A DNA stretch of 64,000 nt from Alcanivorax jadensis T9 (GTDB lineage: Bacteria > Pseudomonadota > Gammaproteobacteria > Pseudomonadales > Alcanivoracaceae), in assembly GCF_000756655.1 (NCBI RefSeq), contig NZ_ARXU01000016.1, positions 1-64,000 on the forward strand, given 5' to 3'. Shown here piece after piece: positions 1-64,000 of the stretch. Below the pieces are notes generated by a model. It was not told the origin of the DNA and did not search any database. It saw only the letters and a program-made list of their open reading frames with translations. The translations under genes and the position numbers were made by a program. Positions within the stretch are counted from its first letter, which is position 1. Each line of letters begins with the position of its first letter.

Positions 1-24
1 CGTAGCTCGTAGCTCGTAGCTCGC
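1..24. repeat. Heptad repeat arm at window edge
   Basis: Three tandem copies of the 7-bp word GTAGCTC open the window. The same kind of word (GTAGCTT) recurs at 14036-14065. This is probably the right arm of a palindromic intergenic element whose left arm lies outside the window. Nothing else is visible before the first gene. Confidence 0.6.
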
Positions 25-108
25 CGGCAATTTGGCACAAATTGCCATCACTCAATGGCATAATTCTGCTAGCCTGTCAGGCTTCAGCCATAACCAGCCA
101 GAACAACA

Positions 109-963
109 ATGAGTGAACCTCGGGATACCTCCTCAATCAGTTTTACCGCCCTCTACACCGGCCATGTGTGGACCCGCGACGGCATCTCCGCGCCCTTCTT
201 CCGCACCAAAGGCGGCGCCTTCTTGTATGGCGCCCTGGCTCCCTTTGAATACCTGGGCCGGCACATCGTCGGGGGCAACATCCGCACCTTCCTGCTGCAG
301 CGTCACCACCTGATCGATCACCGGCTGCATCAGCTGATCGACGAGGGCGTTGCCCAGGTGGTAGAAATTGCCTGCGGCCTGTCACCCCGGGGCCACCGTT
401 TCTGCCAGCAGTATCCGCAGCTCACCTACATTGAAACCGACCTGCCGGACATGGCCCGGCGCAAGCAGCAACTGTTGAAAGAGCACGGCGTGCTGAGCGA
501 GCGTCACCGCGTGCAGCCCATCAACATCTTCGCCGAAGACGGGGAACTCAGCCTGGATCATGTGCTGGCCCAGCTGGATCAGAGCAAACCGGTGGTAGTG
601 ATTACCGAAGGACTGGTGAATTACTTCCCGCTGGAGGTGATTTCCGACTTCTGGCGCAAACTGGCCAACGCCTTGAGCGCCTTCCCCCAAGGCTCTTACC
701 TGACAGACAACTACCCGCTCTACAAGGGCATGCCCTTCTACCGCACCCTCAAGGTACTGGGCGGCATGCTGGGCACCGTATCCCGCAGCCAGGTCGGTTT
801 TCACTTCCACTCCGACATGGAAGCCGTGGATCATTTCCATAGCCTTGGCTTTCACAGCCTGACCATCCACAACCCGACCGACTACTACGACCAGCTACCG
901 ATACCGAAGACGCGGGGCAATCCGATGGTAAGGATCATGGAAGGGACGGTGGAATCTAATTGA
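109..963 (+). CDS. SAM-dependent O-methyltransferase, leucine carboxyl methyltransferase-like family
   Basis: The protein has 284 residues and is predicted to be cytosolic. The SAM-binding glycine loop EIACGLSPRG lies at residues 86-95. An acidic DLPD follows strand 2 at about 111-114, and TEGLVNYF at about 166-173 is the post-motif typical of the leucine carboxyl methyltransferase / polyketide O-methyltransferase family (PF04072-like). The natural substrate cannot be told from sequence. The gene is monocistronic and convergent with the hydrolase-PilZ gene. Its stop codon TGA (961-963) is supplied by the arm of the palindromic element that follows, so the last residues may have been remodelled when the element arrived. 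The family call is firm and the substrate unknown. Confidence 0.8.
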   Translation: MSEPRDTSSISFTALYTGHVWTRDGISAPFFRTKGGAFLYGALAPFEYLGRHIVGGNIRTFLLQRHHLIDHRLHQLIDEGVAQVVEIACGLSPRGHRFCQQYPQLTYIETDLPDMARRKQQLLKEHGVLSERHRVQPINIFAEDGELSLDHVLAQLDQSKPVVVITEGLVNYFPLEVISDFWRKLANALSAFPQGSYLTDNYPLYKGMPFYRTLKVLGGMLGTVSRSQVGFHFHSDMEAVDHFHSLGFHSLTIHNPTDYYDQLPIPKTRGNPMVRIMEGTVESN

Positions 964-1122
964 TAGTTGAGAATGGATAATGGATAACTGCGCGATCAAG
1001 CGCAGGAATAACTCGAAAACAAAGAGGCCGCGGCCAAGCCATTGGACGCGGCCTCTTTCGTTCAGGGTAACCACGAGACTGGCTCGCGACGTTATCAATT
1101 ATCCATTCTCAACTATCAATTG
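958..1122. repeat. Heptad-armed palindromic element, copy A (~160 bp)
   Basis: Outer arms of about 30 bp are built of 7-bp words (TTGATAG, TTGAGAA, TGGATAA) and are inversely repeated at 1091-1122. An inner spacer contains GCGCGATCAAGCGC on the left and GGCTCGCGAC on the right. The core is a GC-rich hairpin flanked by AAAGAGG and CCTCTTT (about 1020-1060), which would act as a bidirectional terminator. The element sits between two convergent genes. Its spacers closely match copy C at 35493-35651. Confidence 0.85.
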
Positions 1123-1130
1123 CTTCCCTT

Positions 1131-2420
1131 TCATCCATAAATCCGATGCACATTCCCTTCACTATCCTGGCGCAGGAAATATTCGCTGTTTTTCAGCAGT
1201 TCGGTGAAGCGCTCCGCCGCCTGGATGTTGCCATGCTTGAACAGACAGCGCAGGTAACCGGCATCGTCGTAATCGAATACCAGCAGTTCCAGTTTCAGCT
1301 CCGGACTCTCCATATAGAGAGTGCAGTCACGGGCATGGTCGGCGATGGAGAAGCCCGGCTCGCTCAGTTTGATCAGGCAGCCGAAGAAGTTGATGTCCAC
1401 CACCTGCACCGGCTTGTTGAAACGGAAACGGTCGCCCACCCGGGATTCGCTAGTGACGTGGCCGTGATTGTTGCATGGCACCAGACGCTCGGCACGGCGA
1501 CGCTCGATACGGTTATACTCGCCCTTGCCGAAACGGCGGATACCCTGCACGGTGTCCAGTGACTCGCCGCGCAGGAAGGTAGAGAACAGATCCAGGGACA
1601 CTTCCCGCTTTTCCAGCTGCGGCAAATGATCCGCTCCCTTGATCAGGGTGAACTGGGCATTAGGGCATTTTTCGGCGAAAGAGGCGTTTTCCCAAGGCAG
1701 GGTAAAACTGTCGAACTCACCAGTGGTAACCAGGGTATCGCACTCTGGATAGCCGAGCAGACCTTCCACGGACAACAGCCGGCGGCCATTGATCTTGTAG
1801 CGCTCACGCTCGTTGTCAGATAGCCGCTTCATCTGCCGGTAGAACAGCTTGCGGGCGGTGGGCGTAATGCCGGTTTCCTTCATCTTGTCGTAGTTGACCA
1901 GATAGAGCACCACCGCCTGACTGAACTCATCCATGCGCCCCTGTTCCAGTACGCGCACGGATTCTTCCACCAGCATGCGCCAGCTTTTGCGCGGCCGGGT
2001 GACAATACCAGCCACGATCAGCTTGTCGGTGGCCTCGGCATACTTGTATGCAAAGGTGCTGGCCACCGCAGAACCCAGCGACAGCCCCATGAGATGTACT
2101 TTTTTCAGGGCGGTCTGGCAGGTGAATTCGTAAAGCAGGTCGGCCAGATCCTCCATGCTGAGATCCGGCGCGATCTGGGTGTTATTGCCCAGAGACGGCA
2201 GATCCACCAGCACCACAGGGAAATCCTGATAGATTCGCTCGACGCAATATTTGTAGGAGGTAAAATTCTGGAAGGCGCCACCTACCACCAGCAACGGCGG
2301 CTTGTGGGCATTGTTCGGATGCGAAAACGCCAGGTAGTCAATGCGCCACGGGCCCACCCAGAGCTGAAGTGGGGCAGCCTTGATGGCGGAACGGGTATAT
2401 TCCTGATAGCGAATGCCCAT
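1131..2420 (-). CDS. Alpha/beta hydrolase fused to a PilZ-like C-terminal domain
   Basis: The protein has 429 residues. Residues 1-285 form an alpha/beta hydrolase with nucleophile elbow GLSLG (Ser114), a likely acid at Asp237 (GEFDSF) and a likely histidine at His265 (GADHLPQ). The opening LLVVGGAFQNFTSY and the missing canonical HG oxyanion motif recall RhlA, the acyltransferase that supplies lipid to rhamnolipids. Residues 290-420 look like a PilZ domain, the c-di-GMP receptor fold. They carry RRRAER, giving R298xxxR302, and a DxNxxG motif at 342-347 where the canonical motif is D/NxSxxG. No signal peptide is present. A c-di-GMP-controlled lipid or acyl enzyme is inferred. The hydrolase call is firm and the PilZ call is moderate because the second motif deviates. 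Confidence 0.75.
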   Translation of the reverse strand: MGIRYQEYTRSAIKAAPLQLWVGPWRIDYLAFSHPNNAHKPPLLVVGGAFQNFTSYKYCVERIYQDFPVVLVDLPSLGNNTQIAPDLSMEDLADLLYEFTCQTALKKVHLMGLSLGSAVASTFAYKYAEATDKLIVAGIVTRPRKSWRMLVEESVRVLEQGRMDEFSQAVVLYLVNYDKMKETGITPTARKLFYRQMKRLSDNERERYKINGRRLLSVEGLLGYPECDTLVTTGEFDSFTLPWENASFAEKCPNAQFTLIKGADHLPQLEKREVSLDLFSTFLRGESLDTVQGIRRFGKGEYNRIERRRAERLVPCNNHGHVTSESRVGDRFRFNKPVQVVDINFFGCLIKLSEPGFSIADHARDCTLYMESPELKLELLVFDYDDAGYLRCLFKHGNIQAAERFTELLKNSEYFLRQDSEGNVHRIYG

Positions 2421-2646
2421 AAGTGTCTGGCTCCGTTCAATTTTTTCTTGTTGTATCGGCTTCTCCTACCCGGCAGGATGGAGCAGTCCGTTTTGTGCCA
2501 CACAAACGGTACATTCGTACCACAAAATCAAGGGTTTAGGCCTTATTGTGTAGCAAAGGTTTTCAATTCTTCACCATTTGTGTGCAAGCGTAAAGAGCCG
2601 GTTGTCGTTATAATCCACCTCTTGACCACTTTCAGTTTTGAGAATT

Positions 2647-3903
2647 ATGGATATCCAGCAATACATGCAACGTCTTGGCGAACAGGCCCGTACGGCCTCT
2701 CGCGCCATGGCCCGGGCCAGTTCCGGTGACAAGGACAAGGCCCTGGCCGCCATCGCCACCGCCCTGCGCAGCCACCGCAGCGCGGTGCTGCAAGCCAACC
2801 AGCAGGATCTGGATAAAGGGCGCGAAAGCGGCCTTGATGCCGCCCTGCTTGATCGCCTGGAACTGACACCGGCTCGTTTTGACGCCATGGTGGAAGGCCT
2901 GGAACAGATCATTGGTCTGGCCGATCCAGTGGGTGTGATCACCGACCTGGCCTATCGCCCGTCGGGTATTCAGGTAGGCAAAATGCGTGTGCCGCTGGGT
3001 GTCATCGGCATTATTTACGAGTCCCGCCCCAATGTGACCATTGATGCGGCAGCCCTGTGCCTGAAATCCGGTAATGCGGCCATCCTGCGTGGCGGCTCTG
3101 AAGCCATCAACGCCAACCAGGCCATTGCCGAGTGCATCCGGGTGGGCCTGCGCGAAGCCGGGCTGCCGGATACCGCGGTACAGGTAGTGGAAACCACCGA
3201 CCGGGCCGCAGTAGGCGAATTGATCACCCACCCCGAGTATGTGGACGTCATCGTCCCCCGAGGCGGCAAGGGCCTGATCGAGCGCATCAGCAATGAGGCG
3301 CGGGTACCGGTGATCAAGCATCTGGATGGCAATTGCCACACCTATATTGATGACCAGGCAGATATTACCAAGGCCATTAACGTGGCCTACAACGCCAAGA
3401 CCCAGCGCTACGGCACCTGCAATACCACCGAAACGCTGCTGGTGGCCAACGCCATCGCCCAGCAGGTATTGCCCGAACTGGCCGCCAAATACCGTGGCGC
3501 CGGTGTGGAGCTACGCGGTTGTGAGCAAGTGCGCAGCATTGTCGAGGGTATCCAGGAAGCCACCGAGGCCGACTGGGGCGAGGAATACCTGGCGCCGATA
3601 CTGGCGGTGAAACTGGTCAAGGATATGGATGAGGCGATTGACCATATCAACCGTTACAGCTCCGGCCACACCGAAGCCATCGTCACCGAAAACTACACCC
3701 GGGCGCGGCAGTTCCTCACCGAGGTGGATTCCAGCTCGGTGATGGTGAACGCCTCCACCCGTTTCGCAGACGGTTTCGAATACGGACTGGGTGCGGAAAT
3801 CGGTATCTCCACAGACAAGATCCACGCCCGTGGACCGGTGGGACTGGAAGGCCTGACCAGCCAGAAGTGGGTGGTGCTGGGCGACGGCCACATCCGCCAG
3901 TAG
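2647..3903 (+). CDS. proA: Gamma-glutamyl phosphate reductase
   Basis: Reduces L-glutamyl-5-phosphate with NADPH to glutamate semialdehyde, the second step of proline synthesis. The protein has 418 residues, the usual length, with an aldehyde dehydrogenase fold. The catalytic cysteine lies in YGTCNTTE (Cys258), and [15 protein letters not shown] at about 115-130 is a family signature. An in-frame TTG nine bases upstream is possible, but ATG 2647 gives the expected [11 protein letters not shown] start. It is first in a run with nadD, whose start overlaps the proA stop by one base. The proA-nadD-rsfS-rlmH-mrdA order matches what I recall from Pseudomonas. Confidence 0.96.
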
Positions 3904-4586
3904 TGCGCACCACTCACGACACCACACCATTGGTGCTGTTCGGCGGCACCTTCGACCCCGTCCACCGGGCCCACATCAGTGCGGCCCGGTCGGTGTCCCG
4001 GGTGCTCGGCGATGCCCCTGTGCATCTTCTCCCCAACGCGGTGCCGCCGCATCGCCCGCAACCCCTGGCCGGTGGCGAACAGCGTCTGGCCATGCTGGAA
4101 CTGGCCTGCGCGGATCACCCCTGCCTGATTCCGGACGACTGGGAACTGAAACAATCCGGCCCCAGTTACAGCCTGCTGACCCTGCAACACTACCGAGAGC
4201 AGATCGGTAATCGCCCGCTGGTGTTCATGATCGGCGCCGACAGCTTTGCCAGCCTGCATCACTGGCACCGCTGGCAGGATTATGCGGACCTGTGCCACCT
4301 GGCAGTGGTGCCTCGCCCGGATAGCCCGCTGGCAACAGACAAGGTGCTGGCCACCTTCCCGGAAACGGCACCCGATAGCCTTATGCGCCATGCCAACGGT
4401 CTGCGCTTGATGCTGCAGGGGCCGTTTCTGGATGTGTCCGCCACCGCCATTCGTCAGGCGCTGGCAGAAAAAGGCGATTGCCCGGCCCTGGAGCCGGCAG
4501 TTGTTGCCCATATTCACCGCCACCATCTGTATAATGTGGCGAAATCACCTTCCCCCGAATCAGACACGAGGCCTCATGAGCGCTGA
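3903..4586 (+). CDS. nadD: Nicotinate-nucleotide adenylyltransferase
   Basis: Transfers AMP from ATP to nicotinate mononucleotide in NAD synthesis. The nucleotidyltransferase motif [11 protein letters not shown] is at residues 14-24. The second motif, DVSATAIRQ near the C-terminus, corresponds to ISSTxIR. A GTG start at 3903 overlapping the proA stop (TAGTG) is chosen because it gives a short leader before [10 protein letters not shown] and 227 residues, normal for NadD. An upstream in-frame GTG at 3867 would add 12 unlikely residues. The last 11 bases overlap rsfS, which implies translational coupling. Confidence 0.93.
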
Positions 4587-4932
4587 CACCCCGCTACTGC
4601 AACTGGTTATTGATGCACTGGAAGAAGTCAAAGCCCAGAACATTACTCAACTGGACGTGCGTGAAATCACCAGTGTGGCCGACAACATGGTCATTGCCAG
4701 CGGCACCTCCAATCGCCACGTGAAAGCGCTGGCAGACAATGTATTGGAAACCGCAAAAGAAGCGGGTCACGAGCCTCTGGGCAGTGAAGGCCAGGACACC
4801 GGCGAGTGGATTCTGGTGGACCTGGGCGATGTCATCGTGCACCTGATGCTGCCCGCCACCCGCGAGTTCTATGACCTGGAACGCCTGTGGCGCAATCCAC
4901 AGCATCACCCGGACCGTGAAAGCAAAGAGTAA
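4576..4932 (+). CDS. rsfS: Ribosome silencing factor RsfS
   Basis: The protein has 118 residues and belongs to the Iojap/RsfS family. It binds ribosomal protein uL14 and blocks joining of the 30S and 50S subunits when nutrients are short. Recognisable family segments are [18 protein letters not shown], then [18 protein letters not shown] and [18 protein letters not shown]. The start at ATG 4576 lies inside the end of nadD. An upstream extension in the same frame is arginine- and proline-rich and looks like a shadow of nadD. The stop TAA overlaps the rlmH ATG by one base. The pairing with rlmH is conserved widely. Confidence 0.93.
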
Positions 4933-5402
4933 TGCGTCTTTTCCTGCTGGCGGTGGGCACCCGCATGCCCGCCTGGGTCACCGAGGGCTTTGCCGAATAC
5001 CAGAAACGCATGCCCCCGGACATGCGTCTCGAGCTGGAAGAAATCCCCCTGCCCAAACGGAGCAAGGGTGACACCGCCAGCCAGATTCGCAGCGAGGCCG
5101 ACGCCATCCGCAAACGCCTGGAAAAGTACCCCGGCGCCAAAATCGTGGCACTGGAAGTGAACGGACGAGCGCTGGACACCCCCGCACTCAGCCGTAAACT
5201 GGGCGAACTGAAAGATCTGGGCCAGGATCTGGTCCTTTTGGTAGGGGGCCCGGACGGCCTGTGCCCGCAATTATCCGCCAGCGCCCACGAGCGCTGGAGC
5301 CTGTCGACCCTGACCCTGCCCCACCCGCTGGTGCGGGTGCTGCTGGCCGAACAGCTTTACCGGGGCTGGACGCTGCTCACCGGCCACCCCTATCATCGCT
5401 GA
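4932..5402 (+). CDS. rlmH: 23S rRNA pseudouridine(1915)-N3 methyltransferase
   Basis: A SPOUT-class SAM methyltransferase that methylates pseudouridine 1915 in helix 69 of 23S rRNA on the 70S ribosome. It has 156 residues, the family length. Family features are the start [13 protein letters not shown], the glycine-rich knot LVLLVGGPDGL (about 101-111), and a C-terminal LSTLTLPHPLVRVLLAEQLY followed by the terminal Tyr-His-Arg. ATG 4932 overlaps the rsfS stop. It is followed after 27 bases by mrdA in the same orientation. Confidence 0.95.
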   Translation: MRLFLLAVGTRMPAWVTEGFAEYQKRMPPDMRLELEEIPLPKRSKGDTASQIRSEADAIRKRLEKYPGAKIVALEVNGRALDTPALSRKLGELKDLGQDLVLLVGGPDGLCPQLSASAHERWSLSTLTLPHPLVRVLLAEQLYRGWTLLTGHPYHR

Positions 5403-5429
5403 CCTTCGCCCCCTGACACAGACGCCACC

Positions 5430-7316
5430 ATGCGCCGACCGTTAACACTGAAAGATCACCACCACGAACAGCGTATCTTCAGCGTGCGTCTGGTCGTGGC
5501 TGTCTTTCTGGTGTTGCTGCTGACCCTGATCCTGGTCAGCCGGATGATCTGGTTGCAGGTGATCCAGCACAGCCGCTATACCACCCTCAGTGACAACAAT
5601 CGGGTACAGACCCTGGCGGTATCACCACCGCGCGGGCTGATCACCGACCGGGACGGCGTGATTCTGGCCGAGAACCGGCCCGACTTTTCCCTGGAATTGA
5701 TCATTGAGCAGGCCGGAGAGCTGGACCAGCTTATCGGCGAGCTGGGCAAGTTGATCGAGCTAGACGAGGGCGATTTGGAACGCTTCCAGAAACGCCGCCT
5801 GACAGCCCGTCGCCCCTGGGAACCGGTGCCATTGCGCGGTCGTCTCAGCGAAGAGGAAATCGCCCGGCTGGTCGTCAACCAGCATCGCCTGCCCGGCATC
5901 CGCATTTCCGCCGATCCGATCCGTCATTATCCCCATGGCATTCTGTTCTCCCACGTATTGGGCTATGTCAACCGGATCAACGCCCAGGACCTGGAGGCCA
6001 TGACCCTGGACGAACAGCGCGACTACGCCGGCACCCACTTCTATGGCCGCTCTGGTATCGAGCGTTTCTACGAAGACCAGCTCCACGGCCAGGTCGGCTA
6101 TCGCCAGGTGGAAACCAATGCCCGAGGACGCATTTTGCGGGTCCTCGAAGAACAACCCCCGGTGCCCGGCGAAGACCTGCGCCTGCGCCTGTCCATGCGC
6201 GTACAAAAGGCGGCCTACGATGCGCTGGGCGAACGGCGTGGCGCCGTGGTGGCCATCGACCCACGCGATGGCAGCGTACTGGCCTTTGTCAGCCGACCCG
6301 GCTTTGACCCCAATCTGTTCGTCACCGGCATTTCCTACAAGGATTACTCCGCCTACCAAAGCGACCCTGACAATCCGCTGTTCAATCGCGCTCTGCAGGG
6401 CCGCTACCCACCCGGCTCCACTATCAAGCCGATGCTGGGCATTGCTGGCCTGGATGCCGGCGTCACCAACTGGCAACGCACCATCTCGGACCCCGGCTAT
6501 TACCAGCTGGAAAACGATCCACACCGCTACCGGGACTGGAAACGCTGGGGCCATGGCCGCGTAGATCTGCACAAAGCGGTGGTTCAATCCTGCGACACTT
6601 ATTTCTACGATATGGGGTTCAAGCTGGGCATCGCCCGCATGCATGAATATATGAGCCAGTTTTCCCTGGGGGAACCGACCGGCATCGACCTGTATAACGA
6701 ATCCAGCGGCATCATGCCCTCCAAGCAATGGAAGCGCGCTTACCGCAACCGGCCCTGGTTCCATGGCGACACCATTAACGCCAGTATCGGCCAGGGTTTC
6801 GTGCTCACCACACCGTTGCAGCTGGCCACCGCCACCGCCATTACCGCCAGCCATGGCAAAAAGGTGGTGCCGTCCATTGCCGGAGAAAAACAATCGGTGG
6901 AACGCACCAGTATCACACTGAATGATGAAAGCAACTGGGAAAAAATGACCGATGCCATGGTCGCCGTAACGGGCCCCAGGGGTACCGCCAGGGTAATGGC
7001 CGTGGATGCCCAATATGCCATTGCCGCCAAATCCGGCACCGCCCAGGTATTCTCCGTGGGGCAGGATGAAACCTACAACGAGGACGAACTGGCCGAGCGA
7101 ATGCTCGACCATGCCCTGATGGTCTCCTTCGGCCCTGCTGAGCAACCTGCCATCGCCGTGGGCGTATTGGTGGAAAACGGCCGCCACGGCGGCTCCACCG
7201 CCGGTCCCGTGGCCCGCCAGGTCATGGATGCCTGGCTGCTGAATGAGAACGGAGAACTGGAGGTCCCGCCGGTCTTTGAAGAACACCCCGCGCCTCCCGC
7301 AGAGGTCAGCCCATGA
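5430..7316 (+). CDS. mrdA: Penicillin-binding protein 2, elongasome transpeptidase
   Basis: Cross-links peptidoglycan during lateral wall growth together with RodA. It has 628 residues: a short cytoplasmic tail, one membrane anchor at about 18-40, a pedestal domain with the class B motif RGLITDRDG (68-76), and a transpeptidase domain. The active serine is in PPGSTIKP (Ser330, Lys333). SxN is probably SCD in VVQSCDTYFYD, as is usual in PBP2. KSGT is in AAKSGTAQVF (about 531-540). The stop overlaps the mrdB start by four bases (ATGA), so the two are coupled. No catalytic residue is missing. Confidence 0.95.
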   Translation: MRRPLTLKDHHHEQRIFSVRLVVAVFLVLLLTLILVSRMIWLQVIQHSRYTTLSDNNRVQTLAVSPPRGLITDRDGVILAENRPDFSLELIIEQAGELDQLIGELGKLIELDEGDLERFQKRRLTARRPWEPVPLRGRLSEEEIARLVVNQHRLPGIRISADPIRHYPHGILFSHVLGYVNRINAQDLEAMTLDEQRDYAGTHFYGRSGIERFYEDQLHGQVGYRQVETNARGRILRVLEEQPPVPGEDLRLRLSMRVQKAAYDALGERRGAVVAIDPRDGSVLAFVSRPGFDPNLFVTGISYKDYSAYQSDPDNPLFNRALQGRYPPGSTIKPMLGIAGLDAGVTNWQRTISDPGYYQLENDPHRYRDWKRWGHGRVDLHKAVVQSCDTYFYDMGFKLGIARMHEYMSQFSLGEPTGIDLYNESSGIMPSKQWKRAYRNRPWFHGDTINASIGQGFVLTTPLQLATATAITASHGKKVVPSIAGEKQSVERTSITLNDESNWEKMTDAMVAVTGPRGTARVMAVDAQYAIAAKSGTAQVFSVGQDETYNEDELAERMLDHALMVSFGPAEQPAIAVGVLVENGRHGGSTAGPVARQVMDAWLLNENGELEVPPVFEEHPAPPAEVSP

Positions 7317-8458
7317 GTCAGCGCGAATATCTCCGTCAGATGCCAGGCCAGACCGGCGCCACCCTCTCACCGGGGCTGGCCATGCGCCTGCACCTGGACG
7401 CGCCACTGTTGGCTGGCCTGTTCGTGCTGATGCTGGGCGGGCTGGCGGTGCTGTACAGCGCCGGCGGCGAAAGCCTGGAAATGGTCATTCGCCAGTGCGT
7501 TCGTTTCAGCGCGGGGCTGACCGCCCTGTTCCTGCTGGCCCAGATTCCGCCGCGCAGTTACCGCTTCTGGGCTCCTTTCCTTTATTGCGGGGGGCTGGGC
7601 CTGCTGGTGCTGGTGTTGATTGCCGGCACGGAAGCCAAAGGCGCCCAGCGCTGGCTCAGTATTCCCGGCATTGGCCGCTTCCAGCCAGCAGAAGCCATGA
7701 AACTGGCGGTACCGGCGATGGTGGCCTGGTATTTCAGTGAGCGAACCCTGCCCCCAAAACTGCTGGATGTACTGGTTGCCCTGGCACTACTCGGCGTACC
7801 GGCTGCCCTGATCGGCATGCAACCGGATCTTGGCACCGCCATTCTGATTGCCGCCAGCGGGCTGGTGGTGCTGTTCATGGCCGGGCTCTCCTGGCGCCTC
7901 ATTGCCGTGGCAGTGCTTCTGGTGGTGACCGCCGCACCGCTGATGTATTTCTTTGTCATGCACGATTACCAGCGCAACCGGGTCGATACCTTCCTCAACC
8001 CGGAGGCGGACCCGCGCGGAACCGGCTGGAACATCATCCAGTCAAAAACCGCCATTGGCTCGGGTGGCGTGGATGGCAAAGGCTGGCTGGACGGTACCCA
8101 ATCGCGTCTGGACTTCCTGCCGGAATCCTCCACCGACTTTATCCTGGCAGTACTGAGCGAAGAATTCGGACTGGTCGGGGTCAGCTTTCTGCTGATGATC
8201 TACCTAGTCATTGTCGGGCGAGGCTTCTTTATCAGTTGGCAGGCACAGGAGACCTTTTCACGCCTGCTTGCCTCCAGCCTGACGATGACATTTTTTATTT
8301 ATATTTTTGTGAATATCGGCATGGTGTCCGGACTCTTACCCGTGGTGGGGGTACCGTTACCCCTGATCAGCTATGGCGGCACCTCCATCGTTACCCTGCT
8401 GGCCAGCTTCGGCATGCTGATGTCGATTCATACCCATCGACGACTGATGAGTTACTAG
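7313..8458 (+). CDS. mrdB: RodA, SEDS peptidoglycan glycosyltransferase
   Basis: Polymerises lipid II into glycan strands in the rod complex, paired with PBP2. It has 381 residues and about ten membrane segments starting near residue 30. SEDS landmarks are the segment RWLSIPGIGRFQPAEAMKLA, the LIGMQPDLGTA loop with the catalytic Asp in QPDLGT, the DFIFAV-like stretch DFILAVLSEEFGLVG, and the closing PVVGVPLPLISYGGTS. ATG 7313 overlaps the mrdA stop. A palindrome with heptad words follows the stop codon. Confidence 0.95.
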   Translation: MSQREYLRQMPGQTGATLSPGLAMRLHLDAPLLAGLFVLMLGGLAVLYSAGGESLEMVIRQCVRFSAGLTALFLLAQIPPRSYRFWAPFLYCGGLGLLVLVLIAGTEAKGAQRWLSIPGIGRFQPAEAMKLAVPAMVAWYFSERTLPPKLLDVLVALALLGVPAALIGMQPDLGTAILIAASGLVVLFMAGLSWRLIAVAVLLVVTAAPLMYFFVMHDYQRNRVDTFLNPEADPRGTGWNIIQSKTAIGSGGVDGKGWLDGTQSRLDFLPESSTDFILAVLSEEFGLVGVSFLLMIYLVIVGRGFFISWQAQETFSRLLASSLTMTFFIYIFVNIGMVSGLLPVVGVPLPLISYGGTSIVTLLASFGMLMSIHTHRRLMSY

Positions 8459-8545
8459 AAGCGAGTTCCGCGCGGGAAGGAGCGAAGCGCAAAGCCGTCT
8501 TTTTAGGGTTTTCGTTCCTCCTAACTCACAACTCACAACTCGCTT
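8459..8545. repeat. Heptad-word palindrome between mrdB and mltB
   Basis: The left arm AAGCGAGTT pairs with the right arm AACTCGCTT. The right arm contains iterated CACAACT words (about two more copies than the left). An inner GGAGCGAA pairs imperfectly with TTCGTTCCTCC. It has the same design as the other heptad elements but with a different word. Confidence 0.6.
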
Positions 8546-8622
8546 ATCGCCCTTTGCATGCAGCCGGGCACAAAACCGCGACAACGTGGTCAATGGATAT
8601 AATGAAAACAGGAGATCACCCT

Positions 8623-9669
8623 TTGCGTCGTTCCTACCAAGCCATTCTGGCCGCAGCACTGACCTTCACGTCCCTGCCGGCCCTGGCCGAGCATACCTGC
8701 CCAGAAAACAATGATTATCTGCAACGGGATCTGGCCAAGGCCATGATCCGCGAACTGGTTGCCGAAGGAGGCGATGAAGCGCGCATCCGCCAGGTGCTGG
8801 GCAGCGCCCAGTGCCAGCCCAAGATACTGGAATCCATCGCTCGCCCGGCAGAAAAGACCCATACCTGGGCTACCTACCAGAAAATATTTCTGCAGGAGAG
8901 CCGCGTGCAAAAGGCGGTGGAATTTTCCCGTGAGCACGCAGACACCCTGGCCCGGGCAGAACAGACCTACGGTGTCCCACGGGAAATCATCCTCGCTATC
9001 ATCGGGGTGGAAACCCGCTACGGTCAGCACATGGGTACTTACCGGGTCGTCGACGCCCTGGCCACCCTGGGCTTTGACTATCCGCCCCGGGCCAGCTTCT
9101 TCCGCAAGCAGCTGAAAGCCCTGTTCGAGCTAGAACAGAAGGCCCATATCGATGCCGACGCCATTACCGGTTCCTATGCTGGCGCCATGGGTTACGGCCA
9201 GTTTATCCCCACCAGCTACCAGGCCTATGCGGTAGATTTCGACAACGACGGGATCACCGATCTGGTTAACAACCCGGTGGATGCCATTGGTTCGGTGGCC
9301 AACTATTTCCATGAACATCGCTGGCAGCCGGGTCAGCACGTGGCCGCCCGCGCCCGGGTGGAAGGGAACGGCTATCAGCCACTGGCGAAAAAAGGCTACA
9401 AGCCCTCCTTCACTCTGGACCGGGCTGGCCAGGCAGGTGTCACGGCAATCAGCTGTCAGGGTAGCGGCGTGACCAGCGAATACTGTTTTGATCTGCCGGG
9501 AGACACTCGCGTCGCCCTGCTGGATCTGGAGGGACTGCAGGGCACCGAGTTCTGGCTGGCCACTGATAATTTCTATGTGATTACCCGCTATAACCACAGT
9601 CGCCTGTATGCCATGGCCGTGCTACAACTGTCCCGAGACATCGCGGCAGCCCTGGAGAGCCCACAATGA
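8623..9669 (+). CDS. mltB: Membrane-bound or soluble lytic murein transglycosylase B
   Basis: Cleaves the MurNAc-GlcNAc bond with formation of anhydro-MurNAc. A TTG start at 8623 is chosen because CAGGAG lies eight bases upstream and the product begins with a clean signal peptide (RRSYQAILAAALTFTSLPALA, then cleavage before EHT). ATG codons at 8593 and 8602 would put extra residues ahead of it. The mature protein has the MltB fold: the catalytic glutamate is in IIGVETRYG, followed by DALATLGFDYPPRA and the GAMGYGQFIPTSY motif. There is no lipobox cysteine at the cleavage site, so it is more like soluble SltB1 than lipoprotein MltB. It overlaps rlpA by four bases. Confidence 0.9.
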   Translation: MRRSYQAILAAALTFTSLPALAEHTCPENNDYLQRDLAKAMIRELVAEGGDEARIRQVLGSAQCQPKILESIARPAEKTHTWATYQKIFLQESRVQKAVEFSREHADTLARAEQTYGVPREIILAIIGVETRYGQHMGTYRVVDALATLGFDYPPRASFFRKQLKALFELEQKAHIDADAITGSYAGAMGYGQFIPTSYQAYAVDFDNDGITDLVNNPVDAIGSVANYFHEHRWQPGQHVAARARVEGNGYQPLAKKGYKPSFTLDRAGQAGVTAISCQGSGVTSEYCFDLPGDTRVALLDLEGLQGTEFWLATDNFYVITRYNHSRLYAMAVLQLSRDIAAALESPQ

Positions 9670-10538
9670 TGCGACTGGCTTGTGCCGTAGCCACCTGCGC
9701 CCTGCTCGGCGCCTGCGCCACCAGCCCCGGACCATCCTCGTCCGGGGAGCCGGTTAATAACGGTGCGCCAGGCTCGGACCGTTACAGCATGGCTCAGGAC
9801 ACGCCGCCCGAAGAACGCCGCGACATCTCGCAACTGCCAGAACCGGTACCCAAGAACGAGCCACGCAGCCGTTACGGCAACCCGGACACCTACAGTGTCT
9901 GGGGCAAGACCTATCGGGTACTGCCCAGCGCAGAGGGTTACCAGGCTGAAGGCCAGGCCTCCTGGTACGGTCAGAAATTCCATGGCCACCGCACGTCCAG
10001 CGGTGAATCCTTCGACATGTACCGGTTCACCGCCGCCCATCGCAGCCTGCCTCTACCCACCTATGCCCGGGTTACCAACCTGGATAACGGCAAAAGCCTG
10101 GTGGTACGGGTCAACGATCGGGGCCCCTTCCATGAAGATCGCATCATCGATCTGTCCTGGGCCGCCGCCGTGCGGCTGGGTATAGAAGACGCCGGCACCG
10201 GCCGGGTCAGGGTGGAAACCATCAGTGCCACCCCGGCACCCAACACACCGGCCAGCAAGGTGCCCACCGCGGTCCGCGCCGCCGTGGACAGCCCGCCACC
10301 GAACGCCGCCAGTAATACCCGGCTGTTTCTGCAAGCGGGAGCCTTTCAGGATAGAGCTGCCGCCGAACGGATGCAGCAGACCCTGCTTGAACAGTTGGGA
10401 CTGGGCAGTGAAATTCGCTCGACCAACGCGCTACACCGGGTCTGGATCGGCCCCTATGCGGACGACCAGCAGCGCCAGCAGGTCCGCCAGAGCATGGCCG
10501 ACGCGGGTTTCGAGCGGCCTGTGCCGGTCACGCCCTGA
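9666..10538 (+). CDS. rlpA: Septal ring lytic transglycosylase RlpA, lipoprotein with SPOR domain
   Basis: An outer-membrane lipoprotein of 290 residues with lipobox LLGAC at about 14-18. The double-psi beta-barrel domain at about 95-185 has GQASWYGQKFHGHRTSSG and VRVNDRGPF, with the catalytic Asp in NDRGPF. Residues about 215-290 form a SPOR domain that binds denuded glycan at the septum. The enzyme cuts glycan strands lacking stem peptides, in step with the carboxypeptidase genes nearby. The start overlaps the mltB stop; ATG 9669 is an equally possible start one codon later. Confidence 0.93.
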   Translation: MMRLACAVATCALLGACATSPGPSSSGEPVNNGAPGSDRYSMAQDTPPEERRDISQLPEPVPKNEPRSRYGNPDTYSVWGKTYRVLPSAEGYQAEGQASWYGQKFHGHRTSSGESFDMYRFTAAHRSLPLPTYARVTNLDNGKSLVVRVNDRGPFHEDRIIDLSWAAAVRLGIEDAGTGRVRVETISATPAPNTPASKVPTAVRAAVDSPPPNAASNTRLFLQAGAFQDRAAAERMQQTLLEQLGLGSEIRSTNALHRVWIGPYADDQQRQQVRQSMADAGFERPVPVTP

Positions 10539-10724
10539 GCGGTTTGCGCAAACTAAGCCGTTCCTCCGGTTAACAGCTCGGTTGCGCTCCTCTAGAATGC
10601 AGCCATCCCGTGATGTCAGGGGGACTTTTTGCCCTTATCTCTGTCTAAGACGCTCAGGGCTTCCCCCTCGACTCACAAATCCCTGAATTTTCAGGCCGAC
10701 AAGGACACAACAGGCAGGAAATCC

Positions 10725-11885
10725 ATGCGCCCCCAGTCGTTTCGCTCCACCTTCTTTATCGTATTTGCCATCATCGGCACTCTGATTTCCGTGCAGGCCC
10801 AGGCAAACACCGTGCCTCGCGCCCCGCAGATTGATGCCCGTGGCTATCTGCTGATGGATGCCGCCAGTGGCAACATCATCGTCGAGCACAATGCCGACCA
10901 GCGCCTGCCCCCGGCCAGTCTGACCAAGATGATGACCGCCTATATCGCCGAGGCTGAACTGCAGAAAGGCAACATTTCCGAACAGGATATGGCGCCGATC
11001 AGCGTGCAGGCCTGGAAAATGGGCGGCTCGCGGATGTTTGTCCGCGAAGGCACCCGGGTGTCCGTGGGAGAACTGCTGCGCGGCATCATTATCCAGTCCG
11101 GCAACGATGCCAGCGTGGCCATGGCGGAGTTTATCGCAGGCTCAGAGGATGCCTTCGCCGACCTGATGAACCAGCACGCCCGTCGCCTGGGTATGAATGA
11201 CAGCCACTTCGTCAATTCCACCGGCTGGCCCGCCGAGAACCATTACACCACCGCCCGCGACATGGCCCTGCTGGCCCGTGCCATTACTCGCGACTTTCCC
11301 GAACACTACGACATCTACGCGGAAAAGGAATATACCTACAACGGGATCACCCAGCAGAACCGTAACCTGCTGCTATGGCGTGACCCCAGTGTGGACGGCC
11401 TGAAAACCGGCCATACCGAGGAAGCCGGTTATTGCCTGGTGTCTTCCGCCAAGAAAGACGGCATGCGTCTGATTACCGTGGTCATGGGCACCGACTCCGA
11501 ATCCGCCCGCGCACGGGAATCCCAGAAACTGCTCACCTACGGTTTCCGCTTCTTTGAGACCTACAAGGCCTACAGTGCCGGAGACATCCTCGACACCGTG
11601 GATGTCTGGATGGGCGAGAGCAAACAGCTGCGCCTGGGCCTGGCCGAAGACCTGGTTCTGACCATTCCCCGTGACAGCCATGAAAGTCTGAAAGCGGAAA
11701 TCACCGTGAACCCGCAACTGAAAGCCCCCATCGCGCAAGGTCAGCAATACGGCACCGTGACGGTACGCCAGAACAATGATGTACTGATGGAGAAACCGCT
11801 GGTGGCCCTGGAGAACATCGAAGAAGCCGGTATCTTTACCAAGCTCTGGCATCATGTTCTGCTGTTCTTCAAGGGATTGTTTTAA
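10725..11885 (+). CDS. dacA: D-alanyl-D-alanine carboxypeptidase, PBP5/6 type
   Basis: Trims the terminal D-Ala from peptidoglycan pentapeptides in the periplasm. The start ATG 10725 has AGGCAGGAA upstream and gives a signal peptide of about 27 residues ending in AQA. The catalytic motifs are SLTK (65-68), SGN (125-127) and KTG (227-229). The C-terminal beta domain runs from about 280, and the last 15 residues (IFTKLWHHVLLFFKGLF) form the amphipathic helix that anchors PBP5 to the inner membrane. It has 386 residues, normal length. It would be dacC in Pseudomonas naming. Confidence 0.94.
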   Translation: MRPQSFRSTFFIVFAIIGTLISVQAQANTVPRAPQIDARGYLLMDAASGNIIVEHNADQRLPPASLTKMMTAYIAEAELQKGNISEQDMAPISVQAWKMGGSRMFVREGTRVSVGELLRGIIIQSGNDASVAMAEFIAGSEDAFADLMNQHARRLGMNDSHFVNSTGWPAENHYTTARDMALLARAITRDFPEHYDIYAEKEYTYNGITQQNRNLLLWRDPSVDGLKTGHTEEAGYCLVSSAKKDGMRLITVVMGTDSESARARESQKLLTYGFRFFETYKAYSAGDILDTVDVWMGESKQLRLGLAEDLVLTIPRDSHESLKAEITVNPQLKAPIAQGQQYGTVTVRQNNDVLMEKPLVALENIEEAGIFTKLWHHVLLFFKGLF

Positions 11886-11886
11886 G

Positions 11887-11944
11887 CACGCCTGACGCTC
11901 GACGCCTGACACCCCGCTGGCGGCGTCGGGCGTCAGACTCGTCC
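11887..11944. repeat. Small heptad-word palindrome
   Basis: GACGCCT, GACGCTC and GACGCCT words are followed by an inverted counterpart GGCGTCGGGCGTCAG. It occupies the short gap between dacA and dat and could form an mRNA hairpin. There is no T-run, so terminator function is doubtful. Confidence 0.45.
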
Positions 11945-11955
11945 AAGGAAACGAC

Positions 11956-12828
11956 ATGTCCCAGGTCTATCTCAATGGCGCTTTCATGGCCCTGGAAGAG
12001 GCACGGATCTCCCCAATGGATCGGGGGTTTCTGTTTGCGGACGGCATTTACGAAGTGGTCCCGGCCTACAACAGCGTGCTGTTCCGTTTTGACGAACACC
12101 TGGAACGCCTGGAACGCTCCTTGCGGGAAGTGGAAATCCGCAATCCCCATGACCGTCAGCAATGGCAGGTTCTGTGCGAGGAACTGATTGAACGCAATGG
12201 CGGCGGCAACCTGTCGGTGTATCTACAGATCACTCGGGGCGCCGCGACGAAACGGGATCATGCCTTTCCCGAACCACCGGTTGCCGCCACCGTTTTCATG
12301 ATGACCAGCCCCATTGCCGTGCCCGCCGCCGACAGCCCGGACACCGCCAGCGGGGGCAAGGCCATCACCCGGGATGACACCCGCTGGGCCCGCTGCGACA
12401 TCAAATCCATCTCGCTGTTGCCCAACAGCCTGCTGCGGCAACAGGCCGTGTCGGCCGGCGCCATGGAAGCCATACTGCTGCACGACGGTTTCGTCACCGA
12501 AGGCTCCGCCAGCAATGTCTTCATCGTGCACGACGGCGTGATCGTCACCCCGCCAAAAAATCATGCCATTCTGGGCGGCATCACCCGCGACCTGATAGTA
12601 GAATTATGTGGCCAACATGGCCTGCCATTCGCGGAAAGGGAAATCACCGAGGCAGAACTGCGTCAGGCCGATGAGATCTGGATTACCAGCTCCACCCGGG
12701 AAGTGGTCCCGATCACGCAACTGAACGAGGCGGCGGTTGGCGATGGCAAACCTGGCGCCATGTGGAAAACAGTGGCCCGCCACTATGTGGATTTCAAACG
12801 CCGCCTGTGCGGCCTGGAGCAGGAGTAA
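11956..12828 (+). CDS. dat: D-amino acid aminotransferase, PLP class IV
   Basis: Interconverts D-alanine and D-glutamate with 2-oxo acids using PLP, supplying D-amino acids for the wall. It has 290 residues of the fold-type IV family. The start MSQVYLNGAFMALEEARISPMDRGFLFADGIYE is typical (Asp and Arg near 23-24). The PLP lysine lies in CDIKSISLLPN (about 145-155). EGSASNVFIV and the later TSSTREVVPI loop bind phosphate. Branched-chain aminotransferase or aminodeoxychorismate lyase are related alternatives, but the position between dacA and ybeD favours D-amino-acid transaminase. Confidence 0.85.
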   Translation: MSQVYLNGAFMALEEARISPMDRGFLFADGIYEVVPAYNSVLFRFDEHLERLERSLREVEIRNPHDRQQWQVLCEELIERNGGGNLSVYLQITRGAATKRDHAFPEPPVAATVFMMTSPIAVPAADSPDTASGGKAITRDDTRWARCDIKSISLLPNSLLRQQAVSAGAMEAILLHDGFVTEGSASNVFIVHDGVIVTPPKNHAILGGITRDLIVELCGQHGLPFAEREITEAELRQADEIWITSSTREVVPITQLNEAAVGDGKPGAMWKTVARHYVDFKRRLCGLEQE

Positions 12829-12831
12829 CCC

Positions 12832-13101
12832 ATGGCGATTCAGGAACATCTCTGGGAATTTCCCCACGACATGCAGCTCAAGGTCATGGGCCTGGCGGAC
12901 TCACCGCTGGAAACCGTAGTAATCGAGATTCTCGAGATTCATCTGGAGGATTTCGACGCCGACAAACATCTGGCGAGCAAGCCCAGCAGTAAAGGCAATT
13001 TTGTCTCCATCACCGCCCAGGTGACCATGCGCAACCGTGAACAGGTGGAGGCAATCTATAAAGCACTCAATGAGTGCCCCCATGTAAAGATGAGCCTCTG
13101 A
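12832..13101 (+). CDS. ybeD: YbeD/DUF493 family protein
   Basis: An 89-residue protein of the UPF0250/YbeD family, a small ACT-like alpha-beta sandwich. The family pattern is seen in EFPHDMQLKVMGL, then VVIEILEIH, and SSKGNFVSITAQVTMRNREQVEAIY. It lies three bases after dat and upstream of lipB-lipA, the usual neighbourhood. A link to lipoate metabolism is suggested only by this conserved context. Confidence 0.9.
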   Translation: MAIQEHLWEFPHDMQLKVMGLADSPLETVVIEILEIHLEDFDADKHLASKPSSKGNFVSITAQVTMRNREQVEAIYKALNECPHVKMSL

Positions 13102-13333
13102 TTCCGGCAAACGTTGCCAAGACCGAAAAGAGCGAGAGCCAGCCATGTGGACCTTATCTGTCACCCGCTGTTCACTTCTCGCTCCTTTTCACCTGTGCCT
13201 CGCGATCGTCCTCATTACACAAATTAACCCTCGGTCACAGCCCGACACGCAAGCCTCACCAAGCCACCATTGGTTTGGCACCTGCGTGCCCGTATCGTGA
13301 TTCTTATAAGAAGAACGTAACGGGATCACAAAA

Positions 13334-13636
13334 ATGAAAATGCTGACCTTGCTGTGCTTGTGCAGTTGCTTGCTTATTTTGGTCGCAGCTGATCTACCGA
13401 GCCACACCTCCCAGGTTGTCCATACCTCCACCACGCCTAATTCTGCGGACATTATTCCGGCCATGCCGCGCAGCCCGCATATCCAGCAAAGCGTGCATGG
13501 CACCCCCGTTCATTTCGACGCCTTTGAAACCATCAAACTCCGCGAGCAGGACCAGGACGGTATCGAGTTCGGCATCAGCGTTCAGGAACTGAATCTGCAT
13601 CTGGTAAACCAGAGGACAGGGAATCGCCTGATATAG
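13334..13636 (+). CDS. Small secreted hypothetical protein
   Basis: A 100-residue product that I do not recognise. Residues 1-20 form a signal peptide (MKMLTLLCLCSCLLILVAAD). The mature part is hydrophilic, with a Thr/Ser/His-rich middle and a C-terminal segment ending LNLHLVNQRTGNRLI. A lipobox is possible (LCSC), but the charge pattern is not typical. It interrupts ybeD and lipB, which are adjacent in the relatives I know. It has its own space upstream (13102-13333, which also holds an imperfect inverted repeat at 13125-13190) and a strong terminator downstream, which supports a real, independently transcribed gene. Confidence 0.55.
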   Translation: MKMLTLLCLCSCLLILVAADLPSHTSQVVHTSTTPNSADIIPAMPRSPHIQQSVHGTPVHFDAFETIKLREQDQDGIEFGISVQELNLHLVNQRTGNRLI

Positions 13637-13684
13637 GCTAGTTATTCTGGTTCGATCGTTGTTACCCCGTAAGGGGTCTGCCTT

Positions 13685-13711
13685 AAGCCCGGCTTTGCCG
13701 GGCTTTTTTTA
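13685..13711 (+). terminator. Rho-independent terminator
   Basis: AAGCCCGGC and GCCGGGCTT pair around a TTT loop and are followed by a run of seven T. A second small hairpin (ACCCC-GTA-GGGGT) lies just upstream at 13664-13677. It ends the small secreted-protein gene. Confidence 0.85.
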
Positions 13712-13800
13712 TGTTAGTTGCAAGCGACAAGCTGCAACGCGAAGAAGTTCCTGTGCCTCATATTCCCACAGACCCCGGGCTGCCTGGCTGAGGGCCTATC

Positions 13801-13978
13801 TGTAGGAGTTCCTCTTGAGGGACGAACCGAGCGTAGCGAGGCGACAAAGACACGGGTTACTACATTCTTTTCTGAAACCCGTAAAGCTCTGAGATTCCTG
13901 ATCGCTCTACGAGCGATATCCGCGCAAGCGCGGTTCGCGGCTCATACCCGCAGGGCACAGAGAGCTCCGCTCCTACAG
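13801..13978. repeat. GTAGGAGC palindrome, copy 1
   Basis: Begins TGTAGGAGTTCCTCTTGAGG and ends with GCTCCTACA. Inside are GACGAACCGAGCG on the left and GCGGTTCGCGGCTC on the right. The arms have diverged compared with the copies at 23071, 43581, 59773 and 60641. It resembles the REP-like repeats of pseudomonads. Confidence 0.75.
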
Positions 13979-14035
13979 TGGCTTCGTAGAAATGACGAAG
14001 CACGAGGAACTTTCCGGACCCTCCCAATCCAATGA

Positions 14036-14065
14036 GCGTAGCTTGTAGCTTGTAGCTTGTAGCTG
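14036..14065. repeat. GTAGCTT heptad array
   Basis: Four tandem copies of the 7-bp word GTAGCTT (the last ending G) lie directly upstream of lipB, 17 bases before its start codon. The promoter or ribosome site of lipB must therefore lie inside or very close to the array. Confidence 0.75.
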
Positions 14066-14081
14066 CCTTTATACTCCTCCC

Positions 14082-14771
14082 ATGAACGACGCCTTGATTC
14101 GCTATTTCCCCCGGGTGGATTACACCCCCTGCTGGCAGGCCATGCGCACGCTGACCGATGGCCGTACCGTCGACACTGCTGACGAACTCTGGGTGCTGGA
14201 ACACCCTCCGGTGTTCACCCTGGGCCAGGCCGGCAAGCCGGAGCATGTGCTCAATGCCGGGGAGATCCCGGTGGTCAACAGCGACCGTGGCGGACAGGTG
14301 ACCTACCATGGCCCCGGGCAGACGGTGATCTACCTGATGCTGGACATCAAACGCCTGGGGCTCGGTAGTCGCGGGCTGGTCAGCGCCATCGAACAGGGCA
14401 TCATCGATTTTCTGGACAGCCACGGCATCGACGCCGCGAACCGGGACGATGCACCCGGTGTCTACGTAAACGGTGCCAAGATCGCCTCTCTGGGACTGCG
14501 CATCCGTCGGGGAGCCAGCTACCATGGCCTGGCCATCAACCGGGACATGGACCTGTCACCCTGGCAGCGTATCAACCCCTGCGGCCATGTGGGCCAACCC
14601 ATGACCACCCTCAGCGAGCAAGGCGTGGTGCTGGATCGCCAGACCATGGAGCAGCAACTGGTGACGTTATTAGCCAAACGTCTGGGCCTGATGCCACGGA
14701 CAGCGCCCGCGCCCGACTGGTACAATGACATCTCCGAATTTCCGCCGGCCCAACACAGCCCGGCACCCTGA
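14082..14771 (+). CDS. lipB: Octanoyl-[acyl carrier protein] transferase
   Basis: Moves octanoate from acyl carrier protein to lipoyl domains, the first step of lipoate synthesis. It has 229 residues. The signature [12 protein letters not shown] (about 68-79) is present. The catalytic lysine is in [10 protein letters not shown] and the cysteine in NPCGHVG (about 165-171). The start ATG 14082 follows a heptad repeat closely and no strong ribosome site is seen. lipA follows after 16 bases, so the two form an operon. Confidence 0.95.
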
Positions 14772-14787
14772 CAGTAACGGACACCCC

Positions 14788-15768
14788 ATGAGCGAGCAGG
14801 CACAGGCCAAGCGCAAGGTTCAGATCGGCGACAAGCTGCGTGGCGCGGACAAGGTACGCACCATTCCCATGGTCAACGAAGAGACCGGCTACCAGCGTAA
14901 ACCGGACTGGATTCGCGTACGCGTTCCCGCCAACGGCGAAATCCAGCGCATCAAGTCGATGCTGCGCGAGCAGAAGCTGCATACGGTCTGCGAGGAAGCC
15001 GCCTGCCCCAATCTGCCAGAGTGTTTCGGTGGCGGCACCGCCACCTTCATGATCATGGGTGACATCTGCACCCGTCGCTGCGCGTTCTGTGATGTGGGCT
15101 TCGGCCGCCCCAACACGCTGGACCCGGAAGAGCCGCTGCACCTGGCAGAATCCGTGGACAACCTGGGCCTCAAGTATGTGGTGATCACCTCCGTAGACCG
15201 GGATGATCTGGCCGACGGTGGCGCCGAGCACTTTGCCGAATGCATTCGCCAGGTTCGCTCCCGCACCCCGCAGACCAAGATCGAAATCCTCACCCCGGAT
15301 TTCCGTCCCTGCCTGGATACCGCGGTGGATATTCTGGTGGAAACAGCCCCGGATGTGTTCAACCACAACATCGAGACCGTCCCGGAGCTGTACAAACACA
15401 TTCGCCCCGGCGCCCGCTATCAACACTCGCTGGACCTGCTGCAACGCTACAAGGCCCGCCGTCCGGACGTGAGCACCAAGAGCGGCATCATGGTGGGCCT
15501 GGGCGAGACCTACGAGCAGGTCATCAACACCATCAAGGACCTGCGTGCCCACGATGTGGACATGCTGACCATCGGCCAGTACCTGCAGCCCAGCAAACAC
15601 CATGCCCCGGTGGACCGTTTTGTCCACCCGGACGAATTCCGCGACTACGCCCGTGTCGCCAACGAGCTGGGTTTTCGCTCCGTGGCATCCGGCCCCATGG
15701 TGCGCAGCTCCTACCATGCGGACCTGCAACACAAGGGTATTGATGTCGGCATGCATAAACCCGACTGA
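14788..15768 (+). CDS. lipA: Lipoyl synthase, radical SAM
   Basis: Inserts two sulfurs into octanoyl-protein. It has 326 residues. The auxiliary cluster motif [12 protein letters not shown] and the radical SAM motif CTRRCAFC are both intact. Further family blocks are [25 protein letters not shown] and the closing [11 protein letters not shown] that carries the serine ligand of the auxiliary cluster. ATG 14788 is preferred over an upstream in-frame codon inside lipB, because known LipA proteins start near here. Confidence 0.96.
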
Positions 15769-15910
15769 TCTCTCACCATCATGAGTACGCAACCGGCGAT
15801 GAAATTTACATTTCATCGCCACTCCCCCCGCTGACCCGGCACCGGCTTTGGTTTAGTCTAGGCCCAGTCGAGTTGTTCTACTTTCTGCCATTCCGTGGCC
15901 AGGTCCGCTA

Positions 15911-17419
15911 ATGTCTCACCCAGTTCCCTTCAGGGCGCGCTTTTTCCAGTTATTCCCCGCCCTGTCATGCCTCGTCCTGCTTGGCGCCGTGGCCGCCACA
16001 CCGGTCCATGCCGGTGCCCCTACGCCCTTGCTGGCACCGGTACTGGAGGCCGCCAGAAACCTGAAACTGGCAGACGAGCATCTGGCAGTCACCGCCATCC
16101 CCTTGAACGGCCCCGGGGACGCCCGCTTCCTGAATGCGGATATGCCCTTCAATCCCGGCTCGATCATGAAGGTAGTGACCACCTATGCGGCGCTAGAACT
16201 GCTTGGCCCTACCTACCAGTGGCATACCCGCCTGTACACAGATGGCACGATCAGTGACAGCACCTTGCACGGCAACCTCTACTTTGTTGGCAGTGGCGAC
16301 CCGAAACTGACTGAAGAGCGTCTCTGGCTGCTGATGCGCGAGTTGCGCGCCATGGGCATCGCCCATATCCAGGGTGACCTGGTACTGGATGCCAGCGCCT
16401 TCAATCTACCCAACGGCATCCCCGATTTCGATGACGATGGCGACAACCCCAACGCCCCCTTTCTGGTTAAGCCCCATGCCCTGCTCACCAACCTGAACGT
16501 ATTGCGCATTCGTACTCGCGCTGATGCAAGGGGCATCCATACCTGGACCGAGCCCACCCTCAACGGCGTGGAGATCGATAACCGTATGGTCTTCAAAGAC
16601 TATGGTCACTGCCCACGACGCTACCAGTTCGACTACGAGCCGACGCTGACCGATAGTGGCCATACCCGCATCACGCTCACTGGCGTCTTGCCCAAGGGCT
16701 GCTCCACCAGCAGCTACCTGTCGGTGATGGAGCAGGGTGACTACACCGGCGCCCTGCTCACCGGCCTCTGGCAGCAACTGGGCGGCACCCTCACCGGCCA
16801 GATCCGCCAGGGCCTGCGGCCCCGTGATGTCGATACCGAGCTGCTGGCCACCACCTCCTCGCGGGATCTGGTGACGATGGTTCGCGACATCAACAAGTGG
16901 AGCAATAACGTGATGGTGCGCCAGTTGTTCCTCAGCCTGGGCGCCAAATACCGTCAACCCGGCGATCGGGACGACCTGGCCGCAGCGGAAAGAACCATCC
17001 GGGAATGGCTGGAAACCAAGGGCATACTGAGCCAGGGTATCGTTTTCGAAAACGGTTCCGGGCTGTCCCGGATAGAGCGCATTTCCGCACGACAGATGGC
17101 CAGTCTGTTGCAGCAAGCCTGGGAAAGCCGCTTCGCCGCCGAGCTGATTGCGTCCCTGCCGCTGGTGGCCATGGATGGCACCATGCGCCGCCGGCTGGGC
17201 AAAGCGGGGATGGCCGGCATGGGCCATATCAAAACCGGATCGCTCAGGGATGTTCGCTCCATTGCCGGCTTCACCCGTGACGAAAACAACACCACCTGGG
17301 CGGTGGTGGCCATGGTCAACCACAGCCAGGCCTGGCGCACGGAAACCATCCTCGACTCGGTGATCGAACAGGTGCATCTGGCAGCACGCCCACCCAGTAT
17401 CGATACGGCCGGACACTGA
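15911..17419 (+). CDS. dacB: D-alanyl-D-alanine carboxypeptidase/endopeptidase, PBP4 family
   Basis: A periplasmic class C penicillin-binding protein of 502 residues that hydrolyses D-Ala-D-Ala and mDAP-D-Ala cross-links. The signal peptide covers about 1-34, ending VHA. The motifs are SIMK (84-87), SNN in WSNNVMVRQ and KTG in GHIKTGSLRD. The long insert between SxxK and SxN is normal for PBP4. It is transcribed alone. The 3' end carries a GACACTGA/TCAGTGTC inverted repeat that spans the stop codon and could fold in the mRNA. Confidence 0.93.
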   Translation: MSHPVPFRARFFQLFPALSCLVLLGAVAATPVHAGAPTPLLAPVLEAARNLKLADEHLAVTAIPLNGPGDARFLNADMPFNPGSIMKVVTTYAALELLGPTYQWHTRLYTDGTISDSTLHGNLYFVGSGDPKLTEERLWLLMRELRAMGIAHIQGDLVLDASAFNLPNGIPDFDDDGDNPNAPFLVKPHALLTNLNVLRIRTRADARGIHTWTEPTLNGVEIDNRMVFKDYGHCPRRYQFDYEPTLTDSGHTRITLTGVLPKGCSTSSYLSVMEQGDYTGALLTGLWQQLGGTLTGQIRQGLRPRDVDTELLATTSSRDLVTMVRDINKWSNNVMVRQLFLSLGAKYRQPGDRDDLAAAERTIREWLETKGILSQGIVFENGSGLSRIERISARQMASLLQQAWESRFAAELIASLPLVAMDGTMRRRLGKAGMAGMGHIKTGSLRDVRSIAGFTRDENNTTWAVVAMVNHSQAWRTETILDSVIEQVHLAARPPSIDTAGH

Positions 17420-17567
17420 CGCCTGACGCAAATCAGTGTCAAGGCGTCTTTTGCCGTCAAGCTTACTTCCTGCTGTCTTTGCCCTGTGTCGACCCCCTGG
17501 CGTCAGGCATTCCTGTCACACCAAGTCTGCTATGCTGCCCGGCAACATCGTATTTGCGAGGCAGCCC

Positions 17568-18236
17568 ATGATTACCCTTCACCACCTGGAAAATTCCCGC
17601 TCCCTGCGTATCGTCTGGCTACTCGAAGAACTGGGGCTGGACTACGAGATTCGCCACTACGCCCGCGACAGCAAAACCATGCTGGCTCCGCCGGAACTCA
17701 AACAAGTGCACCCACTGGGTAAATCCCCGGTAATCACCGACGGTGACATCACCGTGCCTGAGTCCGGCGCCATCATCGAATATCTGATACAGCGATACGG
17801 CAACGACAGCTGGAAAATCAGCGCCGACGACCCACGCTGGGTGCAGGAACGCTACTGGCTACACTACGCAGAAGGCTCGCTGATGCCCCTGCTGGTGATG
17901 AAGCTGGTATTCAGCCGGATTCCCAAATCACCCATGCCCTTTATCGCCCGCCCGGTTGCCAAGGGCATCAGCGGCAAGGTCATCGGCACCTTCATCGACC
18001 CGCAACTGGAAAACCAGCTTGCCGTTATCGAAGCACACCTGGGCACCCACAGCTGGTTTACCGGTGACACCCCCAGCGCAGCGGATATCATCATGAGCTT
18101 CCCACTGCAGGCGGCCTCCGCCCGCGCAGACCTGAGTCAACTACCAGCCATCCAGCGTTTTCTGCAACAGATGGAGGCGCGCCCGGCCTACCAGCGGGCC
18201 GTGGAACGGGCGGGCCCGCTGACGCCCATGCGTTAA
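17568..18236 (+). CDS. Glutathione S-transferase family protein
   Basis: A 222-residue cytosolic protein. The thioredoxin-like domain (1-78) starts MITLHHLENSRSLRIVWLLEELG, with the likely catalytic Ser near residue 9-11. The cis-Pro lies in GKSPVITD and the glutathione-binding glutamate-serine in VPESGAIIEYL. A helical C-terminal domain follows, with TPSAADIIMSFPL as the conserved N-capping Asp motif. GAGG-like ribosome site GAGGCAG precedes ATG 17568. The substrate cannot be told. The next gene, a methyltransferase, starts eight bases after the stop, so they are probably cotranscribed. Confidence 0.88.
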   Translation: MITLHHLENSRSLRIVWLLEELGLDYEIRHYARDSKTMLAPPELKQVHPLGKSPVITDGDITVPESGAIIEYLIQRYGNDSWKISADDPRWVQERYWLHYAEGSLMPLLVMKLVFSRIPKSPMPFIARPVAKGISGKVIGTFIDPQLENQLAVIEAHLGTHSWFTGDTPSAADIIMSFPLQAASARADLSQLPAIQRFLQQMEARPAYQRAVERAGPLTPMR

Positions 18237-18244
18237 CAGGCACC

Positions 18245-18910
18245 ATGACACCGGAACAACGCATCCTTGCCAGCTGGCATGACAATGCCATGCCCTGGAT
18301 ACGCCTGATACAGGAACAGGGCATTGCCAGCCGCCGCACCAGCGACCCGGCCATTGAACGGGCCATCATCGCCCGGCAGGCAGGCCGGGTTCTGGATGTG
18401 GGTTGTGGCGAAGGCTGGCTTTGCCGCCGCCTGGCTGCCCGGGGCATTCACACCACCGGCATCGATGCCATCCCCTCCCTGGTGGACAGCGCCCGCCAGC
18501 AGCATCCGGAGGGGGATTACCGCTGCCTGTCATTCAGCGAACTGGACACCGACCTCGCCGAGTCCTTCGATCTGGCCGTCTGCAATTTTTCCCTGTTTGG
18601 CGAGCAATCCGTGGAGCAGTTGCTCGCCACCCTGCAGACACGACTGACCCCCAGCGGGATGCTGCTGGTGCAAACCCTGCATCCGTTGATGGCCTGTGAC
18701 GGGGATTACCGGAGTGGCTGGCGGGAAACCCGCTGGCCGAGTTCCGGGAGCGATTTCGGTGCAGCCCCACCCTGGTATTTTCGTAACCTGGAAAACTGGC
18801 TCGCCCTGTTTCAACGTCTGGGCTACCAGGTCAGCCTGGAAGAGCCTCTGGACCCGCAACAAAAGCTGCCGGTATCGGTGATCTTTCACGCTGTCGCCGG
18901 CCACCGATAA
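18245..18910 (+). CDS. Class I SAM-dependent methyltransferase
   Basis: A 221-residue protein. Motif I is VLDVGCGEGWL (about 40-50), and an acidic GIDAIPSLVDSAR follows strand 2. FDLAVCNFSLFG is the post-I motif. It looks like a UbiG/type 11 methyltransferase domain and no substrate-specific module is seen. It follows the glutathione transferase at eight bases. The WRETRWPSSGSDFG segment near 160 may shape the substrate pocket. Confidence 0.85.
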   Translation: MTPEQRILASWHDNAMPWIRLIQEQGIASRRTSDPAIERAIIARQAGRVLDVGCGEGWLCRRLAARGIHTTGIDAIPSLVDSARQQHPEGDYRCLSFSELDTDLAESFDLAVCNFSLFGEQSVEQLLATLQTRLTPSGMLLVQTLHPLMACDGDYRSGWRETRWPSSGSDFGAAPPWYFRNLENWLALFQRLGYQVSLEEPLDPQQKLPVSVIFHAVAGHR

Positions 18911-19002
18911 CAGTAAACCAACAACTGATAACAAAGTGTTGCTGGTTGAAACCCGTATCCAGCCCTAGCCTGTTCGCACAACAAAAACAGGGTGGATGAG
19001 AC

Positions 19003-19152
19003 ATGATTCTTCTTTATTTCCTGATCGTGTTTGTTTTCTTTCTTTCCATCATGCAGTGGGTTTTTCGTCGCATCGACGCCCGCCACAGTCTCTCCACAGT
19101 GGCTACTGCGGAAAGCTTCCTGTCTACAGAACAACGCGCAAACACACGATAG
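19003..19152 (+). CDS. Small single-span membrane protein (49 aa), predicted
   Basis: ATG 19003 follows GGTGGATGAGAC, a fair ribosome site. Residues 1-21 form one very hydrophobic helix (MILLYFLIVFVFFLSIMQWV), then RRIDAR gives positive-inside topology. The tail of about 25 residues is polar. Stop TAG is at 19150-19152. No relative is recognised. It lies just upstream of the NlpE-like lipoprotein gene. Length is the main weakness, since a 49-codon frame with such composition could be chance. Confidence 0.45.
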   Translation: MILLYFLIVFVFFLSIMQWVFRRIDARHSLSTVATAESFLSTEQRANTR

Positions 19153-19241
19153 AATCATCAAAAACTGTTAAAACGGCGAACCAAACACAAAATATTTATT
19201 CTAAGCAGTATCTTTACAGGAGCTGTCAGGGAGTAAACGAC

Positions 19242-19679
19242 ATGAAAACCTATCTCGCCGCCGCCGTATTGGGCAGTGCCATCCTCGTTACCGGCTGCCA
19301 GAGCCAGCAACCGGAAGAACCCATTAATCCTACTGCCCAGAAAATCACCTACAGCGGCATGCTGCCCTGCGCAGACTGCTCAGGTATCCGCACCACTCTG
19401 ACGCTGTACCGGGATCAGTACGACAATCCCTCCCGCTTTGAGCTGCGCGAAGAATACCTGAGCGGATCCAAGGTGGAGCTGAGCGCTTCCGAACGAGGCA
19501 GCTGGGAGTCCGAAAAGCGTCTGCAAGGCAACATGGAATACGACGTCTACACGATCAATCCTGACGACCCGGATGCCGATCGCCAGTACATCAAGGATGC
19601 CGTCAACGCTATTGAGCAACTGGATCAGAGCGGTAATCGCATCGAATCCAACATGAACTATCGCTTGCTGCTCAAGTAA
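19242..19679 (+). CDS. NlpE-like N-terminal domain lipoprotein
   Basis: A 145-residue predicted lipoprotein. The lipobox LVTGC puts the acylated cysteine at about 19. The mature part carries YSGMLPCADCSGIRTTLTLY, the CxxC-containing core of the NlpE N-terminal domain, followed by ELREEYLSGSK and RGSWE. The second NlpE (OB-fold) domain is absent, as in many short relatives. NlpE senses envelope stress in E. coli through Cpx, and whether this one signals is unknown. Start ATG 19242 has AGGAGCTGTCAGGGAG upstream. A hairpin follows the stop. Confidence 0.8.
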   Translation: MKTYLAAAVLGSAILVTGCQSQQPEEPINPTAQKITYSGMLPCADCSGIRTTLTLYRDQYDNPSRFELREEYLSGSKVELSASERGSWESEKRLQGNMEYDVYTINPDDPDADRQYIKDAVNAIEQLDQSGNRIESNMNYRLLLK

Positions 19680-19685
19680 GCCTGT

Positions 19686-19712
19686 GAGGGCGCTTCGGCG
19701 CCCTCTGCATTT
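19686..19712 (+). terminator. Hairpin downstream of the NlpE-like gene
   Basis: GAGGGCGC and GCGCCCTC pair around a TTCG tetraloop (19686-19705). The tail TGCATTTC is only weakly T-rich, so this is a probable but not certain terminator. Confidence 0.6.
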
Positions 19713-19853
19713 CATGATTCTCCCAAAACGGCTACTACAACTCTGCCGCCCCAAAACCTCCCTCTATGCCCTTGCCAGCAGCTAATTACCCTTATCCCCA
19801 GTAACGAAAAATCACTATTCCCTGGTACGTCAGGCCATTACCGTGAATAGACT

Positions 19854-19897
19854 GCAAATAGGAATGACTTGCATTAAGGCGCCTATGAACCTATCAT
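19854..19897 (+). promoter_or_regulatory. Fur-like box overlapping a sigma-70 promoter for exbB-exbD-exbD-tonB
   Basis: Half-sites GCAAATAGG and CTTGCATT (19854-19875) form an inverted repeat close to the GCAAATGAGAATNATTTGCATT type of Fur box. TTGCAT (19869-19874) fits a -35 element. Exactly 17 bases downstream is TATCAT (19892-19897), a good -10. The box would cover the -35, so iron-loaded Fur should repress the operon. The match was scored by eye only. The rest of the gap 19713-20058 shows nothing else I can name. Confidence 0.65.
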
Positions 19898-20058
19898 TGC
19901 GAACCGAATTCGGGCCTTCGCGCTGAGGGCCACAAGTCTGTGTTTCCCGGTTCCTTTCTCAGTCACCGAGATGCCACAACCGCGTGCCAGACTCTACGCA
20001 CGCTTTTTGTATTAATGACCGGGCCTTCAATTGATTCGCCCGCAGCAGGAGTGTTTGC

Positions 20059-20730
20059 ATGCCCCCGATTTCCCTGCACCTGCCCGACTGGTTTGTCAGC
20101 GGTGGCGCCACCATGTGGGTCCTCGCCTTCATGTCCGTGATTGCCCTGGCCACCCTGATCTCCAAGATCCTGCAGTTCGCCCGCGTTCGCCCGGGCATCG
20201 CTCGCCAGGCAGACCGCCTGCTGGACGCCCTGGCCAAGGGTCAGCAGCCCGGCAAACCCGGCAAACTGACCAGCCCCATCGACCAGGTGGTATGGCAATG
20301 CTGGCAGAACAGCAAGCTGGAAGAAGCCGCCTGGCAAGAAGAAAGCCTGCGCCTGGCTCGCAGCTCTCTGGACAACCTGCGCGGCGGCCTGCGCATCCTC
20401 GAAGTGATCAGCGCCGTAGCGCCCCTGCTCGGCCTGCTGGGTACCGTATTCGGCATGATCGGCGCCTTCCAGGCCCTGGAAACCGCCGGCTCCCAGGTCG
20501 ACCCCTCCATCCTCTCTGGCGGTATCTGGGAAGCCCTGCTGACCACCGCTGCCGGCCTGACCGTGGCCATTCCCACCCTGGCCGCCTTCCACTGGGCGGA
20601 TCGCAGTCTGGAGCTGTGCCGGGAAAAGATGCAGGACCGTCTGTCCCGACTGAAAGTCCTGCGCAACAACCACGCGGAATCCGAACCCCTGGAAGAGGAC
20701 CGCGACCCATCGGTGGCGCATGCATATTGA
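20059..20730 (+). CDS. exbB: ExbB/TolQ family proton channel protein
   Basis: A 223-residue inner-membrane protein of the MotA/TolQ/ExbB family that forms the pentameric channel with ExbD and powers TonB. It has three membrane segments: near 14-35, then a long cytoplasmic region, then near 115-140 (VISAVAPLLGLLGTVFGMIGAF) and 155-180 (GIWEALLTTAAGLTVAIPTLAAF). The conserved threonine and glutamate of the last helices are present (LGTV, WEAL). It is the first gene of a four-gene overlapping operon whose last gene is tonB, which identifies it as ExbB rather than TolQ. Confidence 0.92.
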   Translation: MPPISLHLPDWFVSGGATMWVLAFMSVIALATLISKILQFARVRPGIARQADRLLDALAKGQQPGKPGKLTSPIDQVVWQCWQNSKLEEAAWQEESLRLARSSLDNLRGGLRILEVISAVAPLLGLLGTVFGMIGAFQALETAGSQVDPSILSGGIWEALLTTAAGLTVAIPTLAAFHWADRSLELCREKMQDRLSRLKVLRNNHAESEPLEEDRDPSVAHAY

Positions 20731-21100
20731 ACCGGAGCGTCACCGCACACCCTTCATAAGCCTGACGCCACTGATTGATGTAGTATTTATTCTGTTGGTG
20801 TTCTTTATGCTGGCCACCCGCTTCGGGCAGTTCTACGACCTGCCCGTCAACGTGCAGCCCGCAGACAGCATCAACAAACCCGATGACAAGTGGCTGGTGA
20901 TCGAAGTGGAAGCCGACGGTGACCTGAACCTGAACGGTGTCAGCTTTACCCCTGATGCGGTAGCCGATCGACTCGACACCCAGAAGAGCAAGGTGTGGGT
21001 CACGGTCAGCGCCGATGCCACCCTGCAGCAGGCCCTTGCCGCCGTGGACGCCATCAAGGCCGCCGGCGTCAAGGATGTACAACTGGAGCTGTTGCCGTGA
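20720..21100 (+). CDS. exbD: ExbD biopolymer transport protein, canonical copy
   Basis: A 126-residue protein with a short cytoplasmic N-terminus, one membrane helix at about 17-35, and a periplasmic domain of about 90 residues. The helix starts TPLIDVVFILLVFFML and keeps the membrane aspartate (Asp20) that carries protons in ExbD/TolR. It overlaps exbB by 11 bases and the second exbD by one base. Its partners are ExbB and TonB. Confidence 0.9.
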   Translation: MHIEPERHRTPFISLTPLIDVVFILLVFFMLATRFGQFYDLPVNVQPADSINKPDDKWLVIEVEADGDLNLNGVSFTPDAVADRLDTQKSKVWVTVSADATLQQALAAVDAIKAAGVKDVQLELLP

Positions 21101-21510
21101 TGATCATGGAAACCTCTTCCCGTCGCCCGCCGCTGGAACCGGTGTTACCGCTGATCAATGTGGTGTTTCTGCTGTTGATCTTCTTCATGCTGGCCGGCCA
21201 GCTGGCCAAAAGCCCCTCCGTGTCCGTGGATACCCCACTGAGCCAGAGCGCCAATGGCCCCGAAGCCCGTGACAAGCTACTGCTGGTGTTGCAGCAGGAT
21301 GGTCAGTGGTTTGCCGAGGACAACGATACCGCGCTCACTGAAGCGACACTGCAAGACTATCTGAGCGAACGCCCGGAAGGTGCGGAAGTGCGCCTGTTGG
21401 CGGACGCCGGTGTCACCATGACCACCCTGCGCGAGCGTCTGGAAATCCTGCAAGGCCTGGGCGTGGAACAGGTACGCCTGGTGACCCGCAACGACGGGGG
21501 TGACCAATGA
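21100..21510 (+). CDS. Second ExbD paralogue lacking the membrane aspartate
   Basis: A 136-residue ExbD-like protein. Layout matches the first copy: short N-terminus, one membrane helix at about 18-38, periplasmic domain. In the helix the sequence reads LPLINVVFLLLIFFML, so the proton-carrying aspartate is an asparagine (Asn21, codon AAT). It overlaps the first exbD by one base (TGATG) and tonB by four. A second start at ATG 21106 would shorten it by two residues. The role may be structural within a mixed ExbD dimer. Confidence 0.85.
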   Translation: MIMETSSRRPPLEPVLPLINVVFLLLIFFMLAGQLAKSPSVSVDTPLSQSANGPEARDKLLLVLQQDGQWFAEDNDTALTEATLQDYLSERPEGAEVRLLADAGVTMTTLRERLEILQGLGVEQVRLVTRNDGGDQ

Positions 21511-22241
21511 CATCCCGTACCCTGTTTGCCTGGGTCGCCTCTGCCCTGATTCATGCCAGCGTACTGGTCACCGTAGGTGCACTGACCCTGGCCGGCGGAC
21601 GCCCGAGCAAACCCGGCGTCACCGAAATGGTAGTGAACCTGTCTGCGCCGCCAGCGGAAAAGCCTGCTGCGCCGCCCGCACCGGCGAAACCGGAACCGGC
21701 CCCGAAACCCGAGCCGAAACCCAAGCCCAAGGTGAAGCCAAAACCGAAACCGGTGGCGAAACCCAAACCGGAGCCGAAACCGGAACCCGAGCCTGAGCCT
21801 GTAGTGGCCAAGAGTGACGTCGTAGAGGAACAGGACACCCAGGAAGACGCCGAGAGTGAGCAGGCCGCTGCCAGCCAGACGCAGCAAGTGGGCGCCAAGG
21901 GCATGGCCGGAGACCCGGGCGAAGGGGTGCATCAATCCGGAGACGATGAAAGCGACCTGCTTAAATATAAGGCAAAGGTGCGAAACACCATCGTCTACAA
22001 CAAGCAGTACCCGCATCGCGCGAGGATGCGACGCCAGCAAGGGACCGTAAATGTCTCATTTTGGGTCAACGCCTCTGGTCGCGCGGAGAACGTGACCTTG
22101 GAGGAAAGCTCCGGTAGTCGTATCCTAGACCGTGCCACGAAGGAATTGATCTCACGCCTTCGTTTCGACAAGCCACCCTCGAGTCTTGCCCCTCCAATCC
22201 GGTTTACCCTGCCGGTGGACTATAACTTGGGCAGCACTTGA
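21507..22241 (+). CDS. tonB: TonB energy transducer
   Basis: A 244-residue protein anchored by one N-terminal helix at about 5-28 (LFAWVASALIHASVLVTVGAL, with the conserved Ser-His pair in the helix). A long Pro-Lys/Pro-Glu region follows (about 48-98) and spans the periplasm. The C-terminal TonB domain (about 150-244) has RARMRRQQGTVNVSFWV and the strand near GRAENVTLEESSG that contacts TonB boxes of outer-membrane receptors. It is coupled to the second exbD by four bases. The system should drive iron-chelate uptake, but no receptor gene is in the window. Confidence 0.93.
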   Translation: MTSRTLFAWVASALIHASVLVTVGALTLAGGRPSKPGVTEMVVNLSAPPAEKPAAPPAPAKPEPAPKPEPKPKPKVKPKPKPVAKPKPEPKPEPEPEPVVAKSDVVEEQDTQEDAESEQAAASQTQQVGAKGMAGDPGEGVHQSGDDESDLLKYKAKVRNTIVYNKQYPHRARMRRQQGTVNVSFWVNASGRAENVTLEESSGSRILDRATKELISRLRFDKPPSSLAPPIRFTLPVDYNLGST

Positions 22242-22349
22242 TCCTTCTCCTGTCAGACCGTATTTTCAACCCTCGCCCGTAATGGAGCGATAGGTTTAGG
22301 TAAAAACGGCTAGAGCGTTGTCGGCTCCGTTTCTGCCAAGGATACCAAT

Positions 22350-23069
22350 ATGAGTGCACTAACCCTCGCCCTACTGCTCAGCCTGGCCGCTGGCCTGAGC
22401 ATGGCCGCCGGCGCCCTTATCGGCGTCAAACAACACATCGCACGGGGCTGGCTGGAGCAGGAAGTCCGCCATACGGTTATCGCCTTCGGCGGCGGCGCCC
22501 TGCTGGCTGCGGTAGCGCTGGTGCTGGTGCCGGAAGGCGCCCAGCACCATACCCCCTTGTCCGCCACCCTGCTGTTTGTGGGCGGCGGCATTGCCTTCAT
22601 GGTGGTGGATCGGGCCCTGGCCGCCCATGGCGGCGCCATGTCCCAGCTGCTGGCCATGCTGCTGGACTTTGTTCCTGAAGCCATCGCCCTGGGGGCAGCA
22701 CTGGCGGTGGGTGGCGGCCAGGCCTACCTGCTGGCATTCCTGATCGGCATGCAGAACCTGCCAGAAGGCTTTAACGCCTACCGGGAAATCCGCAACAGCA
22801 AAGGCAACACCCTGTCCTCCACCAAAATCATCCTGGCGTTCGCCGCCCTGGCCCTGCTCGGCCCGGCCAGCGCCGCCCTCGGCTTTCTGGTACTGGTGAA
22901 CAATCCCCTGATTCTGGGCGGTATCATGCTGTTTGCCAGCGGCGGCATTCTCTACCTGGTGTTCCAGGACATCGCCCCACAGGTGCCTCTGAAAAAACAC
23001 TGGGCTCCCGCCCAGGGAGCGGTAGCTGGTTTTGCGTTGGGGTTGGTGGGGCACCTTCTGGTGCATTGA
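22350..23069 (+). CDS. ZIP-family metal transporter
   Basis: A 239-residue inner-membrane protein with about eight hydrophobic segments. The fourth and fifth helices contain LDFVPEAIALGAAL and MQNLPEGFNAYRE, the two metal-binding PE motifs of ZIP transporters. In the first the usual His is Asp. A short charged loop carries the HH pair in GAQHHTPL. It probably moves Zn or another divalent cation into the cytosol. It is transcribed alone, downstream of tonB, and is followed by a GTAGGAGC palindrome. Confidence 0.85.
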   Translation: MSALTLALLLSLAAGLSMAAGALIGVKQHIARGWLEQEVRHTVIAFGGGALLAAVALVLVPEGAQHHTPLSATLLFVGGGIAFMVVDRALAAHGGAMSQLLAMLLDFVPEAIALGAALAVGGGQAYLLAFLIGMQNLPEGFNAYREIRNSKGNTLSSTKIILAFAALALLGPASAALGFLVLVNNPLILGGIMLFASGGILYLVFQDIAPQVPLKKHWAPAQGAVAGFALGLVGHLLVH

Positions 23070-23070
23070 A

Positions 23071-23250
23071 ACGAAGCCCCGTAGGAGCGCCGCTTGAGGC
23101 GCGAACCGAGCGACAGCGAGGCAGCAGAAACAAGCCCTATCCGCTATTCGATCAGAAGCCTGTCAGACCCGGATAAACCTGATCGCCCGGCGGGCGATTT
23201 CCTTGCTTCGCTAGGTTCGCGCCTCAAGCGGCGCTCCTACGGGGCTTCGT
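23071..23250. repeat. GTAGGAGC palindrome, copy 2
   Basis: CGAAGCCCCGTAGGAGCG on the left is matched by CGCTCCTACGGGGCTTCG on the right. GCTTGAGGCGCGAACC pairs with GGTTCGCGCCTCAAGC. The centre contains GATCGCCCGGCGGGCGATT. It lies between the convergent ZIP and ubiX genes. Confidence 0.85.
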
Positions 23251-23298
23251 AGAAATGAAAGCGAGTAGCTGCTTGTGTGGCTTTGTAGAGTGAGGAAC

Positions 23299-23901
23299 TC
23301 ATTCCCCCCAGCGCTTCACCAGCGTCTGTTCTACCCCCAGATGATCCAGTAACCGGGCGACAATGAAGTCCACCAGATCCCCTACCGTCTGCGGCTGGTG
23401 ATAGAAGCCCGGCGCCGCCGGCATGATGGTGACGCCCAGGCGAGACAGCTTGAGCATGTTTTCCAGATGGAGGGGAGAGAACGGCGCTTCCCGGGGCACC
23501 AGAATCAGCTTGCGGCCTTCCTTGATGGCCACGTCCGCCGCCCGTTCGATCAGATTGTCACTGGCGCCACAGGCGATGGAGGACAGGGTGCCGGTGGAGC
23601 ACGGGCACACCACCATGGCGGCAGGCGCACCACTGCCGGAGGCCACCGGAGAGGTCCACTGCTCCAGCCCACACACTACCAGGGTGCCACGGTCAGTCTG
23701 CACCCAGTCACGCAGGGCCTGTTCGGCCTTACCGGTGCCGGCCGGCAGCTTCAGCTCGGTTTCCATGCCGATCACCACCCGCGCCGCCTTGGACAGAATC
23801 ACGAACACTTCGCAATCCGCTTGCAGCAGGCACTGCAACAGGCGCAATCCATAGGGCGCTCCTGAGGCGCCGGTAAAAGCCAGGGTTATTCGTTTGCTCA
23901 T
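23299..23901 (-). CDS. ubiX: Flavin prenyltransferase UbiX
   Basis: Makes prenylated FMN, the cofactor of the ubiquinone-pathway decarboxylase UbiD. It has 200 residues. The FMN-binding start is [19 protein letters not shown]. Further family blocks are [25 protein letters not shown] and [19 protein letters not shown], with [33 protein letters not shown] at the end. The start overlaps the DUF2214 stop by four bases. Its position near mpl is the one I recall from Pseudomonas. Confidence 0.95.
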
Positions 23902-24356
23902 ACACCCATTCCTACACCACGGGCCATCAACGCCGCGAGAATTGGCATCAGTACCACCAGGTGGAGTTCAGCGACCAACACACCGCGCAGATTGCGTTGC
24001 AGCGTGGCATCAATCTCGGGGACATGTCCGGCCTTAACGGTTTTCCGCCAGCCCAACAGGACCTTGGTGGGATACAGACTCAACAGCGCGATCAGAATAA
24101 ACAGGGTTACCTTGCCATGAAACCAGGGGCTGGAGAGGTAAAAATCCCAGCCTTTTTCCGTCCACCCGGCCCGCGCAATACCACTCACCAGCACAGCCAG
24201 CGCCGAGAGACCATAGCCGATATCCAGCCACAGAAGAGTACGAATATTGCGTTCGTTGATGCCGGTTCGCCACAACAGGAGTTCCCCGTATAAAAAACCA
24301 AACAGCATCAGAATGCCGAGGTAATGCACCGATGCCCAAAATACGGACCAGAACAT
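23898..24356 (-). CDS. DUF2214 family membrane protein
   Basis: A 152-residue integral membrane protein with four predicted helices (about 5-24, 42-62, 80-101 and 128-148). It starts [20 protein letters not shown], with a His in the first helix and a HGK at about 79-81 before the third, the arrangement of the DUF2214 family. Members have a CopD/cytochrome-like four-helix look, but no function is established to my knowledge. It overlaps ubiX by four bases, so the two are coupled. Confidence 0.8.
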
Positions 24357-24412
24357 GACAACCTCCCGTGTTGATTCACGCCGAACACCAAGCTAACCGT
24401 AAAGCCGGCCAC

Positions 24413-24484
24413 CGTTGGAGCTTTGCTTGCAAAGCGAAAGGCCCGGCCCCTGAGAGAATTCGCCTTGCGAGCAAGGCTCCAACG
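24413..24484. repeat. Diverged palindrome related to the GTAGGAGC family
   Basis: CGTTGGAGCTTTGCTTGC pairs imperfectly with GCGAGCAAGGCTCCAACG around GGCCCGGCCCC. It lies between the mpl 3' end and the DUF2214 promoter. The core words differ from the GTAGGAGC copies (TTGGAGC), so this may be a separate subfamily. Confidence 0.7.
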
Positions 24485-24514
24485 AACCCTCAGGAATAAC
24501 ATGCGGTAAGGGGC

Positions 24515-25867
24515 TTATGCTTGCAGCGCATCCAGCAATTTCTGATGAATGCCGCCAAAGCCACCGTTACTCATCACCACCACGCTCAGTGGTTTGCCTT
24601 TGCGTGCCACCACCCGGGCAATGATGTCGTCAATGTCATTGCTCACCGATGCCGGTACCGGCGATTCGCTAACCACCGGGTCGAGAGACCAGTCCAGCCC
24701 CGGCGGCTGATACCAGATTACCTCATCCGCCGCCCCGGTGCTGGCCGCCAGCGCTTCCTTGTGGCTGCCCATGCGCATGGTGTTGGAACGGGGCTCGATC
24801 ACCGCGAGAATCTTCCCGTCTCCCACCTTGCGGCGCAGGCCATCCAGGGTGGTGGCAATCGCCGTGGGGTGATGGGCAAAGTCGTCGTACACTCGCACAC
24901 CATCCACTTCCCCACGCAATTCCATACGCCGTTTCACGCCCAGGAATTCGCACAGGGCGGCAGCAGCATCCGCCAGGGTGACTCCCACATGGCGGGCCGC
25001 CAGCAATGCAGCCATGCCATTGTTCACACTGTGCTGGCCGGTCTGGTCCCAACGTACCTGGGCCACCGGTTCACCATTTTCCAGAACGGTAAAGACGGAC
25101 CCGTCCGCGTTATCCAGGCGATAACCCAGGGTCTCGTTTTCGCCGAAGCGTTCAATCTCGCTCCAGCAGCCTTTCTCCAGCGTCTCTTCCAGGGCCGTTT
25201 CACCGTGCGGAAGAATCAGCCGCCCGGTGGCGGGCACGGTACGAATCAAGTGATGGAACTGGGTCTGGATAGCGGCCAGGTCGGCAAAGATATCCGCGTG
25301 ATCGAATTCCAGGTTATTGAGAATGACGGTGCGCGGGCGGTAATGAACAAACTTGCTGCGTTTGTCAAAGAAGGCAGTGTCGTATTCGTCCGCTTCCACC
25401 ACAAAAAACGGCGTCTCACCGAGGCGTGCAGACACCCCAAAATTGCCGGGCACACCACCAATCAGGTAGCCGGGGTTGAGCCCGGCGTGCTCCAGAATCC
25501 ACGCCAGCATGGAGCTGGTGGTGGTCTTGCCGTGGGTGCCGGCCACCGCCAGCACCCAACGACCGGGCAAAATCACATCCTCCAGCAGCTGGGCGCCGGA
25601 GGTATAGGGCAAGCCCCGATCCAGCACGGCTTCCACGGCTGGATTTCCTCGGCTCAGGGCATTGCCGACCACCACCAGGTCCGGGGCCGGTTCCAGCTGC
25701 GCAGGATCATAACCCTGGGTCAGTTCGATGCCCGCCGCTTCCAGCTGGTCGCTCATGGGCGGATAGACGTTTTGGTCACTACCGGTAACACGATGGCCCT
25801 GGGCCTTGGCCAGCTGTGCCAATGACCCCATGAAGGTGCCGCAGATGCCGAGGATATGGATATGCAT
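24515..25867 (-). CDS. mpl: UDP-N-acetylmuramate:tripeptide ligase
   Basis: Recycles murein tripeptide L-Ala-gamma-D-Glu-meso-DAP by joining it to UDP-MurNAc. It has 450 residues in the Mur ligase fold. The start MHIHILGICGTFMGSLA has the glycine-rich UDP site. The ATP loop VAGTHGKTTTSSML is at about 105-118. Later blocks are the DDFAHHPTAI segment and IEPRSNTMRMG, which are typical of Mpl as opposed to MurC. A start 14 codons further upstream is possible but adds an unlikely leader. It lies beside ubiX and the DUF2214 gene on the same strand. Confidence 0.95.
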   Translation of the reverse strand: MHIHILGICGTFMGSLAQLAKAQGHRVTGSDQNVYPPMSDQLEAAGIELTQGYDPAQLEPAPDLVVVGNALSRGNPAVEAVLDRGLPYTSGAQLLEDVILPGRWVLAVAGTHGKTTTSSMLAWILEHAGLNPGYLIGGVPGNFGVSARLGETPFFVVEADEYDTAFFDKRSKFVHYRPRTVILNNLEFDHADIFADLAAIQTQFHHLIRTVPATGRLILPHGETALEETLEKGCWSEIERFGENETLGYRLDNADGSVFTVLENGEPVAQVRWDQTGQHSVNNGMAALLAARHVGVTLADAAAALCEFLGVKRRMELRGEVDGVRVYDDFAHHPTAIATTLDGLRRKVGDGKILAVIEPRSNTMRMGSHKEALAASTGAADEVIWYQPPGLDWSLDPVVSESPVPASVSNDIDDIIARVVARKGKPLSVVVMSNGGFGGIHQKLLDALQA

Positions 25868-25929
25868 GGGAATAAACCGATGAAAAGAATCCCTGCACCT
25901 TAACGGCAAGGGGCCTTCAGGTGAAGGGA

Positions 25930-26733
25930 TCAGTGATCCCCTCCCACCAGAATCCGCACCTGTCGGGAGCGGCGCAGCACCGCCGAGGGGCTCATGCCGA
26001 GCATGCTCTTGAATACATGGGTCAGATGAGAGGAGTCGGAAAACCCTGCCGCCAAAGCCGCATCCGTCAGCGTGCTGCCCATGGCCATCATTGATGAGGT
26101 GACGAACAGCCGGTGCCAGAGACGATAGCGGCGGATAGGGATACCGGTGGTCTGCTTGAACAGCCGCTGCAAACGATCCCCGGACAGCCCCACCTGTTCT
26201 GCCAGCGCCTCATTGGACAGGTTGTCCGCCGGGTCGGCGCGGATCAATTCAACCACCTGGGCAATCCTGGCATCCGGTTCAAAACCGGCCACCGGCTCGT
26301 TATCGCCGGGGAAGACCAGCCCCCGCAGTCGGGCATAGGCCTCGGCAGCTTCAGTGGCACCGTCGTGGAGAGTCCGCAACATTGCCAGTTGATCGACTTC
26401 CCGGATGGAATCCCGATAAACGCCACATTTCTCTGCGGTCATCGTCGGCGCATGAAACAGCAGGTCCTTGCCCAACGGGTCCAGAAAACAGCAGGCGATA
26501 CGCTTACCCAGCGACTCCGCCGAGAACAGTGCCCCTGCCGGAATCAGGTAGGAGCGCGCGGATAAGGTCTGCCCCTCTACCGTCAGCGGAATCACATCAT
26601 CCAGCCCGAACAGCAGCGTATGCGCTCCCTGAGAGTGTGATGACAGGCGTTCAATCCGGCCCAGATAAAGCGTTCGCTGCCGCCACAGATACAGCGTAGA
26701 CGCAGGCAAACCGGGTTTCGCTGACAAGGTCAT
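25930..26733 (-). CDS. AraC-family transcriptional regulator
   Basis: A 267-residue regulator. The N-terminal sensing region (1-150) contains a cupin-like hydrophobic core (LLFGLDDVIPLTVEGQ, SYLIPAGALFSAESLG). The C-terminal AraC domain (about 165-262) has two helix-turn-helix units: SNEALAEQVGLSGDRLQRLFKQTTG and LTDAALAAGFSDSSHLTHVFKSMLGMSP. The start at 26733 is an ATG; a TTG at 26757 is the only longer option. It is divergent from the lipase gene with about 210 bases between, so it may regulate lipase expression. Confidence 0.85.
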   Translation of the reverse strand: MTLSAKPGLPASTLYLWRQRTLYLGRIERLSSHSQGAHTLLFGLDDVIPLTVEGQTLSARSYLIPAGALFSAESLGKRIACCFLDPLGKDLLFHAPTMTAEKCGVYRDSIREVDQLAMLRTLHDGATEAAEAYARLRGLVFPGDNEPVAGFEPDARIAQVVELIRADPADNLSNEALAEQVGLSGDRLQRLFKQTTGIPIRRYRLWHRLFVTSSMMAMGSTLTDAALAAGFSDSSHLTHVFKSMLGMSPSAVLRRSRQVRILVGGDH

Positions 26734-26942
26734 TGTTGTTTTTTTCCGAGTCGTCAAGCACGCGACAGAATCGCGAGCGGGATCACAGTTTTTCTGTTTA
26801 TGACAAAACGAGGCACCAATTCCTACAAGTTACTACCACCCAACCTGCTTATAGTCCAATCGTCGACAAAACACCCAGCCCTGGCGCCGGCTGTCAATGA
26901 AGGCCGAGAAAGGCCTACAAATAACAAGACAGGAGAACAACC

Positions 26943-27899
26943 ATGTCGATCCGACTACGCGGGCTGCTGGCAGCCCTGACTCTGCTCGCTACTACCTCCC
27001 AGGCCCACGCCTGGTGGCCATTCGGCAAGGACACAAGCTACGCCGACACCCGCTATCCGATCGTGCTGGTCGGCGGCATCATCGCCTTCGATGACATCCT
27101 CGGTGTGGACTACTTCTACGGCATAGCCGACAACCTGCGCGACTATGGCGCCCAGGTGTACGAAAGCAACGTCAGCGCCCTGCAAAGCAATGAATACCGC
27201 GGCGAGGAGCTGATCGTCCAGATCGAAAACTACCTGGCGGTCACCGGCGCCGACAAAGTGAACCTGATCGCCCACTCCCAGGGCGCCCCTACTTCCCGCT
27301 ACGTGGCGGCGGTACGGCCGGATCTGGTGGCATCGGTTACCTCCGTGCACGGTGAGAACCGCGGCACCGCCCTGGCCGATGTGGTTCGCGGCCTGACACC
27401 GGAAGGCGGTATTGGTGAAGACCTGGCTGACAGCATCGCCGGCGCTTTCGGGGCGCTATGGGAATTTTCCTCCGGCGGGCCCAACCCGGACAACCAGTCC
27501 GCCAGTACCGTGCTGGCCGCCTCCACCACCGCAGGCATGGCCGAATTCAACCAGCGTTACCCCCAGGCGCTGCCCACCGATGCCTGTGGCACCAGCGGGC
27601 AACATAGCGTCAACGGCGTGCGCTACTGGTCTTGGGGTGGCACCGGTGTCCACACCAACCTGCTCGACCCGTTCGATAGCATTATGGTCACCGTCACCCG
27701 GTTTGCCTTCCCCTCAGGTGTCAAACATGACGGCATCCTGCCCCTGTGTGGCATGTACCTGGGCAAACCCATCCGCCACGACTACCGCCACAACCATGCG
27801 GATGCCATTCGCCACCTGTTTGGTCTGATGGGCTGGGAAACCGACCCCAAGACGCTCTACCGCAACCACGCCAACCGGCTCAGAAACGCGGGCCTGTAA
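26943..27899 (+). CDS. lip: Secreted triacylglycerol lipase, family I
   Basis: A 318-residue exported lipase. The signal peptide ends AHA, with cleavage before WWPFGKD (about residue 23). The nucleophile elbow is AHSQGAP (Ser112). The Asp in VKHDGILP and the His in YRHNHADAIRHL match the Asp and His of Pseudomonas lipases, and two cysteines flank this region (DACGTSG, LPLCGMY) and would form the known disulfide. The last residues TDPKTLYRNHANRLRNAGL are also typical. It needs the dedicated foldase encoded next. AGGAGAACAACC precedes the ATG. Export is probably by Sec and then type II secretion. Confidence 0.93.
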   Translation: MSIRLRGLLAALTLLATTSQAHAWWPFGKDTSYADTRYPIVLVGGIIAFDDILGVDYFYGIADNLRDYGAQVYESNVSALQSNEYRGEELIVQIENYLAVTGADKVNLIAHSQGAPTSRYVAAVRPDLVASVTSVHGENRGTALADVVRGLTPEGGIGEDLADSIAGAFGALWEFSSGGPNPDNQSASTVLAASTTAGMAEFNQRYPQALPTDACGTSGQHSVNGVRYWSWGGTGVHTNLLDPFDSIMVTVTRFAFPSGVKHDGILPLCGMYLGKPIRHDYRHNHADAIRHLFGLMGWETDPKTLYRNHANRLRNAGL

Positions 27900-27905
27900 A
27901 ACCGA

Positions 27906-27930
27906 CCCGCAGGGCCTGGTGCCCTGCGGG
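27906..27930 (+). other. Intercistronic hairpin between lipase and foldase
   Basis: CCCGCAGGGC pairs with GCCCTGCGGG around a CTGGT loop, a strong 10-bp stem with no T-run. It could stabilise the lipase mRNA 3' end or reduce read-through, setting a lipase excess over foldase. This is an inference from position and shape only. Confidence 0.6.
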
Positions 27931-27953
27931 CCAACCGGAACAGGAGAGTCGTT

Positions 27954-28952
27954 ATGAAACACCATCTCACCCTGCTGGCCTCTGTCGGGTTATTGGCCGC
28001 TGCAGGTTTCTGGGGGCTGCAACAGATGCCTGCCTCCGCGCATGGGGAAGCCCGCCCGGCGGCTGACACCCCCTCACAAGCTGCCCGCACTGATAGACCC
28101 ACTACACCCCTGCCTTCACGCCCGGTCACCCTGGCTCTGGCCAACACCTCCCTGGCCGGCACCACAGTGCCTGCCGATCTGGTCATGGACGGCGAGGGGC
28201 AACTGGTCGTGAACAGCGGTACCCGGGCCATTCTCGAGTACTTCCTGTCGCTGAGCGGGGAGCTGACGGATGAGCAGATACGCCATCTGATCCGGCAATG
28301 GGCTGAAGAGAACGCCAGCCCCCGTGCCGCCAGTGATCTGCTCGCGTTACTGGGTCGCTACAACGATTACCGCCAGCGATTTGCCAGCGGCGACTTTGCC
28401 GCCAGCACCGCAAGCGACATCACCGACAAGCTGAACCAGCGCCGACAATTGCGTGAAGAGCTATTCGGCGCCGATGCCGCAGCCCTGTTCGCCGACGAAG
28501 ATCGCTATGACAATTTCAGCCTGCAGCGACATGCCATCCTCACCGGTGATATGAGCAATGCGGAAAAGGAGCAAGCTATGCAGACTCTGCATGCATCACA
28601 GCCGGCCCACTTGGCAGATCAGTACCGGCAACAGCAAGCCCTTCAGCGTCTGCAAGACACAGAGCGATCCATCAAGGAAACAGGGGGAAGCAGCACAGAC
28701 CGGTTCGCCTACCATCAGCAAACCTTTGGTGATGAGGCCGCGCTGCGCTTACAGTCTCTGGCCAGAGAACGGCAGCAATGGCAACAGCGCTATCAGGATT
28801 ATGCGACACAGCGGGATCAAATTCTGACATCCGGCCTGGCTGGCAACGACCAGCAGCAACAGCTCGAGCAATTGCGTGCCAGATTGTTCGCTGAAACCGA
28901 ACAGCGACGGGTCGCAGCCTTGGACCGGCTTGAAGAACCGACCGGCGAATAA
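27954..28952 (+). CDS. lif: Lipase chaperone (steric foldase)
   Basis: A 332-residue inner-membrane-anchored periplasmic foldase. A signal-anchor helix covers about 4-22. A Pro/Thr/Ala-rich linker follows, to about 60. The helical foldase domain then begins with VPADLVMDGEGQLVVN and the family motif, here TRAILEYFLSLSGE, where the usual consensus is RxxFDYFLSALGE. The C-terminus is a long helical region rich in Gln and Glu. It lies 54 bases after the lipase stop in the same operon. Confidence 0.88.
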   Translation: MKHHLTLLASVGLLAAAGFWGLQQMPASAHGEARPAADTPSQAARTDRPTTPLPSRPVTLALANTSLAGTTVPADLVMDGEGQLVVNSGTRAILEYFLSLSGELTDEQIRHLIRQWAEENASPRAASDLLALLGRYNDYRQRFASGDFAASTASDITDKLNQRRQLREELFGADAAALFADEDRYDNFSLQRHAILTGDMSNAEKEQAMQTLHASQPAHLADQYRQQQALQRLQDTERSIKETGGSSTDRFAYHQQTFGDEAALRLQSLARERQQWQQRYQDYATQRDQILTSGLAGNDQQQQLEQLRARLFAETEQRRVAALDRLEEPTGE

Positions 28953-29046
28953 CCAGGCAGGAGACACGGAAGGTGGCGATGTTGGCAATGTCCAAGGTCA
29001 CGACAAACAGCCTGACCTCGGTGTGTATTCATGTGATCGAGGCAGG

Positions 29047-29571
29047 TCAGCGAGTCACCGTCACCACTTCCGGCACCAGCATCACCACCGCCGCATAGCC
29101 AGCCACCAGCAGGGTCAGGGCAATACCCAGGCCCAGAAACGGCCCCACATTCATGGCTCGGTGGTAGACAAAACTCTGCGCTGCCAGCTGCCAGCTCACC
29201 AGCACCAGATACAGCCCCTCGATCCAGCCCAGGGACTGCTCCGCACCCGCATTGATCGCCAGCAGTGGCAGAGTCACCAGGGTCAGCACCACATCGATGC
29301 CCACCAGCGACAGGGCGGTCTGCAGCCAACGGCTCTGCAGCCCCTTGAACCCCAACAGCACAAAGATGCCGACCAGAATCACCGTCATCGAGGTGAGCTG
29401 GCTGCTTAGCAGCACCAGTACCGGCAGCGCCGTCTGCAAGCTGCCAACCAGCAGTTGCAGGGCACACCAGCCCAGCAACACCAGCCCCAGCAGGCTGGAC
29501 GAGTAAGGAGCGTTTTCGGGGCCGGCACGAAATATGGCCAGCCGCCAGAACAAAGTCATCAATGCAGTCAT
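29047..29571 (-). CDS. Predicted membrane protein, family unknown
   Basis: A 174-residue integral membrane protein that I do not recognise. It has about four to five hydrophobic segments, starting near residues 24-46 and 48-75 and ending with a long one at about 145-168 (FLGLGIALTLLVAGYAAVVML). Charged residues are few. It is alone on the minus strand, between the foldase gene and pfp. Confidence 0.6.
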   Translation of the reverse strand: MTALMTLFWRLAIFRAGPENAPYSSSLLGLVLLGWCALQLLVGSLQTALPVLVLLSSQLTSMTVILVGIFVLLGFKGLQSRWLQTALSLVGIDVVLTLVTLPLLAINAGAEQSLGWIEGLYLVLVSWQLAAQSFVYHRAMNVGPFLGLGIALTLLVAGYAAVVMLVPEVVTVTR

Positions 29572-29610
29572 GGATCCTCCGGCGGGCTATTGTTCCAGAG
29601 CCGGGGAGAA

Positions 29611-29685
29611 GTAGCTACTAGCCGCGAGCTATAAGCTACGAGCTGAAACGTGCGCTTGTAGCTAGAAGCTCGAAGCTAGCAGCTG
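29611..29685. repeat. AGCT heptad-word palindrome
   Basis: GTAGCTACTAGCC, GAGCTATAAGCTACGAGCT and AGCTAGAAGCTCGAAGCTAGC lie in close succession. The word AGCTnnn repeats at 7-bp intervals in both arms around AAACGTGCGC. It lies between the membrane-protein promoter and pfp, about 80 bases before the pfp start. Confidence 0.65.
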
Positions 29686-29766
29686 TTTCCTTTCGTCCGA
29701 CAACACCGGGTGTGTTTCATGGGCGCCTTCGCTAGAATGCACGAAAATTGAATCAAGGGGTCTCTC

Positions 29767-31029
29767 ATGGCGCGTAAAAACGCTTTCTATGCTCAGTCCG
29801 GCGGTGTTACCGCTGTCATCAATGCTTCCGCCGCCGGCGTGATCGAAGCCGCCCGCGAAAACAAGGATGTGATCGGCAAGGTCTACGCCGGCCGTAACGG
29901 CATCATCGGCGCCCTCACCGAGGAGCTGATCGACACCAGCAAAGAAAGCAAAAGCGCCATCGACGCGCTCAAGCACACCCCCGGCGGCGCCTTCGGCTCC
30001 TGCCGCTACAAGCTGAAAGACCTGAAGACCTCCCAGCGCGAGTACGAGCGTCTGATCGAGGTGTTCAAGGCCCACAACATCGGCTACTTCTTCTACAACG
30101 GCGGTGGTGACTCCGCCGACACCTGCCTGAAAGTGTCCCAACTCTCAGAGAAGATGGGCTACCCGATCCAGGCCATCCACGTGCCCAAGACCGTGGATAA
30201 CGACCTGCCCTTCACCGACGTGAGCCCGGGCTTCGGCTCCGTGGCCAAATACACCGCAGTGAGCTGCCGCGAGGCGGCCCTGGACGTGGCCAGCATGTGC
30301 GCCACCTCCACCAAGGTGTTCGTCATGGAAGTGATGGGCCGCCACGCCGGCTGGATCGCCGCCGCTGCCGGCCTGGCCAAGGACGACAACGACGACGCCC
30401 CGCACCTGATTCTGTTCCCGGAAATTGCCTTCGACAAAGCCGCCTTCATGAAGAAGGTACAGGCCACCGTGGAGAAGGTCGGCTACTGTGTAATCGTGGT
30501 GTCCGAAGGCGCCCGCTACGAAGACGGCACCTTCCTGGCTGACGCCGGCAACACCGACGCCTTCGGCCACAAGCAGCTCGGCGGCGTGGCCCCGGTGATT
30601 GCGCAGATGGTCAAAGACGAATTCGGCTACAAATACCACTGGGCAGTGAGCGACTACCTGCAACGGGCCGCCCGTCACATTGCCTCCGCCACCGACGTGG
30701 AGCAGGCCTACGCCGTGGGCCGCGCTGCCGTGGAATTTGCCGTAGCCGGTAAAAACGCGGTGATGCCCACCATCGAGCGCAAGAAAACCAAGAAATACAG
30801 CTGGACCATCGGTGAAGCGCCGCTGAAGAAAGTGGCCAACGTGGAAAAGAAAATGCCGCGCAAATTCATCACCAAGGATGGCTTTGGCATCACCCCCGGC
30901 GCCCGCGAGTATCTGGCCCCGCTGATCGGCGGCGAATCCTACCCGCCATACAAGGACGGCCTGCCGCAATTCGCCAAGCTGAAACTGGCCCCGGTAGCCA
31001 AGAAGCTGAACGACGCGTTCGAGGTGTAA
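29767..31029 (+). CDS. pfp: Diphosphate-dependent 6-phosphofructokinase
   Basis: Phosphorylates fructose 6-phosphate with PPi, reversibly. It has 420 residues. The PPi-type catalytic block is VPKTVDNDLPFTD (about 139-151), where Lys precedes the TVDND that ATP enzymes write as GTIDND. The upstream glycine loop reads FYNGGGDSADT (about 97-107). VMGRHAGWIAA and the LFPE region bind sugar phosphate. AAGGGG precedes the ATG. A bidirectional terminator follows. A pyrophosphatase gene (ppa) is only 1.8 kb downstream. Confidence 0.9.
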   Translation: MARKNAFYAQSGGVTAVINASAAGVIEAARENKDVIGKVYAGRNGIIGALTEELIDTSKESKSAIDALKHTPGGAFGSCRYKLKDLKTSQREYERLIEVFKAHNIGYFFYNGGGDSADTCLKVSQLSEKMGYPIQAIHVPKTVDNDLPFTDVSPGFGSVAKYTAVSCREAALDVASMCATSTKVFVMEVMGRHAGWIAAAAGLAKDDNDDAPHLILFPEIAFDKAAFMKKVQATVEKVGYCVIVVSEGARYEDGTFLADAGNTDAFGHKQLGGVAPVIAQMVKDEFGYKYHWAVSDYLQRAARHIASATDVEQAYAVGRAAVEFAVAGKNAVMPTIERKKTKKYSWTIGEAPLKKVANVEKKMPRKFITKDGFGITPGAREYLAPLIGGESYPPYKDGLPQFAKLKLAPVAKKLNDAFEV

Positions 31030-31039
31030 CCCACCCGGA

Positions 31040-31074
31040 TACAAAAACGCCCCGCATCGCGGGGCGTTTTTGTA
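31040..31074. terminator. Bidirectional terminator between pfp and murI
   Basis: TACAAAAACGCCCCGC and GCGGGGCGTTTTTGTA pair around AT. A-runs on one side and T-runs on the other make it work in both directions for the convergent genes. Confidence 0.9.
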
Positions 31075-31089
31075 TGTGCTGGTCTATGC

Positions 31090-31878
31090 TTATAGCGGAT
31101 ACACCGCCTTCCCCGCCCCCCACAAGCATTCTATCTGACGCCCAAACACTGCCACTTCACCGCTGGTGTGAAACGCTTCTTTGCCGATGCTGTCCGCATC
31201 CGCCAGCAACCCCTCACACTTCAGTCGCCGCACCACTTCCCGGGCCACCGCCGACTCGGTACTGACAATTTGAACATCCGGTCCCGCCACCCGGGCAATG
31301 CGTCCAGCCAGATAGTTGTAATGGGTGCAGCCCAGCACAATGGTATCTGCCCCCTTCTCCAACAGCGGTGCGATATAGCGATGTAGCAGTTCCAGAGTGC
31401 TGTCATCATCAAAACGCAACGCCTCAATCTGGCCCACCAGATCCGGACAGGGCTGTACCGCAATACTCACCGTACTGGAAAACCGCGCCGCCAGAGCGCT
31501 GAAGGAATGGGTCTGCAAGGTTCTGGGCGTGGCCAGCACGCCCACCACCCCGCTACGCGTCGCCAGCACCGCCGGCTTCACCCCCGGCTCCACGCCGATA
31601 ATCGGCACCGACCAGGTGCTCCGTAGCTGCGCAATGGCGGAGGTGGTAGCCGTATTACACGCCACCACCACGGCTTTGGCCCCCTGCCCAAGCAGGAAAT
31701 CCGTCACCGTGTTCATTCGCTCCAGAATAAAGTCATCGGATTTGTCACCATAAGGCGCATGACGGGAATCGGCCACATAGAGGATATCGTCGGCGGGCAG
31801 CAGCTCACGGACTTTCGCGGCCACGGAAAGGCCGCCGATGCCGGAGTCGAAGATACCGATGGGATGGGAATGGGGCAT
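31090..31878 (-). CDS. murI: Glutamate racemase
   Basis: Converts L-glutamate to D-glutamate for peptidoglycan. It has 262 residues. The first catalytic cysteine is in VVACNTATTSA (about 73-83) and the second in IVLGCTHYNYL (about 183-193). The start IGIFDSGIGGLSV and DSRHAPYGDKS (about 38-48) are further landmarks. It is convergent with pfp. No strong ribosome site precedes the ATG, so the exact start is less certain than the identity. Confidence 0.95.
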   Translation of the reverse strand: MPHSHPIGIFDSGIGGLSVAAKVRELLPADDILYVADSRHAPYGDKSDDFILERMNTVTDFLLGQGAKAVVVACNTATTSAIAQLRSTWSVPIIGVEPGVKPAVLATRSGVVGVLATPRTLQTHSFSALAARFSSTVSIAVQPCPDLVGQIEALRFDDDSTLELLHRYIAPLLEKGADTIVLGCTHYNYLAGRIARVAGPDVQIVSTESAVAREVVRRLKCEGLLADADSIGKEAFHTSGEVAVFGRQIECLWGAGKAVYPL

Positions 31879-32108
31879 GGCAGAATCTGGGGTTCGAGTT
31901 TACCTTGGATGGATAGTGTACTCGACCGGGGCGGAAACTGGGAAAGAGTAGGGGTTGCCCTGATGCCAAAGCACAAACAATGATTATTGAGAAGGCGGCA
32001 CAGATGGCGGATATTGTGCCGTTTACACGGCAAAAGTCACTGCCGTGCACCTGTCACTGTTCTCGGGACCACAGCGGTGGTAGCGTCAAAAAGTAAAAAG
32101 GAGAACCC

Positions 32109-32274
32109 GTGAGCAAAACACTCGACGAGTTGTCAAAACAGGCGTTCGTGTATGAATGTGCCAGCCGCGCCCTAGCAAGGGGCAGCCAAGCCTTCTGTTG
32201 CCAGCATGGTGCGGGATACGGAAAAGCTGTGGGACGAGTTACAGGAATGGCAAACCCGACAGGAGTCAGAATGA
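32109..32274 (+). pseudogene. Small helical protein gene with an apparent +1 frameshift
   Basis: GTG 32109 is preceded by AAAAAGGAGAACCC, a strong ribosome site. The first frame encodes SKTLDELSKQAFVYECASRALARGSQAF. If one T near 32194-32198 (CCTTCTGTTGCC) is skipped, the next frame continues VASMVRDTEKLWDELQEWQ and stops at TGA 32272, which overlaps the rhodanese ATG by four bases. Together they give a coherent helical protein of about 54 residues. Either the gene is broken, the sequence has an extra base, or the frame is shifted on purpose. I do not recognise the family. Confidence 0.5.
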
Positions 32275-32639
32275 TGAAACGTTTCAGCCTGGGCTTACTG
32301 GTACTACTGAGCACCCTCACCGCGCCGCTATGGGCCGCCGACAGTATCAGCATCAACGAGCTCAAACAGGCCATGCAGGCCGACAAGGCTCCCATCATCA
32401 TTGATGTCCGTGATGAGGACGAATACCTGGCTGGGCATATTCCCGGCGCCATCATGGTGCCGGCCAAACAGATGGACCAGCATTTGGATATGCTCAAGCA
32501 ATACCGTAAGCAGGAAATCGTGCTGTACTGCGTATCCGGCCGCCGCGCCAGCGCCGCCGCCACCGTGCTGGAGGACGCCGGTTTCAAGAAGGTGCGGCTG
32601 CTTGAAGGCAACTACCCCGGCTGGAGCGAGGTCCAATAA
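32271..32639 (+). CDS. Secreted rhodanese-like sulfurtransferase
   Basis: A 122-residue periplasmic protein. The signal peptide covers about 1-21, ending APLWA. A single rhodanese domain follows. DVRDEDEYLAGHIPGA is the CH2A-like motif, and the active-site loop is YCVSGRRAS with the cysteine in CVSGRR. WPGW-like NYPGWSEVQ ends the protein. AGGAG precedes the ATG at about 32260. It is likely coupled to the upstream frameshifted small gene. A hairpin without T-run follows. Confidence 0.85.
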   Translation: MMKRFSLGLLVLLSTLTAPLWAADSISINELKQAMQADKAPIIIDVRDEDEYLAGHIPGAIMVPAKQMDQHLDMLKQYRKQEIVLYCVSGRRASAAATVLEDAGFKKVRLLEGNYPGWSEVQ

Positions 32640-32655
32640 GCCTGCCCGAGCCCCC

Positions 32656-32678
32656 AGGGAGCCCGTCATGGGCTCCCT
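32656..32678 (+). terminator. Hairpin downstream of the rhodanese gene
   Basis: AGGGAGCCC and GGGCTCCCT pair around GTCAT. The stem is strong but the tail (AACTCC) has no T-run, so it is a weak terminator candidate or an mRNA stabiliser. Confidence 0.45.
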
Positions 32679-32801
32679 AACTCCTTGACCATAAAGCCAT
32701 TATCCTTAGTCCTTAGGCTACGACCTTCCGCCATTAGCCGGAACCGCCCTGCATTGCTATAATCCGCGCCCACCACCAACCCTGTTTGAGAAGGATAGAT
32801 C

Positions 32802-33332
32802 ATGGATTTTGCTAAGGTTCCCGCCGGGAAAGAGATTCCGGAAGACATCTACGTGGTCATCGAGATCCCGGCCAACGCTGACCCGATCAAGTACGAGATC
32901 GACAAGGACAGCAACGCCGTATTCGTCGACCGCTTCATGGCAACCCCCATGTTCTACCCGGCCAACTATGGCTACATCCCCAACACTCTGTCCGAAGACG
33001 GCGACCCGCTGGACGTGCTGGTTGTGACCCCTTACCCGGTGGTTCCCGGTTCCGTGATCCGCTGTCGTCCGGTCGGCATCCTGAACATGACCGACGAAGC
33101 CGGTAAAGATGCCAAACTGGTGGCGGTACCGCACACCAAGCTGACCAAGATCTACGACAACGTGAAAGACATCAACGATCTGCCTGAACTGCTGCTGGCT
33201 CAAATCAAGCACTTCTTCGAGCACTATAAAGAGCTGGAAGCTGGCAAGTGGGTGAAGGTCGATGGCTGGGACGGCGCCGAAGCCGCCAAGGCCGAGATCC
33301 TGAAATCCGTGGAAGCCTACGAAAAAGGGTAA
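32802..33332 (+). CDS. ppa: Soluble inorganic pyrophosphatase, family I
   Basis: Hydrolyses PPi to phosphate, pulling biosynthetic reactions forward. It has 176 residues, the bacterial hexamer type. The metal-binding block [12 protein letters not shown] (about 66-77) has the conserved acidic residues. Substrate residues are in [19 protein letters not shown] and [19 protein letters not shown] precedes ATG 32802. The gene is alone and ends at a heptad palindrome (copy B). Confidence 0.96.
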
Positions 33333-33341
33333 GCCTAAAGG

Positions 33342-33499
33342 GCAGTTGAAAGTTTCAAGTTGAAAGTTGCAACCGCCCTGTCGGTGACTCCATCGGAAAA
33401 CAAAGAGGCCGCGCCCATGCTCTGGGCGCGGCCTCTTTGTTTTTAGTAACTATTAACGATATCGCGCGTTGTAACTTGAAACTTTCAACTTGCAACTGC
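33342..33499. repeat. Heptad-armed palindromic element, copy B
   Basis: Arms of TTGAAAG, TTTCAAG and TTGAAAG words are inversely repeated at 33468-33499 (CTTGAAACTTTCAACTTG). The core is AAACAAAGAGGCCGCGCCC/GGGCGCGGCCTCTTTGTTT, a strong bidirectional terminator (about 33399-33440). It lies between convergent ppa and the AraC gene. The arm word differs from copy A although the core is nearly the same. Confidence 0.85.
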
Positions 33500-33501
33500 T
33501 C

Positions 33502-34530
33502 CTACCTCTGCTCCCGGTAGGCCCGCGGCGTGACCCCACTCCAGCGCTTGAATGCCTTGGAAAAGTTGGCCACATCACTGTACCCCAAGGAATAAGCCAC
33601 CTCGCTGATGCTGTTATCCGGCTTCGCCAGCAGACGCTGCGCCTGGCGATAACGCTCCTGATCCTGAAGTTGTCGATAGCTAAGCCCGGATTGTTGCAGA
33701 TGGCGCTTGAGAGTGCGGGGGGAGACTGACAGCTTTTCCGCCATGGCCTCCAGGGACGGCAACGGCGCCGTTCGATCCTGCAAGGCACTGCGGATACGCT
33801 CTGCCATGACACCGTCTTCCTCGGTACGCCACTGACGGAACTCCAGCTCACACTGCTCCCTTGCCAACGCCGCCACCTGCGGATCAGCCAAGCGTGGGCG
33901 GGCAGCCAGGGCGGCCAGCGGAAAGACCAGGGCATCCTCATCCTGATCGAACAGAACCGGCACCCCCACCTCTTTTTTAAGTATCGACAGATAGGCCGGT
34001 GCACTTCCCCGGCGGCGGATCTCCAACCCTTCCGGCGGTGCATCCAGCAACTGTTCGATCATGAACGCCAGCCCCACCAGCATCGCTTCAATAACAAAAT
34101 CATGGGCCACGCCCAGTGAAGCCGTACTGCGAAGTTGCACATGGGCCAATTCGCCCTGACGACACTGGTCAATCACCAGAAAAGGCGCCCGCAGACCGAG
34201 GAAGCGGCAGGCCGCATCCAGGGCATCCTGGGCACTGGCACTGGACAAGGCCAGCAGGCCAACCGGGCCATGCAGAGTGATGCTCATGGCCCGGGCATAG
34301 CGGAAGCCCAACCCCTGCTCGCCAACCATGGCCACCCCCCGCTCGGCCACGGTCTGGGCCAGGGACATGGATACCCGCCGGTCCGGGGCCAGTAACTCGT
34401 CGCGGCTCACCCCCAGCCCCGCCAGCAAGGACGAGGCATCCAGCCCCATGCCCGCCAGCACGTCATAGAGCAGCACCACGTAAATACCCGGTATCCCGGC
34501 ACTTCCCCAGGGACGGCCCGAACTCACCAT
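33502..34530 (-). CDS. AraC-family regulator with arabinose-binding-type N-terminal domain
   Basis: A 342-residue regulator. Residues 15-200 match the arabinose-operon-type sensing domain of OruR/ArgR-like regulators (segments LGVSRDELLAPDRRVSMSLAQ and LGFRYARAMSITLHGPVGLLALSS). Residues 240-342 form the AraC DNA-binding domain ending EVAYSLGYSDVANFSKAFKRWSGVTPRAYRE. The start at 34530 has GGAGGGCC upstream. The reading frame stays open far beyond this on the same strand, but that part lies opposite the next gene and looks like a shadow. It is divergent from the metal-dependent hydrolase, its probable target. Confidence 0.85.
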   Translation of the reverse strand: MVSSGRPWGSAGIPGIYVVLLYDVLAGMGLDASSLLAGLGVSRDELLAPDRRVSMSLAQTVAERGVAMVGEQGLGFRYARAMSITLHGPVGLLALSSASAQDALDAACRFLGLRAPFLVIDQCRQGELAHVQLRSTASLGVAHDFVIEAMLVGLAFMIEQLLDAPPEGLEIRRRGSAPAYLSILKKEVGVPVLFDQDEDALVFPLAALAARPRLADPQVAALAREQCELEFRQWRTEEDGVMAERIRSALQDRTAPLPSLEAMAEKLSVSPRTLKRHLQQSGLSYRQLQDQERYRQAQRLLAKPDNSISEVAYSLGYSDVANFSKAFKRWSGVTPRAYREQR

Positions 34531-34626
34531 TTGTTGGCCCTCCACGACAAGACCTTGATTGCAAGACTGAGCATAGTAGTTGTCATTGAACGATGTCATC
34601 AATGGCATTTGTACCAGGAGACACTG

Positions 34627-35490
34627 ATGAATCTGAAGCTGGTGAAAAAAAAGAAACACCCTTCTGTGCCCATTATCCCGCGTCGCATGGGATTTTCCTT
34701 CGACGGCATACAGCATGATGACTACTGGTTCGACAACGACCCGGTGCTGACCCATCTGTTGAATATCCTGTCGCTGACCTTCCCGGATGGCGAGCGTTTC
34801 TTTGTGGATTCTGTTCGTGCCCTGCGGGACAAGGTAGAGGACAAGGATCGCCAGAAGGATATTTCCGGCTTCATTGGCCAGGAGGCCATGCACTCCCTGG
34901 AGCATCAGGCATTCAACGACCTGATTGCTGACGGCAAGTACGACGACATCGTTGCCCATGCGCTTGCCGTCACCAACAAGCTGCTGGCCGGTGCCCGCAA
35001 GTACATGAGCAAACGTCAGCAGCTGGCGGCTACCGCAGGCCTGGAGCACTTTACCGCCATTCTTGCCGACGCCATCCTGCGCCGCCCGGAGTTGCTGCAA
35101 AAGATGGACCCGGCAGTCCGTGACCTGTGGGTGTGGCACGCTATCGAGGAAACCGAACACAAGGCCGTAGCCTACGATTTGTACACGGATGTCAGCGGCA
35201 ACTATCTGGAGCGCCAGCGACTCTTCCTCTCCAGCACCGCCTACCTGATCGGCTTCTCCAGCTACTTCACCTGGCAGATGCTCAAGCGGGACAATGTTCA
35301 CCGTAAACCACTCACCCTGGCCAAAGGGCTGTGGAAAGGGTTCGGTTACAAAGGTGTGATCAGCAGCATCATCCCAGCCTGGTTCAGCTACCTGAAACCC
35401 GGCTTTCACCCCTGGGATGATGACAACAGCGCGCTGATTGAAAAATGGCGGGCAAGCCTGCCTCAGCCCAAGGAAAAGAATGCGGCGTAA
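34627..35490 (+). CDS. Predicted metal-dependent hydrolase (PF10118-like)
   Basis: A 287-residue helical protein. Carboxylate and histidine motifs GQEAMHSLEHQAFN (about 81-94) and HAIEETEHKAVAYD (about 174-187) could bind a di-metal centre. The start IIPRRMGFSFDG is typical of the family. No signal peptide is seen, but a hydrophobic helix near 205-222 (LFLSSTAYLIGFSSYF) suggests membrane contact. CCAGGAGACACTG precedes ATG 34627. The divergent AraC gene is a likely regulator. The activity is not established. Confidence 0.75.
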   Translation: MNLKLVKKKKHPSVPIIPRRMGFSFDGIQHDDYWFDNDPVLTHLLNILSLTFPDGERFFVDSVRALRDKVEDKDRQKDISGFIGQEAMHSLEHQAFNDLIADGKYDDIVAHALAVTNKLLAGARKYMSKRQQLAATAGLEHFTAILADAILRRPELLQKMDPAVRDLWVWHAIEETEHKAVAYDLYTDVSGNYLERQRLFLSSTAYLIGFSSYFTWQMLKRDNVHRKPLTLAKGLWKGFGYKGVISSIIPAWFSYLKPGFHPWDDDNSALIEKWRASLPQPKEKNAA

Positions 35491-35492
35491 AA

Positions 35493-35651
35493 TAATTGAT
35501 AGTTGATAATGGGTAATTGATAACTGCGCGATCAGGCGCAGTCATAATCAGAAAGCAAAGAGGCCGCGCCCAATGACTTGGGCGCGGCCTCTTTCGTTCA
35601 GGATATCCGAGAGACTGGCTCGCGACGTTATCAATTATCCATTATCAATTG
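35493..35651. repeat. Heptad-armed palindromic element, copy C
   Basis: Arms of TTGATAG/TTGATAA words are inversely repeated at 35629-35651. The spacers GCGCGATCAGGCGCAG and GAGACTGGCTCGCGACG nearly equal those of copy A, 34 kb away. The core hairpin pairs GAGGCCGCGCCCA with TGGGCGCGGCCTC. It lies between convergent genes. Confidence 0.85.
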
Positions 35652-35657
35652 CCTTTC

Positions 35658-36665
35658 TCACCCTTCCTGCAACAGTTTCCGCAGATCCACCAGTGCCGCA
35701 TTGGCGCGGGACACATAATTGGCCATCACCAGGGAATGGTTAGCCAGCATGCCAAATCCATCGCCGTTAAGAATCAGCGGACTCCACAGGGTTTCCTGGG
35801 TCGCTTCCAGCTCGCGTACCATCTGGCGAAAGCTGACAGTGGCGTTCTTTTTCCGTAGCACTTCGGCGAAGTCCACCTCGGCAGCACGCATCAACTGGGT
35901 CAACGCCCAGGTTGCGCCCCGTGCTTCATAAAACGCATCGTCGATTTTCAACCAGGGCGTTTTCACAAAGTCTTCTTCATTACCGGGCTTGGCAACGGAC
36001 TCGGCACTGCCCACATCCATATTCAGCTCACTGCGCCCCACACTCTGGCTCAATTTCAGGCTCAGGGAGCCCAGCCGGCTCTGCACTTCGTTGAGCCAGT
36101 AGTTGAGGTTATCCGCTCGGGCATAAAATTTGCCGTCGCCTTCGTTGGCATCGGTAAGGCGATCCAGATAGCTTTGCAGCGCCTTGATACCCCGGCGGTA
36201 TTCACTTTCCGTGGCGGGCATAGCCCAGCTCTGTGCATCAAAGTTGAATTGGGGCTCGGCAATGGCCAGATCCCGGTCTTCCTGACTCTGGGACTGGGAG
36301 CGACTCATATCCCGACGTAGCACCCGGGTAAAATCACGCACCTGCACCAGTACGCCGTACTCCCAGGCGGGCATGTTATCCATCCACAGACGGTGGGGCA
36401 GGATATCGTTACTGAGATAGCCTCCCGGCTTGGACAGCAAGGTGTCAGAAACGAAGATAAGTTCACGGGCAATGGTTTCGCCGGCGACCACGTTTTCGCG
36501 ACTGGGCAATTCACGCAGATCAGGCTCCTGGCTCCAGTACCAGCTCAGCAGAACATCCACCAGCAGTAGCAGCCCCAGCAACCACAGCACCCCTTTCCAA
36601 ATCCGGTTATGGCGGGGGTCGAGCATGGCGTCACCCATTTTTTCGCTGAATTTTTCGTTACTCAT
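35658..36665 (-). CDS. DUF2333 family membrane-anchored protein
   Basis: A 335-residue protein. One membrane helix at about 24-43 (KGVLWLLGLLLLVDVLLSWYW) anchors a large periplasmic domain with conserved WMDNMPAWEYGVLVQVRDF and ARADNLNYWLNEVQSRLGSLS segments. The family is common in gammaproteobacteria without a settled function. It starts 28 bases after the end of the sensor kinase gene on the same strand, so it may be read together with the redox operon, although it also occurs elsewhere without it. Confidence 0.8.
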   Translation of the reverse strand: MSNEKFSEKMGDAMLDPRHNRIWKGVLWLLGLLLLVDVLLSWYWSQEPDLRELPSRENVVAGETIARELIFVSDTLLSKPGGYLSNDILPHRLWMDNMPAWEYGVLVQVRDFTRVLRRDMSRSQSQSQEDRDLAIAEPQFNFDAQSWAMPATESEYRRGIKALQSYLDRLTDANEGDGKFYARADNLNYWLNEVQSRLGSLSLKLSQSVGRSELNMDVGSAESVAKPGNEEDFVKTPWLKIDDAFYEARGATWALTQLMRAAEVDFAEVLRKKNATVSFRQMVRELEATQETLWSPLILNGDGFGMLANHSLVMANYVSRANAALVDLRKLLQEG

Positions 36666-36693
36666 GATCACTCCCAAGATCGACGAACCACCA

Positions 36694-38034
36694 CTATAAC
36701 CCAGGCATTTCAGTAGCGGCAGGGAGTAACACGATAGCAGCTGCAGGAGAGTCCGCACACCGTTTACGATAAGACAGGCTTCCCCCATAGAGCGACAGGA
36801 TGCCGGTGACGATAGACAGCCCCAAACCCGCGCCATCCTTATCGGAGTGACCGCGGCTGAAACGTTCCCCATAGCGATGCCCCTGATCCTGGCTCAGACC
36901 TTCACCGCTGTCAGAAATCGCTATGCGCACGTGATTGCCCTGTTTCTCGGCGTTCACGCCAACGATACCAGGATCGGCATAGCGACAGGCGTTATCGACC
37001 AGATTGCGCAACACCAATCGCAGCGCCTCCTCGGGAATAGCTACCCAGAGGGAAGTATCCAGACACAACTCCAATTGCTGATGGAGACGATCCGCCACCG
37101 GCACCAGGGACGCCAGTGTTTCCCTCGCCACTCTCAATACGTCGACACAGCCACCCTTCTCAGGAGGCCCGAGAGCAGGATCCAGACGGGCCAGCACCAA
37201 AAGCTGCTCAAGCATGCGCTCAGCCCGCCCCACCGCCTCCTTCAGTGCCTGCAGAGAGGCTTCCCGCTGCTGAGGGTCAGGCAAGGAGATCGCATTCTCC
37301 ACGTGCAATTGCAATACCATCAGCAGGGTTCGCAATTCGTGGGCCGCGTCCGCAGTAAAACGCTTTTCTCGCTCAATACCGGCTTCCAGGCGCTCTAATA
37401 ATTGATTGATGGCCTCCTTCACTGGCTCCAACTCTCGCACTTTTTTGCCATCGGACAGCCGGGTCAAGTTATCCGGTGAACGTCTGCTTACTGAACGAGC
37501 AAGATCCGATAGAGGCGACAGGCCTACACGTATGGCCAGCCACACCAGCAACATGATGAAAGGCACGCTGATCAGATAAGGCGCCAACAACGAACCTGCC
37601 ACGTTCCTGACCATTGAGTGACGAGCATAATCACTCTCCGCCAGGATCAGCCAGCGCTCATTGGCCAGAGGCAGCGAATAAGCATGCCAGCCTTTTTTTT
37701 CCTGATACAGCGGCTGACTATTCAGCGCGATCAACGGCATCTCGGGAGAGCCCTCGCTGGCGGCGACCAGGTTGCCGTCTTGCCAGAGCTGATAGATGAA
37801 ATAACGCAGGTAGCGAGACTCCTGATTATCCAAAACCGACAGAGACGCATCTGGCGGATATCCCTCCCGCCAGAAACCCGCCAAGAGATGGGCGCTTTGC
37901 ACCAGCTCCGCGTCGTACTGCTCATCCAGTTCGTGATAAAGGGTTCGGTAGGCAAATAAAGCCTGTAACAGGCCACCTCCAACGATGACCATCAGCAGGG
38001 ACAAGATCAAAAAACGGCGAATGGAAAAAGTCAT
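36694..38034 (-). CDS. Sensor histidine kinase, QseC/PmrB-like
   Basis: A 446-residue membrane kinase. Membrane helices are near 8-28 and 150-170, with a periplasmic loop of about 120 residues between them. A HAMP-like linker follows. The H-box reads AAHELRTLLMVLQ with His232. The invariant proline of HELRTPL is replaced by Leu237. The ATP domain has the N-box NLVDNACRYA, the G1 box ISDSGEGL and GAGLGLSIV. It overlaps the response regulator gene by four bases. The signal is unknown, but the operon suggests an envelope redox or metal cue. Confidence 0.88.
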   Translation of the reverse strand: MTFSIRRFLILSLLMVIVGGGLLQALFAYRTLYHELDEQYDAELVQSAHLLAGFWREGYPPDASLSVLDNQESRYLRYFIYQLWQDGNLVAASEGSPEMPLIALNSQPLYQEKKGWHAYSLPLANERWLILAESDYARHSMVRNVAGSLLAPYLISVPFIMLLVWLAIRVGLSPLSDLARSVSRRSPDNLTRLSDGKKVRELEPVKEAINQLLERLEAGIEREKRFTADAAHELRTLLMVLQLHVENAISLPDPQQREASLQALKEAVGRAERMLEQLLVLARLDPALGPPEKGGCVDVLRVARETLASLVPVADRLHQQLELCLDTSLWVAIPEEALRLVLRNLVDNACRYADPGIVGVNAEKQGNHVRIAISDSGEGLSQDQGHRYGERFSRGHSDKDGAGLGLSIVTGILSLYGGSLSYRKRCADSPAAAIVLLPAATEMPGL

Positions 38035-38696
38035 CCCGTCTCACCCGCCAAGCTGTAACCCACCCCCCTGACCGTACGAATCAGACCACTCCCCAGCTTT
38101 TTACGTAAATGGTGGATATGTACTTCCAAAGCATTGCTTTCCACATCCTCGTTCCAGCCATACAGCCCCTGCTCAAGCTGGTCACGAGTAAGAACACGAC
38201 CACGATGGCGCACCAGCTGTAATAGCACACTCATTTCCCGTCGTGACAGGTTTACCGGCTCGCCGCCAAGTGTCACAAGGAACCGCTCGGCATCGATTTC
38301 CAGTTCACCGATCTTTAGCGTTTCCGTTCCCGGGGCTTCCCGACGGCGTAGTCGTGCACGAATCCGGGCGATCAGCTCCATAGAGGAAAACGGTTTCACC
38401 AGGTAGTCATCTGCCCCGCTATCCAGCCCGCTGATGCGGTCTTCCAGAGCATCTTTGGCACTGATGATAATCACCGGAATCTGTTTATCCTGTTGCCGCA
38501 AGGCTTTTAATGCAGCCAGGCCCTCCAGCCCAGGCAGGCCGAGATCTAGCAGCACCAGTGCAAAACCGCCGTCTTCCAGTGCCGGCATCACCAGATCACC
38601 CCGATCAATGTGATCCACCGTGTAACCTTCTGCACGGAGTGCACGCTGCAAGCCATCAGCTAACAGGGCGTCGTCCTCAACCAGTAGCAGGCGCAT
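38031..38696 (-). CDS. OmpR-family response regulator, QseB/PmrA-like
   Basis: A 221-residue regulator. The receiver (1-115) has VEDD at 6-9, the phospho-acceptor Asp51 in LLDLGLPG, and Lys in YLVKPFSS near 100. The winged helix DNA-binding domain (about 125-218) ends HIHHLRKKLGSGLIRTVRGVGYSL. The start at 38696 gives MRLLLVEDD; a longer frame upstream overlaps apbE and is not credible. It overlaps apbE by 20 bases and the kinase by four. A TTAA tandem array at 41581 fits what this subfamily binds. Confidence 0.9.
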   Translation of the reverse strand: MRLLLVEDDALLADGLQRALRAEGYTVDHIDRGDLVMPALEDGGFALVLLDLGLPGLEGLAALKALRQQDKQIPVIIISAKDALEDRISGLDSGADDYLVKPFSSMELIARIRARLRRREAPGTETLKIGELEIDAERFLVTLGGEPVNLSRREMSVLLQLVRHRGRVLTRDQLEQGLYGWNEDVESNALEVHIHHLRKKLGSGLIRTVRGVGYSLAGETG

Positions 38697-39582
38697 CGTC
38701 CCCCCATTGAATCCAGTATTGCGCACCGGCTTCATCAAGCAGGCGCTCGGCATCTTTTCCCTGCAAAATAGCCAGAGTTGAAAGCAGTCCTGCCTGGGTA
38801 CACTGTTGTCCAAATACGGTGACGGCACGGGGAGCACTGGAGACAGGCCAGCCGCTGCGCGGATCCAGCACATGACTGTAACGAATCCCGTCACGCAGTA
38901 AAAAACGGCGACTATCGCCGCTTGTGGCCAGCGCTCCGGTAGTGAATTGCAACCGCCCGGCCAGAGGCCTGGCGGTGCCCTCCATGCCGACCAACCAGGG
39001 TTCCTGCGAAGCCCGCCCCACCAGATCGCCGCCAAAGTTCACCAGCAGATCCGCCTCAGAGAGCTGTCCCGCCAGATTGAAAGCGCGATCAACCGCGTAC
39101 TCCTTACCGATACCACCAAGATCCAGCTCCATCCCTGCCTGCAAACGAATGCTATGAGCCCGCCGATCGACTTTCTGCCAACCCACCAATGGCAGCAAGG
39201 TATCGATCTGGGCCTGCTCGGGCAGACAGTCTGAGCCATCAAACTGCCAAGCACGGCGAAGCACCCCCGAGGTAATATCAAAGGCGCCCTCACTGAGTCG
39301 CCAACACTGATCGGCAAAATCCAGCAAACGAGCCGTCTCGTCATCCAGGGCCACCCACTGCCCGCTGGCGTTATTGATGGTCGCCATCAAATTGTCATCC
39401 CGATAGCGGGAAAACTTGTGCTCGATGCGCCAGACCTCTTCGGCCACACATTGGATCGACCGCCAGGCAAGGCTCTCGCTGACACCTCTAATCAGACATT
39501 CGCAGGGGCTGGCCATGGCAGCAAAACGGCCCCGCCAGAGAGGGCCATCCTGTTCCATGATGATATCTCTGCCCTGGCTCAT
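38677..39582 (-). CDS. apbE: FAD:protein FMN transferase, ApbE family
   Basis: A 301-residue enzyme that transfers FMN from FAD to Thr or Ser of target proteins. Family motifs are LDLGGIGKEYAVDRA (about 153-167), LLVNFGGDLVG (about 179-189), ATSGDSRRF and YSHVLDPRSGWPV, the last with the metal-binding residues. No signal peptide or lipobox precedes the first family strand (FAAMASPCECLI at 20-31), and GGAG upstream supports the chosen start. The enzyme is therefore predicted cytosolic, unlike most ApbE lipoproteins. It lies 19 bases after DUF3570 in the same operon, and that protein is its likely substrate. Confidence 0.92.
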   Translation of the reverse strand: MSQGRDIIMEQDGPLWRGRFAAMASPCECLIRGVSESLAWRSIQCVAEEVWRIEHKFSRYRDDNLMATINNASGQWVALDDETARLLDFADQCWRLSEGAFDITSGVLRRAWQFDGSDCLPEQAQIDTLLPLVGWQKVDRRAHSIRLQAGMELDLGGIGKEYAVDRAFNLAGQLSEADLLVNFGGDLVGRASQEPWLVGMEGTARPLAGRLQFTTGALATSGDSRRFLLRDGIRYSHVLDPRSGWPVSSAPRAVTVFGQQCTQAGLLSTLAILQGKDAERLLDEAGAQYWIQWGDDAPATG

Positions 39583-39601
39583 ACGGGCTCCATCGCAACG
39601 A

Positions 39602-40858
39602 TTACCAATAGAAGGTATACCCGACCTGCGTAATCAGCGCATCCAATTCCGAGGCATCACTGTCACCGCTCTGCTGGAAGCTTTCCACGCGCAAGCTCAG
39701 CTGCTGGTTGTTCTTCCACTGCTTGCCAACCTTCACCCCATAGGTGGTATCGGTAAGATTGCCCAAGCGATAATCCGCCGACACTTCGTCGAGAGAGCCC
39801 ACCTGCGCAGCAGTAACAGATTCCTGGTAGAAATCGGCTTCCCCCTGGTCATACCAGCGCACATGCGGTTGCAGGAACCAGCCATTGTCGAACTGAAAGC
39901 GATATTTCACATCCAGAGTATGTGACGTAATGCCCCAATCGTCCGACATGAAACGATAGCCCACCGCCAGCACATCACGATTGAAGTGATAGCGATTCTC
40001 CCAATAAAGCGCATTTTTGGTGCGTGAATCCGGCCGCAATTCGAAAATTTGGGCGTCGCCGGCACCAATGTCCATCGCACCAAAACTCTCCGCTTCCAGC
40101 GGGTCGCCATTGGCACCAACCACAGTGACGATTTTGTAGGGATCAGTGTGATAACCATCCGAGACCGACACGTTGTAATTTAGCTGCATCAACCAGTTAC
40201 GGTTGATCACCTGGGTAACACCAAACAGCAAATCATTGATTGAACGGTCTTCCGAACCATCGGTTTTCTGCTGATCACTCTGGAAAGTCAGCCCCACCGG
40301 GCTACCCCCTACCGGATCAATGGTGTCCGCCTCATGGGCCAGACCAAAAGTCAGGGTCGTATTTTTGTTGTTCAGGTCCCACAACAGGCCGGCATTAAGG
40401 CCCATGGAGGTAAAGTCATACTCGTTTGAAAAGTTCATTCCTGCAGTCCAGCGTAACGTCCGGCTGAACGGACGCGTATACTGCATGTTGGCAGCAACCC
40501 GGGTATCTTTGAAAGAGTCATCCAGCGGCACTTCGTTAGTGACCTGGTATTGCTGACCGCCTGACGGGGACGTAAAGGTCTGCGGCTTGTCTGATTTGAT
40601 TGCCCCGTTATGGGAAGCACCGGTCAACGAATCCAGTGTCAGCTTGAGCTCCAGCTCGCTGTCATCGGAAAACTGTTTCTTGCCGCGCACCACCGGCTCA
40701 ACCGCCGTGACTCGATCTTTCTCGCTATAATAAAGCACGGCAGAGTCGAACTGCCAGGCATCCGCATCCCCCTGGGCCAGGGCAGGCTGCCCCAGCAAGG
40801 CGCAAGTTGCAGCGGCAATTCCGACACCGATTTGTTTTCCATCCAGTTTCTTTTGCAT
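39602..40858 (-). CDS. DUF3570 outer-membrane protein, candidate flavinylation target
   Basis: A 418-residue secreted protein. The signal peptide covers about 1-28 (AATCALLGQPALA, then cleavage before QG). The rest is rich in alternating strands, with Tyr/Trp-rich ends and a C-terminal QVGYTFYW, whose final aromatic residue is typical of outer-membrane barrels. Near the start, residues 76-82 read DSLTGAS, matching the Dxx(S/T)GA(S/T) motif modified by ApbE. The ATG at 40858 fits the GAGG spacing better than 40864. It lies between the DUF4266 lipoprotein and apbE. The function is unknown to me; an FMN-bearing barrel is inferred. Confidence 0.85.
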   Translation of the reverse strand: MQKKLDGKQIGVGIAAATCALLGQPALAQGDADAWQFDSAVLYYSEKDRVTAVEPVVRGKKQFSDDSELELKLTLDSLTGASHNGAIKSDKPQTFTSPSGGQQYQVTNEVPLDDSFKDTRVAANMQYTRPFSRTLRWTAGMNFSNEYDFTSMGLNAGLLWDLNNKNTTLTFGLAHEADTIDPVGGSPVGLTFQSDQQKTDGSEDRSINDLLFGVTQVINRNWLMQLNYNVSVSDGYHTDPYKIVTVVGANGDPLEAESFGAMDIGAGDAQIFELRPDSRTKNALYWENRYHFNRDVLAVGYRFMSDDWGITSHTLDVKYRFQFDNGWFLQPHVRWYDQGEADFYQESVTAAQVGSLDEVSADYRLGNLTDTTYGVKVGKQWKNNQQLSLRVESFQQSGDSDASELDALITQVGYTFYW

Positions 40859-40868
40859 TGTCATTCCC

Positions 40869-41096
40869 TCAGTTACAGCCGCAGCCACCACCACCAAAAC
40901 CGCGCCCACCACTGGACGCTTCCTTGCTGAAATAGATGTGATCATCCAAAGCATCATCCAGACCGTCAGCAGCGCCAGGTGTCATCACCGGCTTGGCCAT
41001 AAGGTCCCTCTGCCAGGGCTGAACGCCGAGATTTTGACAACCGCTCAAGCCAGCCAGTGCAGCCAGCAGTACGGTAAAGGTAAATAGGGTTTTCAT
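40869..41096 (-). CDS. DUF4266 small lipoprotein with C-terminal Cys-Gly-Cys-Asn
   Basis: A 75-residue lipoprotein. The lipobox LSGC puts the acylated cysteine at 20. The mature peptide contains VQPWQRDLMAKPVM and DHIYFSKEASSGG, the DUF4266 signature, and ends in a glycine run followed by CGCN (Cys72, Cys74). The two cysteines at the extreme end could bind metal or form a disulfide, and the thioredoxin encoded next to it may act on them. It overlaps the thioredoxin gene by four bases and lies ten bases before the DUF3570 start. Confidence 0.88.
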   Translation of the reverse strand: MKTLFTFTVLLAALAGLSGCQNLGVQPWQRDLMAKPVMTPGAADGLDDALDDHIYFSKEASSGGRGFGGGGCGCN

Positions 41097-41539
41097 TGTT
41101 GAGACTCCATCAGACGGACGATTTCCTTCTCGTATTTGTCGCTATGCTTGGCGACAAAACCGATATGCCTGGATAGCTCGCTTCCGTTTGCCGCCAGTAA
41201 CACTGCGCTCGGCATTCCCTCTAGTTGATATCGGGAAGCCAATTCGCCATGAGGATCAAACACCAACGGAAATAGGGCTGGATAACTGGCCAGGAATCGC
41301 TCGGCATCAGCCCTCTCCTGATCTACATTGATACCAATCACCGTAAACCCCTGATCGCCATATTTTTCCTGCATTTGATTGAGCCAGGGAAAGGAACGAC
41401 GGCAAGGCACACACCAGCTGGCCCAGAAGTCCACGTAAATCACTTTTGCGTCACCGACCTGCTCCGGCGAGAATGGAAGGGGATCGGCATGGGCTAGCCA
41501 GGGAATGGCCAGCAGAACAAGCACCCGTAAATAGCGCAT
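41093..41539 (-). CDS. Periplasmic TlpA-like thioredoxin
   Basis: A 148-residue exported thiol-disulfide protein. The signal peptide covers about 1-18, ending AHA. The active site is WASWCVPCRRS (Cys43, Cys46) and the cis-Pro lies in EGMPSAVLL. It is the first gene of a six-gene minus-strand operon and divergent from dsbD, which could keep it reduced. Its probable target is the C-terminal cysteine pair of the DUF4266 lipoprotein. GGAGAGCCTC precedes the ATG. Confidence 0.9.
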   Translation of the reverse strand: MRYLRVLVLLAIPWLAHADPLPFSPEQVGDAKVIYVDFWASWCVPCRRSFPWLNQMQEKYGDQGFTVIGINVDQERADAERFLASYPALFPLVFDPHGELASRYQLEGMPSAVLLAANGSELSRHIGFVAKHSDKYEKEIVRLMESQQ

Positions 41540-41580
41540 GAGGCTCTCCTTATTGTGAGCCCACAGCTTCCACCGGACGC

Positions 41581-41608
41581 CTTAAAGGAACCTTAAGGCA
41601 CCGTTAAT
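41581..41608. promoter_or_regulatory. Three tandem TTAA half-sites, candidate response-regulator box
   Basis: CTTAAA (41581-41586), CTTAAG (41592-41597) and GTTAAT (41603-41608) each begin 11 bases apart. PmrA/QseB-type regulators bind direct repeats of this form (TTAA half-sites with 5-bp spacers), and the operon encodes such a regulator. The array lies between the divergent thioredoxin operon and dsbD, so it could control either. Identified by eye. Confidence 0.55.
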
Positions 41609-41685
41609 AAACACCCCTGAAACTAATTCGCCTATTCGGCATCGAAACTGTGCCGGTAATATCTTTGGGGTTTGAGGAGACAGTA

Positions 41686-43557
41686 ATGCAGAACAGCTGG
41701 CAGCGACTGGGGCTTTTTCTTTCACTGTTTTGTTTATGGCCTATTGCCATCGCGCAAGACCTGTTTGGCGAGCAGCCTCTTCCTGGCGTCGATGAAGCCA
41801 TTCAATTGATCACCGATGCAGACTGGGACAACCAGCAACTGCTGCTGGATTTCGAGCTTATGGAGGACGTTTACCTCTATCAGCACCGTTTCGGCTTCAG
41901 CCTGCGTGACCAGAACGGCAACGTGCTGGAGGATTTCGCTGACTACGCCCTGCCTCCCGGCAAGGACAAGACCGACGAGATTTTCGGGGATGTGGAGGTG
42001 TACTACGACCGGCTTACCCTGAACTTGCCAGTGACCAGCGTACCGCTGGTGGCGACCGAGCTGGAGGTGCGCTACCAGGGCTGCATCGAGGACACCCTGT
42101 GCTACCCGCCCACCAGGAAAGTCATCCCGCTGGCCAACCCGTCACCGGCAAAAAAGCCCCCGGCCGCTCAGGCGGCCCGCCCCGCTGATACCACCAGCAG
42201 CAATAACGATGACGGCGGCTTCCTCAGCACCCTGCAATCCGACGATGCCAACGCCTTCAACCGCTGGATGAACGACCGCTCCCTGGGCCTGGTAATCGGC
42301 CTCTTTTTTGTCGGCGGGCTGCTGCTGGCGTTCACCCCTTGCGTGTTCCCCATGGTGCCGATTCTGTCCGGCATTATTGCCGGCGAGAAGGAGCCCAGTG
42401 CCAGCCGTGGCTTTGTACTAAGTACCAGCTATGTGCTGGGCATGGCGGTGCCCTATACCTTTGCCGGCCTGCTGGTTGCGGTATTTGGCGCCGGGCTCAA
42501 CCTGCAATTTATGTTGCAACAGCCAGCGGCCATCATTACTTCCACCGTGATCTTCGTGCTGCTGGCGCTGTCCATGTTCGGCCTTTATGAGCTGCAACTG
42601 CCCGCCTTTCTGCGTAACAAGTTGCACCAGCCCGGCGAGAGCAAGCGCGGCAGCCTTTTCGGTGCCGCTATCATGGGGGCCATCTCTGCCCTGGTCGTGT
42701 CTCCCTGTGTTACCCCGATTTTGGCCGGTGCACTGATCTATGTGGCCGCGAGCGGTGATGCCCTCACCGGCGCCGCCTCCCTGTTTGCCCTGTCCATGGG
42801 CATGGGCTTGCCGCTGATCATCTTTGGCACCGGCGGCGGCAGCTTGCTGCCCCGGGCCGGCATGTGGATGGAAGAGATCAAACGCTTCTTCGGGGTGGTC
42901 ATGCTCGGTGTTGCCATCTGGCTTCTGGATCGCATCATCAACGGCACCATTACCCTGGGCCTTTACGGCTTGCTTCTGGCGGTCTACGGCGTGCAGCTCG
43001 GCGCTCTGGAAGCCGCCGGCGAAGGCATCGCCCGGCTCAAGCGCGGCATCGCCCTGGTGCTGGCCCTGTATGGCTCGGTGATGATCGTTGGTGCGCTCAG
43101 TGGCGGCGACGATCCACTCCAGCCCCTGGCGCCGATGACGCAATCGGCACCGGCCGCGGCCACCGCCAGTGCCCCGGGGGACCACGGGCCCTGGCAAACC
43201 ATCTTGGGACGCGACAATCTGGGCACCGCCCTGGCTAATTCCCGCCAGGCAGGCAAACCGGTGCTGGTGGATTTCTTTGCCGAGTGGTGTGTGGCCTGCA
43301 AAATACTGGAGGAAACCACCCTCAGCGACCCGCAGGTACTCGCCGCCATGAAAGACTTCGATCTCTACCGGGTGGACATCACCGAGATCAACGCGGACAG
43401 CCAGGCGATCATGGAGCAATACAACATCCTCGGCCTGCCGGCGCTGGTGTTCTTCACCCCGGAAGGCATGGAACTACCGGAATCCCGGGTGCTGGGGGAA
43501 ATGAAGCCGGACCGGTTTCTGGAACACCTGGATAAGCGGGTTATGCCGGGGCTGTAG
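41686..43557 (+). CDS. dsbD: Thiol:disulfide interchange protein DsbD
   Basis: Carries electrons from cytosolic thioredoxin across the inner membrane to periplasmic thiol proteins. It has 623 residues: signal peptide (about 1-23), periplasmic alpha domain with the cysteine pair in GCIEDTLCYPP, eight membrane helices with the two cysteines in FTPCVFPMVP and VVSPCVTPIL, and a C-terminal thioredoxin domain with EWCVACK. All redox cysteines are intact. GAGGAGACAGTA precedes ATG 41686. It is divergent from the TlpA-like gene, a plausible electron acceptor. Confidence 0.95.
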   Translation: MQNSWQRLGLFLSLFCLWPIAIAQDLFGEQPLPGVDEAIQLITDADWDNQQLLLDFELMEDVYLYQHRFGFSLRDQNGNVLEDFADYALPPGKDKTDEIFGDVEVYYDRLTLNLPVTSVPLVATELEVRYQGCIEDTLCYPPTRKVIPLANPSPAKKPPAAQAARPADTTSSNNDDGGFLSTLQSDDANAFNRWMNDRSLGLVIGLFFVGGLLLAFTPCVFPMVPILSGIIAGEKEPSASRGFVLSTSYVLGMAVPYTFAGLLVAVFGAGLNLQFMLQQPAAIITSTVIFVLLALSMFGLYELQLPAFLRNKLHQPGESKRGSLFGAAIMGAISALVVSPCVTPILAGALIYVAASGDALTGAASLFALSMGMGLPLIIFGTGGGSLLPRAGMWMEEIKRFFGVVMLGVAIWLLDRIINGTITLGLYGLLLAVYGVQLGALEAAGEGIARLKRGIALVLALYGSVMIVGALSGGDDPLQPLAPMTQSAPAAATASAPGDHGPWQTILGRDNLGTALANSRQAGKPVLVDFFAEWCVACKILEETTLSDPQVLAAMKDFDLYRVDITEINADSQAIMEQYNILGLPALVFFTPEGMELPESRVLGEMKPDRFLEHLDKRVMPGL

Positions 43558-43965
43558 CAGGTAATATCGACGTAGCTGCCGTAGGAGCGGCGCTTGAGCC
43601 GCGAACCGCGCTTTGCGCGGAAATCGACCGCAGGGCGATCAGGAATCCCAAAAATCGACAGGTCTATCCACGATAGCGTCGCGGATACCCACGTCTTCGT
43701 CGCCTCGCTGACGCTCGGTTCGCGGCTCAAGCGCCGCTCCTACAACAGCCCTGTTGAAATGTTGTTGTTCCTGCATCTAAACAAAAACCGTGAAACAGTA
43801 CCGATTGCCCGGCATCTTCCGGTAACTTGTAACGAATGTTGTAAACCCCTTTTTTCTGTCATGATTTCCCCCTAATATTGCACAAGTGCCAGAAACGCCG
43901 GGATAACCGGTGCATTTCCTGCACGTTCACGGCAGATAACGACAAATTCCCCAGGGGGACCTGTT
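43558..43965. other. Gap between dsbD and aroQ
   Basis: It holds a GTAGGAGC palindrome (43581-43743), then an AT-richer stretch up to about 43875 that probably contains the aroQ promoter. No convincing gene is seen. AATATTGCAC near 43876 was the only conspicuous element. Confidence 0.6.
43581..43743. repeat. GTAGGAGC palindrome, copy 3
   Basis: GTAGGAGCGGCGCTTGAGCC and GGCTCAAGCGCCGCTCCTAC form the arms. GCGAACCGCGC and GCTCGGTTCGCG lie inside. It follows dsbD directly. The two arm ends are perfectly complementary over 20 bases. Confidence 0.85.
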
Positions 43966-44406
43966 TTGGCTTCCATTCTGGTCTTACACGGCCCAAACCT
44001 GAACCTGCTCGGCACCCGCGAGCCGGACAAGTACGGCCATACCACCCTGGCCGATATCAACCAGCAATTGCAGGCCCAGGCCAGCGATGCAGGCCATCAC
44101 CTGCAGCATCTGCAAAGCAACGCGGAATACGAGCTGGTTGAACGGATCCACGATGCCCGCACCGAAGGCATCGACTTCATCATCATGAATCCGGCGGCAT
44201 TCACCCATACCAGCGTGGCCCTGCGTGACGCCCTGCTGGCGGTGGATATCCCCTTTATCGAGGTGCACCTGTCCAACGTGCATGCCCGGGAAAGCTTCCG
44301 CCATCATTCCTATTTTTCCGATATTGCCCGGGGCGTGATCTGCGGGCTCGGCGCAACCGGCTACCAGCTGGCGCTGACCGCCGCCCTAGAACAACTGGAT
44401 GGTTAA
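43966..44406 (+). CDS. aroQ: Type II 3-dehydroquinate dehydratase
   Basis: Dehydrates 3-dehydroquinate to 3-dehydroshikimate. It has 146 residues, normal for the dodecameric type II enzyme. The motif [17 protein letters not shown] (about 4-20) with the catalytic Tyr in KYGH is present. [19 protein letters not shown] and [19 protein letters not shown] complete the active site. A TTG start at 43966 follows CAGGGGGACC. It is upstream of accB by three bases, the order found in many gammaproteobacteria. Confidence 0.94.
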
Positions 44407-44409
44407 TAC

Positions 44410-44868
44410 ATGGATATTCGCAAGGTCAAGAAACTGATTGAGCTGCTGGAGGAATCTGGCATTGAAGAGCTGGAGATCTGCGAGGGAGAAGAGTCCGTGC
44501 GCATCAGCCGCGGCTCCCGCCACCCTGCAGCGCCGGCACATTACTATGCCGCACCGCAGGCCGCCGCGCCCGCTCCGGCCCCGGCCCCGGCTCCCGCCGC
44601 TGAAACACCGGCACCGGCTGACAACACCCCCAGCGGCCACTTGGTGCGCTCGCCCATGGTCGGCACTTTCTACCGCTCCCCGTCGCCGGGGGCCTCCTCC
44701 TTTGTTGAGGTAGGCAAGAAAGTCCAGGCCGGCGACGTGCTGTGCATCGTCGAAGCCATGAAAATGATGAACCAGATCGAAGCGGACAAGTCCGGCACCA
44801 TTGATGCCATCCTTGTGGAAGACGGCGAACCGGTTGAGTTCGATCAGCCTCTGTTCTCCATCGTTTAA
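44410..44868 (+). CDS. accB: Biotin carboxyl carrier protein of acetyl-CoA carboxylase
   Basis: Carries biotin between carboxylase and transcarboxylase in the first step of fatty acid synthesis. It has 152 residues. An N-terminal helical part ([20 protein letters not shown]) is followed by an Ala/Pro-rich linker (about 40-75), then the biotinyl domain with [10 protein letters not shown] (Lys at about 118). The PMVGTFY segment that starts the domain is typical. It is cotranscribed with aroQ and accC. Confidence 0.96.
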
Positions 44869-44880
44869 CGGAGGCATCTC

Positions 44881-46233
44881 ATGCTGGAAAAGGTTGTCAT
44901 TGCCAACCGCGGCGAAATTGCCCTGCGTATCCTGCGCGCCTGCAAGGAGCTGGGCATTCGCACCGTGGCGGTTTATTCCAAGGCGGACCGGGATCTGATG
45001 CACGTGCGACTGGCCGACGAAGCGGTCTGCATCGGCCCGGCCTCGTCCACCGAGTCCTATCTGAACATCCCGGCGATTATCAGTGCGGCGGAAGTCACCG
45101 ACGCCGACGCCATTCACCCCGGTTACGGCTTTCTCGCAGAAAATGCGGATTTTGCCGAAAGCGTGGAACGCTCAGGCTTTACCTTTATCGGCCCCAAGGC
45201 GGACACCATTCGCCTGATGGGCAACAAGGTGGCCGCCATTGAAGCCATGAAAAAGGCCGGCGTCCCTACCGTACCCGGCTCCGACGGCCCCCTGGGCGAC
45301 GACGGCGATGCCTCCCTGGCCATGGCGGAGAAGATCGGCTACCCGGTGATCATCAAGGCCGCCGCCGGCGGCGGTGGCCGTGGCATGCGCGTGGTGGAAG
45401 AAGCCAAGCACCTGCTGAACGCCATCACGCTGACTCGTTCCGAAGCCAAGAACGCCTTCGGCGACGCCACCGTCTACATGGAAAAATTCCTGCAGAAACC
45501 CCGCCACGTGGAAGTGCAGGTGCTAGCCGACGGCGCCGGCCATGCCATTCATCTGGGCGACCGGGACTGCTCCCTGCAACGTCGTCACCAGAAAGTGGTG
45601 GAAGAAGCACCAGCGCCTGACATTCCCCAGCACCTGAAAGACGAAGTGGCCGAGCGTTGCGTCAACGCCTGCAAGGAAATCAATTACCGGGGTGCCGGCA
45701 CTTTCGAGTTCCTCTACGAAAATGAAGGTTTCTACTTCATTGAGATGAACACCCGCGTGCAGGTGGAACACCCGGTCACAGAAATGATCACCGGTGTCGA
45801 CATCGTCAAGGAACAGCTGCGTATCGCCAGCGACGAAGGCCTGCAATTGCAGCAGACCGACGTGAAGTTCCAGGGCCATGCCATCGAGGTGCGCATCAAC
45901 GCTGAAGATCCAGTGCGTTTCACTCCCTGCCCCGGCAAGATCACCTATTTCCATGCCCCCGGCGGTAATGGTGTACGGGTGGATTCCCATATCTACAGTG
46001 GCTACACCGTGCCCCCCTACTACGACTCCCTGATCGGCAAGCTGATCACCTGGGGCGAAAACCGCGAGATCGCCTTCGCCCGCATGAAAAATGCGCTGGA
46101 CGAAATCGTGGTGGAAGGCATCAAGACCAATGTGGAACTGCACCGCAACAAGATCTTCAAGGACAAGGCCTTTATTGCCGGCGGGGTGGATATTCACCAT
46201 CTGGAGAAGAAGCTGGGACAGGATACAAATTGA
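44881..46233 (+). CDS. accC: Biotin carboxylase
   Basis: Carboxylates biotin on AccB with ATP and bicarbonate. It has 450 residues in the ATP-grasp fold. Landmarks are [15 protein letters not shown] (5-19), the glycine loop [13 protein letters not shown] (about 157-169), [20 protein letters not shown], and the active-site [26 protein letters not shown] precedes ATG 44881. The stop TGA at 46231-46233 lies in the arm of palindrome copy D, so the very end (QDTN) may be element-derived. Confidence 0.96.
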
Positions 46234-46388
46234 TAATTGAGAATGGATAATTGATAGTTACGCGCAAGAGCTGATCTGCGATCCCAGCCATGAGGCCGCG
46301 CCCAATGCTTGAGCGCGGCCTCATGCGTTGAAACACCGGTCCAAATCCAGGTCGCGAGTTATCAATTATCAACTGTCCATTCTCAATT
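46228..46388. repeat. Heptad-armed palindromic element, copy D
   Basis: Arms of TTGATAA, TTGAGAA, TGGATAA words are inversely repeated at 46356-46388. The core pairs GAGGCCGCGCCCA with TTGAGCGCGGCCTCA and lacks the flanking AAA/TTT of copies A-C. This copy lies between two genes in the same orientation (accC and prmA) and would fall inside their transcript if it were continuous. Confidence 0.8.
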
Positions 46389-46398
46389 CGGAGAATCC

Positions 46399-47283
46399 AT
46401 GGCCTGGCTCCAGCTACACCTCGCCACCACCGAAGCCCACGCCGATGCCTTCCAGTCCGCACTGGAAGATATGGGGGCTTGTGCGGTCACGCTGACTGAT
46501 GGCGCCGATCAGCCGGTGTTTGAACCGCCCCCCGGTGCCCGCCCGCTGTGGCAGAACACCGTGGTCAGCGCCCTGTTCGATGCTGACCGTGACCCGGCAT
46601 TGATCCTCGCCGCCCTGCAACAACAGGGACTGGACGCTCAGGCCCATCACCACGAGACATTGGATGACCAGGCCTGGGAACGGGCCTGGATGGATGACTT
46701 CGCTCCCATGCGCTTCGGCGAACGGCTGTGGATCGTCCCCAGCTGGAGTGAGTCACCGGATCCGCAGGCCGTGAACCTGAAGCTGGACCCGGGCCTGGCC
46801 TTCGGCACCGGCACCCACGAGACCACCGTCCTGTGCCTGGAATGGCTGGACCGGACCGACCTCCAAGGCAAGGCGGTGCTGGATTTCGGCTGTGGCTCGG
46901 GGGTGCTGGCCATCGCCGCCCTGCTGTTAGGCGCAGGCAATGCCACCGGTACCGACATCGATTCCCAGGCACTCACCGCCAGCGAGGATAATGCCCGCAA
47001 TAACGGTGTCGCCGACGGTCTCAGCCTTTACCTGCCGGAAAATCTGCCGGCGGATTACCGCTGTGATGTACTGGTCGCCAATATCCTGGCCGGCCCGCTG
47101 GTGGAACTGGCCGACCAGCTTGCCGGTTATTGTCGCGCCGGGGCCAGCCTGGCCCTGTCCGGCATTCTTGCTGAGCAGGCAGAGTCGGTGCGCAGCGCCT
47201 ATGCCCCCTGGTTCGACCTGAATCCCACCAGCCAACAGGGCGACTGGGTTCGAATCGACGGGGTACGACGCAAAACTGAGTGA
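46399..47283 (+). CDS. prmA: Ribosomal protein L11 methyltransferase
   Basis: Trimethylates lysines and the N-terminus of L11. It has 294 residues: an N-terminal L11-binding domain (1-85) and a SAM domain. Motif I is [20 protein letters not shown]. The NPPY-like active segment is [12 protein letters not shown], and the pre-motif [15 protein letters not shown] is diagnostic. GGAGAATCC precedes ATG 46399, immediately after the palindrome. Confidence 0.95.
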
Positions 47284-47313
47284 CAGGTCCTTGCGGCCTG
47301 TCCTGCTTTTTCT
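47281..47313 (+). terminator. Terminator downstream of prmA
   Basis: GACAGG and CCTGTC pair around TCCTTGCGG, followed by CTGCTTTTTC. The short stem with a T-run fits a Rho-independent terminator starting at the stop codon. Confidence 0.65.
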
Positions 47314-47417
47314 GTAAAACGTAGTTGCCTGCACACCATCTTGATTCCCTGGCTGCGTGGTAGCCTGTTGCGTGCAGCTTGTTGCGTCTCATCACCAATA
47401 ACAATCAGGCGAAAGCC

Positions 47418-48620
47418 ATGGCCGCCCAATACAAGACCCGCTGCCCGCACTGTGCAGCCCAGTTCAAGATTACCGAAGAACACCTCAAGCAGGCGCGCGG
47501 CGCGGTTCGCTGCGGCTCCTGCCTGCAGATTTTTCAGGCCAGCGACTACCTGATTGATCCGCCTCTCGCCCAGGAAGAACCCGCCGGTGACCGCTGGGCC
47601 AGAGCCCTGGAAAGCGAAAGCACCAGCGTACCGGATAGCGCCGAACAAACCTTCACCGATGACGATGATGGCGCCTCCTCCAGCCCCAGCATTGAGGGCA
47701 TGGAGCTAAGCGACTCTTTCATCAATCTGGATGAAGATGCTGCCGAATCCGGTCTCGGCGAAGACTTCTCCGATATGCACGGCGCCGGTCGCGCCAGCCA
47801 CCACGAAAATGCCGACGAGGCCTGGGCCGAAGCCCTGCTCAAGGAACTGGAAGAGGACGAGGACCAGCCCGCCAAGCAGGAAACCCGTCAGCCTGCCAGT
47901 TTCGGCCCCCGGGAAAGCCAGGCAGACAAACGCAAAGCGCCTTCACCGCCACCACAGGCGAAAAAGAAACCGGCCCCCAAACCACCCAAGGATGACGACG
48001 AAGACGATTTCTTTGGCGGCCTGGACCTGTTTGGTGACGACCTGACCGAGGAGCCGGTGCCGCTGTCCCGGCCAGTACGCGAACGCGACACCCCCTTCCG
48101 TCAACAGCGCGACTGGGGCGGCCTGCTCAAGTGGAGCGGCCTGTCCGTGCTGGCCCTGGTGGTACTGGTGGGACAATACGCCTACTTCAATTTCGACGAC
48201 CTGGCCCGCAGCCCGCAATGGCGACCGCTCTACCAACAGGCCTGTGGTGTACTTGGCTGTCGGCTCCCCAACCGCACCGACATCAGCAAACTGCGCGGCG
48301 CCAACCTGGTGGTACGCAGCCACCCGGATTACGCCAACGCCCTGATCGTGGACGCCATCCTGTTCAATGAAGCCCGCTACCCGCAACCCTTTCCGGAGCT
48401 GGAACTGAGCTTCAGCGCCCTCAACGGCAACCCGGTAGCCAGCCGCCGCTTCAGCCCGGCGGAGTACCTGCGTGGCGACCTGACCAACCTGGAGGCCATG
48501 CCGGTGAACACCCCCCTGCACATCTCCCTGGAAATCGTCGATCCTGGCGAACAGGCGGTAAACTATAACCTGCGTCTGCTGCCGGCCGTGGAGGCTCAGG
48601 AGCGGGTGAGCCAGCGCTAA
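47418..48620 (+). CDS. Zinc-ribbon and DUF3426 membrane protein
   Basis: A 400-residue protein. The N-terminus has a zinc ribbon with CPHCAAQFKI and RCGSCLQIFQA (MJ0042 type). A very acidic, low-complexity middle follows (about 60-215). One membrane helix at about 232-255 (KWSGLSVLALVVLVGQYAYF) leads to a C-terminal DUF3426 domain that includes LRGANLVVRSHPDYANALIVD and the closing GEQAVNYNLRL. Its counterpart occupies the same place between prmA and dusB in Pseudomonas as I recall. The molecular role is not settled. Confidence 0.85.
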   Translation: MAAQYKTRCPHCAAQFKITEEHLKQARGAVRCGSCLQIFQASDYLIDPPLAQEEPAGDRWARALESESTSVPDSAEQTFTDDDDGASSSPSIEGMELSDSFINLDEDAAESGLGEDFSDMHGAGRASHHENADEAWAEALLKELEEDEDQPAKQETRQPASFGPRESQADKRKAPSPPPQAKKKPAPKPPKDDDEDDFFGGLDLFGDDLTEEPVPLSRPVRERDTPFRQQRDWGGLLKWSGLSVLALVVLVGQYAYFNFDDLARSPQWRPLYQQACGVLGCRLPNRTDISKLRGANLVVRSHPDYANALIVDAILFNEARYPQPFPELELSFSALNGNPVASRRFSPAEYLRGDLTNLEAMPVNTPLHISLEIVDPGEQAVNYNLRLLPAVEAQERVSQR

Positions 48621-48632
48621 CACGCCCCCGCG

Positions 48633-48707
48633 GATCAACGAGTCACGAGGGACGAGTCTCGAAAAGCCAAGCCTTTCGAGACTCGTTCCTCACCACTCGT
48701 CATCCGG
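48633..48707. repeat. GACGAGT heptad-word palindrome
   Basis: ACGAGTC, ACGAGGG, ACGAGTC words and TCGAAAAG on the left pair with CTTTCGAGACTCGTTCC and ACTCGTC on the right. It is a compact version of the heptad design, located between the DUF3426 gene and dusB. Confidence 0.65.
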
Positions 48708-48818
48708 ATAGCTCCATCACATTCATCCGTAATCGCGCATTTTTTACCCTGTGCCCTTTCATCCCCGCGCGCCGCTCACTATCATTAGCGCCCCTTTCAC
48801 ACATGCCATTGCGACCCT

Positions 48819-49859
48819 ATGCAGATCGGCCCATATACCTTGCCCAATTCGCTGATTCTGGCCCCCATGGCCGGCGTCACGGATCGCCCTTTCCGGCGTT
48901 TGTGCCGGGATCTGGGCGCTGGTCTGCTGGTGTCGGAAATGGTGACCTCGGACACCCGTCTGTGGAACTCTCGAAAGTCACGCCAACGGCTTGATCACAG
49001 TGGTGAACCCGGCCCGGTGTCGGTGCAGATTGCCGGCGGTGAGCCGGCCATGCTGGCCGATGCGGCCCGCGCCAATGTGGATCATGGCGCCCAGATCATT
49101 GATATCAATATGGGCTGCCCGGCAAAGAAAGTGTGCAAACGCGCTGCAGGCTCTGCCCTGCTGGCGGACCCGGACCTGGTGGCCCGCATCCTGGATGCGG
49201 TTGTCGCTGCCGTGGACGTGCCGGTGACGCTGAAAATCCGTACCGGCCCGGATCGCGACCATCGCAACGCGCTGGAGATCGCCCGTATCGCGGAAGCAGC
49301 GGGCATTCAGGCCCTGGCCATCCATGGCCGCACCCGTGCTGACAAGTTCAACGGTGACGCCGAGTACGCCTCCATCGCCCAGGTGGTGGCCGCGGTGAAT
49401 ATTCCGGTTATGGCTAACGGTGACGTGGATAGCCCGGAAAAAGCTAAACGGGTACTGGAATCCACCGGCGCGGGTGGTATCATGATCGGCCGCGCTGCAC
49501 AGGGGAACCCGTGGATCTTCCGGGATACCCTGCATTACCTCGAGCACGGCTCGCTACCCGCAGCGCCGTTCGTAACGGAAGTCCACGATTGCGTGCAACA
49601 GCACCTCGCCGAACTCCACCAGTTCTACGGAGAGTTCATGGGAGTGCGTATCGCACGCAAACATCTGGGCTGGTATACGCAAAACCTGCCCGGTGGCGAA
49701 GACTTCCGGCGCGGATTTAACACACTGGAAAATGCCACCGATCAACGGTTGGCAATCGAGCAGTTTTTCCAACAGATAAACGCCACGACCGACCGGGTAC
49801 GATTCGGTTGTTATGGCGAGGTGTCTGCCCGGAAGAAAAACGGAGCCTTGGCCGCATGA
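48819..49859 (+). CDS. dusB: tRNA-dihydrouridine synthase B
   Basis: Reduces uridines in the D-loop of tRNA with FMN and NADPH. It has 346 residues in a TIM barrel with a helical C-terminal domain. The family pattern is [15 protein letters not shown] (15-29), [21 protein letters not shown] with the catalytic cysteine in [10 protein letters not shown], and [13 protein letters not shown]. It is coupled with fis, whose ATG overlaps its stop, as in most gammaproteobacteria. Confidence 0.95.
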
Positions 49860-50185
49860 CCCTTTCTTCAGTTAACACAGCCGCTGCACGGACACTTACT
49901 GAAATGAACACCGCAGAAGCACGAAAGCCGCACCTGACCATCGCGCGCAGCGAAACCCACGACACTCTGCGCAATTGTGTGCGACGTTCGTTAAACGATT
50001 ATTTCAACCAGCTGGACGGTGAGGCCGTAAGCGAACTCTACCCGATGGTACTGGCGGAAATGGAAATCCCGCTGCTTGAGAAAGTGCTCGAGTACACCCG
50101 CGGCAACCAGACCAAGGCCGCCGAGCTGCTGGGCCTGAACCGCGGCACCCTGCGCAAGAAGCTCAAGCAGTACGGTCTGCTTTAA
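49856..50185 (+). CDS. fis: Nucleoid-associated protein Fis
   Basis: Binds and bends DNA and activates rRNA promoters in fast growth. It has 109 residues, slightly longer than E. coli Fis (98). The C-terminal helix-turn-helix reads [28 protein letters not shown], nearly identical to known Fis. ATG 49856 overlaps the dusB stop (ATGA). The first 26 or so residues are a nonconserved leader, and a second Met lies at about residue 17 (MNTAEARK). A terminator follows. Confidence 0.93.
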
Positions 50186-50201
50186 GCACGACCCCAGCGA
50201 T

Positions 50202-50229
50202 AAAGGGCAGTCCTTACTGCCCTTTTTTT
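50202..50229 (+). terminator. Rho-independent terminator after fis
   Basis: AAAGGGCAG and CTGCCCTTT pair around TCCTTA, followed by a run of T ending in TTTTTGTTTTT. Confidence 0.9.
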
Positions 50230-50276
50230 GTTTTTAAATGAACCACTTATCCCAGAACGCAACTTGGTGAAATCCC

Positions 50277-51845
50277 ATGAGCAACGCGGTTGAACGTGCA
50301 CTGATCAGTGTTTCCGACAAGACAGGTATCGTCGAATTTGCAAAGGCACTGGCCGAGCAAGGCGTGGAAATTCTTTCCACCGGCGGCACCTACAAGAAAC
50401 TGCAGGACGAAGGCATCGCCGTGCGCGAAGTCTCCGACTACACTGGTTTCCCGGAAATGATGGCCGGCCGGGTGAAAACCCTGCACCCGAAAGTGCACGG
50501 CGGCATCCTTGGCCGTCGCGGCCAGGACGAACAGGTCATGGCCGACAACGACATCAGCCGCATTGATCTGGTGGTAGTCAACCTCTACCCGTTCGAAGCC
50601 ACCGTGGCCAACCCGGACTGCTCCCTGGAAGATGCCATCGAGAACATCGATATCGGCGGCCCGACCATGGTGCGTTCTGCAGCCAAGAATAATGCCAGCG
50701 TGGGCATCGTCACCAATACCAGCGACTACCAGCGTGTGCTCAACGACATGGCTACCCACAACGGCGCCCTGTCCGACACCCTGCGTTTCGACCTGGCCAT
50801 CAAGGCGTTCGAACATACCGCCGCCTATGACAGCGCCATTGCCAACTACTTTGGCAAGAAGGTGGGCGAGAACAATGCTGACTTCCCGCGCACCATCAAC
50901 CTGAATTTCGAGAAAACCCAGAACATGCGCTACGGCGAGAACCCGCACCAGAAAGCGGCCTTCTACACCGAGCGCAACCCGGCACCGGCCTCCATTGCCA
51001 CCGCCAAGCAGCTGCAGGGCAAAGAGCTGAGCTACAACAACATCGCCGATACCGACGCGGCGCTGGAATGCGTAAAAGGCTTCACCAAGCCCGCCTGTGT
51101 GATCGTCAAACATGCCAACCCCTGCGGCGTGGCGGTGAGCCTGGACGGCATCGGCAAGGCCTATGATCTGGCCTTCGCCACCGATACCGAATCTGCCTTC
51201 GGCGGCATCATCGCCTTCAACCGCGAGCTCGATGCGGCCACCGCCCAGGCCATTGTCGACCGTCAGTTCGTGGAAGTGATCATCGCGCCTTCTGCCACCG
51301 ACGAAGCCCTGGCCATCACCGCCGCCAAGAAGAATGTGCGGGTGCTGGTCTGTGGCGAGATCGAGGGTGCGGCCGCTGAAGGCCTGGACTACAAGCGCGT
51401 GAATGGCGGCCTGCTGGTCCAGGACCGCGATATCGGCATGATCACCGAAGGTGAGCTGAAAGTGGTGACCAAGCGCGCGCCCAGCGAAGCCGAGATGCAT
51501 GACCTGATCTTCGCCTGGAAGGTGGCCAAGTTCGTCAAATCCAACGCCATTGTCTACGCCAAGAATCGCCAGACCGTAGGCGTAGGTGCCGGCCAGATGA
51601 GCCGCGTCAACTCCGCCCGCATCGCCGCCATCAAGGCCGAGCATGCCGGCCTGCAGGTAGAAGGCTCGGTCATGGCTTCCGACGCCTTCTTCCCGTTCCG
51701 CGACGGCATCGACAATGCCGCCAAGGTAGGCATCAGCTGCGTGATCCAGCCGGGCGGCTCGATCCGCGACGAAGAAGTGATTGCTGCCGCCGACGAAGCC
51801 GGCATGGCCATGGTCTTCACCGGCATGCGCCACTTCCGTCACTAA
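50277..51845 (+). CDS. purH: Bifunctional AICAR transformylase/IMP cyclohydrolase
   Basis: Catalyses the last two steps of IMP synthesis. It has 522 residues. The N-terminal cyclohydrolase domain (1-200) includes [17 protein letters not shown] and the STGGT segment. The C-terminal transformylase domain has [13 protein letters not shown], the catalytic KHANPCGVA and the closing [16 protein letters not shown]. purD follows on the same strand after a palindrome of the CACAGAGG type. Confidence 0.96.
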
Positions 51846-51860
51846 AACCAAAAGCGGCTG

Positions 51861-52053
51861 TTACCACAGAGGGCACAGAGGTCACTGAGATAAACCCATC
51901 CGGCTTTGATAGCCCCGGTTTGCTCCCTTGAGCTCTGTGCCCCGTGGAAAATTCGAATCAGTCCTGGCAGGCCACGACAAGCACAGGAAACGGAAGACAA
52001 TGCCCTGATCGGTATTCTGTTTTTCCTCAGTGACCTCAGTGCCCTCTGTGGTA
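51861..52053. repeat. CACAGAGG palindrome between purH and purD
   Basis: TTACCACAGAGGGCACAGAGG and its inverse CCTCAGTGCCCTCTGTGGTAA form the ends, and GGTCACTGAG matches CTCAGTGACC. The centre contains GAGCTCTGTGCCCCGTGG, a diverged internal copy. The words repeat with a period of about 7-8 bases, as in the other families here. Similar CACAGAGG repeats are common in proteobacterial genomes. Confidence 0.8.
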
Positions 52054-52086
52054 AAAAAGCATTTGATCTTACAAGGTTGAAGCAAG

Positions 52087-53373
52087 ATGAAAGTTCTGGT
52101 GATTGGCGGCGGTGGCCGCGAGCATGCGCTGGCCTGGAAAGTGGCCCAGGCTGAGCAGGTAGAAAACGTGTTTGTGGCGCCGGGCAATGCCGGCACTGCC
52201 CGCGAAGCCAAGTTGGAAAACGTGGCCATTGATGTGCTGGATCAGCCTGCCCTGCTGGCATTTGCCCAGGACAATAACATTGACCTGACCATCGTCGGCC
52301 CGGAAGCGCCACTGGTGGAAGGGCTGGTAGACAACTTCCAGGCCAATGGCCTGAAGTGTTTCGGCCCCAGCAAGGCGGCGGCGCAACTGGAAGGCTCCAA
52401 AGCCTTCACCAAAGATTTCCTGGCCCGCCAGAACATTCCTACCGGCGCCTACGGCAACTTCACCGATATGGACGAGGCCCTGGCCTATGTCCGTGAAAAG
52501 GGCGCCCCCATCGTCATCAAGGCCGACGGCCTGGCGGCGGGTAAAGGCGTGATTGTCGCCATGAACCTGCAGGACGCCGAAGACGCCGTGCGCGACATGC
52601 TCGACGGCAACAAGTTTGGCGACGCCGGCCACCGCGTGGTGGTGGAAGAATTCCTGGAAGGCGAGGAAGCCAGCTTTATCGTCATGGTGGACGGCAAGAA
52701 CGTGCTGCCCATGGCCACCAGCCAGGATCACAAACGCGTCGGCGACGGCGACACCGGCCCCAACACCGGCGGCATGGGTGCCTACTCCCCGGCCCCGGTG
52801 GTCACCGATGCGGTCTACCAGCGCATCATGGACGAGGTGATCACTCCCACCGTGGAAGGCATGGCCGCCGAGGGTATGCCCTACACCGGCTTCCTTTACG
52901 CCGGGCTAATGATCAACCCGGATGGCGCCCCCAAGGTCATCGAGTACAACTGCCGCTTCGGTGACCCGGAAACCCAGCCGATCATGATGCGTCTGCAATC
53001 CGACCTGGCCGCCCTGTGCCTGGCAGCACTGGACGGCAAGCTGGACCAGACCGAAATCCAGTGGGACCCGCGCCCCACTCTCGGCGTGGTCATGGCCGCT
53101 GGCGGCTACCCGGACAGCTACGACAAGGGCGACGTGATCGACGGCCTGGATCAAGCCGATTCCGACACCGTGAAGGTATTCCATGCCGGTACCGCCGAGA
53201 AAGACGGCCAGGTCGTCACCAGCGGCGGTCGCGTTCTCTGCGTGACCGGTGTCGGCGATACCGTCAGTGAAGCCCAGGCCAATGCCTACTCCGGTGTGAA
53301 GCAGATCACATGGCGCGACGCCTACCACCGCACAGACATCGGTTACCGTGCAGTGGCCCGCGAAAAGTCATAA
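52087..53373 (+). CDS. purD: Phosphoribosylamine-glycine ligase (GAR synthetase)
   Basis: Joins glycine to phosphoribosylamine with ATP in purine synthesis. It has 428 residues in the ATP-grasp fold. The start [18 protein letters not shown], the [13 protein letters not shown] loop, and the block [17 protein letters not shown] are typical. AGCAAG precedes the ATG after the palindrome. The cNMP-rhodanese gene follows after 71 bases, where retS would be expected. Confidence 0.96.
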
Positions 53374-53444
53374 AGTAGTAGCCTCTACGAAATAAAGGTG
53401 AGCCTACTTTGGCTCACCCACTAACGAAGCACCGGGGGCTACCA

Positions 53445-54500
53445 ATGAGCGATGTCGTCGCCGAAATGTCTCGTCTCGAGAATTTCATTCCCTTTGACTG
53501 CCTGGGCGAATCGCATCTGAAGGAAATCCAGGGCCAGTTCGAAGTCATCAAGATCGACCCCGGGCGACTGCTGTTCAAACGCGGGCAGACCAGCCACAAG
53601 GCCTATTTTCTGGTGGAAGGTTCTCTGGATCTCACCGACGCCAGTTTCCAGGTACGCCACTTCGCCGCCGATGACGACGAGAATTACCTGGCGCTGGACA
53701 ACTATCCGGAACACACCATCAACGCCATTAGCGCGGAAACCACCACCCTCTACGCCATCGACCGTAACAAGCTGGATCTGCTGATGACCTGGACCCAGGC
53801 CGCCGAATCCATGCTTGATGAAGACGATGACGAAAGCGAACGGGACTGGATGGATGCGCTATTGTCCTCGGAACTGTTTTCCGCCATACCACCGGCCATG
53901 ATTCACAGCCTGTTCGTGAAATTCGAGGAACGTGACGTTCAGCTTGGCGAAACCGTGGTCACCGAAGGCGAGGATGGCGACACCTTCTTCGTCATCAAGC
54001 AGGGTAAGGCCATGGTCACCCGCTCCAAGGGGGCCAAACAGGAAACCCTGGCAGCCCTGTCCGCCGGGCGCTTCTTCGGTGAAGACGCCCTGATCAGCGA
54101 CAGCCCCCGCAACGCCACCATCACCATGAGCAGCGACGGCGTACTGATGTGCCTGGGCAAGCAGGACTTCCAGTCCATCCTGCAGGACTCGGTAATCCGC
54201 CATCTTAGCGAAGACGAGCTGGATACCATGGTGCTCGAGGCTGAAACCGCCTGCATCCTGGTGGATGTGCGTCTGCCCATGGAGTTCCGCCACGACCGTA
54301 CGCCGGGAGCCCGCAACCTTCCACTCAACGAACTACGCCGCGAAGTTCACAATCTGGAAAAGGATTTTTTCTATGTGGTGTGCGGAGATGGTCGACGCAG
54401 TGAGCTGGGAGCCTATATCCTCTCGGAAGCAGGCCTGAATGCCTATGTGCTGGACCGGGGAAAAGCGACGGATGCAAAAAAACCAACGGAAGTGGCCTGA
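53445..54500 (+). CDS. Two cyclic-nucleotide-binding-like domains fused to rhodanese
   Basis: A 351-residue soluble protein. A first cNMP-like domain (about 10-115) is degenerate and has no clear phosphate loop. An acidic linker (EDDDESERDW) follows. The second domain (about 135-245) has TEGEDGDTFFVIKQGKAMV and FFGEDALISDSPRNATI, a recognisable phosphate-binding cassette with FGEDALISDSPR. The C-terminal rhodanese (about 255-345) has CILVDVRLPMEFR and the loop VVCGDGRRS with the cysteine in place. It lies between purD and retS and overlaps retS by 29 bases. The ligand and role are unknown. Confidence 0.85.
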   Translation: MSDVVAEMSRLENFIPFDCLGESHLKEIQGQFEVIKIDPGRLLFKRGQTSHKAYFLVEGSLDLTDASFQVRHFAADDDENYLALDNYPEHTINAISAETTTLYAIDRNKLDLLMTWTQAAESMLDEDDDESERDWMDALLSSELFSAIPPAMIHSLFVKFEERDVQLGETVVTEGEDGDTFFVIKQGKAMVTRSKGAKQETLAALSAGRFFGEDALISDSPRNATITMSSDGVLMCLGKQDFQSILQDSVIRHLSEDELDTMVLEAETACILVDVRLPMEFRHDRTPGARNLPLNELRREVHNLEKDFFYVVCGDGRRSELGAYILSEAGLNAYVLDRGKATDAKKPTEVA

Positions 54501-57267
54501 CTCTTTTCTGTTCAGAGGCGCTCTGATACTCCTGCTGGGCCTGGCTGGCAGCCTCTGCCGGGCCAACCCGGAACCACCTCCACCCTTTGTGATCCACAGC
54601 CTGCCAGATCAGGCGCGGATTACCATCTACTCCGAATACCTGCGCGACCCCTCCGGCGAGCTGGACATCCATACCGTCAGCCAGCTACCGGCCATGGATC
54701 ATTTCCAGCCGGCTACGCGTTATATCGAACGCCTGGGCATCCGCAACGGCCACTGGTGGGTGCGCGTTGCCATCAGGAACGAACTGGGTAATCAGCACGA
54801 TTTCGCCCTGCACCTGCGCGGTAATCCGGCGGCACAACTCTATCTACCGAACGCAGACGGCGTCTACCGGCAACTGGAGCCGGAACAGCGTATTACCGGT
54901 CGCGGCAGCAGTTTCCAGGTGCACCTACCCACCGGCGAAACCCGACTTGCCTATTTGCAACTGCCACCCCGGGCCTATCTCACTTACGGATTGACCCTGA
55001 CCACCGTCAACCACTTGCTTGAGACCCAACAGCAGCAAAATGCCATCTACATGTTACTGGCCGGCGCCCTGTTGATCCTGGCGATTTATAACCTGATTGT
55101 CGGCGCTCTTCGCGGCGGAGCCACCTATTACTACCACTGCGGTTTTATCCTCAGCATTCTGTTGATCGGACTGACCCTGGCGGACTTGCTCCCCTGGGAT
55201 CTCAGTCAAAATAACCTGCTTCATCCACGACTATTGTTTGCCGGCATGATGCTGGCCATGTGGTCGGCCACCGGCTTGTCACGCAGCTTTTTCAACCTGT
55301 CGGACCAGACCGGCTGGCTGCATTACTGCACCCGTCTGCTGCAGATGCTGGCCCTGGCCAATCTGCCTTTTACCGTGATTCTACCGCTGGCCGCCGCCGG
55401 CTACATCAGTTTCGCCCTGGTCACCATGGCCACCCTGTTTCTGCTCACCATGGGCTACACCGCCTGGCACCGGGAAATCACCGGCGGCGGCCTGTTTTTC
55501 CTGACATCTCTGCTGATCAGCTTTCCTGCATTGCTGATATGCCTGGCCTGCCTGGGAATCGTGCAAACCGGCGCGGAACTCCCCCAATGGCTACTGGGCG
55601 CTACCGTGCTGGAGGCAATGACTCTGGGCATCGGCCTGCGGCTACAACACAGCCAGCAGGCTCGTATGCAGATCGAGAAGAAGCGCTCCGAGGCGGTTGC
55701 CGAAACCGTGGACAGCACCCGCCGGGAAACCCTGTCACGGATCGGCCATGATATTCGCACCCCGCTCAGTGGCATCCTGGGCATGGCGGAAATTCTTGGC
55801 GACACCCCGCTTACCCCCAACCAGCGCGAATGCGTCGGCGCCATCCAGAATGCCGGCGACAGCCTGCTGCGCATCATCAATGACGTACTGGAGCATTCGC
55901 AGCTATCCACCCAGGGGGCCGATATCAATCACAGCGCCCTGGACATCCATGACCTGATCATGGAAGCCATCGACCTGTTCAAGGAAAAGGCCGAGGAAAA
56001 ACAGATCGAACTGATCACCCACGTGCATACCAATGTGCCCACAAGGGTAATCGGTGACGCGGGGCGACTGCGCCAGATCCTCACCAACCTGATGGGCGCT
56101 TTGGTACGCCATGGCAGCCACGGGGAACTGGTGGTGGATGTCTCCATGGAGCCCACCGGCCAGGCGGACCGGGTGCGCTTCGGGTTCTCCGGTAGCGCCA
56201 TCAGCGACGACATTCTCAAACGCCTGCGCAGCACCACCAAACAACCAGAAAGCAGCCACCTCAGCCTAGCCATCGCCGAGCAGCTGGTGGAAGCCCTGCA
56301 CGGCCGCATGGGCACCCTTCAGGATCAGCGCGGCGCCCATTACTGGTTTGTGGTTCCCCTGCCGCCAGAAATCACCGATGCGCCACCTCCTGTAATGGTG
56401 GATACCTCCGCGCTGGAAGGTCGCAGCCTGCTGGTAGTTGATGATTCCAGCACCGTAACCCGGGTGCTTCGCCATCACGCCCTGTCCTGGGGCATGCGTG
56501 TCACCGCCTGCCACGACCCCCGTGAAGCACTGGCCTCCCTGCGGACCCAGGCCAACATCAACGAGCCCTATGACGTGGTGGTGCTGGACCACAACATGCC
56601 CGGCATGGACGGCATGCAACTGGCCGCTCGGATCCACGAGGACCCGGTGATCATGCATCCCACCGTGCTGGTGATGCTCACCGGCATCAGCCTGGCCCCC
56701 ACCGCCACCCAGGCCCGCAACGTGGGCATCCACCGGGTGCTGTCAAAACCGGTTTCCGCCCCCCGTCTCCGCCAGGTACTGGCCGAGGAACTGGGGCTGG
56801 GCCACCGCCCCATTCCCAGCAAGACCGAGCACAAGCCCGACCCACAACTGAACATCCTGGTAGCAGAAGACCATTACCTGAGCCAGAAAGTGATTCGTGG
56901 CATGCTTGCCAAACTGGGCCTCAAGGCTGACATCGCCTCCAACGGCCAGGAAGCACTGGCCCTGGCCGAGAAGCACCGCTATGACCTGATCCTGATGGAT
57001 TGCGAAATGCCGGAAATGGACGGCTTCGAGGCCACCCGACGGATTCGTCAGTACGAGCAGAAACAGGGACTTCCGGCAGTGCCCATTGTCGCCCTCACCG
57101 CCCACATCCTGCGCGAGCACAAGGAACGCAGCCTGGCGGCGGGCATGAATGCCCACCTGCCCAAGCCGGTGGAGTTGAATGTGCTTCGCGATACCCTGGT
57201 GCGCTTTACCCGCCCCGACGCCACTGATTCGGACTTGTTCCTCGCCAACGACGAAATGCCCGACTGA
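54472..57267 (+). CDS. retS: RetS-like hybrid sensor with decayed ATPase domain
   Basis: About 931 residues. Signal peptide, then a 7TMR-DISM extracellular domain (about 35-180), seven membrane helices (about 190-395), a HisKA domain with GHDIRTPLSG (His426), an ATPase region, and two receivers (Asp706 in VVLDHNMPG, Asp843 in LILMDCEMPEMDG). The N-box reads NLMGALVRH, without the Mg-binding asparagine, and the G1 box region reads FGFSGSAISDD, without DxGxG. This layout and the neighbours (purH, purD) match P. aeruginosa RetS, which acts by binding GacS rather than by its own kinase activity. ATG 54439 is an alternative start. Confidence 0.85.
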   Translation: MQKNQRKWPDSFLFRGALILLLGLAGSLCRANPEPPPPFVIHSLPDQARITIYSEYLRDPSGELDIHTVSQLPAMDHFQPATRYIERLGIRNGHWWVRVAIRNELGNQHDFALHLRGNPAAQLYLPNADGVYRQLEPEQRITGRGSSFQVHLPTGETRLAYLQLPPRAYLTYGLTLTTVNHLLETQQQQNAIYMLLAGALLILAIYNLIVGALRGGATYYYHCGFILSILLIGLTLADLLPWDLSQNNLLHPRLLFAGMMLAMWSATGLSRSFFNLSDQTGWLHYCTRLLQMLALANLPFTVILPLAAAGYISFALVTMATLFLLTMGYTAWHREITGGGLFFLTSLLISFPALLICLACLGIVQTGAELPQWLLGATVLEAMTLGIGLRLQHSQQARMQIEKKRSEAVAETVDSTRRETLSRIGHDIRTPLSGILGMAEILGDTPLTPNQRECVGAIQNAGDSLLRIINDVLEHSQLSTQGADINHSALDIHDLIMEAIDLFKEKAEEKQIELITHVHTNVPTRVIGDAGRLRQILTNLMGALVRHGSHGELVVDVSMEPTGQADRVRFGFSGSAISDDILKRLRSTTKQPESSHLSLAIAEQLVEALHGRMGTLQDQRGAHYWFVVPLPPEITDAPPPVMVDTSALEGRSLLVVDDSSTVTRVLRHHALSWGMRVTACHDPREALASLRTQANINEPYDVVVLDHNMPGMDGMQLAARIHEDPVIMHPTVLVMLTGISLAPTATQARNVGIHRVLSKPVSAPRLRQVLAEELGLGHRPIPSKTEHKPDPQLNILVAEDHYLSQKVIRGMLAKLGLKADIASNGQEALALAEKHRYDLILMDCEMPEMDGFEATRRIRQYEQKQGLPAVPIVALTAHILREHKERSLAAGMNAHLPKPVELNVLRDTLVRFTRPDATDSDLFLANDEMPD

Positions 57268-58237
57268 AAGAACTGGATTCGGCGAAGCCCAGCAGCAGGG
57301 CGATTTCGGTCAACGACAGCGCCGGGTCCTGCAGATACAGCTCCGCCAGACTCTGGCGCAAACCATCCAGGATTTCCGCAAATCGCAATGAACGGCGCGC
57401 CAGCCGGGCGCTGAGCGTGCGGGCGGGCATACCCAGGCTATCCGCCACGGATTCCAGCGATGGCTCGCCATCCGCCAGCTGCTGATAGATGCGGGCGCGC
57501 ACGGCACTGACCAGATTGGTATTAGCGTCAAAGTTGGCAAGCAGGTCACGGGCCTCGCGCTCCATCATGACCGACAACCCAGGATCTGCCGATTCCAACG
57601 GCAGCGACAGGTACTCCGCCGGCAATTCCACCCCGTCGAAATCCGCCGCGAACCGCACCGGCGCATCAAAAAACGCCTGATAGCGTTGCTCATCCTCCGG
57701 CGCCGGGTGGCGAAAACACACCCTGGTAGGACTCAACTGCCGGGCTATCAGCGGGCGCATAAACGCCACCCAACCGGTTACCGCCGCCTCAGTGAGATAA
57801 CGGCCCGGCTCGCCGGCCAGCGGGCACTGCCAGCTCAAACGGACTGTGTCGACATGGTGCGACAGTTGCGTCTCTCCCAGCTTGCCGGACAGGCTTTCAA
57901 AGCGGATCAGACGCTCGATGGCCTGGCCCAGATCGCGGCTGGCCAGAATCACATAACCCAGCACTTGATAAGAGCGCGGCTTAACCCGCTTGCCGATTTC
58001 GAAGCCCAGCCCGGAATCGCCGCAGGCCTGCAGAATCACCAGGAACAGCCGCAATACATCCACCAACGGCAGCAACTGTCCCGGCTCCGCAAACGGTGTC
58101 TCGCTGAGCCCGGCCTGCTCTAGCACCGCGTCCCGGGACAAACCGTAATGATCCAGCAACGGCGGCAGCACCGCATCCACATAGGCCGCAGTGAGACTGC
58201 GATCAGAGCCCGCCAGGCCGGGATCAAGCACCGGCAT
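57206..58237 (-). CDS. AraC-family regulator, arabinose-binding-type sensing domain
   Basis: A 343-residue regulator. Residues about 20-205 form the arabinose-type sensing domain (LLPLVDVLRLF, LGFEIGKRVKPRSYQVLGYVI). The DNA-binding domain (about 245-340) ends LTEIALLLGFAESSSFSRAFRRWRGTSPNQW. Its 3' end overlaps the retS 3' end on the other strand by 62 bases, an unusual coding overlap that includes both C-termini. Its start overlaps the 3' end of the AAA ATPase gene by 14 bases, so the two are probably coupled. Confidence 0.85.
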   Translation of the reverse strand: MPVLDPGLAGSDRSLTAAYVDAVLPPLLDHYGLSRDAVLEQAGLSETPFAEPGQLLPLVDVLRLFLVILQACGDSGLGFEIGKRVKPRSYQVLGYVILASRDLGQAIERLIRFESLSGKLGETQLSHHVDTVRLSWQCPLAGEPGRYLTEAAVTGWVAFMRPLIARQLSPTRVCFRHPAPEDEQRYQAFFDAPVRFAADFDGVELPAEYLSLPLESADPGLSVMMEREARDLLANFDANTNLVSAVRARIYQQLADGEPSLESVADSLGMPARTLSARLARRSLRFAEILDGLRQSLAELYLQDPALSLTEIALLLGFAESSSFSRAFRRWRGTSPNQWRRGG

Positions 58238-59699
58238 GAACCGCCCTGCCCTGGCACCACTGCCGCAGCCGCGCCAGGGATTCCGCCATGGTCACCGACA
58301 GCGGCACGGTGGCCGCCAGCTCAGCCTCCAGCAGCGCCTGGTCCAGCACGCCATCGGCAGCGCTGGCACTGTAGAGACCGGCCACCACGGCCTGTTCGAT
58401 TTCCGCCCCGGTAAACCCGTCGCTGTGCGCAGACAGGGTGGGCAGATCAAATCGCTCCGGCGCCTGGCCGCGTTTTTCCAGGTGAATGCGGAAAATCACC
58501 TCGCGCACCGCCGGCGATGGCAGATCCACAAAGAAGATTTCGTCCAGGCGCCCCTTGCGGATCAGTTCCGGTGGCAGGCGCTCGATATCGTTGGCCGTGG
58601 CCACCAGGAACACCTGACTCTGGTTTTCCGCCATCCAGGTGAGCAGGGTACCGAGCACCCGCCGGGAGGTGCCGCCATCGTTGTCGCCCACGGCGATGCC
58701 CTTCTCGATCTCATCGATCCACAGCACACAAGGGGACATGGTTTCCGCCAACTCTAGGGCCTCGCGCACGTTGCGCTCGGATTCGCCGAAGAACTTGTTG
58801 TAGATCGCCCCCATGTCCATGCGCAGCAGTGGCAACCCCCACAATCCGGCTACGGCTTTGGCAGCCAGGCTTTTGCCGCCGCCCTGCACGCCCACCATCA
58901 TGATGCCCCGTGGACTGTCGATATCGGTTTGCCCGTGAAACGCTTGCTCTCGTTTGCCCAACCAGTCTTTCAGACCCTGCAAGCCGCCCACGTCGGCAAA
59001 GCTTTCCGTGTCGTACTCATAGCTGAGCACGCCGTCCATTTCCATCAAGGCAAACTTGGCCTTGTTGATCTCCGGCAGGTCCGCCTCGGTAATGGCACCG
59101 TCATGGATAATCGCCCCCCGGGCCAGCTTGCGGGCATCTTCCACGCTCAGGCCACGCAGGTTGCGCACCAGTCGATCGAGTGAGTTCCGGTCCGCGCGCA
59201 CCCGCTCGCCTTTCTCCTGTTTGAACCGACGGGCCTCATCCTGAACGATGTGCTCCAGCTGCTTCTCGTCCGGCATGGACAGGGAAAAACGGGTGCAGTA
59301 ACGACGGATTTCCGGGGGAATGGAAAACTGGTGGCTGATCAACACCAGGGTGTGATGCAGGCGCTCATGATGCAGGGCAATTTCCTTGAGCAGGCGCACC
59401 TGTTTGGGCTCACCCTCCAGATAAGGATGCAAATCACACAGGGCATAAATGCCCGGCTCATTGGTGCCACGAATCTGGCCCAAAACGGCGTCGGGTTCCA
59501 CCGTATGCTTCTGGCTGGGCGCGTCCTCGAATTCCAGCCGGCGCAGGCCATCCACCCCGTTCCAGGCGAACACCGGCCGGCCCTCGCGCATTCCCAGGCG
59601 GCGAATCAGATCCAGCGCCCGCAATTCCTCCCAGGTCTCGATGACCACGATGGGATAGCGGGATTCCAACAGCATTTTCAGGTCGTTCAGGTCACTCAT
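58224..59699 (-). CDS. Ycf46-like AAA ATPase
   Basis: A 491-residue ATPase. The N-terminal half (1-250) starts [24 protein letters not shown], which marks the Ycf46-like family. The AAA domain has Walker [13 protein letters not shown], Walker [12 protein letters not shown], and sensor region [28 protein letters not shown] with the arginine finger in RKGRLDE. The closing [22 protein letters not shown] is the lid. Substrate unknown. It reads into the AraC gene. Confidence 0.88.
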
Positions 59700-59772
59700 G
59701 GTTTTACGCTGGCACGCCTCACGCAACAGGCTTCACGCTGGCTTGCATCGCCCTTGTTATTTTGTTTTGTCA

Positions 59773-59842
59773 GTAGGAGCAACGCTTGAGTCGCGAATCC
59801 GGGCTTGCCCCGCACAATTCGCGACTCAAGCGTCGCTCCTGC
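59773..59842. repeat. GTAGGAGC palindrome, copy 4 (short)
   Basis: GTAGGAGCAACGCTTGAGTCGC and GCGACTCAAGCGTCGCTCCTGC form a short hairpin of about 70 bases with GAATCCGGGCTTGCCCCGCACAATTC in the loop. It lacks the long centre of the other copies and lies between the divergent AAA ATPase and coq7 genes. Confidence 0.8.
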
Positions 59843-59959
59843 AGCACCCCCACACACCCCAGGGTGATTTAATTAAAGCGCTCTTAGGCTACACTAGGAG
59901 TCCCTTACTTTTCACGCGTGCAAGCATGTTGCATGTTTGCGTGCCAGCGATCATCTGCC

Positions 59960-60619
59960 ATGACCGAACGTCGACTGTCACCGCTGGATAAACTACTGGC
60001 CCGGGCCGATAACGCCCTGCGCACCCTGACGCCGGGTACCATCCAGGCGGAGCGCGCCCCTGCCCATGCGTCCGCGGAGCCGGATGCCCCCGAAGCCGGC
60101 AGCCTGCCCACCGACAAGCGCCGTCATGTGCTGGGACTGATGCGCATCAACCATACCGGTGAAGTGTGTGCCCAGGCCCTGTATCAGGGCCAGGCCAGCA
60201 CCGCCAGCCTGCCCCATGTGCGCCATGCCATGGAGGAAGCAGCCCGTGAGGAAGAGGATCACCTGGCCTGGTGCGAGGAGCGGATTCAGGAGCTCGGTGG
60301 TGTCCCCAGCAAGCTTAACCCGCTGTTCTACGCCATGAGCTATGCGGTAGGCGCCACTGCCGGCCTGGTCGGCGACCGCTGGAGCCTGGGCTTTGTGTCG
60401 GAAACGGAAAACCAGGTGGTCAAACATCTGGAAGCCCACCTGTTCCAGGTCCCGGAAAGCGACCTGCGCACCCGCGCCATTCTGGAACAGATGAAAAGCG
60501 ACGAACTCAAACACGCCGTCACCGCCAAAGACGCCGGCGGCGCAGACCTGCCCCCACCAGTTCGCCACGCCATGACACTGATGAGCAAGGTGATGACGTT
60601 CACGACTTACAGAATCTGA
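59960..60619 (+). CDS. coq7: Di-iron 3-demethoxyubiquinol 3-hydroxylase
   Basis: Hydroxylates the ring in the penultimate step of ubiquinone synthesis. It has 219 residues. The four-helix di-iron core has [17 protein letters not shown], then [13 protein letters not shown] and [16 protein letters not shown], with the carboxylate and histidine ligands in place. The ATG at 59960 gives MTERRLSP; a longer frame upstream starts in repeat-free sequence but adds a cysteine-rich leader that is unlikely. A palindrome and a terminator follow. Confidence 0.94.
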
Positions 60620-60640
60620 TCGGCGCGCTGAAAAAGCACC

Positions 60641-60801
60641 TGTAGGAGCGCCTCTTGAGGCGCGAACCGAGCCTTGGCGAGGCAACCCTTCAAAACCCTA
60701 CTGATCTTTCTATCGAAACTCTGTCACGGTTTGGAGTGTTTGATCTCCCTGCGGGCGATTCCGTGCTTCGCACGGTTCGCGCCTCAAGAGGCGCTCCTAC
60801 A
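60641..60801. repeat. GTAGGAGC palindrome, copy 5
   Basis: TGTAGGAGCGCCTCTTGAGG and CCTCAAGAGGCGCTCCTACA form perfect 20-base arms. CGCGAACCGAGCC pairs with GCACGGTTCGCG inside. It follows the coq7 stop by 21 bases. Confidence 0.85.
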
Positions 60802-60819
60802 GCGGCTTCGTAGCCAACA

Positions 60820-60856
60820 ACAAAAAAGCCGCACCCAAGAGGATGCGGCTTTTTTG
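60820..60856. terminator. Bidirectional terminator between coq7 and speD
   Basis: ACAAAAAAGCCGCACC pairs with GGATGCGGCTTTTTTGT around CAAGA. A-run and T-run on both sides fit both convergent genes. Confidence 0.9.
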
Positions 60857-60860
60857 TTTT

Positions 60861-60893
60861 GCTTGGAGCTTGAAGCTTGTAGCTCGAAGCTTC
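60861..60893. repeat. GCTTGnA heptad array
   Basis: GCTTGGA, GCTTGAA, GCTTGTA, GCTCGAA words in tandem, immediately downstream of the speD stop codon. No clear left arm was found nearby. Confidence 0.65.
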
Positions 60894-60894
60894 C

Positions 60895-61701
60895 TTACCC
60901 CATATTCCGGCTGTAGAAGATCTCCAGCATCTCGGTGCGCAGGCGCTCCTCAATCTGCTCCAGCTCTTCCTTCTCGAATTCGTCACTGCCGGCACCGAAC
61001 AGATAGTTGTCGATGTCGAAGTCCTTGAGCAACATCTTGGTGTGGAAGATGTTCTCCTGGAACACATTCACGTCGATCATCTGATAGGCGTTCTGGGTGT
61101 CTTCGGTGAGGAAGTTCTGGATCGAATTGATGTCGTGATCAATGTAGTGCTTGGTGCCATCCAGATCCCGGGTCATGCCCCGCACCCGATAGTCGACAGT
61201 AACGATATCGGAATCGAAGCTGTGGATCAGGTAATTCAGCGCCCGCAGAGGTGAAATCACTCCACAGGTGGACACATCCACGTCCACCCGGAAGGTGGAG
61301 ATACCGTTATCCGGGTGGGATTCCGGGTAGGTGTGCACCGTTACATGGCTCTTGTCCAGATGCGCCACCACGGAGTCCGGCAGCGGGCCAGGCGCTTCTT
61401 CGTCCCAGTCAGTGCCATCCGGCGGACTCTCATGCTCGGCAATCAGCATGGTCACACTGGCGCCCTGGGGATCGTAATCCTGGCGAGCCACGTTGAGCAC
61501 GTTGGCGCCGATGATCTTGGTCACGTTGGTGAGAATCTCGGTGAGACGCTCGGCATTATACAGCTCGTCAATATACTCGATGTACTCCTTGCGATGCTGT
61601 TCCGTCTTCGCATAGGCGATATCGAAAATATTGAAGCTCAAGGATTTGGTCAGGTTGTTGAAACCATGAACCGTAATCTTGGGATTGGGATCTTTCACCA
61701 C
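60895..61701 (-). CDS. speD: S-adenosylmethionine decarboxylase proenzyme
   Basis: Supplies aminopropyl groups for spermidine. It has 268 residues, the E. coli-type class. The self-cleavage site that makes the pyruvoyl group is in [17 protein letters not shown], between Lys and Ser. Further blocks are [22 protein letters not shown] and [14 protein letters not shown]. The gene lies between coq7 and an OsmC-like gene, in the order I recall from P. aeruginosa. Confidence 0.95.
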
Positions 61702-61832
61702 AGCTGTACCCCGTAGGCGTCACCGCCACAATAAAACCAACACACCACCGCAGACTCTGCGGCTACCTGTTTGCGAGACCTCAGGGCCTCAGCTTGCCTC
61801 CGGCTTGCGCCGGACCGTTGACCGGGCAGGAA

Positions 61833-62258
61833 TCAAGCTTCCTGCCCCTCAATGGTATAACTATGGGTGATCTCAACACCACCTCGGGTCAGCATGATGC
61901 TGGCCGAGCAATACTTTTCAGCAGACAGCTCCACCGCCCGCTTCACCTGGTTTTCTTTCAGGTTATTGCCGCTGACGATGAAGTGCAGATGAATCTTGCT
62001 GAATACCGCAGGCACTTCATCAACACGCTCGGCGGTCAACTCACAGCGGCAGTCCGTCACGTCCTGGCGGGACTTCTTGAGGATATGCACCACATCAAAG
62101 GAGGAACAACCGCCAACACCCAGCAACAGGGTCTCCATGGGACGCGGTCCCCGGTTCTGACCACCGTGATCCGGCGGACCATCCATGAGCACCGTATGGC
62201 CGCTTTCTGTCTGCGCTTCATAGCAGGCTTCACCCTGCCATTTAACCACTGCTTTCAT
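61833..62258 (-). CDS. OsmC/YhfA family protein
   Basis: A 141-residue protein of the OsmC fold. The first cysteine lies in GVGGCSSFDVVHILKK (about 50) and the second in SAEKYCSASIMLTRG (about 117-119), a pattern used for peroxide or thiol chemistry in the superfamily. The family start MKAVVKWQGEACYEAQTESGH is typical of YhfA proteins. It is alone between speD and vfr on the minus strand. Activity is unproven. Confidence 0.88.
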   Translation of the reverse strand: MKAVVKWQGEACYEAQTESGHTVLMDGPPDHGGQNRGPRPMETLLLGVGGCSSFDVVHILKKSRQDVTDCRCELTAERVDEVPAVFSKIHLHFIVSGNNLKENQVKRAVELSAEKYCSASIMLTRGGVEITHSYTIEGQEA

Positions 62259-62558
62259 GGGGGATCTCCCAGGTTCCAGTCACCGCTCCAGGCTGCCTTT
62301 ATCCAGCCCCGAAAGGGGGCGCAGAGTACCATAGCGCGGGGGCGCCGCCACCCCCCTGACAGCCCCGGATGGCAGATAATTTTGCCACCGGGCAGCCCTC
62401 CCCATTGCCTGCTGATCCGGTGCCGGTCAGCCATAAACCACCGCTGAGCCTGTGAAAATTGAGAGTGAGAGCCAGTTCCCTTGGCATCAATGATAAAAAC
62501 AGGCAATATCCTTACGCTTACCAGCTAAGACATTTTTCTGGCTTAATATTGAGCACCC
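62259..62558. other. Intergenic region upstream of vfr
   Basis: The divergent promoters of the OsmC gene and vfr must lie here. A GC-rich, weakly palindromic stretch is at about 62310-62365. TGTGA at about 62452 was tested as a half CRP site, but no proper second half is present. No RNA gene or operator can be named. Confidence 0.6.
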
Positions 62559-63188
62559 ATGACTGACGGCAACAAAATTATTCCAAATCTGGACCAGTTT
62601 CTGGCCCACTGCCATCGCCGCAAGTACCCGGCGAAGAGCACCATCATTTATGCGGGTGATGAATCGGATGCGCTTTACTATATTTTGAAGGGCTCCGTGA
62701 CGGTCATGATCGAAGACGACGATGGTCGCGAGATGATCATGGCTTACCTGAATGAAGGGGATTTCTTCGGTGAAATGGGGTTGTTCGAGAACGACCCGTC
62801 ACGCTCTGCCTGGGTAAAAGCAAAGACTGAATGCGAAGTCGCCGAAGTCAGCTACGGCAAATTCAAGCAACTGGCCCGGGAAGACGCCGACATCCTGTTC
62901 GCCGTCTCCGCCCAGATCGCCGGTCGCCTGCGCGCCACCACCCGCAAGGTGGGCGATCTGGCGTTCCTGGATGTGACTGGCCGTGTGGCTGGCACCCTGC
63001 TGGACCTGTGCAAACAGCCCGACGCCATGACCCACCCGGACGGCATGCAGATCAAGGTCACCCGCCAGGAAATCGGCCGCATCGTCGGCTGCTCCCGGGA
63101 AATGGTCGGCCGGGTACTGAAGAACCTGGAAGAACAGGGGCTGGTGTCTGTTAAGGGCAAGACCATGGTGGTTTACGGAACACGGTAA
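62559..63188 (+). CDS. vfr: CRP-family regulator, Vfr-like
   Basis: A 209-residue cAMP receptor protein. The cAMP pocket is [22 protein letters not shown] (about 69-90), where SRSA contacts cAMP in CRP/Vfr. The dimer helix and the C-terminal helix-turn-helix ([29 protein letters not shown], about 168-196) follow. It has the same neighbours (trpC, OsmC-like, speD, coq7) as Vfr of P. aeruginosa in my memory. The targets cannot be seen from the window. Confidence 0.94.
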
Positions 63189-63190
63189 AA

Positions 63191-63346
63191 AGTTGACAGT
63201 TGATAGTGGACAGTTGACAGCGTCGCGGGCGAAGTCATTGGTTCATTAAAACAAAGAGGCCGCGCCCAAATCTATGAGCGCGGCTTCTTTGGTTTCAGCA
63301 TTCACAGAAATTCAGGCGCGAGCTGTCAACTATCAACTGTCAACTA
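63191..63346. repeat. Heptad-armed palindromic element, copy E
   Basis: Arms of TTGACAG, TTGATAG, TGGACAG words and their inverse at 63327-63346. The core pairs AAAGAGGCCGCGCCCA with TGAGCGCGGCTTCTTT, with one mismatch. The right inner segment TTTCAGCATTCACAGAAATTC is closely repeated in copy F, 380 bp away. Confidence 0.85.
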
Positions 63347-63639
63347 CCCTTGAACGCCTCCATCTCCCGCTGAATGAAGTATTCCACCAAATCCCGGTAA
63401 AGCTTCTCGACCATGTCTGCGTCCAGCCCTTCCTGCTCCGCCCAATCCCGCCGGGTCTGAAGCATGCTCTTAAAGCGCTCTGGCGCACGAACCCCATCCT
63501 CACTTGTCTTGAACGCTGCGGCAGCATGAACATAGCCTACTCTTTCGCCCAGCAGGGCAATGATTTGCCGGTCGCGGCTGTCTATTTCAGCACGCACATC
63601 CTCCATGCCCAGGCATTCCTGCGGTGACTTTCCTGTCAT
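63340..63639 (-). CDS. Chorismate mutase / isochorismate lyase family protein (PchB-like)
   Basis: A 99-residue all-helical AroQ-class protein. The first helix carries ECLGMEDVRAEIDSRDRQIIALLGERVGYV with the conserved Arg and Lys-like positions, and the next AAAFKTSEDGVRAPER. The length fits PchB (about 101). The start ATG 63639 has GGGGGAG directly upstream; an in-frame ATG at 63657 is less likely. Either chorismate mutase or isochorismate pyruvate lyase activity is possible. It is flanked by palindromes E and F, which separate it from vfr and trpC. Confidence 0.78.
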   Translation of the reverse strand: MTGKSPQECLGMEDVRAEIDSRDRQIIALLGERVGYVHAAAAFKTSEDGVRAPERFKSMLQTRRDWAEQEGLDADMVEKLYRDLVEYFIQREMEAFKGS

Positions 63640-63659
63640 ATGCTCCCCCGGTAACAAAA

Positions 63660-63754
63660 GGCCGCCCCCATACTTATGGACGCGGCCTCACAAATTTCAG
63701 CATTCACAAAAGTTCAGGCGCGAGCTGTCAACTGTCCACTATCAACTGTCAACT
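63660..63754. repeat. Heptad-armed palindromic element, half copy F
   Basis: Only the core (GGCCGCCCCCATACTTATGG, then GCGGCCTC) and the right side are present. The right half nearly equals that of copy E (GCATTCACAAAAGTTCAGGC, AGCTGTCAACTGTCC). The left arm is missing and is replaced by the upstream region of the chorismate mutase gene. The stop codon of trpC lies at its end. Confidence 0.75.
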
Positions 63755-64000
63755 CAGAAAAACAGCGACTTCAGCGCCGCCCCCGGATCCTCCGCCCGCA
63801 TAAAGGCCTCGCCCACCAGGAACGCATTGATGCCGTTCTTGCGCATCAGCTTCACGTCTTCCGAGGTGTGGATACCGCTTTCGGTGACAATCATACGGTC
63901 GCCGGGGACCTTTTCCGCCAGCGTCAGGGTGGTGTTCAGGCTGGTCTCGAAGGTATGCAGGTTGCGGTTGTTGATGCCGATCAGCTCGGCGTTGAGATTC
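63754..64000 (-). CDS. trpC: Indole-3-glycerol phosphate synthase, C-terminal part
   Basis: Only the last 82 codons (about) are in the window, cut by its right edge. The reading ends ...[19 protein letters not shown]. Landmarks are [33 protein letters not shown] and LVGEAFM, the phosphate-binding part of the TIM barrel. The gene forms the first steps of tryptophan synthesis. It follows the half palindrome F on the same strand as the chorismate mutase gene. Confidence 0.9.

Follow-up and report, generated by a model that had tools for sequence, protein, structure and literature searches.

A core gene set made up of ApbE, DUF3570, DUF4266, a thioredoxin-like protein and often DsbD has already been described in 2021, in the part of that paper devoted to DsbD/DUF3570 clusters (Meheust et al., 2021; PMC8238504). 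In the same part, the DUF3570 protein of Chlorobium (C. luteolum) was reported to be flavinylated by its ApbE. The pair was cloned by a strategy like that used for another pair with the signal peptides removed, and most of the DUF3570 protein was pelleted; the enzyme thus seems to take a substrate that is in the cytosol and probably not folded. The wording "signal peptide-truncated", which belongs to this similar strategy, suggests that the Chlorobium ApbE does have a signal peptide, so that a cytosolic form of the enzyme may be limited to some lineages. In the passages of that paper on these clusters, neither a barrel fold for DUF3570 nor the topology of its ApbE was noticed, nor the residue swap described below. 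Regarding ApbE enzymes in general, most are secreted and their targets are secreted too, according to the pertinent section of a review (PMC12052999). The ApbE of Klebsiella pneumoniae, as treated in that section, is cytosolic and acts on a soluble fumarate reductase. Among the periplasmic enzymes, which have a signal peptide or a lipid anchor, that of Vibrio cholerae (PDB 6NXI) uses the triad Asp285-Ser241-His257.

Organization of the locus

The locus considered here belongs to Alcanivorax jadensis T9 and lies in a stretch of 64,000 nucleotides, hereafter the window. It resembles the clusters of PMC8238504, as far as they are presented in the part cited above, in ApbE, DUF3570, DUF4266 with its CXC end, the thioredoxin-like protein, DsbD and an [ST]GA[ST] motif. 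The first-pass annotation knew of no described function for the set; the set is in print, DsbD and the CXC end of DUF4266 included. In the window, the minus strand carries six genes in a tight array (36694-41539), an arrangement noticed at first pass that held when coordinates and junctions were recomputed; from the thioredoxin-like gene onward, the junctions are a 4-base overlap, a 4-base gap, a 19-base gap, a 20-base overlap and a 4-base overlap.

The first of these minus-strand genes (41093..41539) codes for a TlpA/ResA-like, predicted periplasmic thioredoxin with a WCVPC site, which matches the Pfam families Redoxin, AhpC-TSA and Thioredoxin_8 and shows a Sec signal peptide by eye; its NCBIfam matches (ResA/TlpA/DsbE) are below cut-off. 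It is followed by the small lipoprotein DUF4266 (40869..41096; PF14086, E 1.1e-20), with the lipobox LSGC and the C-terminus GGGGCGCN, by the DUF3570 protein, a predicted outer-membrane barrel (39602..40864; PF12094, E 4.2e-123), and by an ApbE-type FAD:protein FMN transferase (38677..39582; PF02424, E 7.2e-61). The immediate succession of DUF3570 and apbE, across the 19-base gap, is as first annotated. Finally, the array contains an OmpR-family response regulator (38031..38696), whose nearest models are PmrA/QseB, and a sensor histidine kinase (36694..38034), with QseC/PmrB as nearest models, all of them below cut-off. This two-component system is an addition with respect to the clusters of PMC8238504, as these appear in the part cited; in the family, the response regulator is kept at the same place in 13/13 type I loci (defined below). 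The divergently transcribed dsbD (41686-43557, plus strand; PF02683, E 6e-85; NCBIfam DsbD above cut-off), absent from the first-pass annotation, is part of the gene set. The DUF2333 gene downstream of the operon (35658..36665, minus strand; PF10095) is probably a neighbour rather than a member; 11 loci have a similar gene, some 2.9 kb downstream from DUF3570.

The flavinylation motif

The comparison covers 76 related loci, in 41 of which, including the window, apbE lies at most 1.2 kb from DUF3570 (type I loci); the other 35 have no adjacent apbE. A single-protein search of genome contigs for close relatives gave seven loci, and a plasmid search three Vibrio records with 26% identity. The clustering of both genes, proposed from the window alone, appears to be borne out by informal comparison with the three apbE genes in the 3.6 Mb of the own genome. 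The strict motif D..[ST]GA[ST] is present in 37/41 type I loci vs. 6/35 of the rest (Fisher p 5e-11, a description only, because the non-adjacent group is one clade plus the locus L124 and its rows are not independent). When the mature DUF3570 protein was shuffled 20,000 times, the motif arose in 0.43% of the cases. The type I loci in which the strict form is absent are L080 and L081 (both TGNS), L112 (TGSS) and L123. Its conservation next to apbE, the check that had been proposed, was therefore found. The motif Gly is kept at the aligned site in 41/41 type I loci, whereas in the 35 loci without adjacent apbE it is the only variable position, D, S/T, A and S being kept in all of them. In another substrate, a Gly-to-Ala change leaves approximately 50% of flavinylation, according to the review cited above (PMC12052999).

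In the window, the motif is DSLTGAS (40613..40633), and it is the only strict one of the protein; two motifs are reported for the set of PMC8238504. The first-pass annotation was right about its position; the numbering given there (residues 76-82) fits the second ATG (MQKK), and counting from the first (MTMQKK) the motif spans residues 78-84. FMN would be expected on Ser84. That DUF3570 is the substrate of ApbE, as had been suggested, is supported by the Chlorobium relative (PMC8238504, in the part cited above).

An ApbE without signal peptide

The window ApbE is a clear member of PF02424 (206.5 bits vs. a gathering threshold of 25.6), the family to which the V. cholerae and other periplasmic enzymes also belong. 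Neither a signal peptide nor a lipobox was seen in it, the top 10-residue hydrophobicity upstream of the core being 0.36; therefore, it is probably not an envelope protein, which qualifies the first-pass label of a candidate envelope operon. In this respect it resembles the Klebsiella enzyme, also without signal peptide, although the substrate in the window looks exported (PMC12052999, section cited). The relatives are similar: in the 43 ApbEs scored in the 76 loci, 41 of which adjoin DUF3570, a signal peptide was called once (L122) at a threshold of 2.0 and five times at the laxer 1.5, vs. 28/31 and 29/31 control ApbEs, respectively, these calls and those given below for DUF3570 being made by a hydrophobicity rule and not by SignalP.

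The active site is also distinct. According to the alignment with solved ApbEs, the catalytic residues Ser221 and His237 (Ser241 and His257 in V. cholerae) are kept, the triad Asp (Asp285) is replaced by Gly265, and Glu161 occupies the place of the AKG-motif Gly found in controls. All 41 adjacent ApbEs (one of them read by eye) share the missing Asp and the gained Glu, a pair found in only 1/31 controls; the loss of Asp is accompanied by the new Glu in every aligned row, and this Glu/Gly class forms one side of a branch with support 100/98. The genome of A. jadensis T9 contains two further ApbEs, both with signal peptides.

Five genomes have this class of ApbE without DUF3570, and in three of them it neighbours EF-hand proteins carrying [ST]GAS; two wider searches for such EF-hand/ApbE pairs gave no further cases.

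Judging from these sequence traits, the DUF3570-linked ApbE seems to act intracellularly, ahead of the export of the barrel.

DUF3570 as a probable exported barrel

The window DUF3570 protein has two traits of outer-membrane barrels, namely a signal peptide (score 2.11, and a Sec signal peptide also by eye) and an aromatic C-terminal beta-signal. In the family, 75/76 proteins end in an aromatic residue or His, and the only one that does not is a fragment of a broken copy; this pattern supports the barrel-like C-terminus first annotated. The N-termini were scored from the aligned start, since upstream ORF extensions distort the test: 75/76 pass at 1.5 and 57/76 at 2.0, with 40/41 and 23/41 in type I loci vs. 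35/35 and 34/35 in the others. The 18/41 type I proteins that fail at 2.0 nonetheless show AxA-like ends by eye, and the weaker signal peptides of type I would fit a slow, post-translational export. Sixteen strands, placed by hand from the amphipathicity profile, fit the protein; with these hand-placed strands, medians in 26 of the 41 type I rows are 2-5 residues for the inner turns and 5-43 for the outer loops, three of the eight outer loops being also short (medians 5-7). The flavin site falls, in this hand-drawn topology, where strand 3 has its outer end. When PDB sequences were searched with the DUF3570 profile, the one match, to a viral capsid protein (E 0.13), was at chance level.

DUF3570 is probably a porin-like outer-membrane barrel with a covalent flavin for electron transfer. 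The passage of electrons over the outer membrane through a barrel is known from the porin-cytochrome conduits of the MtrCAB type, and the proposed DUF3570 system would work in a similar manner. In contrast to MtrCAB, with its multihaem cytochrome partner, type I loci are nearly devoid of such proteins (an ORF with at least two CXXCH within 5 kb in 1/41), and no CXXCH ORF was found within 5 kb of the window DUF3570.

The thiol proteins and the second clade

The C-terminus of DUF4266 reads GGCGC[NSY] in 76/76 loci, with CGC in all, and DUF3570 has no Cys past residue 60 in 74/76, the mature window protein being also Cys-free; DUF4266 is therefore the obvious thiol partner of thioredoxin. This ending and the Pfam matches also sustain the annotation of a thioredoxin-like protein and a Cys-tailed lipoprotein. 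The window thioredoxin, of the Redoxin/TlpA type, gave no match to PF13899 at E 0.001, the thioredoxin present in 183/285 DsbD clusters in the part of PMC8238504 cited (i.e., typical and not required), and with its WCVPC site the deviation is read as a subfamily difference. A DsbD-like gene of more than 300 aa is present in the fetched stretch of 21/41 type I loci vs. 0/35 of the others, and the window DsbD is a candidate electron donor to the thioredoxin.

Apart from that of L124, the DUF3570 proteins without adjacent apbE form a second clade that is accompanied by cytochromes and also keeps thioredoxin and DUF4266. That these relatives are simply not flavinylated is weakened by the presence of an ApbE in 19/19 genomes tested (those of the 34 genomes with non-adjacent loci where no type I locus was found). 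In 15/19, it shares a contig with DUF3570, at a distance of 10.6-11.6 kb; in the remaining four, it is 100 kb away (G231), on another contig (G386 and G412), or the only ApbE is on another contig (G046). In the own genome, the second-clade ApbE closes the divergent half of the cluster. The motifs of this clade (type II; D-x-[VI]-[ST]-[AS]-A-S, for instance DEVSAAS) could be modified too.

Proposed mechanism and alternatives

The reading we favour, with a somewhat better than even chance of being correct as a whole, is a type I DUF3570 module with cytosolic flavinylation before Sec export and thiol-to-flavin transfer at the outer membrane. The cytosolic ApbE of the distinct clade would load the DUF3570 precursor with FMN at Ser84, either ahead of the Sec pathway or during entry into it; the flavinylated protein would then fold as a porin-like outer-membrane barrel in which strand 3 carries the flavin close to its outer end. 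Electrons would flow from cytosolic thioredoxin to DsbD, then to the TlpA-like protein and the C-terminal Cys-Gly-Cys of DUF4266, which would pass them on to the flavin; an extracellular oxidant, Fe(III) or a different one, would finally accept them. The operon would presumably be controlled by the two-component system. We know of no precedent for electron transfer from CXC to flavin. The first-pass idea of an FMN-bearing outer-membrane DUF3570 served by its own ApbE, thioredoxin and Cys-tailed lipoprotein thus gains support; the idea is not new, and we infer the electron-transfer role. A more detailed version is only tentative and, taken jointly, somewhat improbable: pre-export flavinylation by an ApbE with a moved carboxylate (Asp285 to Gly, AKG Gly to Glu), a near-surface FMN, the CGC tail, perhaps inside the barrel, as a haem-free thiol-flavin route, and, in the sister clade, a barrel of this kind whose partners are dihaem lipoproteins and an ApbE that is exported.

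Alternatively, flavinylation might follow the standard model and occur in the periplasm, either because the window ApbE gets there along an export route that escaped recognition or because the exported ApbEs of the genome modify DUF3570. The predominance of secreted enzymes with secreted targets (PMC12052999, section cited) and the two additional ApbEs with signal peptides in the own genome speak for it. However, in 42/43 ApbEs even the whole stop-to-stop frame shows no strongly hydrophobic segment ahead of the core, apbE is only 19 bases behind DUF3570 and the class is set apart by its residue pair and its clade, so we regard this explanation as unlikely. A different doubt concerns the thiol proteins: thioredoxin, DUF4266 and DsbD could be a branch for redox-controlled assembly or sensing (e.g., one that maintains the lipoprotein in reduced form up to its assembly with the barrel), with the flavin fed from elsewhere. 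This would agree with the Cys-free mature DUF3570 (74/76) and with the retention of thioredoxin and DUF4266 in the clade rich in cytochromes, whose loci lack a DsbD-like gene nearby (0/35); against it, only type I loci have DsbD in their surroundings (21/41), and the explanation seems rather improbable, if less so than periplasmic flavinylation. Far less credible is a mainly structural motif, next to a Glu/Gly ApbE that is inactive or otherwise employed (e.g., in FAD hydrolysis). The loss of the triad Asp and the persistence of D, S/T, A and S in 35/35 loci without adjacent apbE, only Gly varying, would agree with it, but Gly is kept in 41/41 loci with adjacent apbE, the triad Ser and His are retained in the window enzyme, a new Glu accompanies the loss of Asp in every aligned row, and the class also occurs next to the EF-hand proteins mentioned above.

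Biological significance

If cytosolic flavinylation before export is true, proteins can receive a covalent flavin prior to their passage across the inner membrane, which would be unusual and would remove the need for a periplasmic FAD supply in this class. Likewise, a flavin could take part in outer-membrane electron transfer, a task for which the haem conduits are well known. With the Glu/Gly signature, cytosolic-type and exported ApbEs may be told apart from sequence, and the genome of A. jadensis T9 holds both kinds, which enables a direct comparison.

The Operon and Its Published Relatives

The minus-strand operon of the window codes for a thioredoxin-like protein (41093-41539), DUF4266 (40869-41096), DUF3570 (39602-40864), the FAD:protein FMN transferase ApbE (38677-39582), an OmpR-type response regulator (38031-38696) and a histidine kinase (36694-38034). 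The genes, coordinates, couplings and motif described in the first-pass annotation are all borne out by the window sequence, and the six gene identities have been confirmed by Pfam. A Pfam search of the window also revealed a divergent dsbD, 146 bases away from the thioredoxin gene (its start, the ATG at 41686, was picked by us). The strict flavinylation motif, represented by DSLTGAS (40613-40633) in the window DUF3570, arises in 0.43% of cases when the mature protein is shuffled 20,000 times. The core idea of that annotation, an FMN-bearing DUF3570 protein served by a dedicated ApbE, is right, but has already been published. According to the accessible part of PMC8238504, the DUF3570 protein of Chlorobium luteolum is flavinylated by its own ApbE at two motifs, some gene clusters combine DsbD with a thioredoxin-like protein and a DUF4266 ending in CXC, and electron flow from DsbD has been proposed. 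In the open-licence literature this paper alone was found for DUF3570, DUF4266 and their Pfam numbers. The word "barrel" does not occur in its main text, no statement about DUF3570-linked ApbE topology was found in its accessible part, and the term DUF3570 is absent from the ApbE papers PMC11334425 and PMC12052999.

Two Classes of DUF3570 Loci

The comparison covered 76 loci (the window, seven relatives from a single-protein search and 68 PF12094 places), whose rows are not independent because 38 belong to the window's own family; nearly all are from Pseudomonadota, an effect of sampling. An apbE gene lies within 1.2 kb of DUF3570 in 41 loci (type I) and not in the other 35 (second class). Neighbour counts are approximate, since gene calling followed a simple longest-ORF criterion and neighbours were assigned by clustering. 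They differ between the classes: an ORF with at least two CXXCH within 5 kb is found in 1/41 type I versus 34/35 other loci, a histidine kinase or response regulator within 5 kb in 26/41 versus 1/35, and a DsbD-like gene of more than 300 aa in the fetched stretch in 21/41 versus 0/35. Two-component genes follow apbE in all 13 type I loci of the window's family, and also in L109 and L111. Second-class neighbours include a lipoprotein that has two CXXCH along with HZS_alpha and PD40 domains, as well as one or two small barrel-like proteins. Thioredoxin-like genes are present in 74 of the 76 loci and DUF4266 in all.

In the DUF3570 tree (33 second-class rows, the near-copy L099 being omitted, as were type I L082, L006, L008, L076 and L081), the second class forms one clade (100/100), with the exception of L124, whose branch is long and whose placement is uncertain. 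The strict motif occurs anywhere in DUF3570 in 37/41 type I loci versus 6/35 others, and at the aligned first site in 34/41 versus 5/35; type I loci L128, L129 and L132 carry it at other positions. The Gly of the first site is kept in 41/41 versus 5/35, and all 35 non-type-I loci retain its D, S/T and A as well as the terminal S. In one type I locus (L082:6947-8319) DUF3570 is split into two frames, with ApbE, DUF4266 and thioredoxin genes of usual length.

Signal Peptides and Active Site of ApbE

A hydrophobicity rule was applied to ApbE, requiring a 10-residue stretch of mean hydropathy of at least 2.0 upstream of the core in stop-to-stop frames. It is met by 1 of 43 ApbEs of these loci (41 adjoin DUF3570; those of L131 and L133 do not) versus 28 of 31 controls, namely two other ApbEs of the A. 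jadensis T9 genome and 29 from high-scoring loci, so that weak ApbE relatives are unrepresented. The sole passer, L122, has no visible cleavage site. At 1.5 the figures are 5/43 and 29/31, and in the other four passers the stretches look short by eye, some of them preceding the likely start.

By alignment, 40 of the 43 ApbEs carry Glu after the AKG-motif lysine and Gly at the Asp site (Glu161 and Gly265 in the window); L131 and L133 have Gly/Glu, and L119, not alignable, appears by eye to be Glu/Gly. The usual Gly/Asp is found in 30/31 controls, the exception being L153, a Glu/Gly protein that fails the signal-peptide rule as well. The two traits are not tied without exception, because controls L155 and L156 fall below the 2.0 rule yet are Gly/Asp. 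In a PDB alignment, Vibrio cholerae Ser241, His257 and Asp285 (offset of 16 for chain 6NXI, by our own reckoning) correspond to window Ser221, His237 and Gly265; these V. cholerae residues are named as conserved in the active site in the accessible part of a review (PMC12052999). In a tree of 78 ApbEs (without L119 and L131, and with a long-branch warning from the program, above all for L122), 45 Glu/Gly rows form one side of a 100/98 branch. From these alignments we infer that the catalytic carboxylate may have moved from the Asp site to the Glu of the AKG motif. Two cysteines of the window ApbE are also conserved, Cys27 in 37/43 versus 1/31 controls and Cys261 in 36/43 versus 3/31.

Five genomes have a Glu/Gly-type ApbE and no PF12094 match. 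In three of them this ApbE adjoins small EF-hand proteins whose N-terminal part carries PQ[AV]x[ST]GAS (L203:9367-9780, minus strand; L202:7688-8023 and L201:4140-4541, plus strand); proteins of the same kind occur in L209, L223, L224 and L225. In the fourth genome (G134) they are on contigs other than that of ApbE, one of them showing SGAR, and a search of the fifth (G190) revealed none. EF-hand matches at E < 1e-20 are confined to the same four of 398 genomes (17/398 at E 0.001). The EF-hand proteins may be unreported substrates of cytosolic ApbE; the only paper found in the open-licence literature that combines ApbE, flavinylation and EF-hand (each once) concerns, in its accessible part, a glucose-binding lipoprotein.

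A reading of the second class as unflavinylated is unsafe, since all 19 tested genomes (of 34 with such loci) carry an ApbE, in 15 of them on the contig of DUF3570 and some 11 kb away from it. Fourteen of these cluster ApbEs were examined: that of A. jadensis T9 (L069), 11 of the 15 (L248-L258) and two from further genomes (L204, L205). The first 12 have a signal-peptide-like stretch, and 11 of these keep AKG and Asp, L252 being unscored by the pattern. The L204 (9131-10144) and L205 (4651-5709) ApbEs keep AKG, have Glu in place of the triad Asp and are without a clear signal peptide: in the former the stretch that meets the hydrophobicity rule lies at or upstream of the probable start, and the latter fails the rule. 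Both genes lie directly upstream of, and overlap, a dihaem-type lipoprotein gene. The second DUF3570 cluster of A. jadensis T9, on contig C2 (L097:9836-17224 and L139:239-6507), codes for an HZS_alpha/PD40-type dihaem lipoprotein, barrel-like proteins, thioredoxin, DUF4266 and a DUF3570 with DEVSAAS (Pfam names transferred from relatives); its divergent half codes for CXXCH proteins and a protein whose start is Tat-like, and ends with the exported ApbE.

Predicted Export and Topology of DUF3570

The N-terminal hydropathy of DUF3570, measured from the aligned start, reaches 1.5 in 75/76 proteins and 2.0 in 57/76 (type I, 40/41 and 23/41; second class, 35/35 and 34/35). Type I signals are thus weaker, a caveat to inferring export by this rule. 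Many N-termini of both classes start M.MQL (window, 40726-40864). The last residue is aromatic or His in 75/76, the end is beta-signal-like in 72/76, and 74/76 are Cys-free after residue 60. Sixteen strands were positioned by hand from the amphipathicity profile of type I rows. Across 26 of the 41 rows (most divergent omitted), median lengths are 2-5 residues for the seven even-to-odd gaps, with up to 11 in one inner turn of some rows, and 5-43 for the eight odd-to-even gaps, three of these outer loops being also short (5, 6 and 7). With the N-terminus inside, DSLTGAS would stand where strand 3 ends on the outer side and an outer segment of 42-68 residues begins; the second motif site of relatives such as L121 falls close to the other end of this segment, which would place a single outer loop between the two flavin sites. 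In L118 (6890-9628) the frame of DUF3570 has 912 residues and includes a C-terminal extension, His-rich at its start and second-barrel-like by eye.

Proposed Mechanism

A cytosolic ApbE with an exported substrate suggests that DUF3570 would be modified before export, and weak type I signals would fit post-translational export, leaving time for the enzyme. In the published co-expression most DUF3570 was in the pellet (PMC8238504, accessible part), which suggests that flavinylation of such a substrate is possible in the cytosol. The likely electron source would be the DsbD encoded beside type I loci, in line with the proposal in the same part of that 2021 paper. Because the barrel is without thiols, the thioredoxin's most likely partner would be the CGC tail of DUF4266, found in all 76 proteins; a lipobox pattern is present in 65, and nine of the remaining 11 are lipoprotein-like by eye. 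No report of a residue-swapped cytosolic-type ApbE, an outer-side flavin site or a two-class split was found in the accessible parts of open-licence papers. The system is a known one with new variations: a cytosolic-type ApbE with a residue swap, a flavin site that would lie on the outer side, and a split into two classes.
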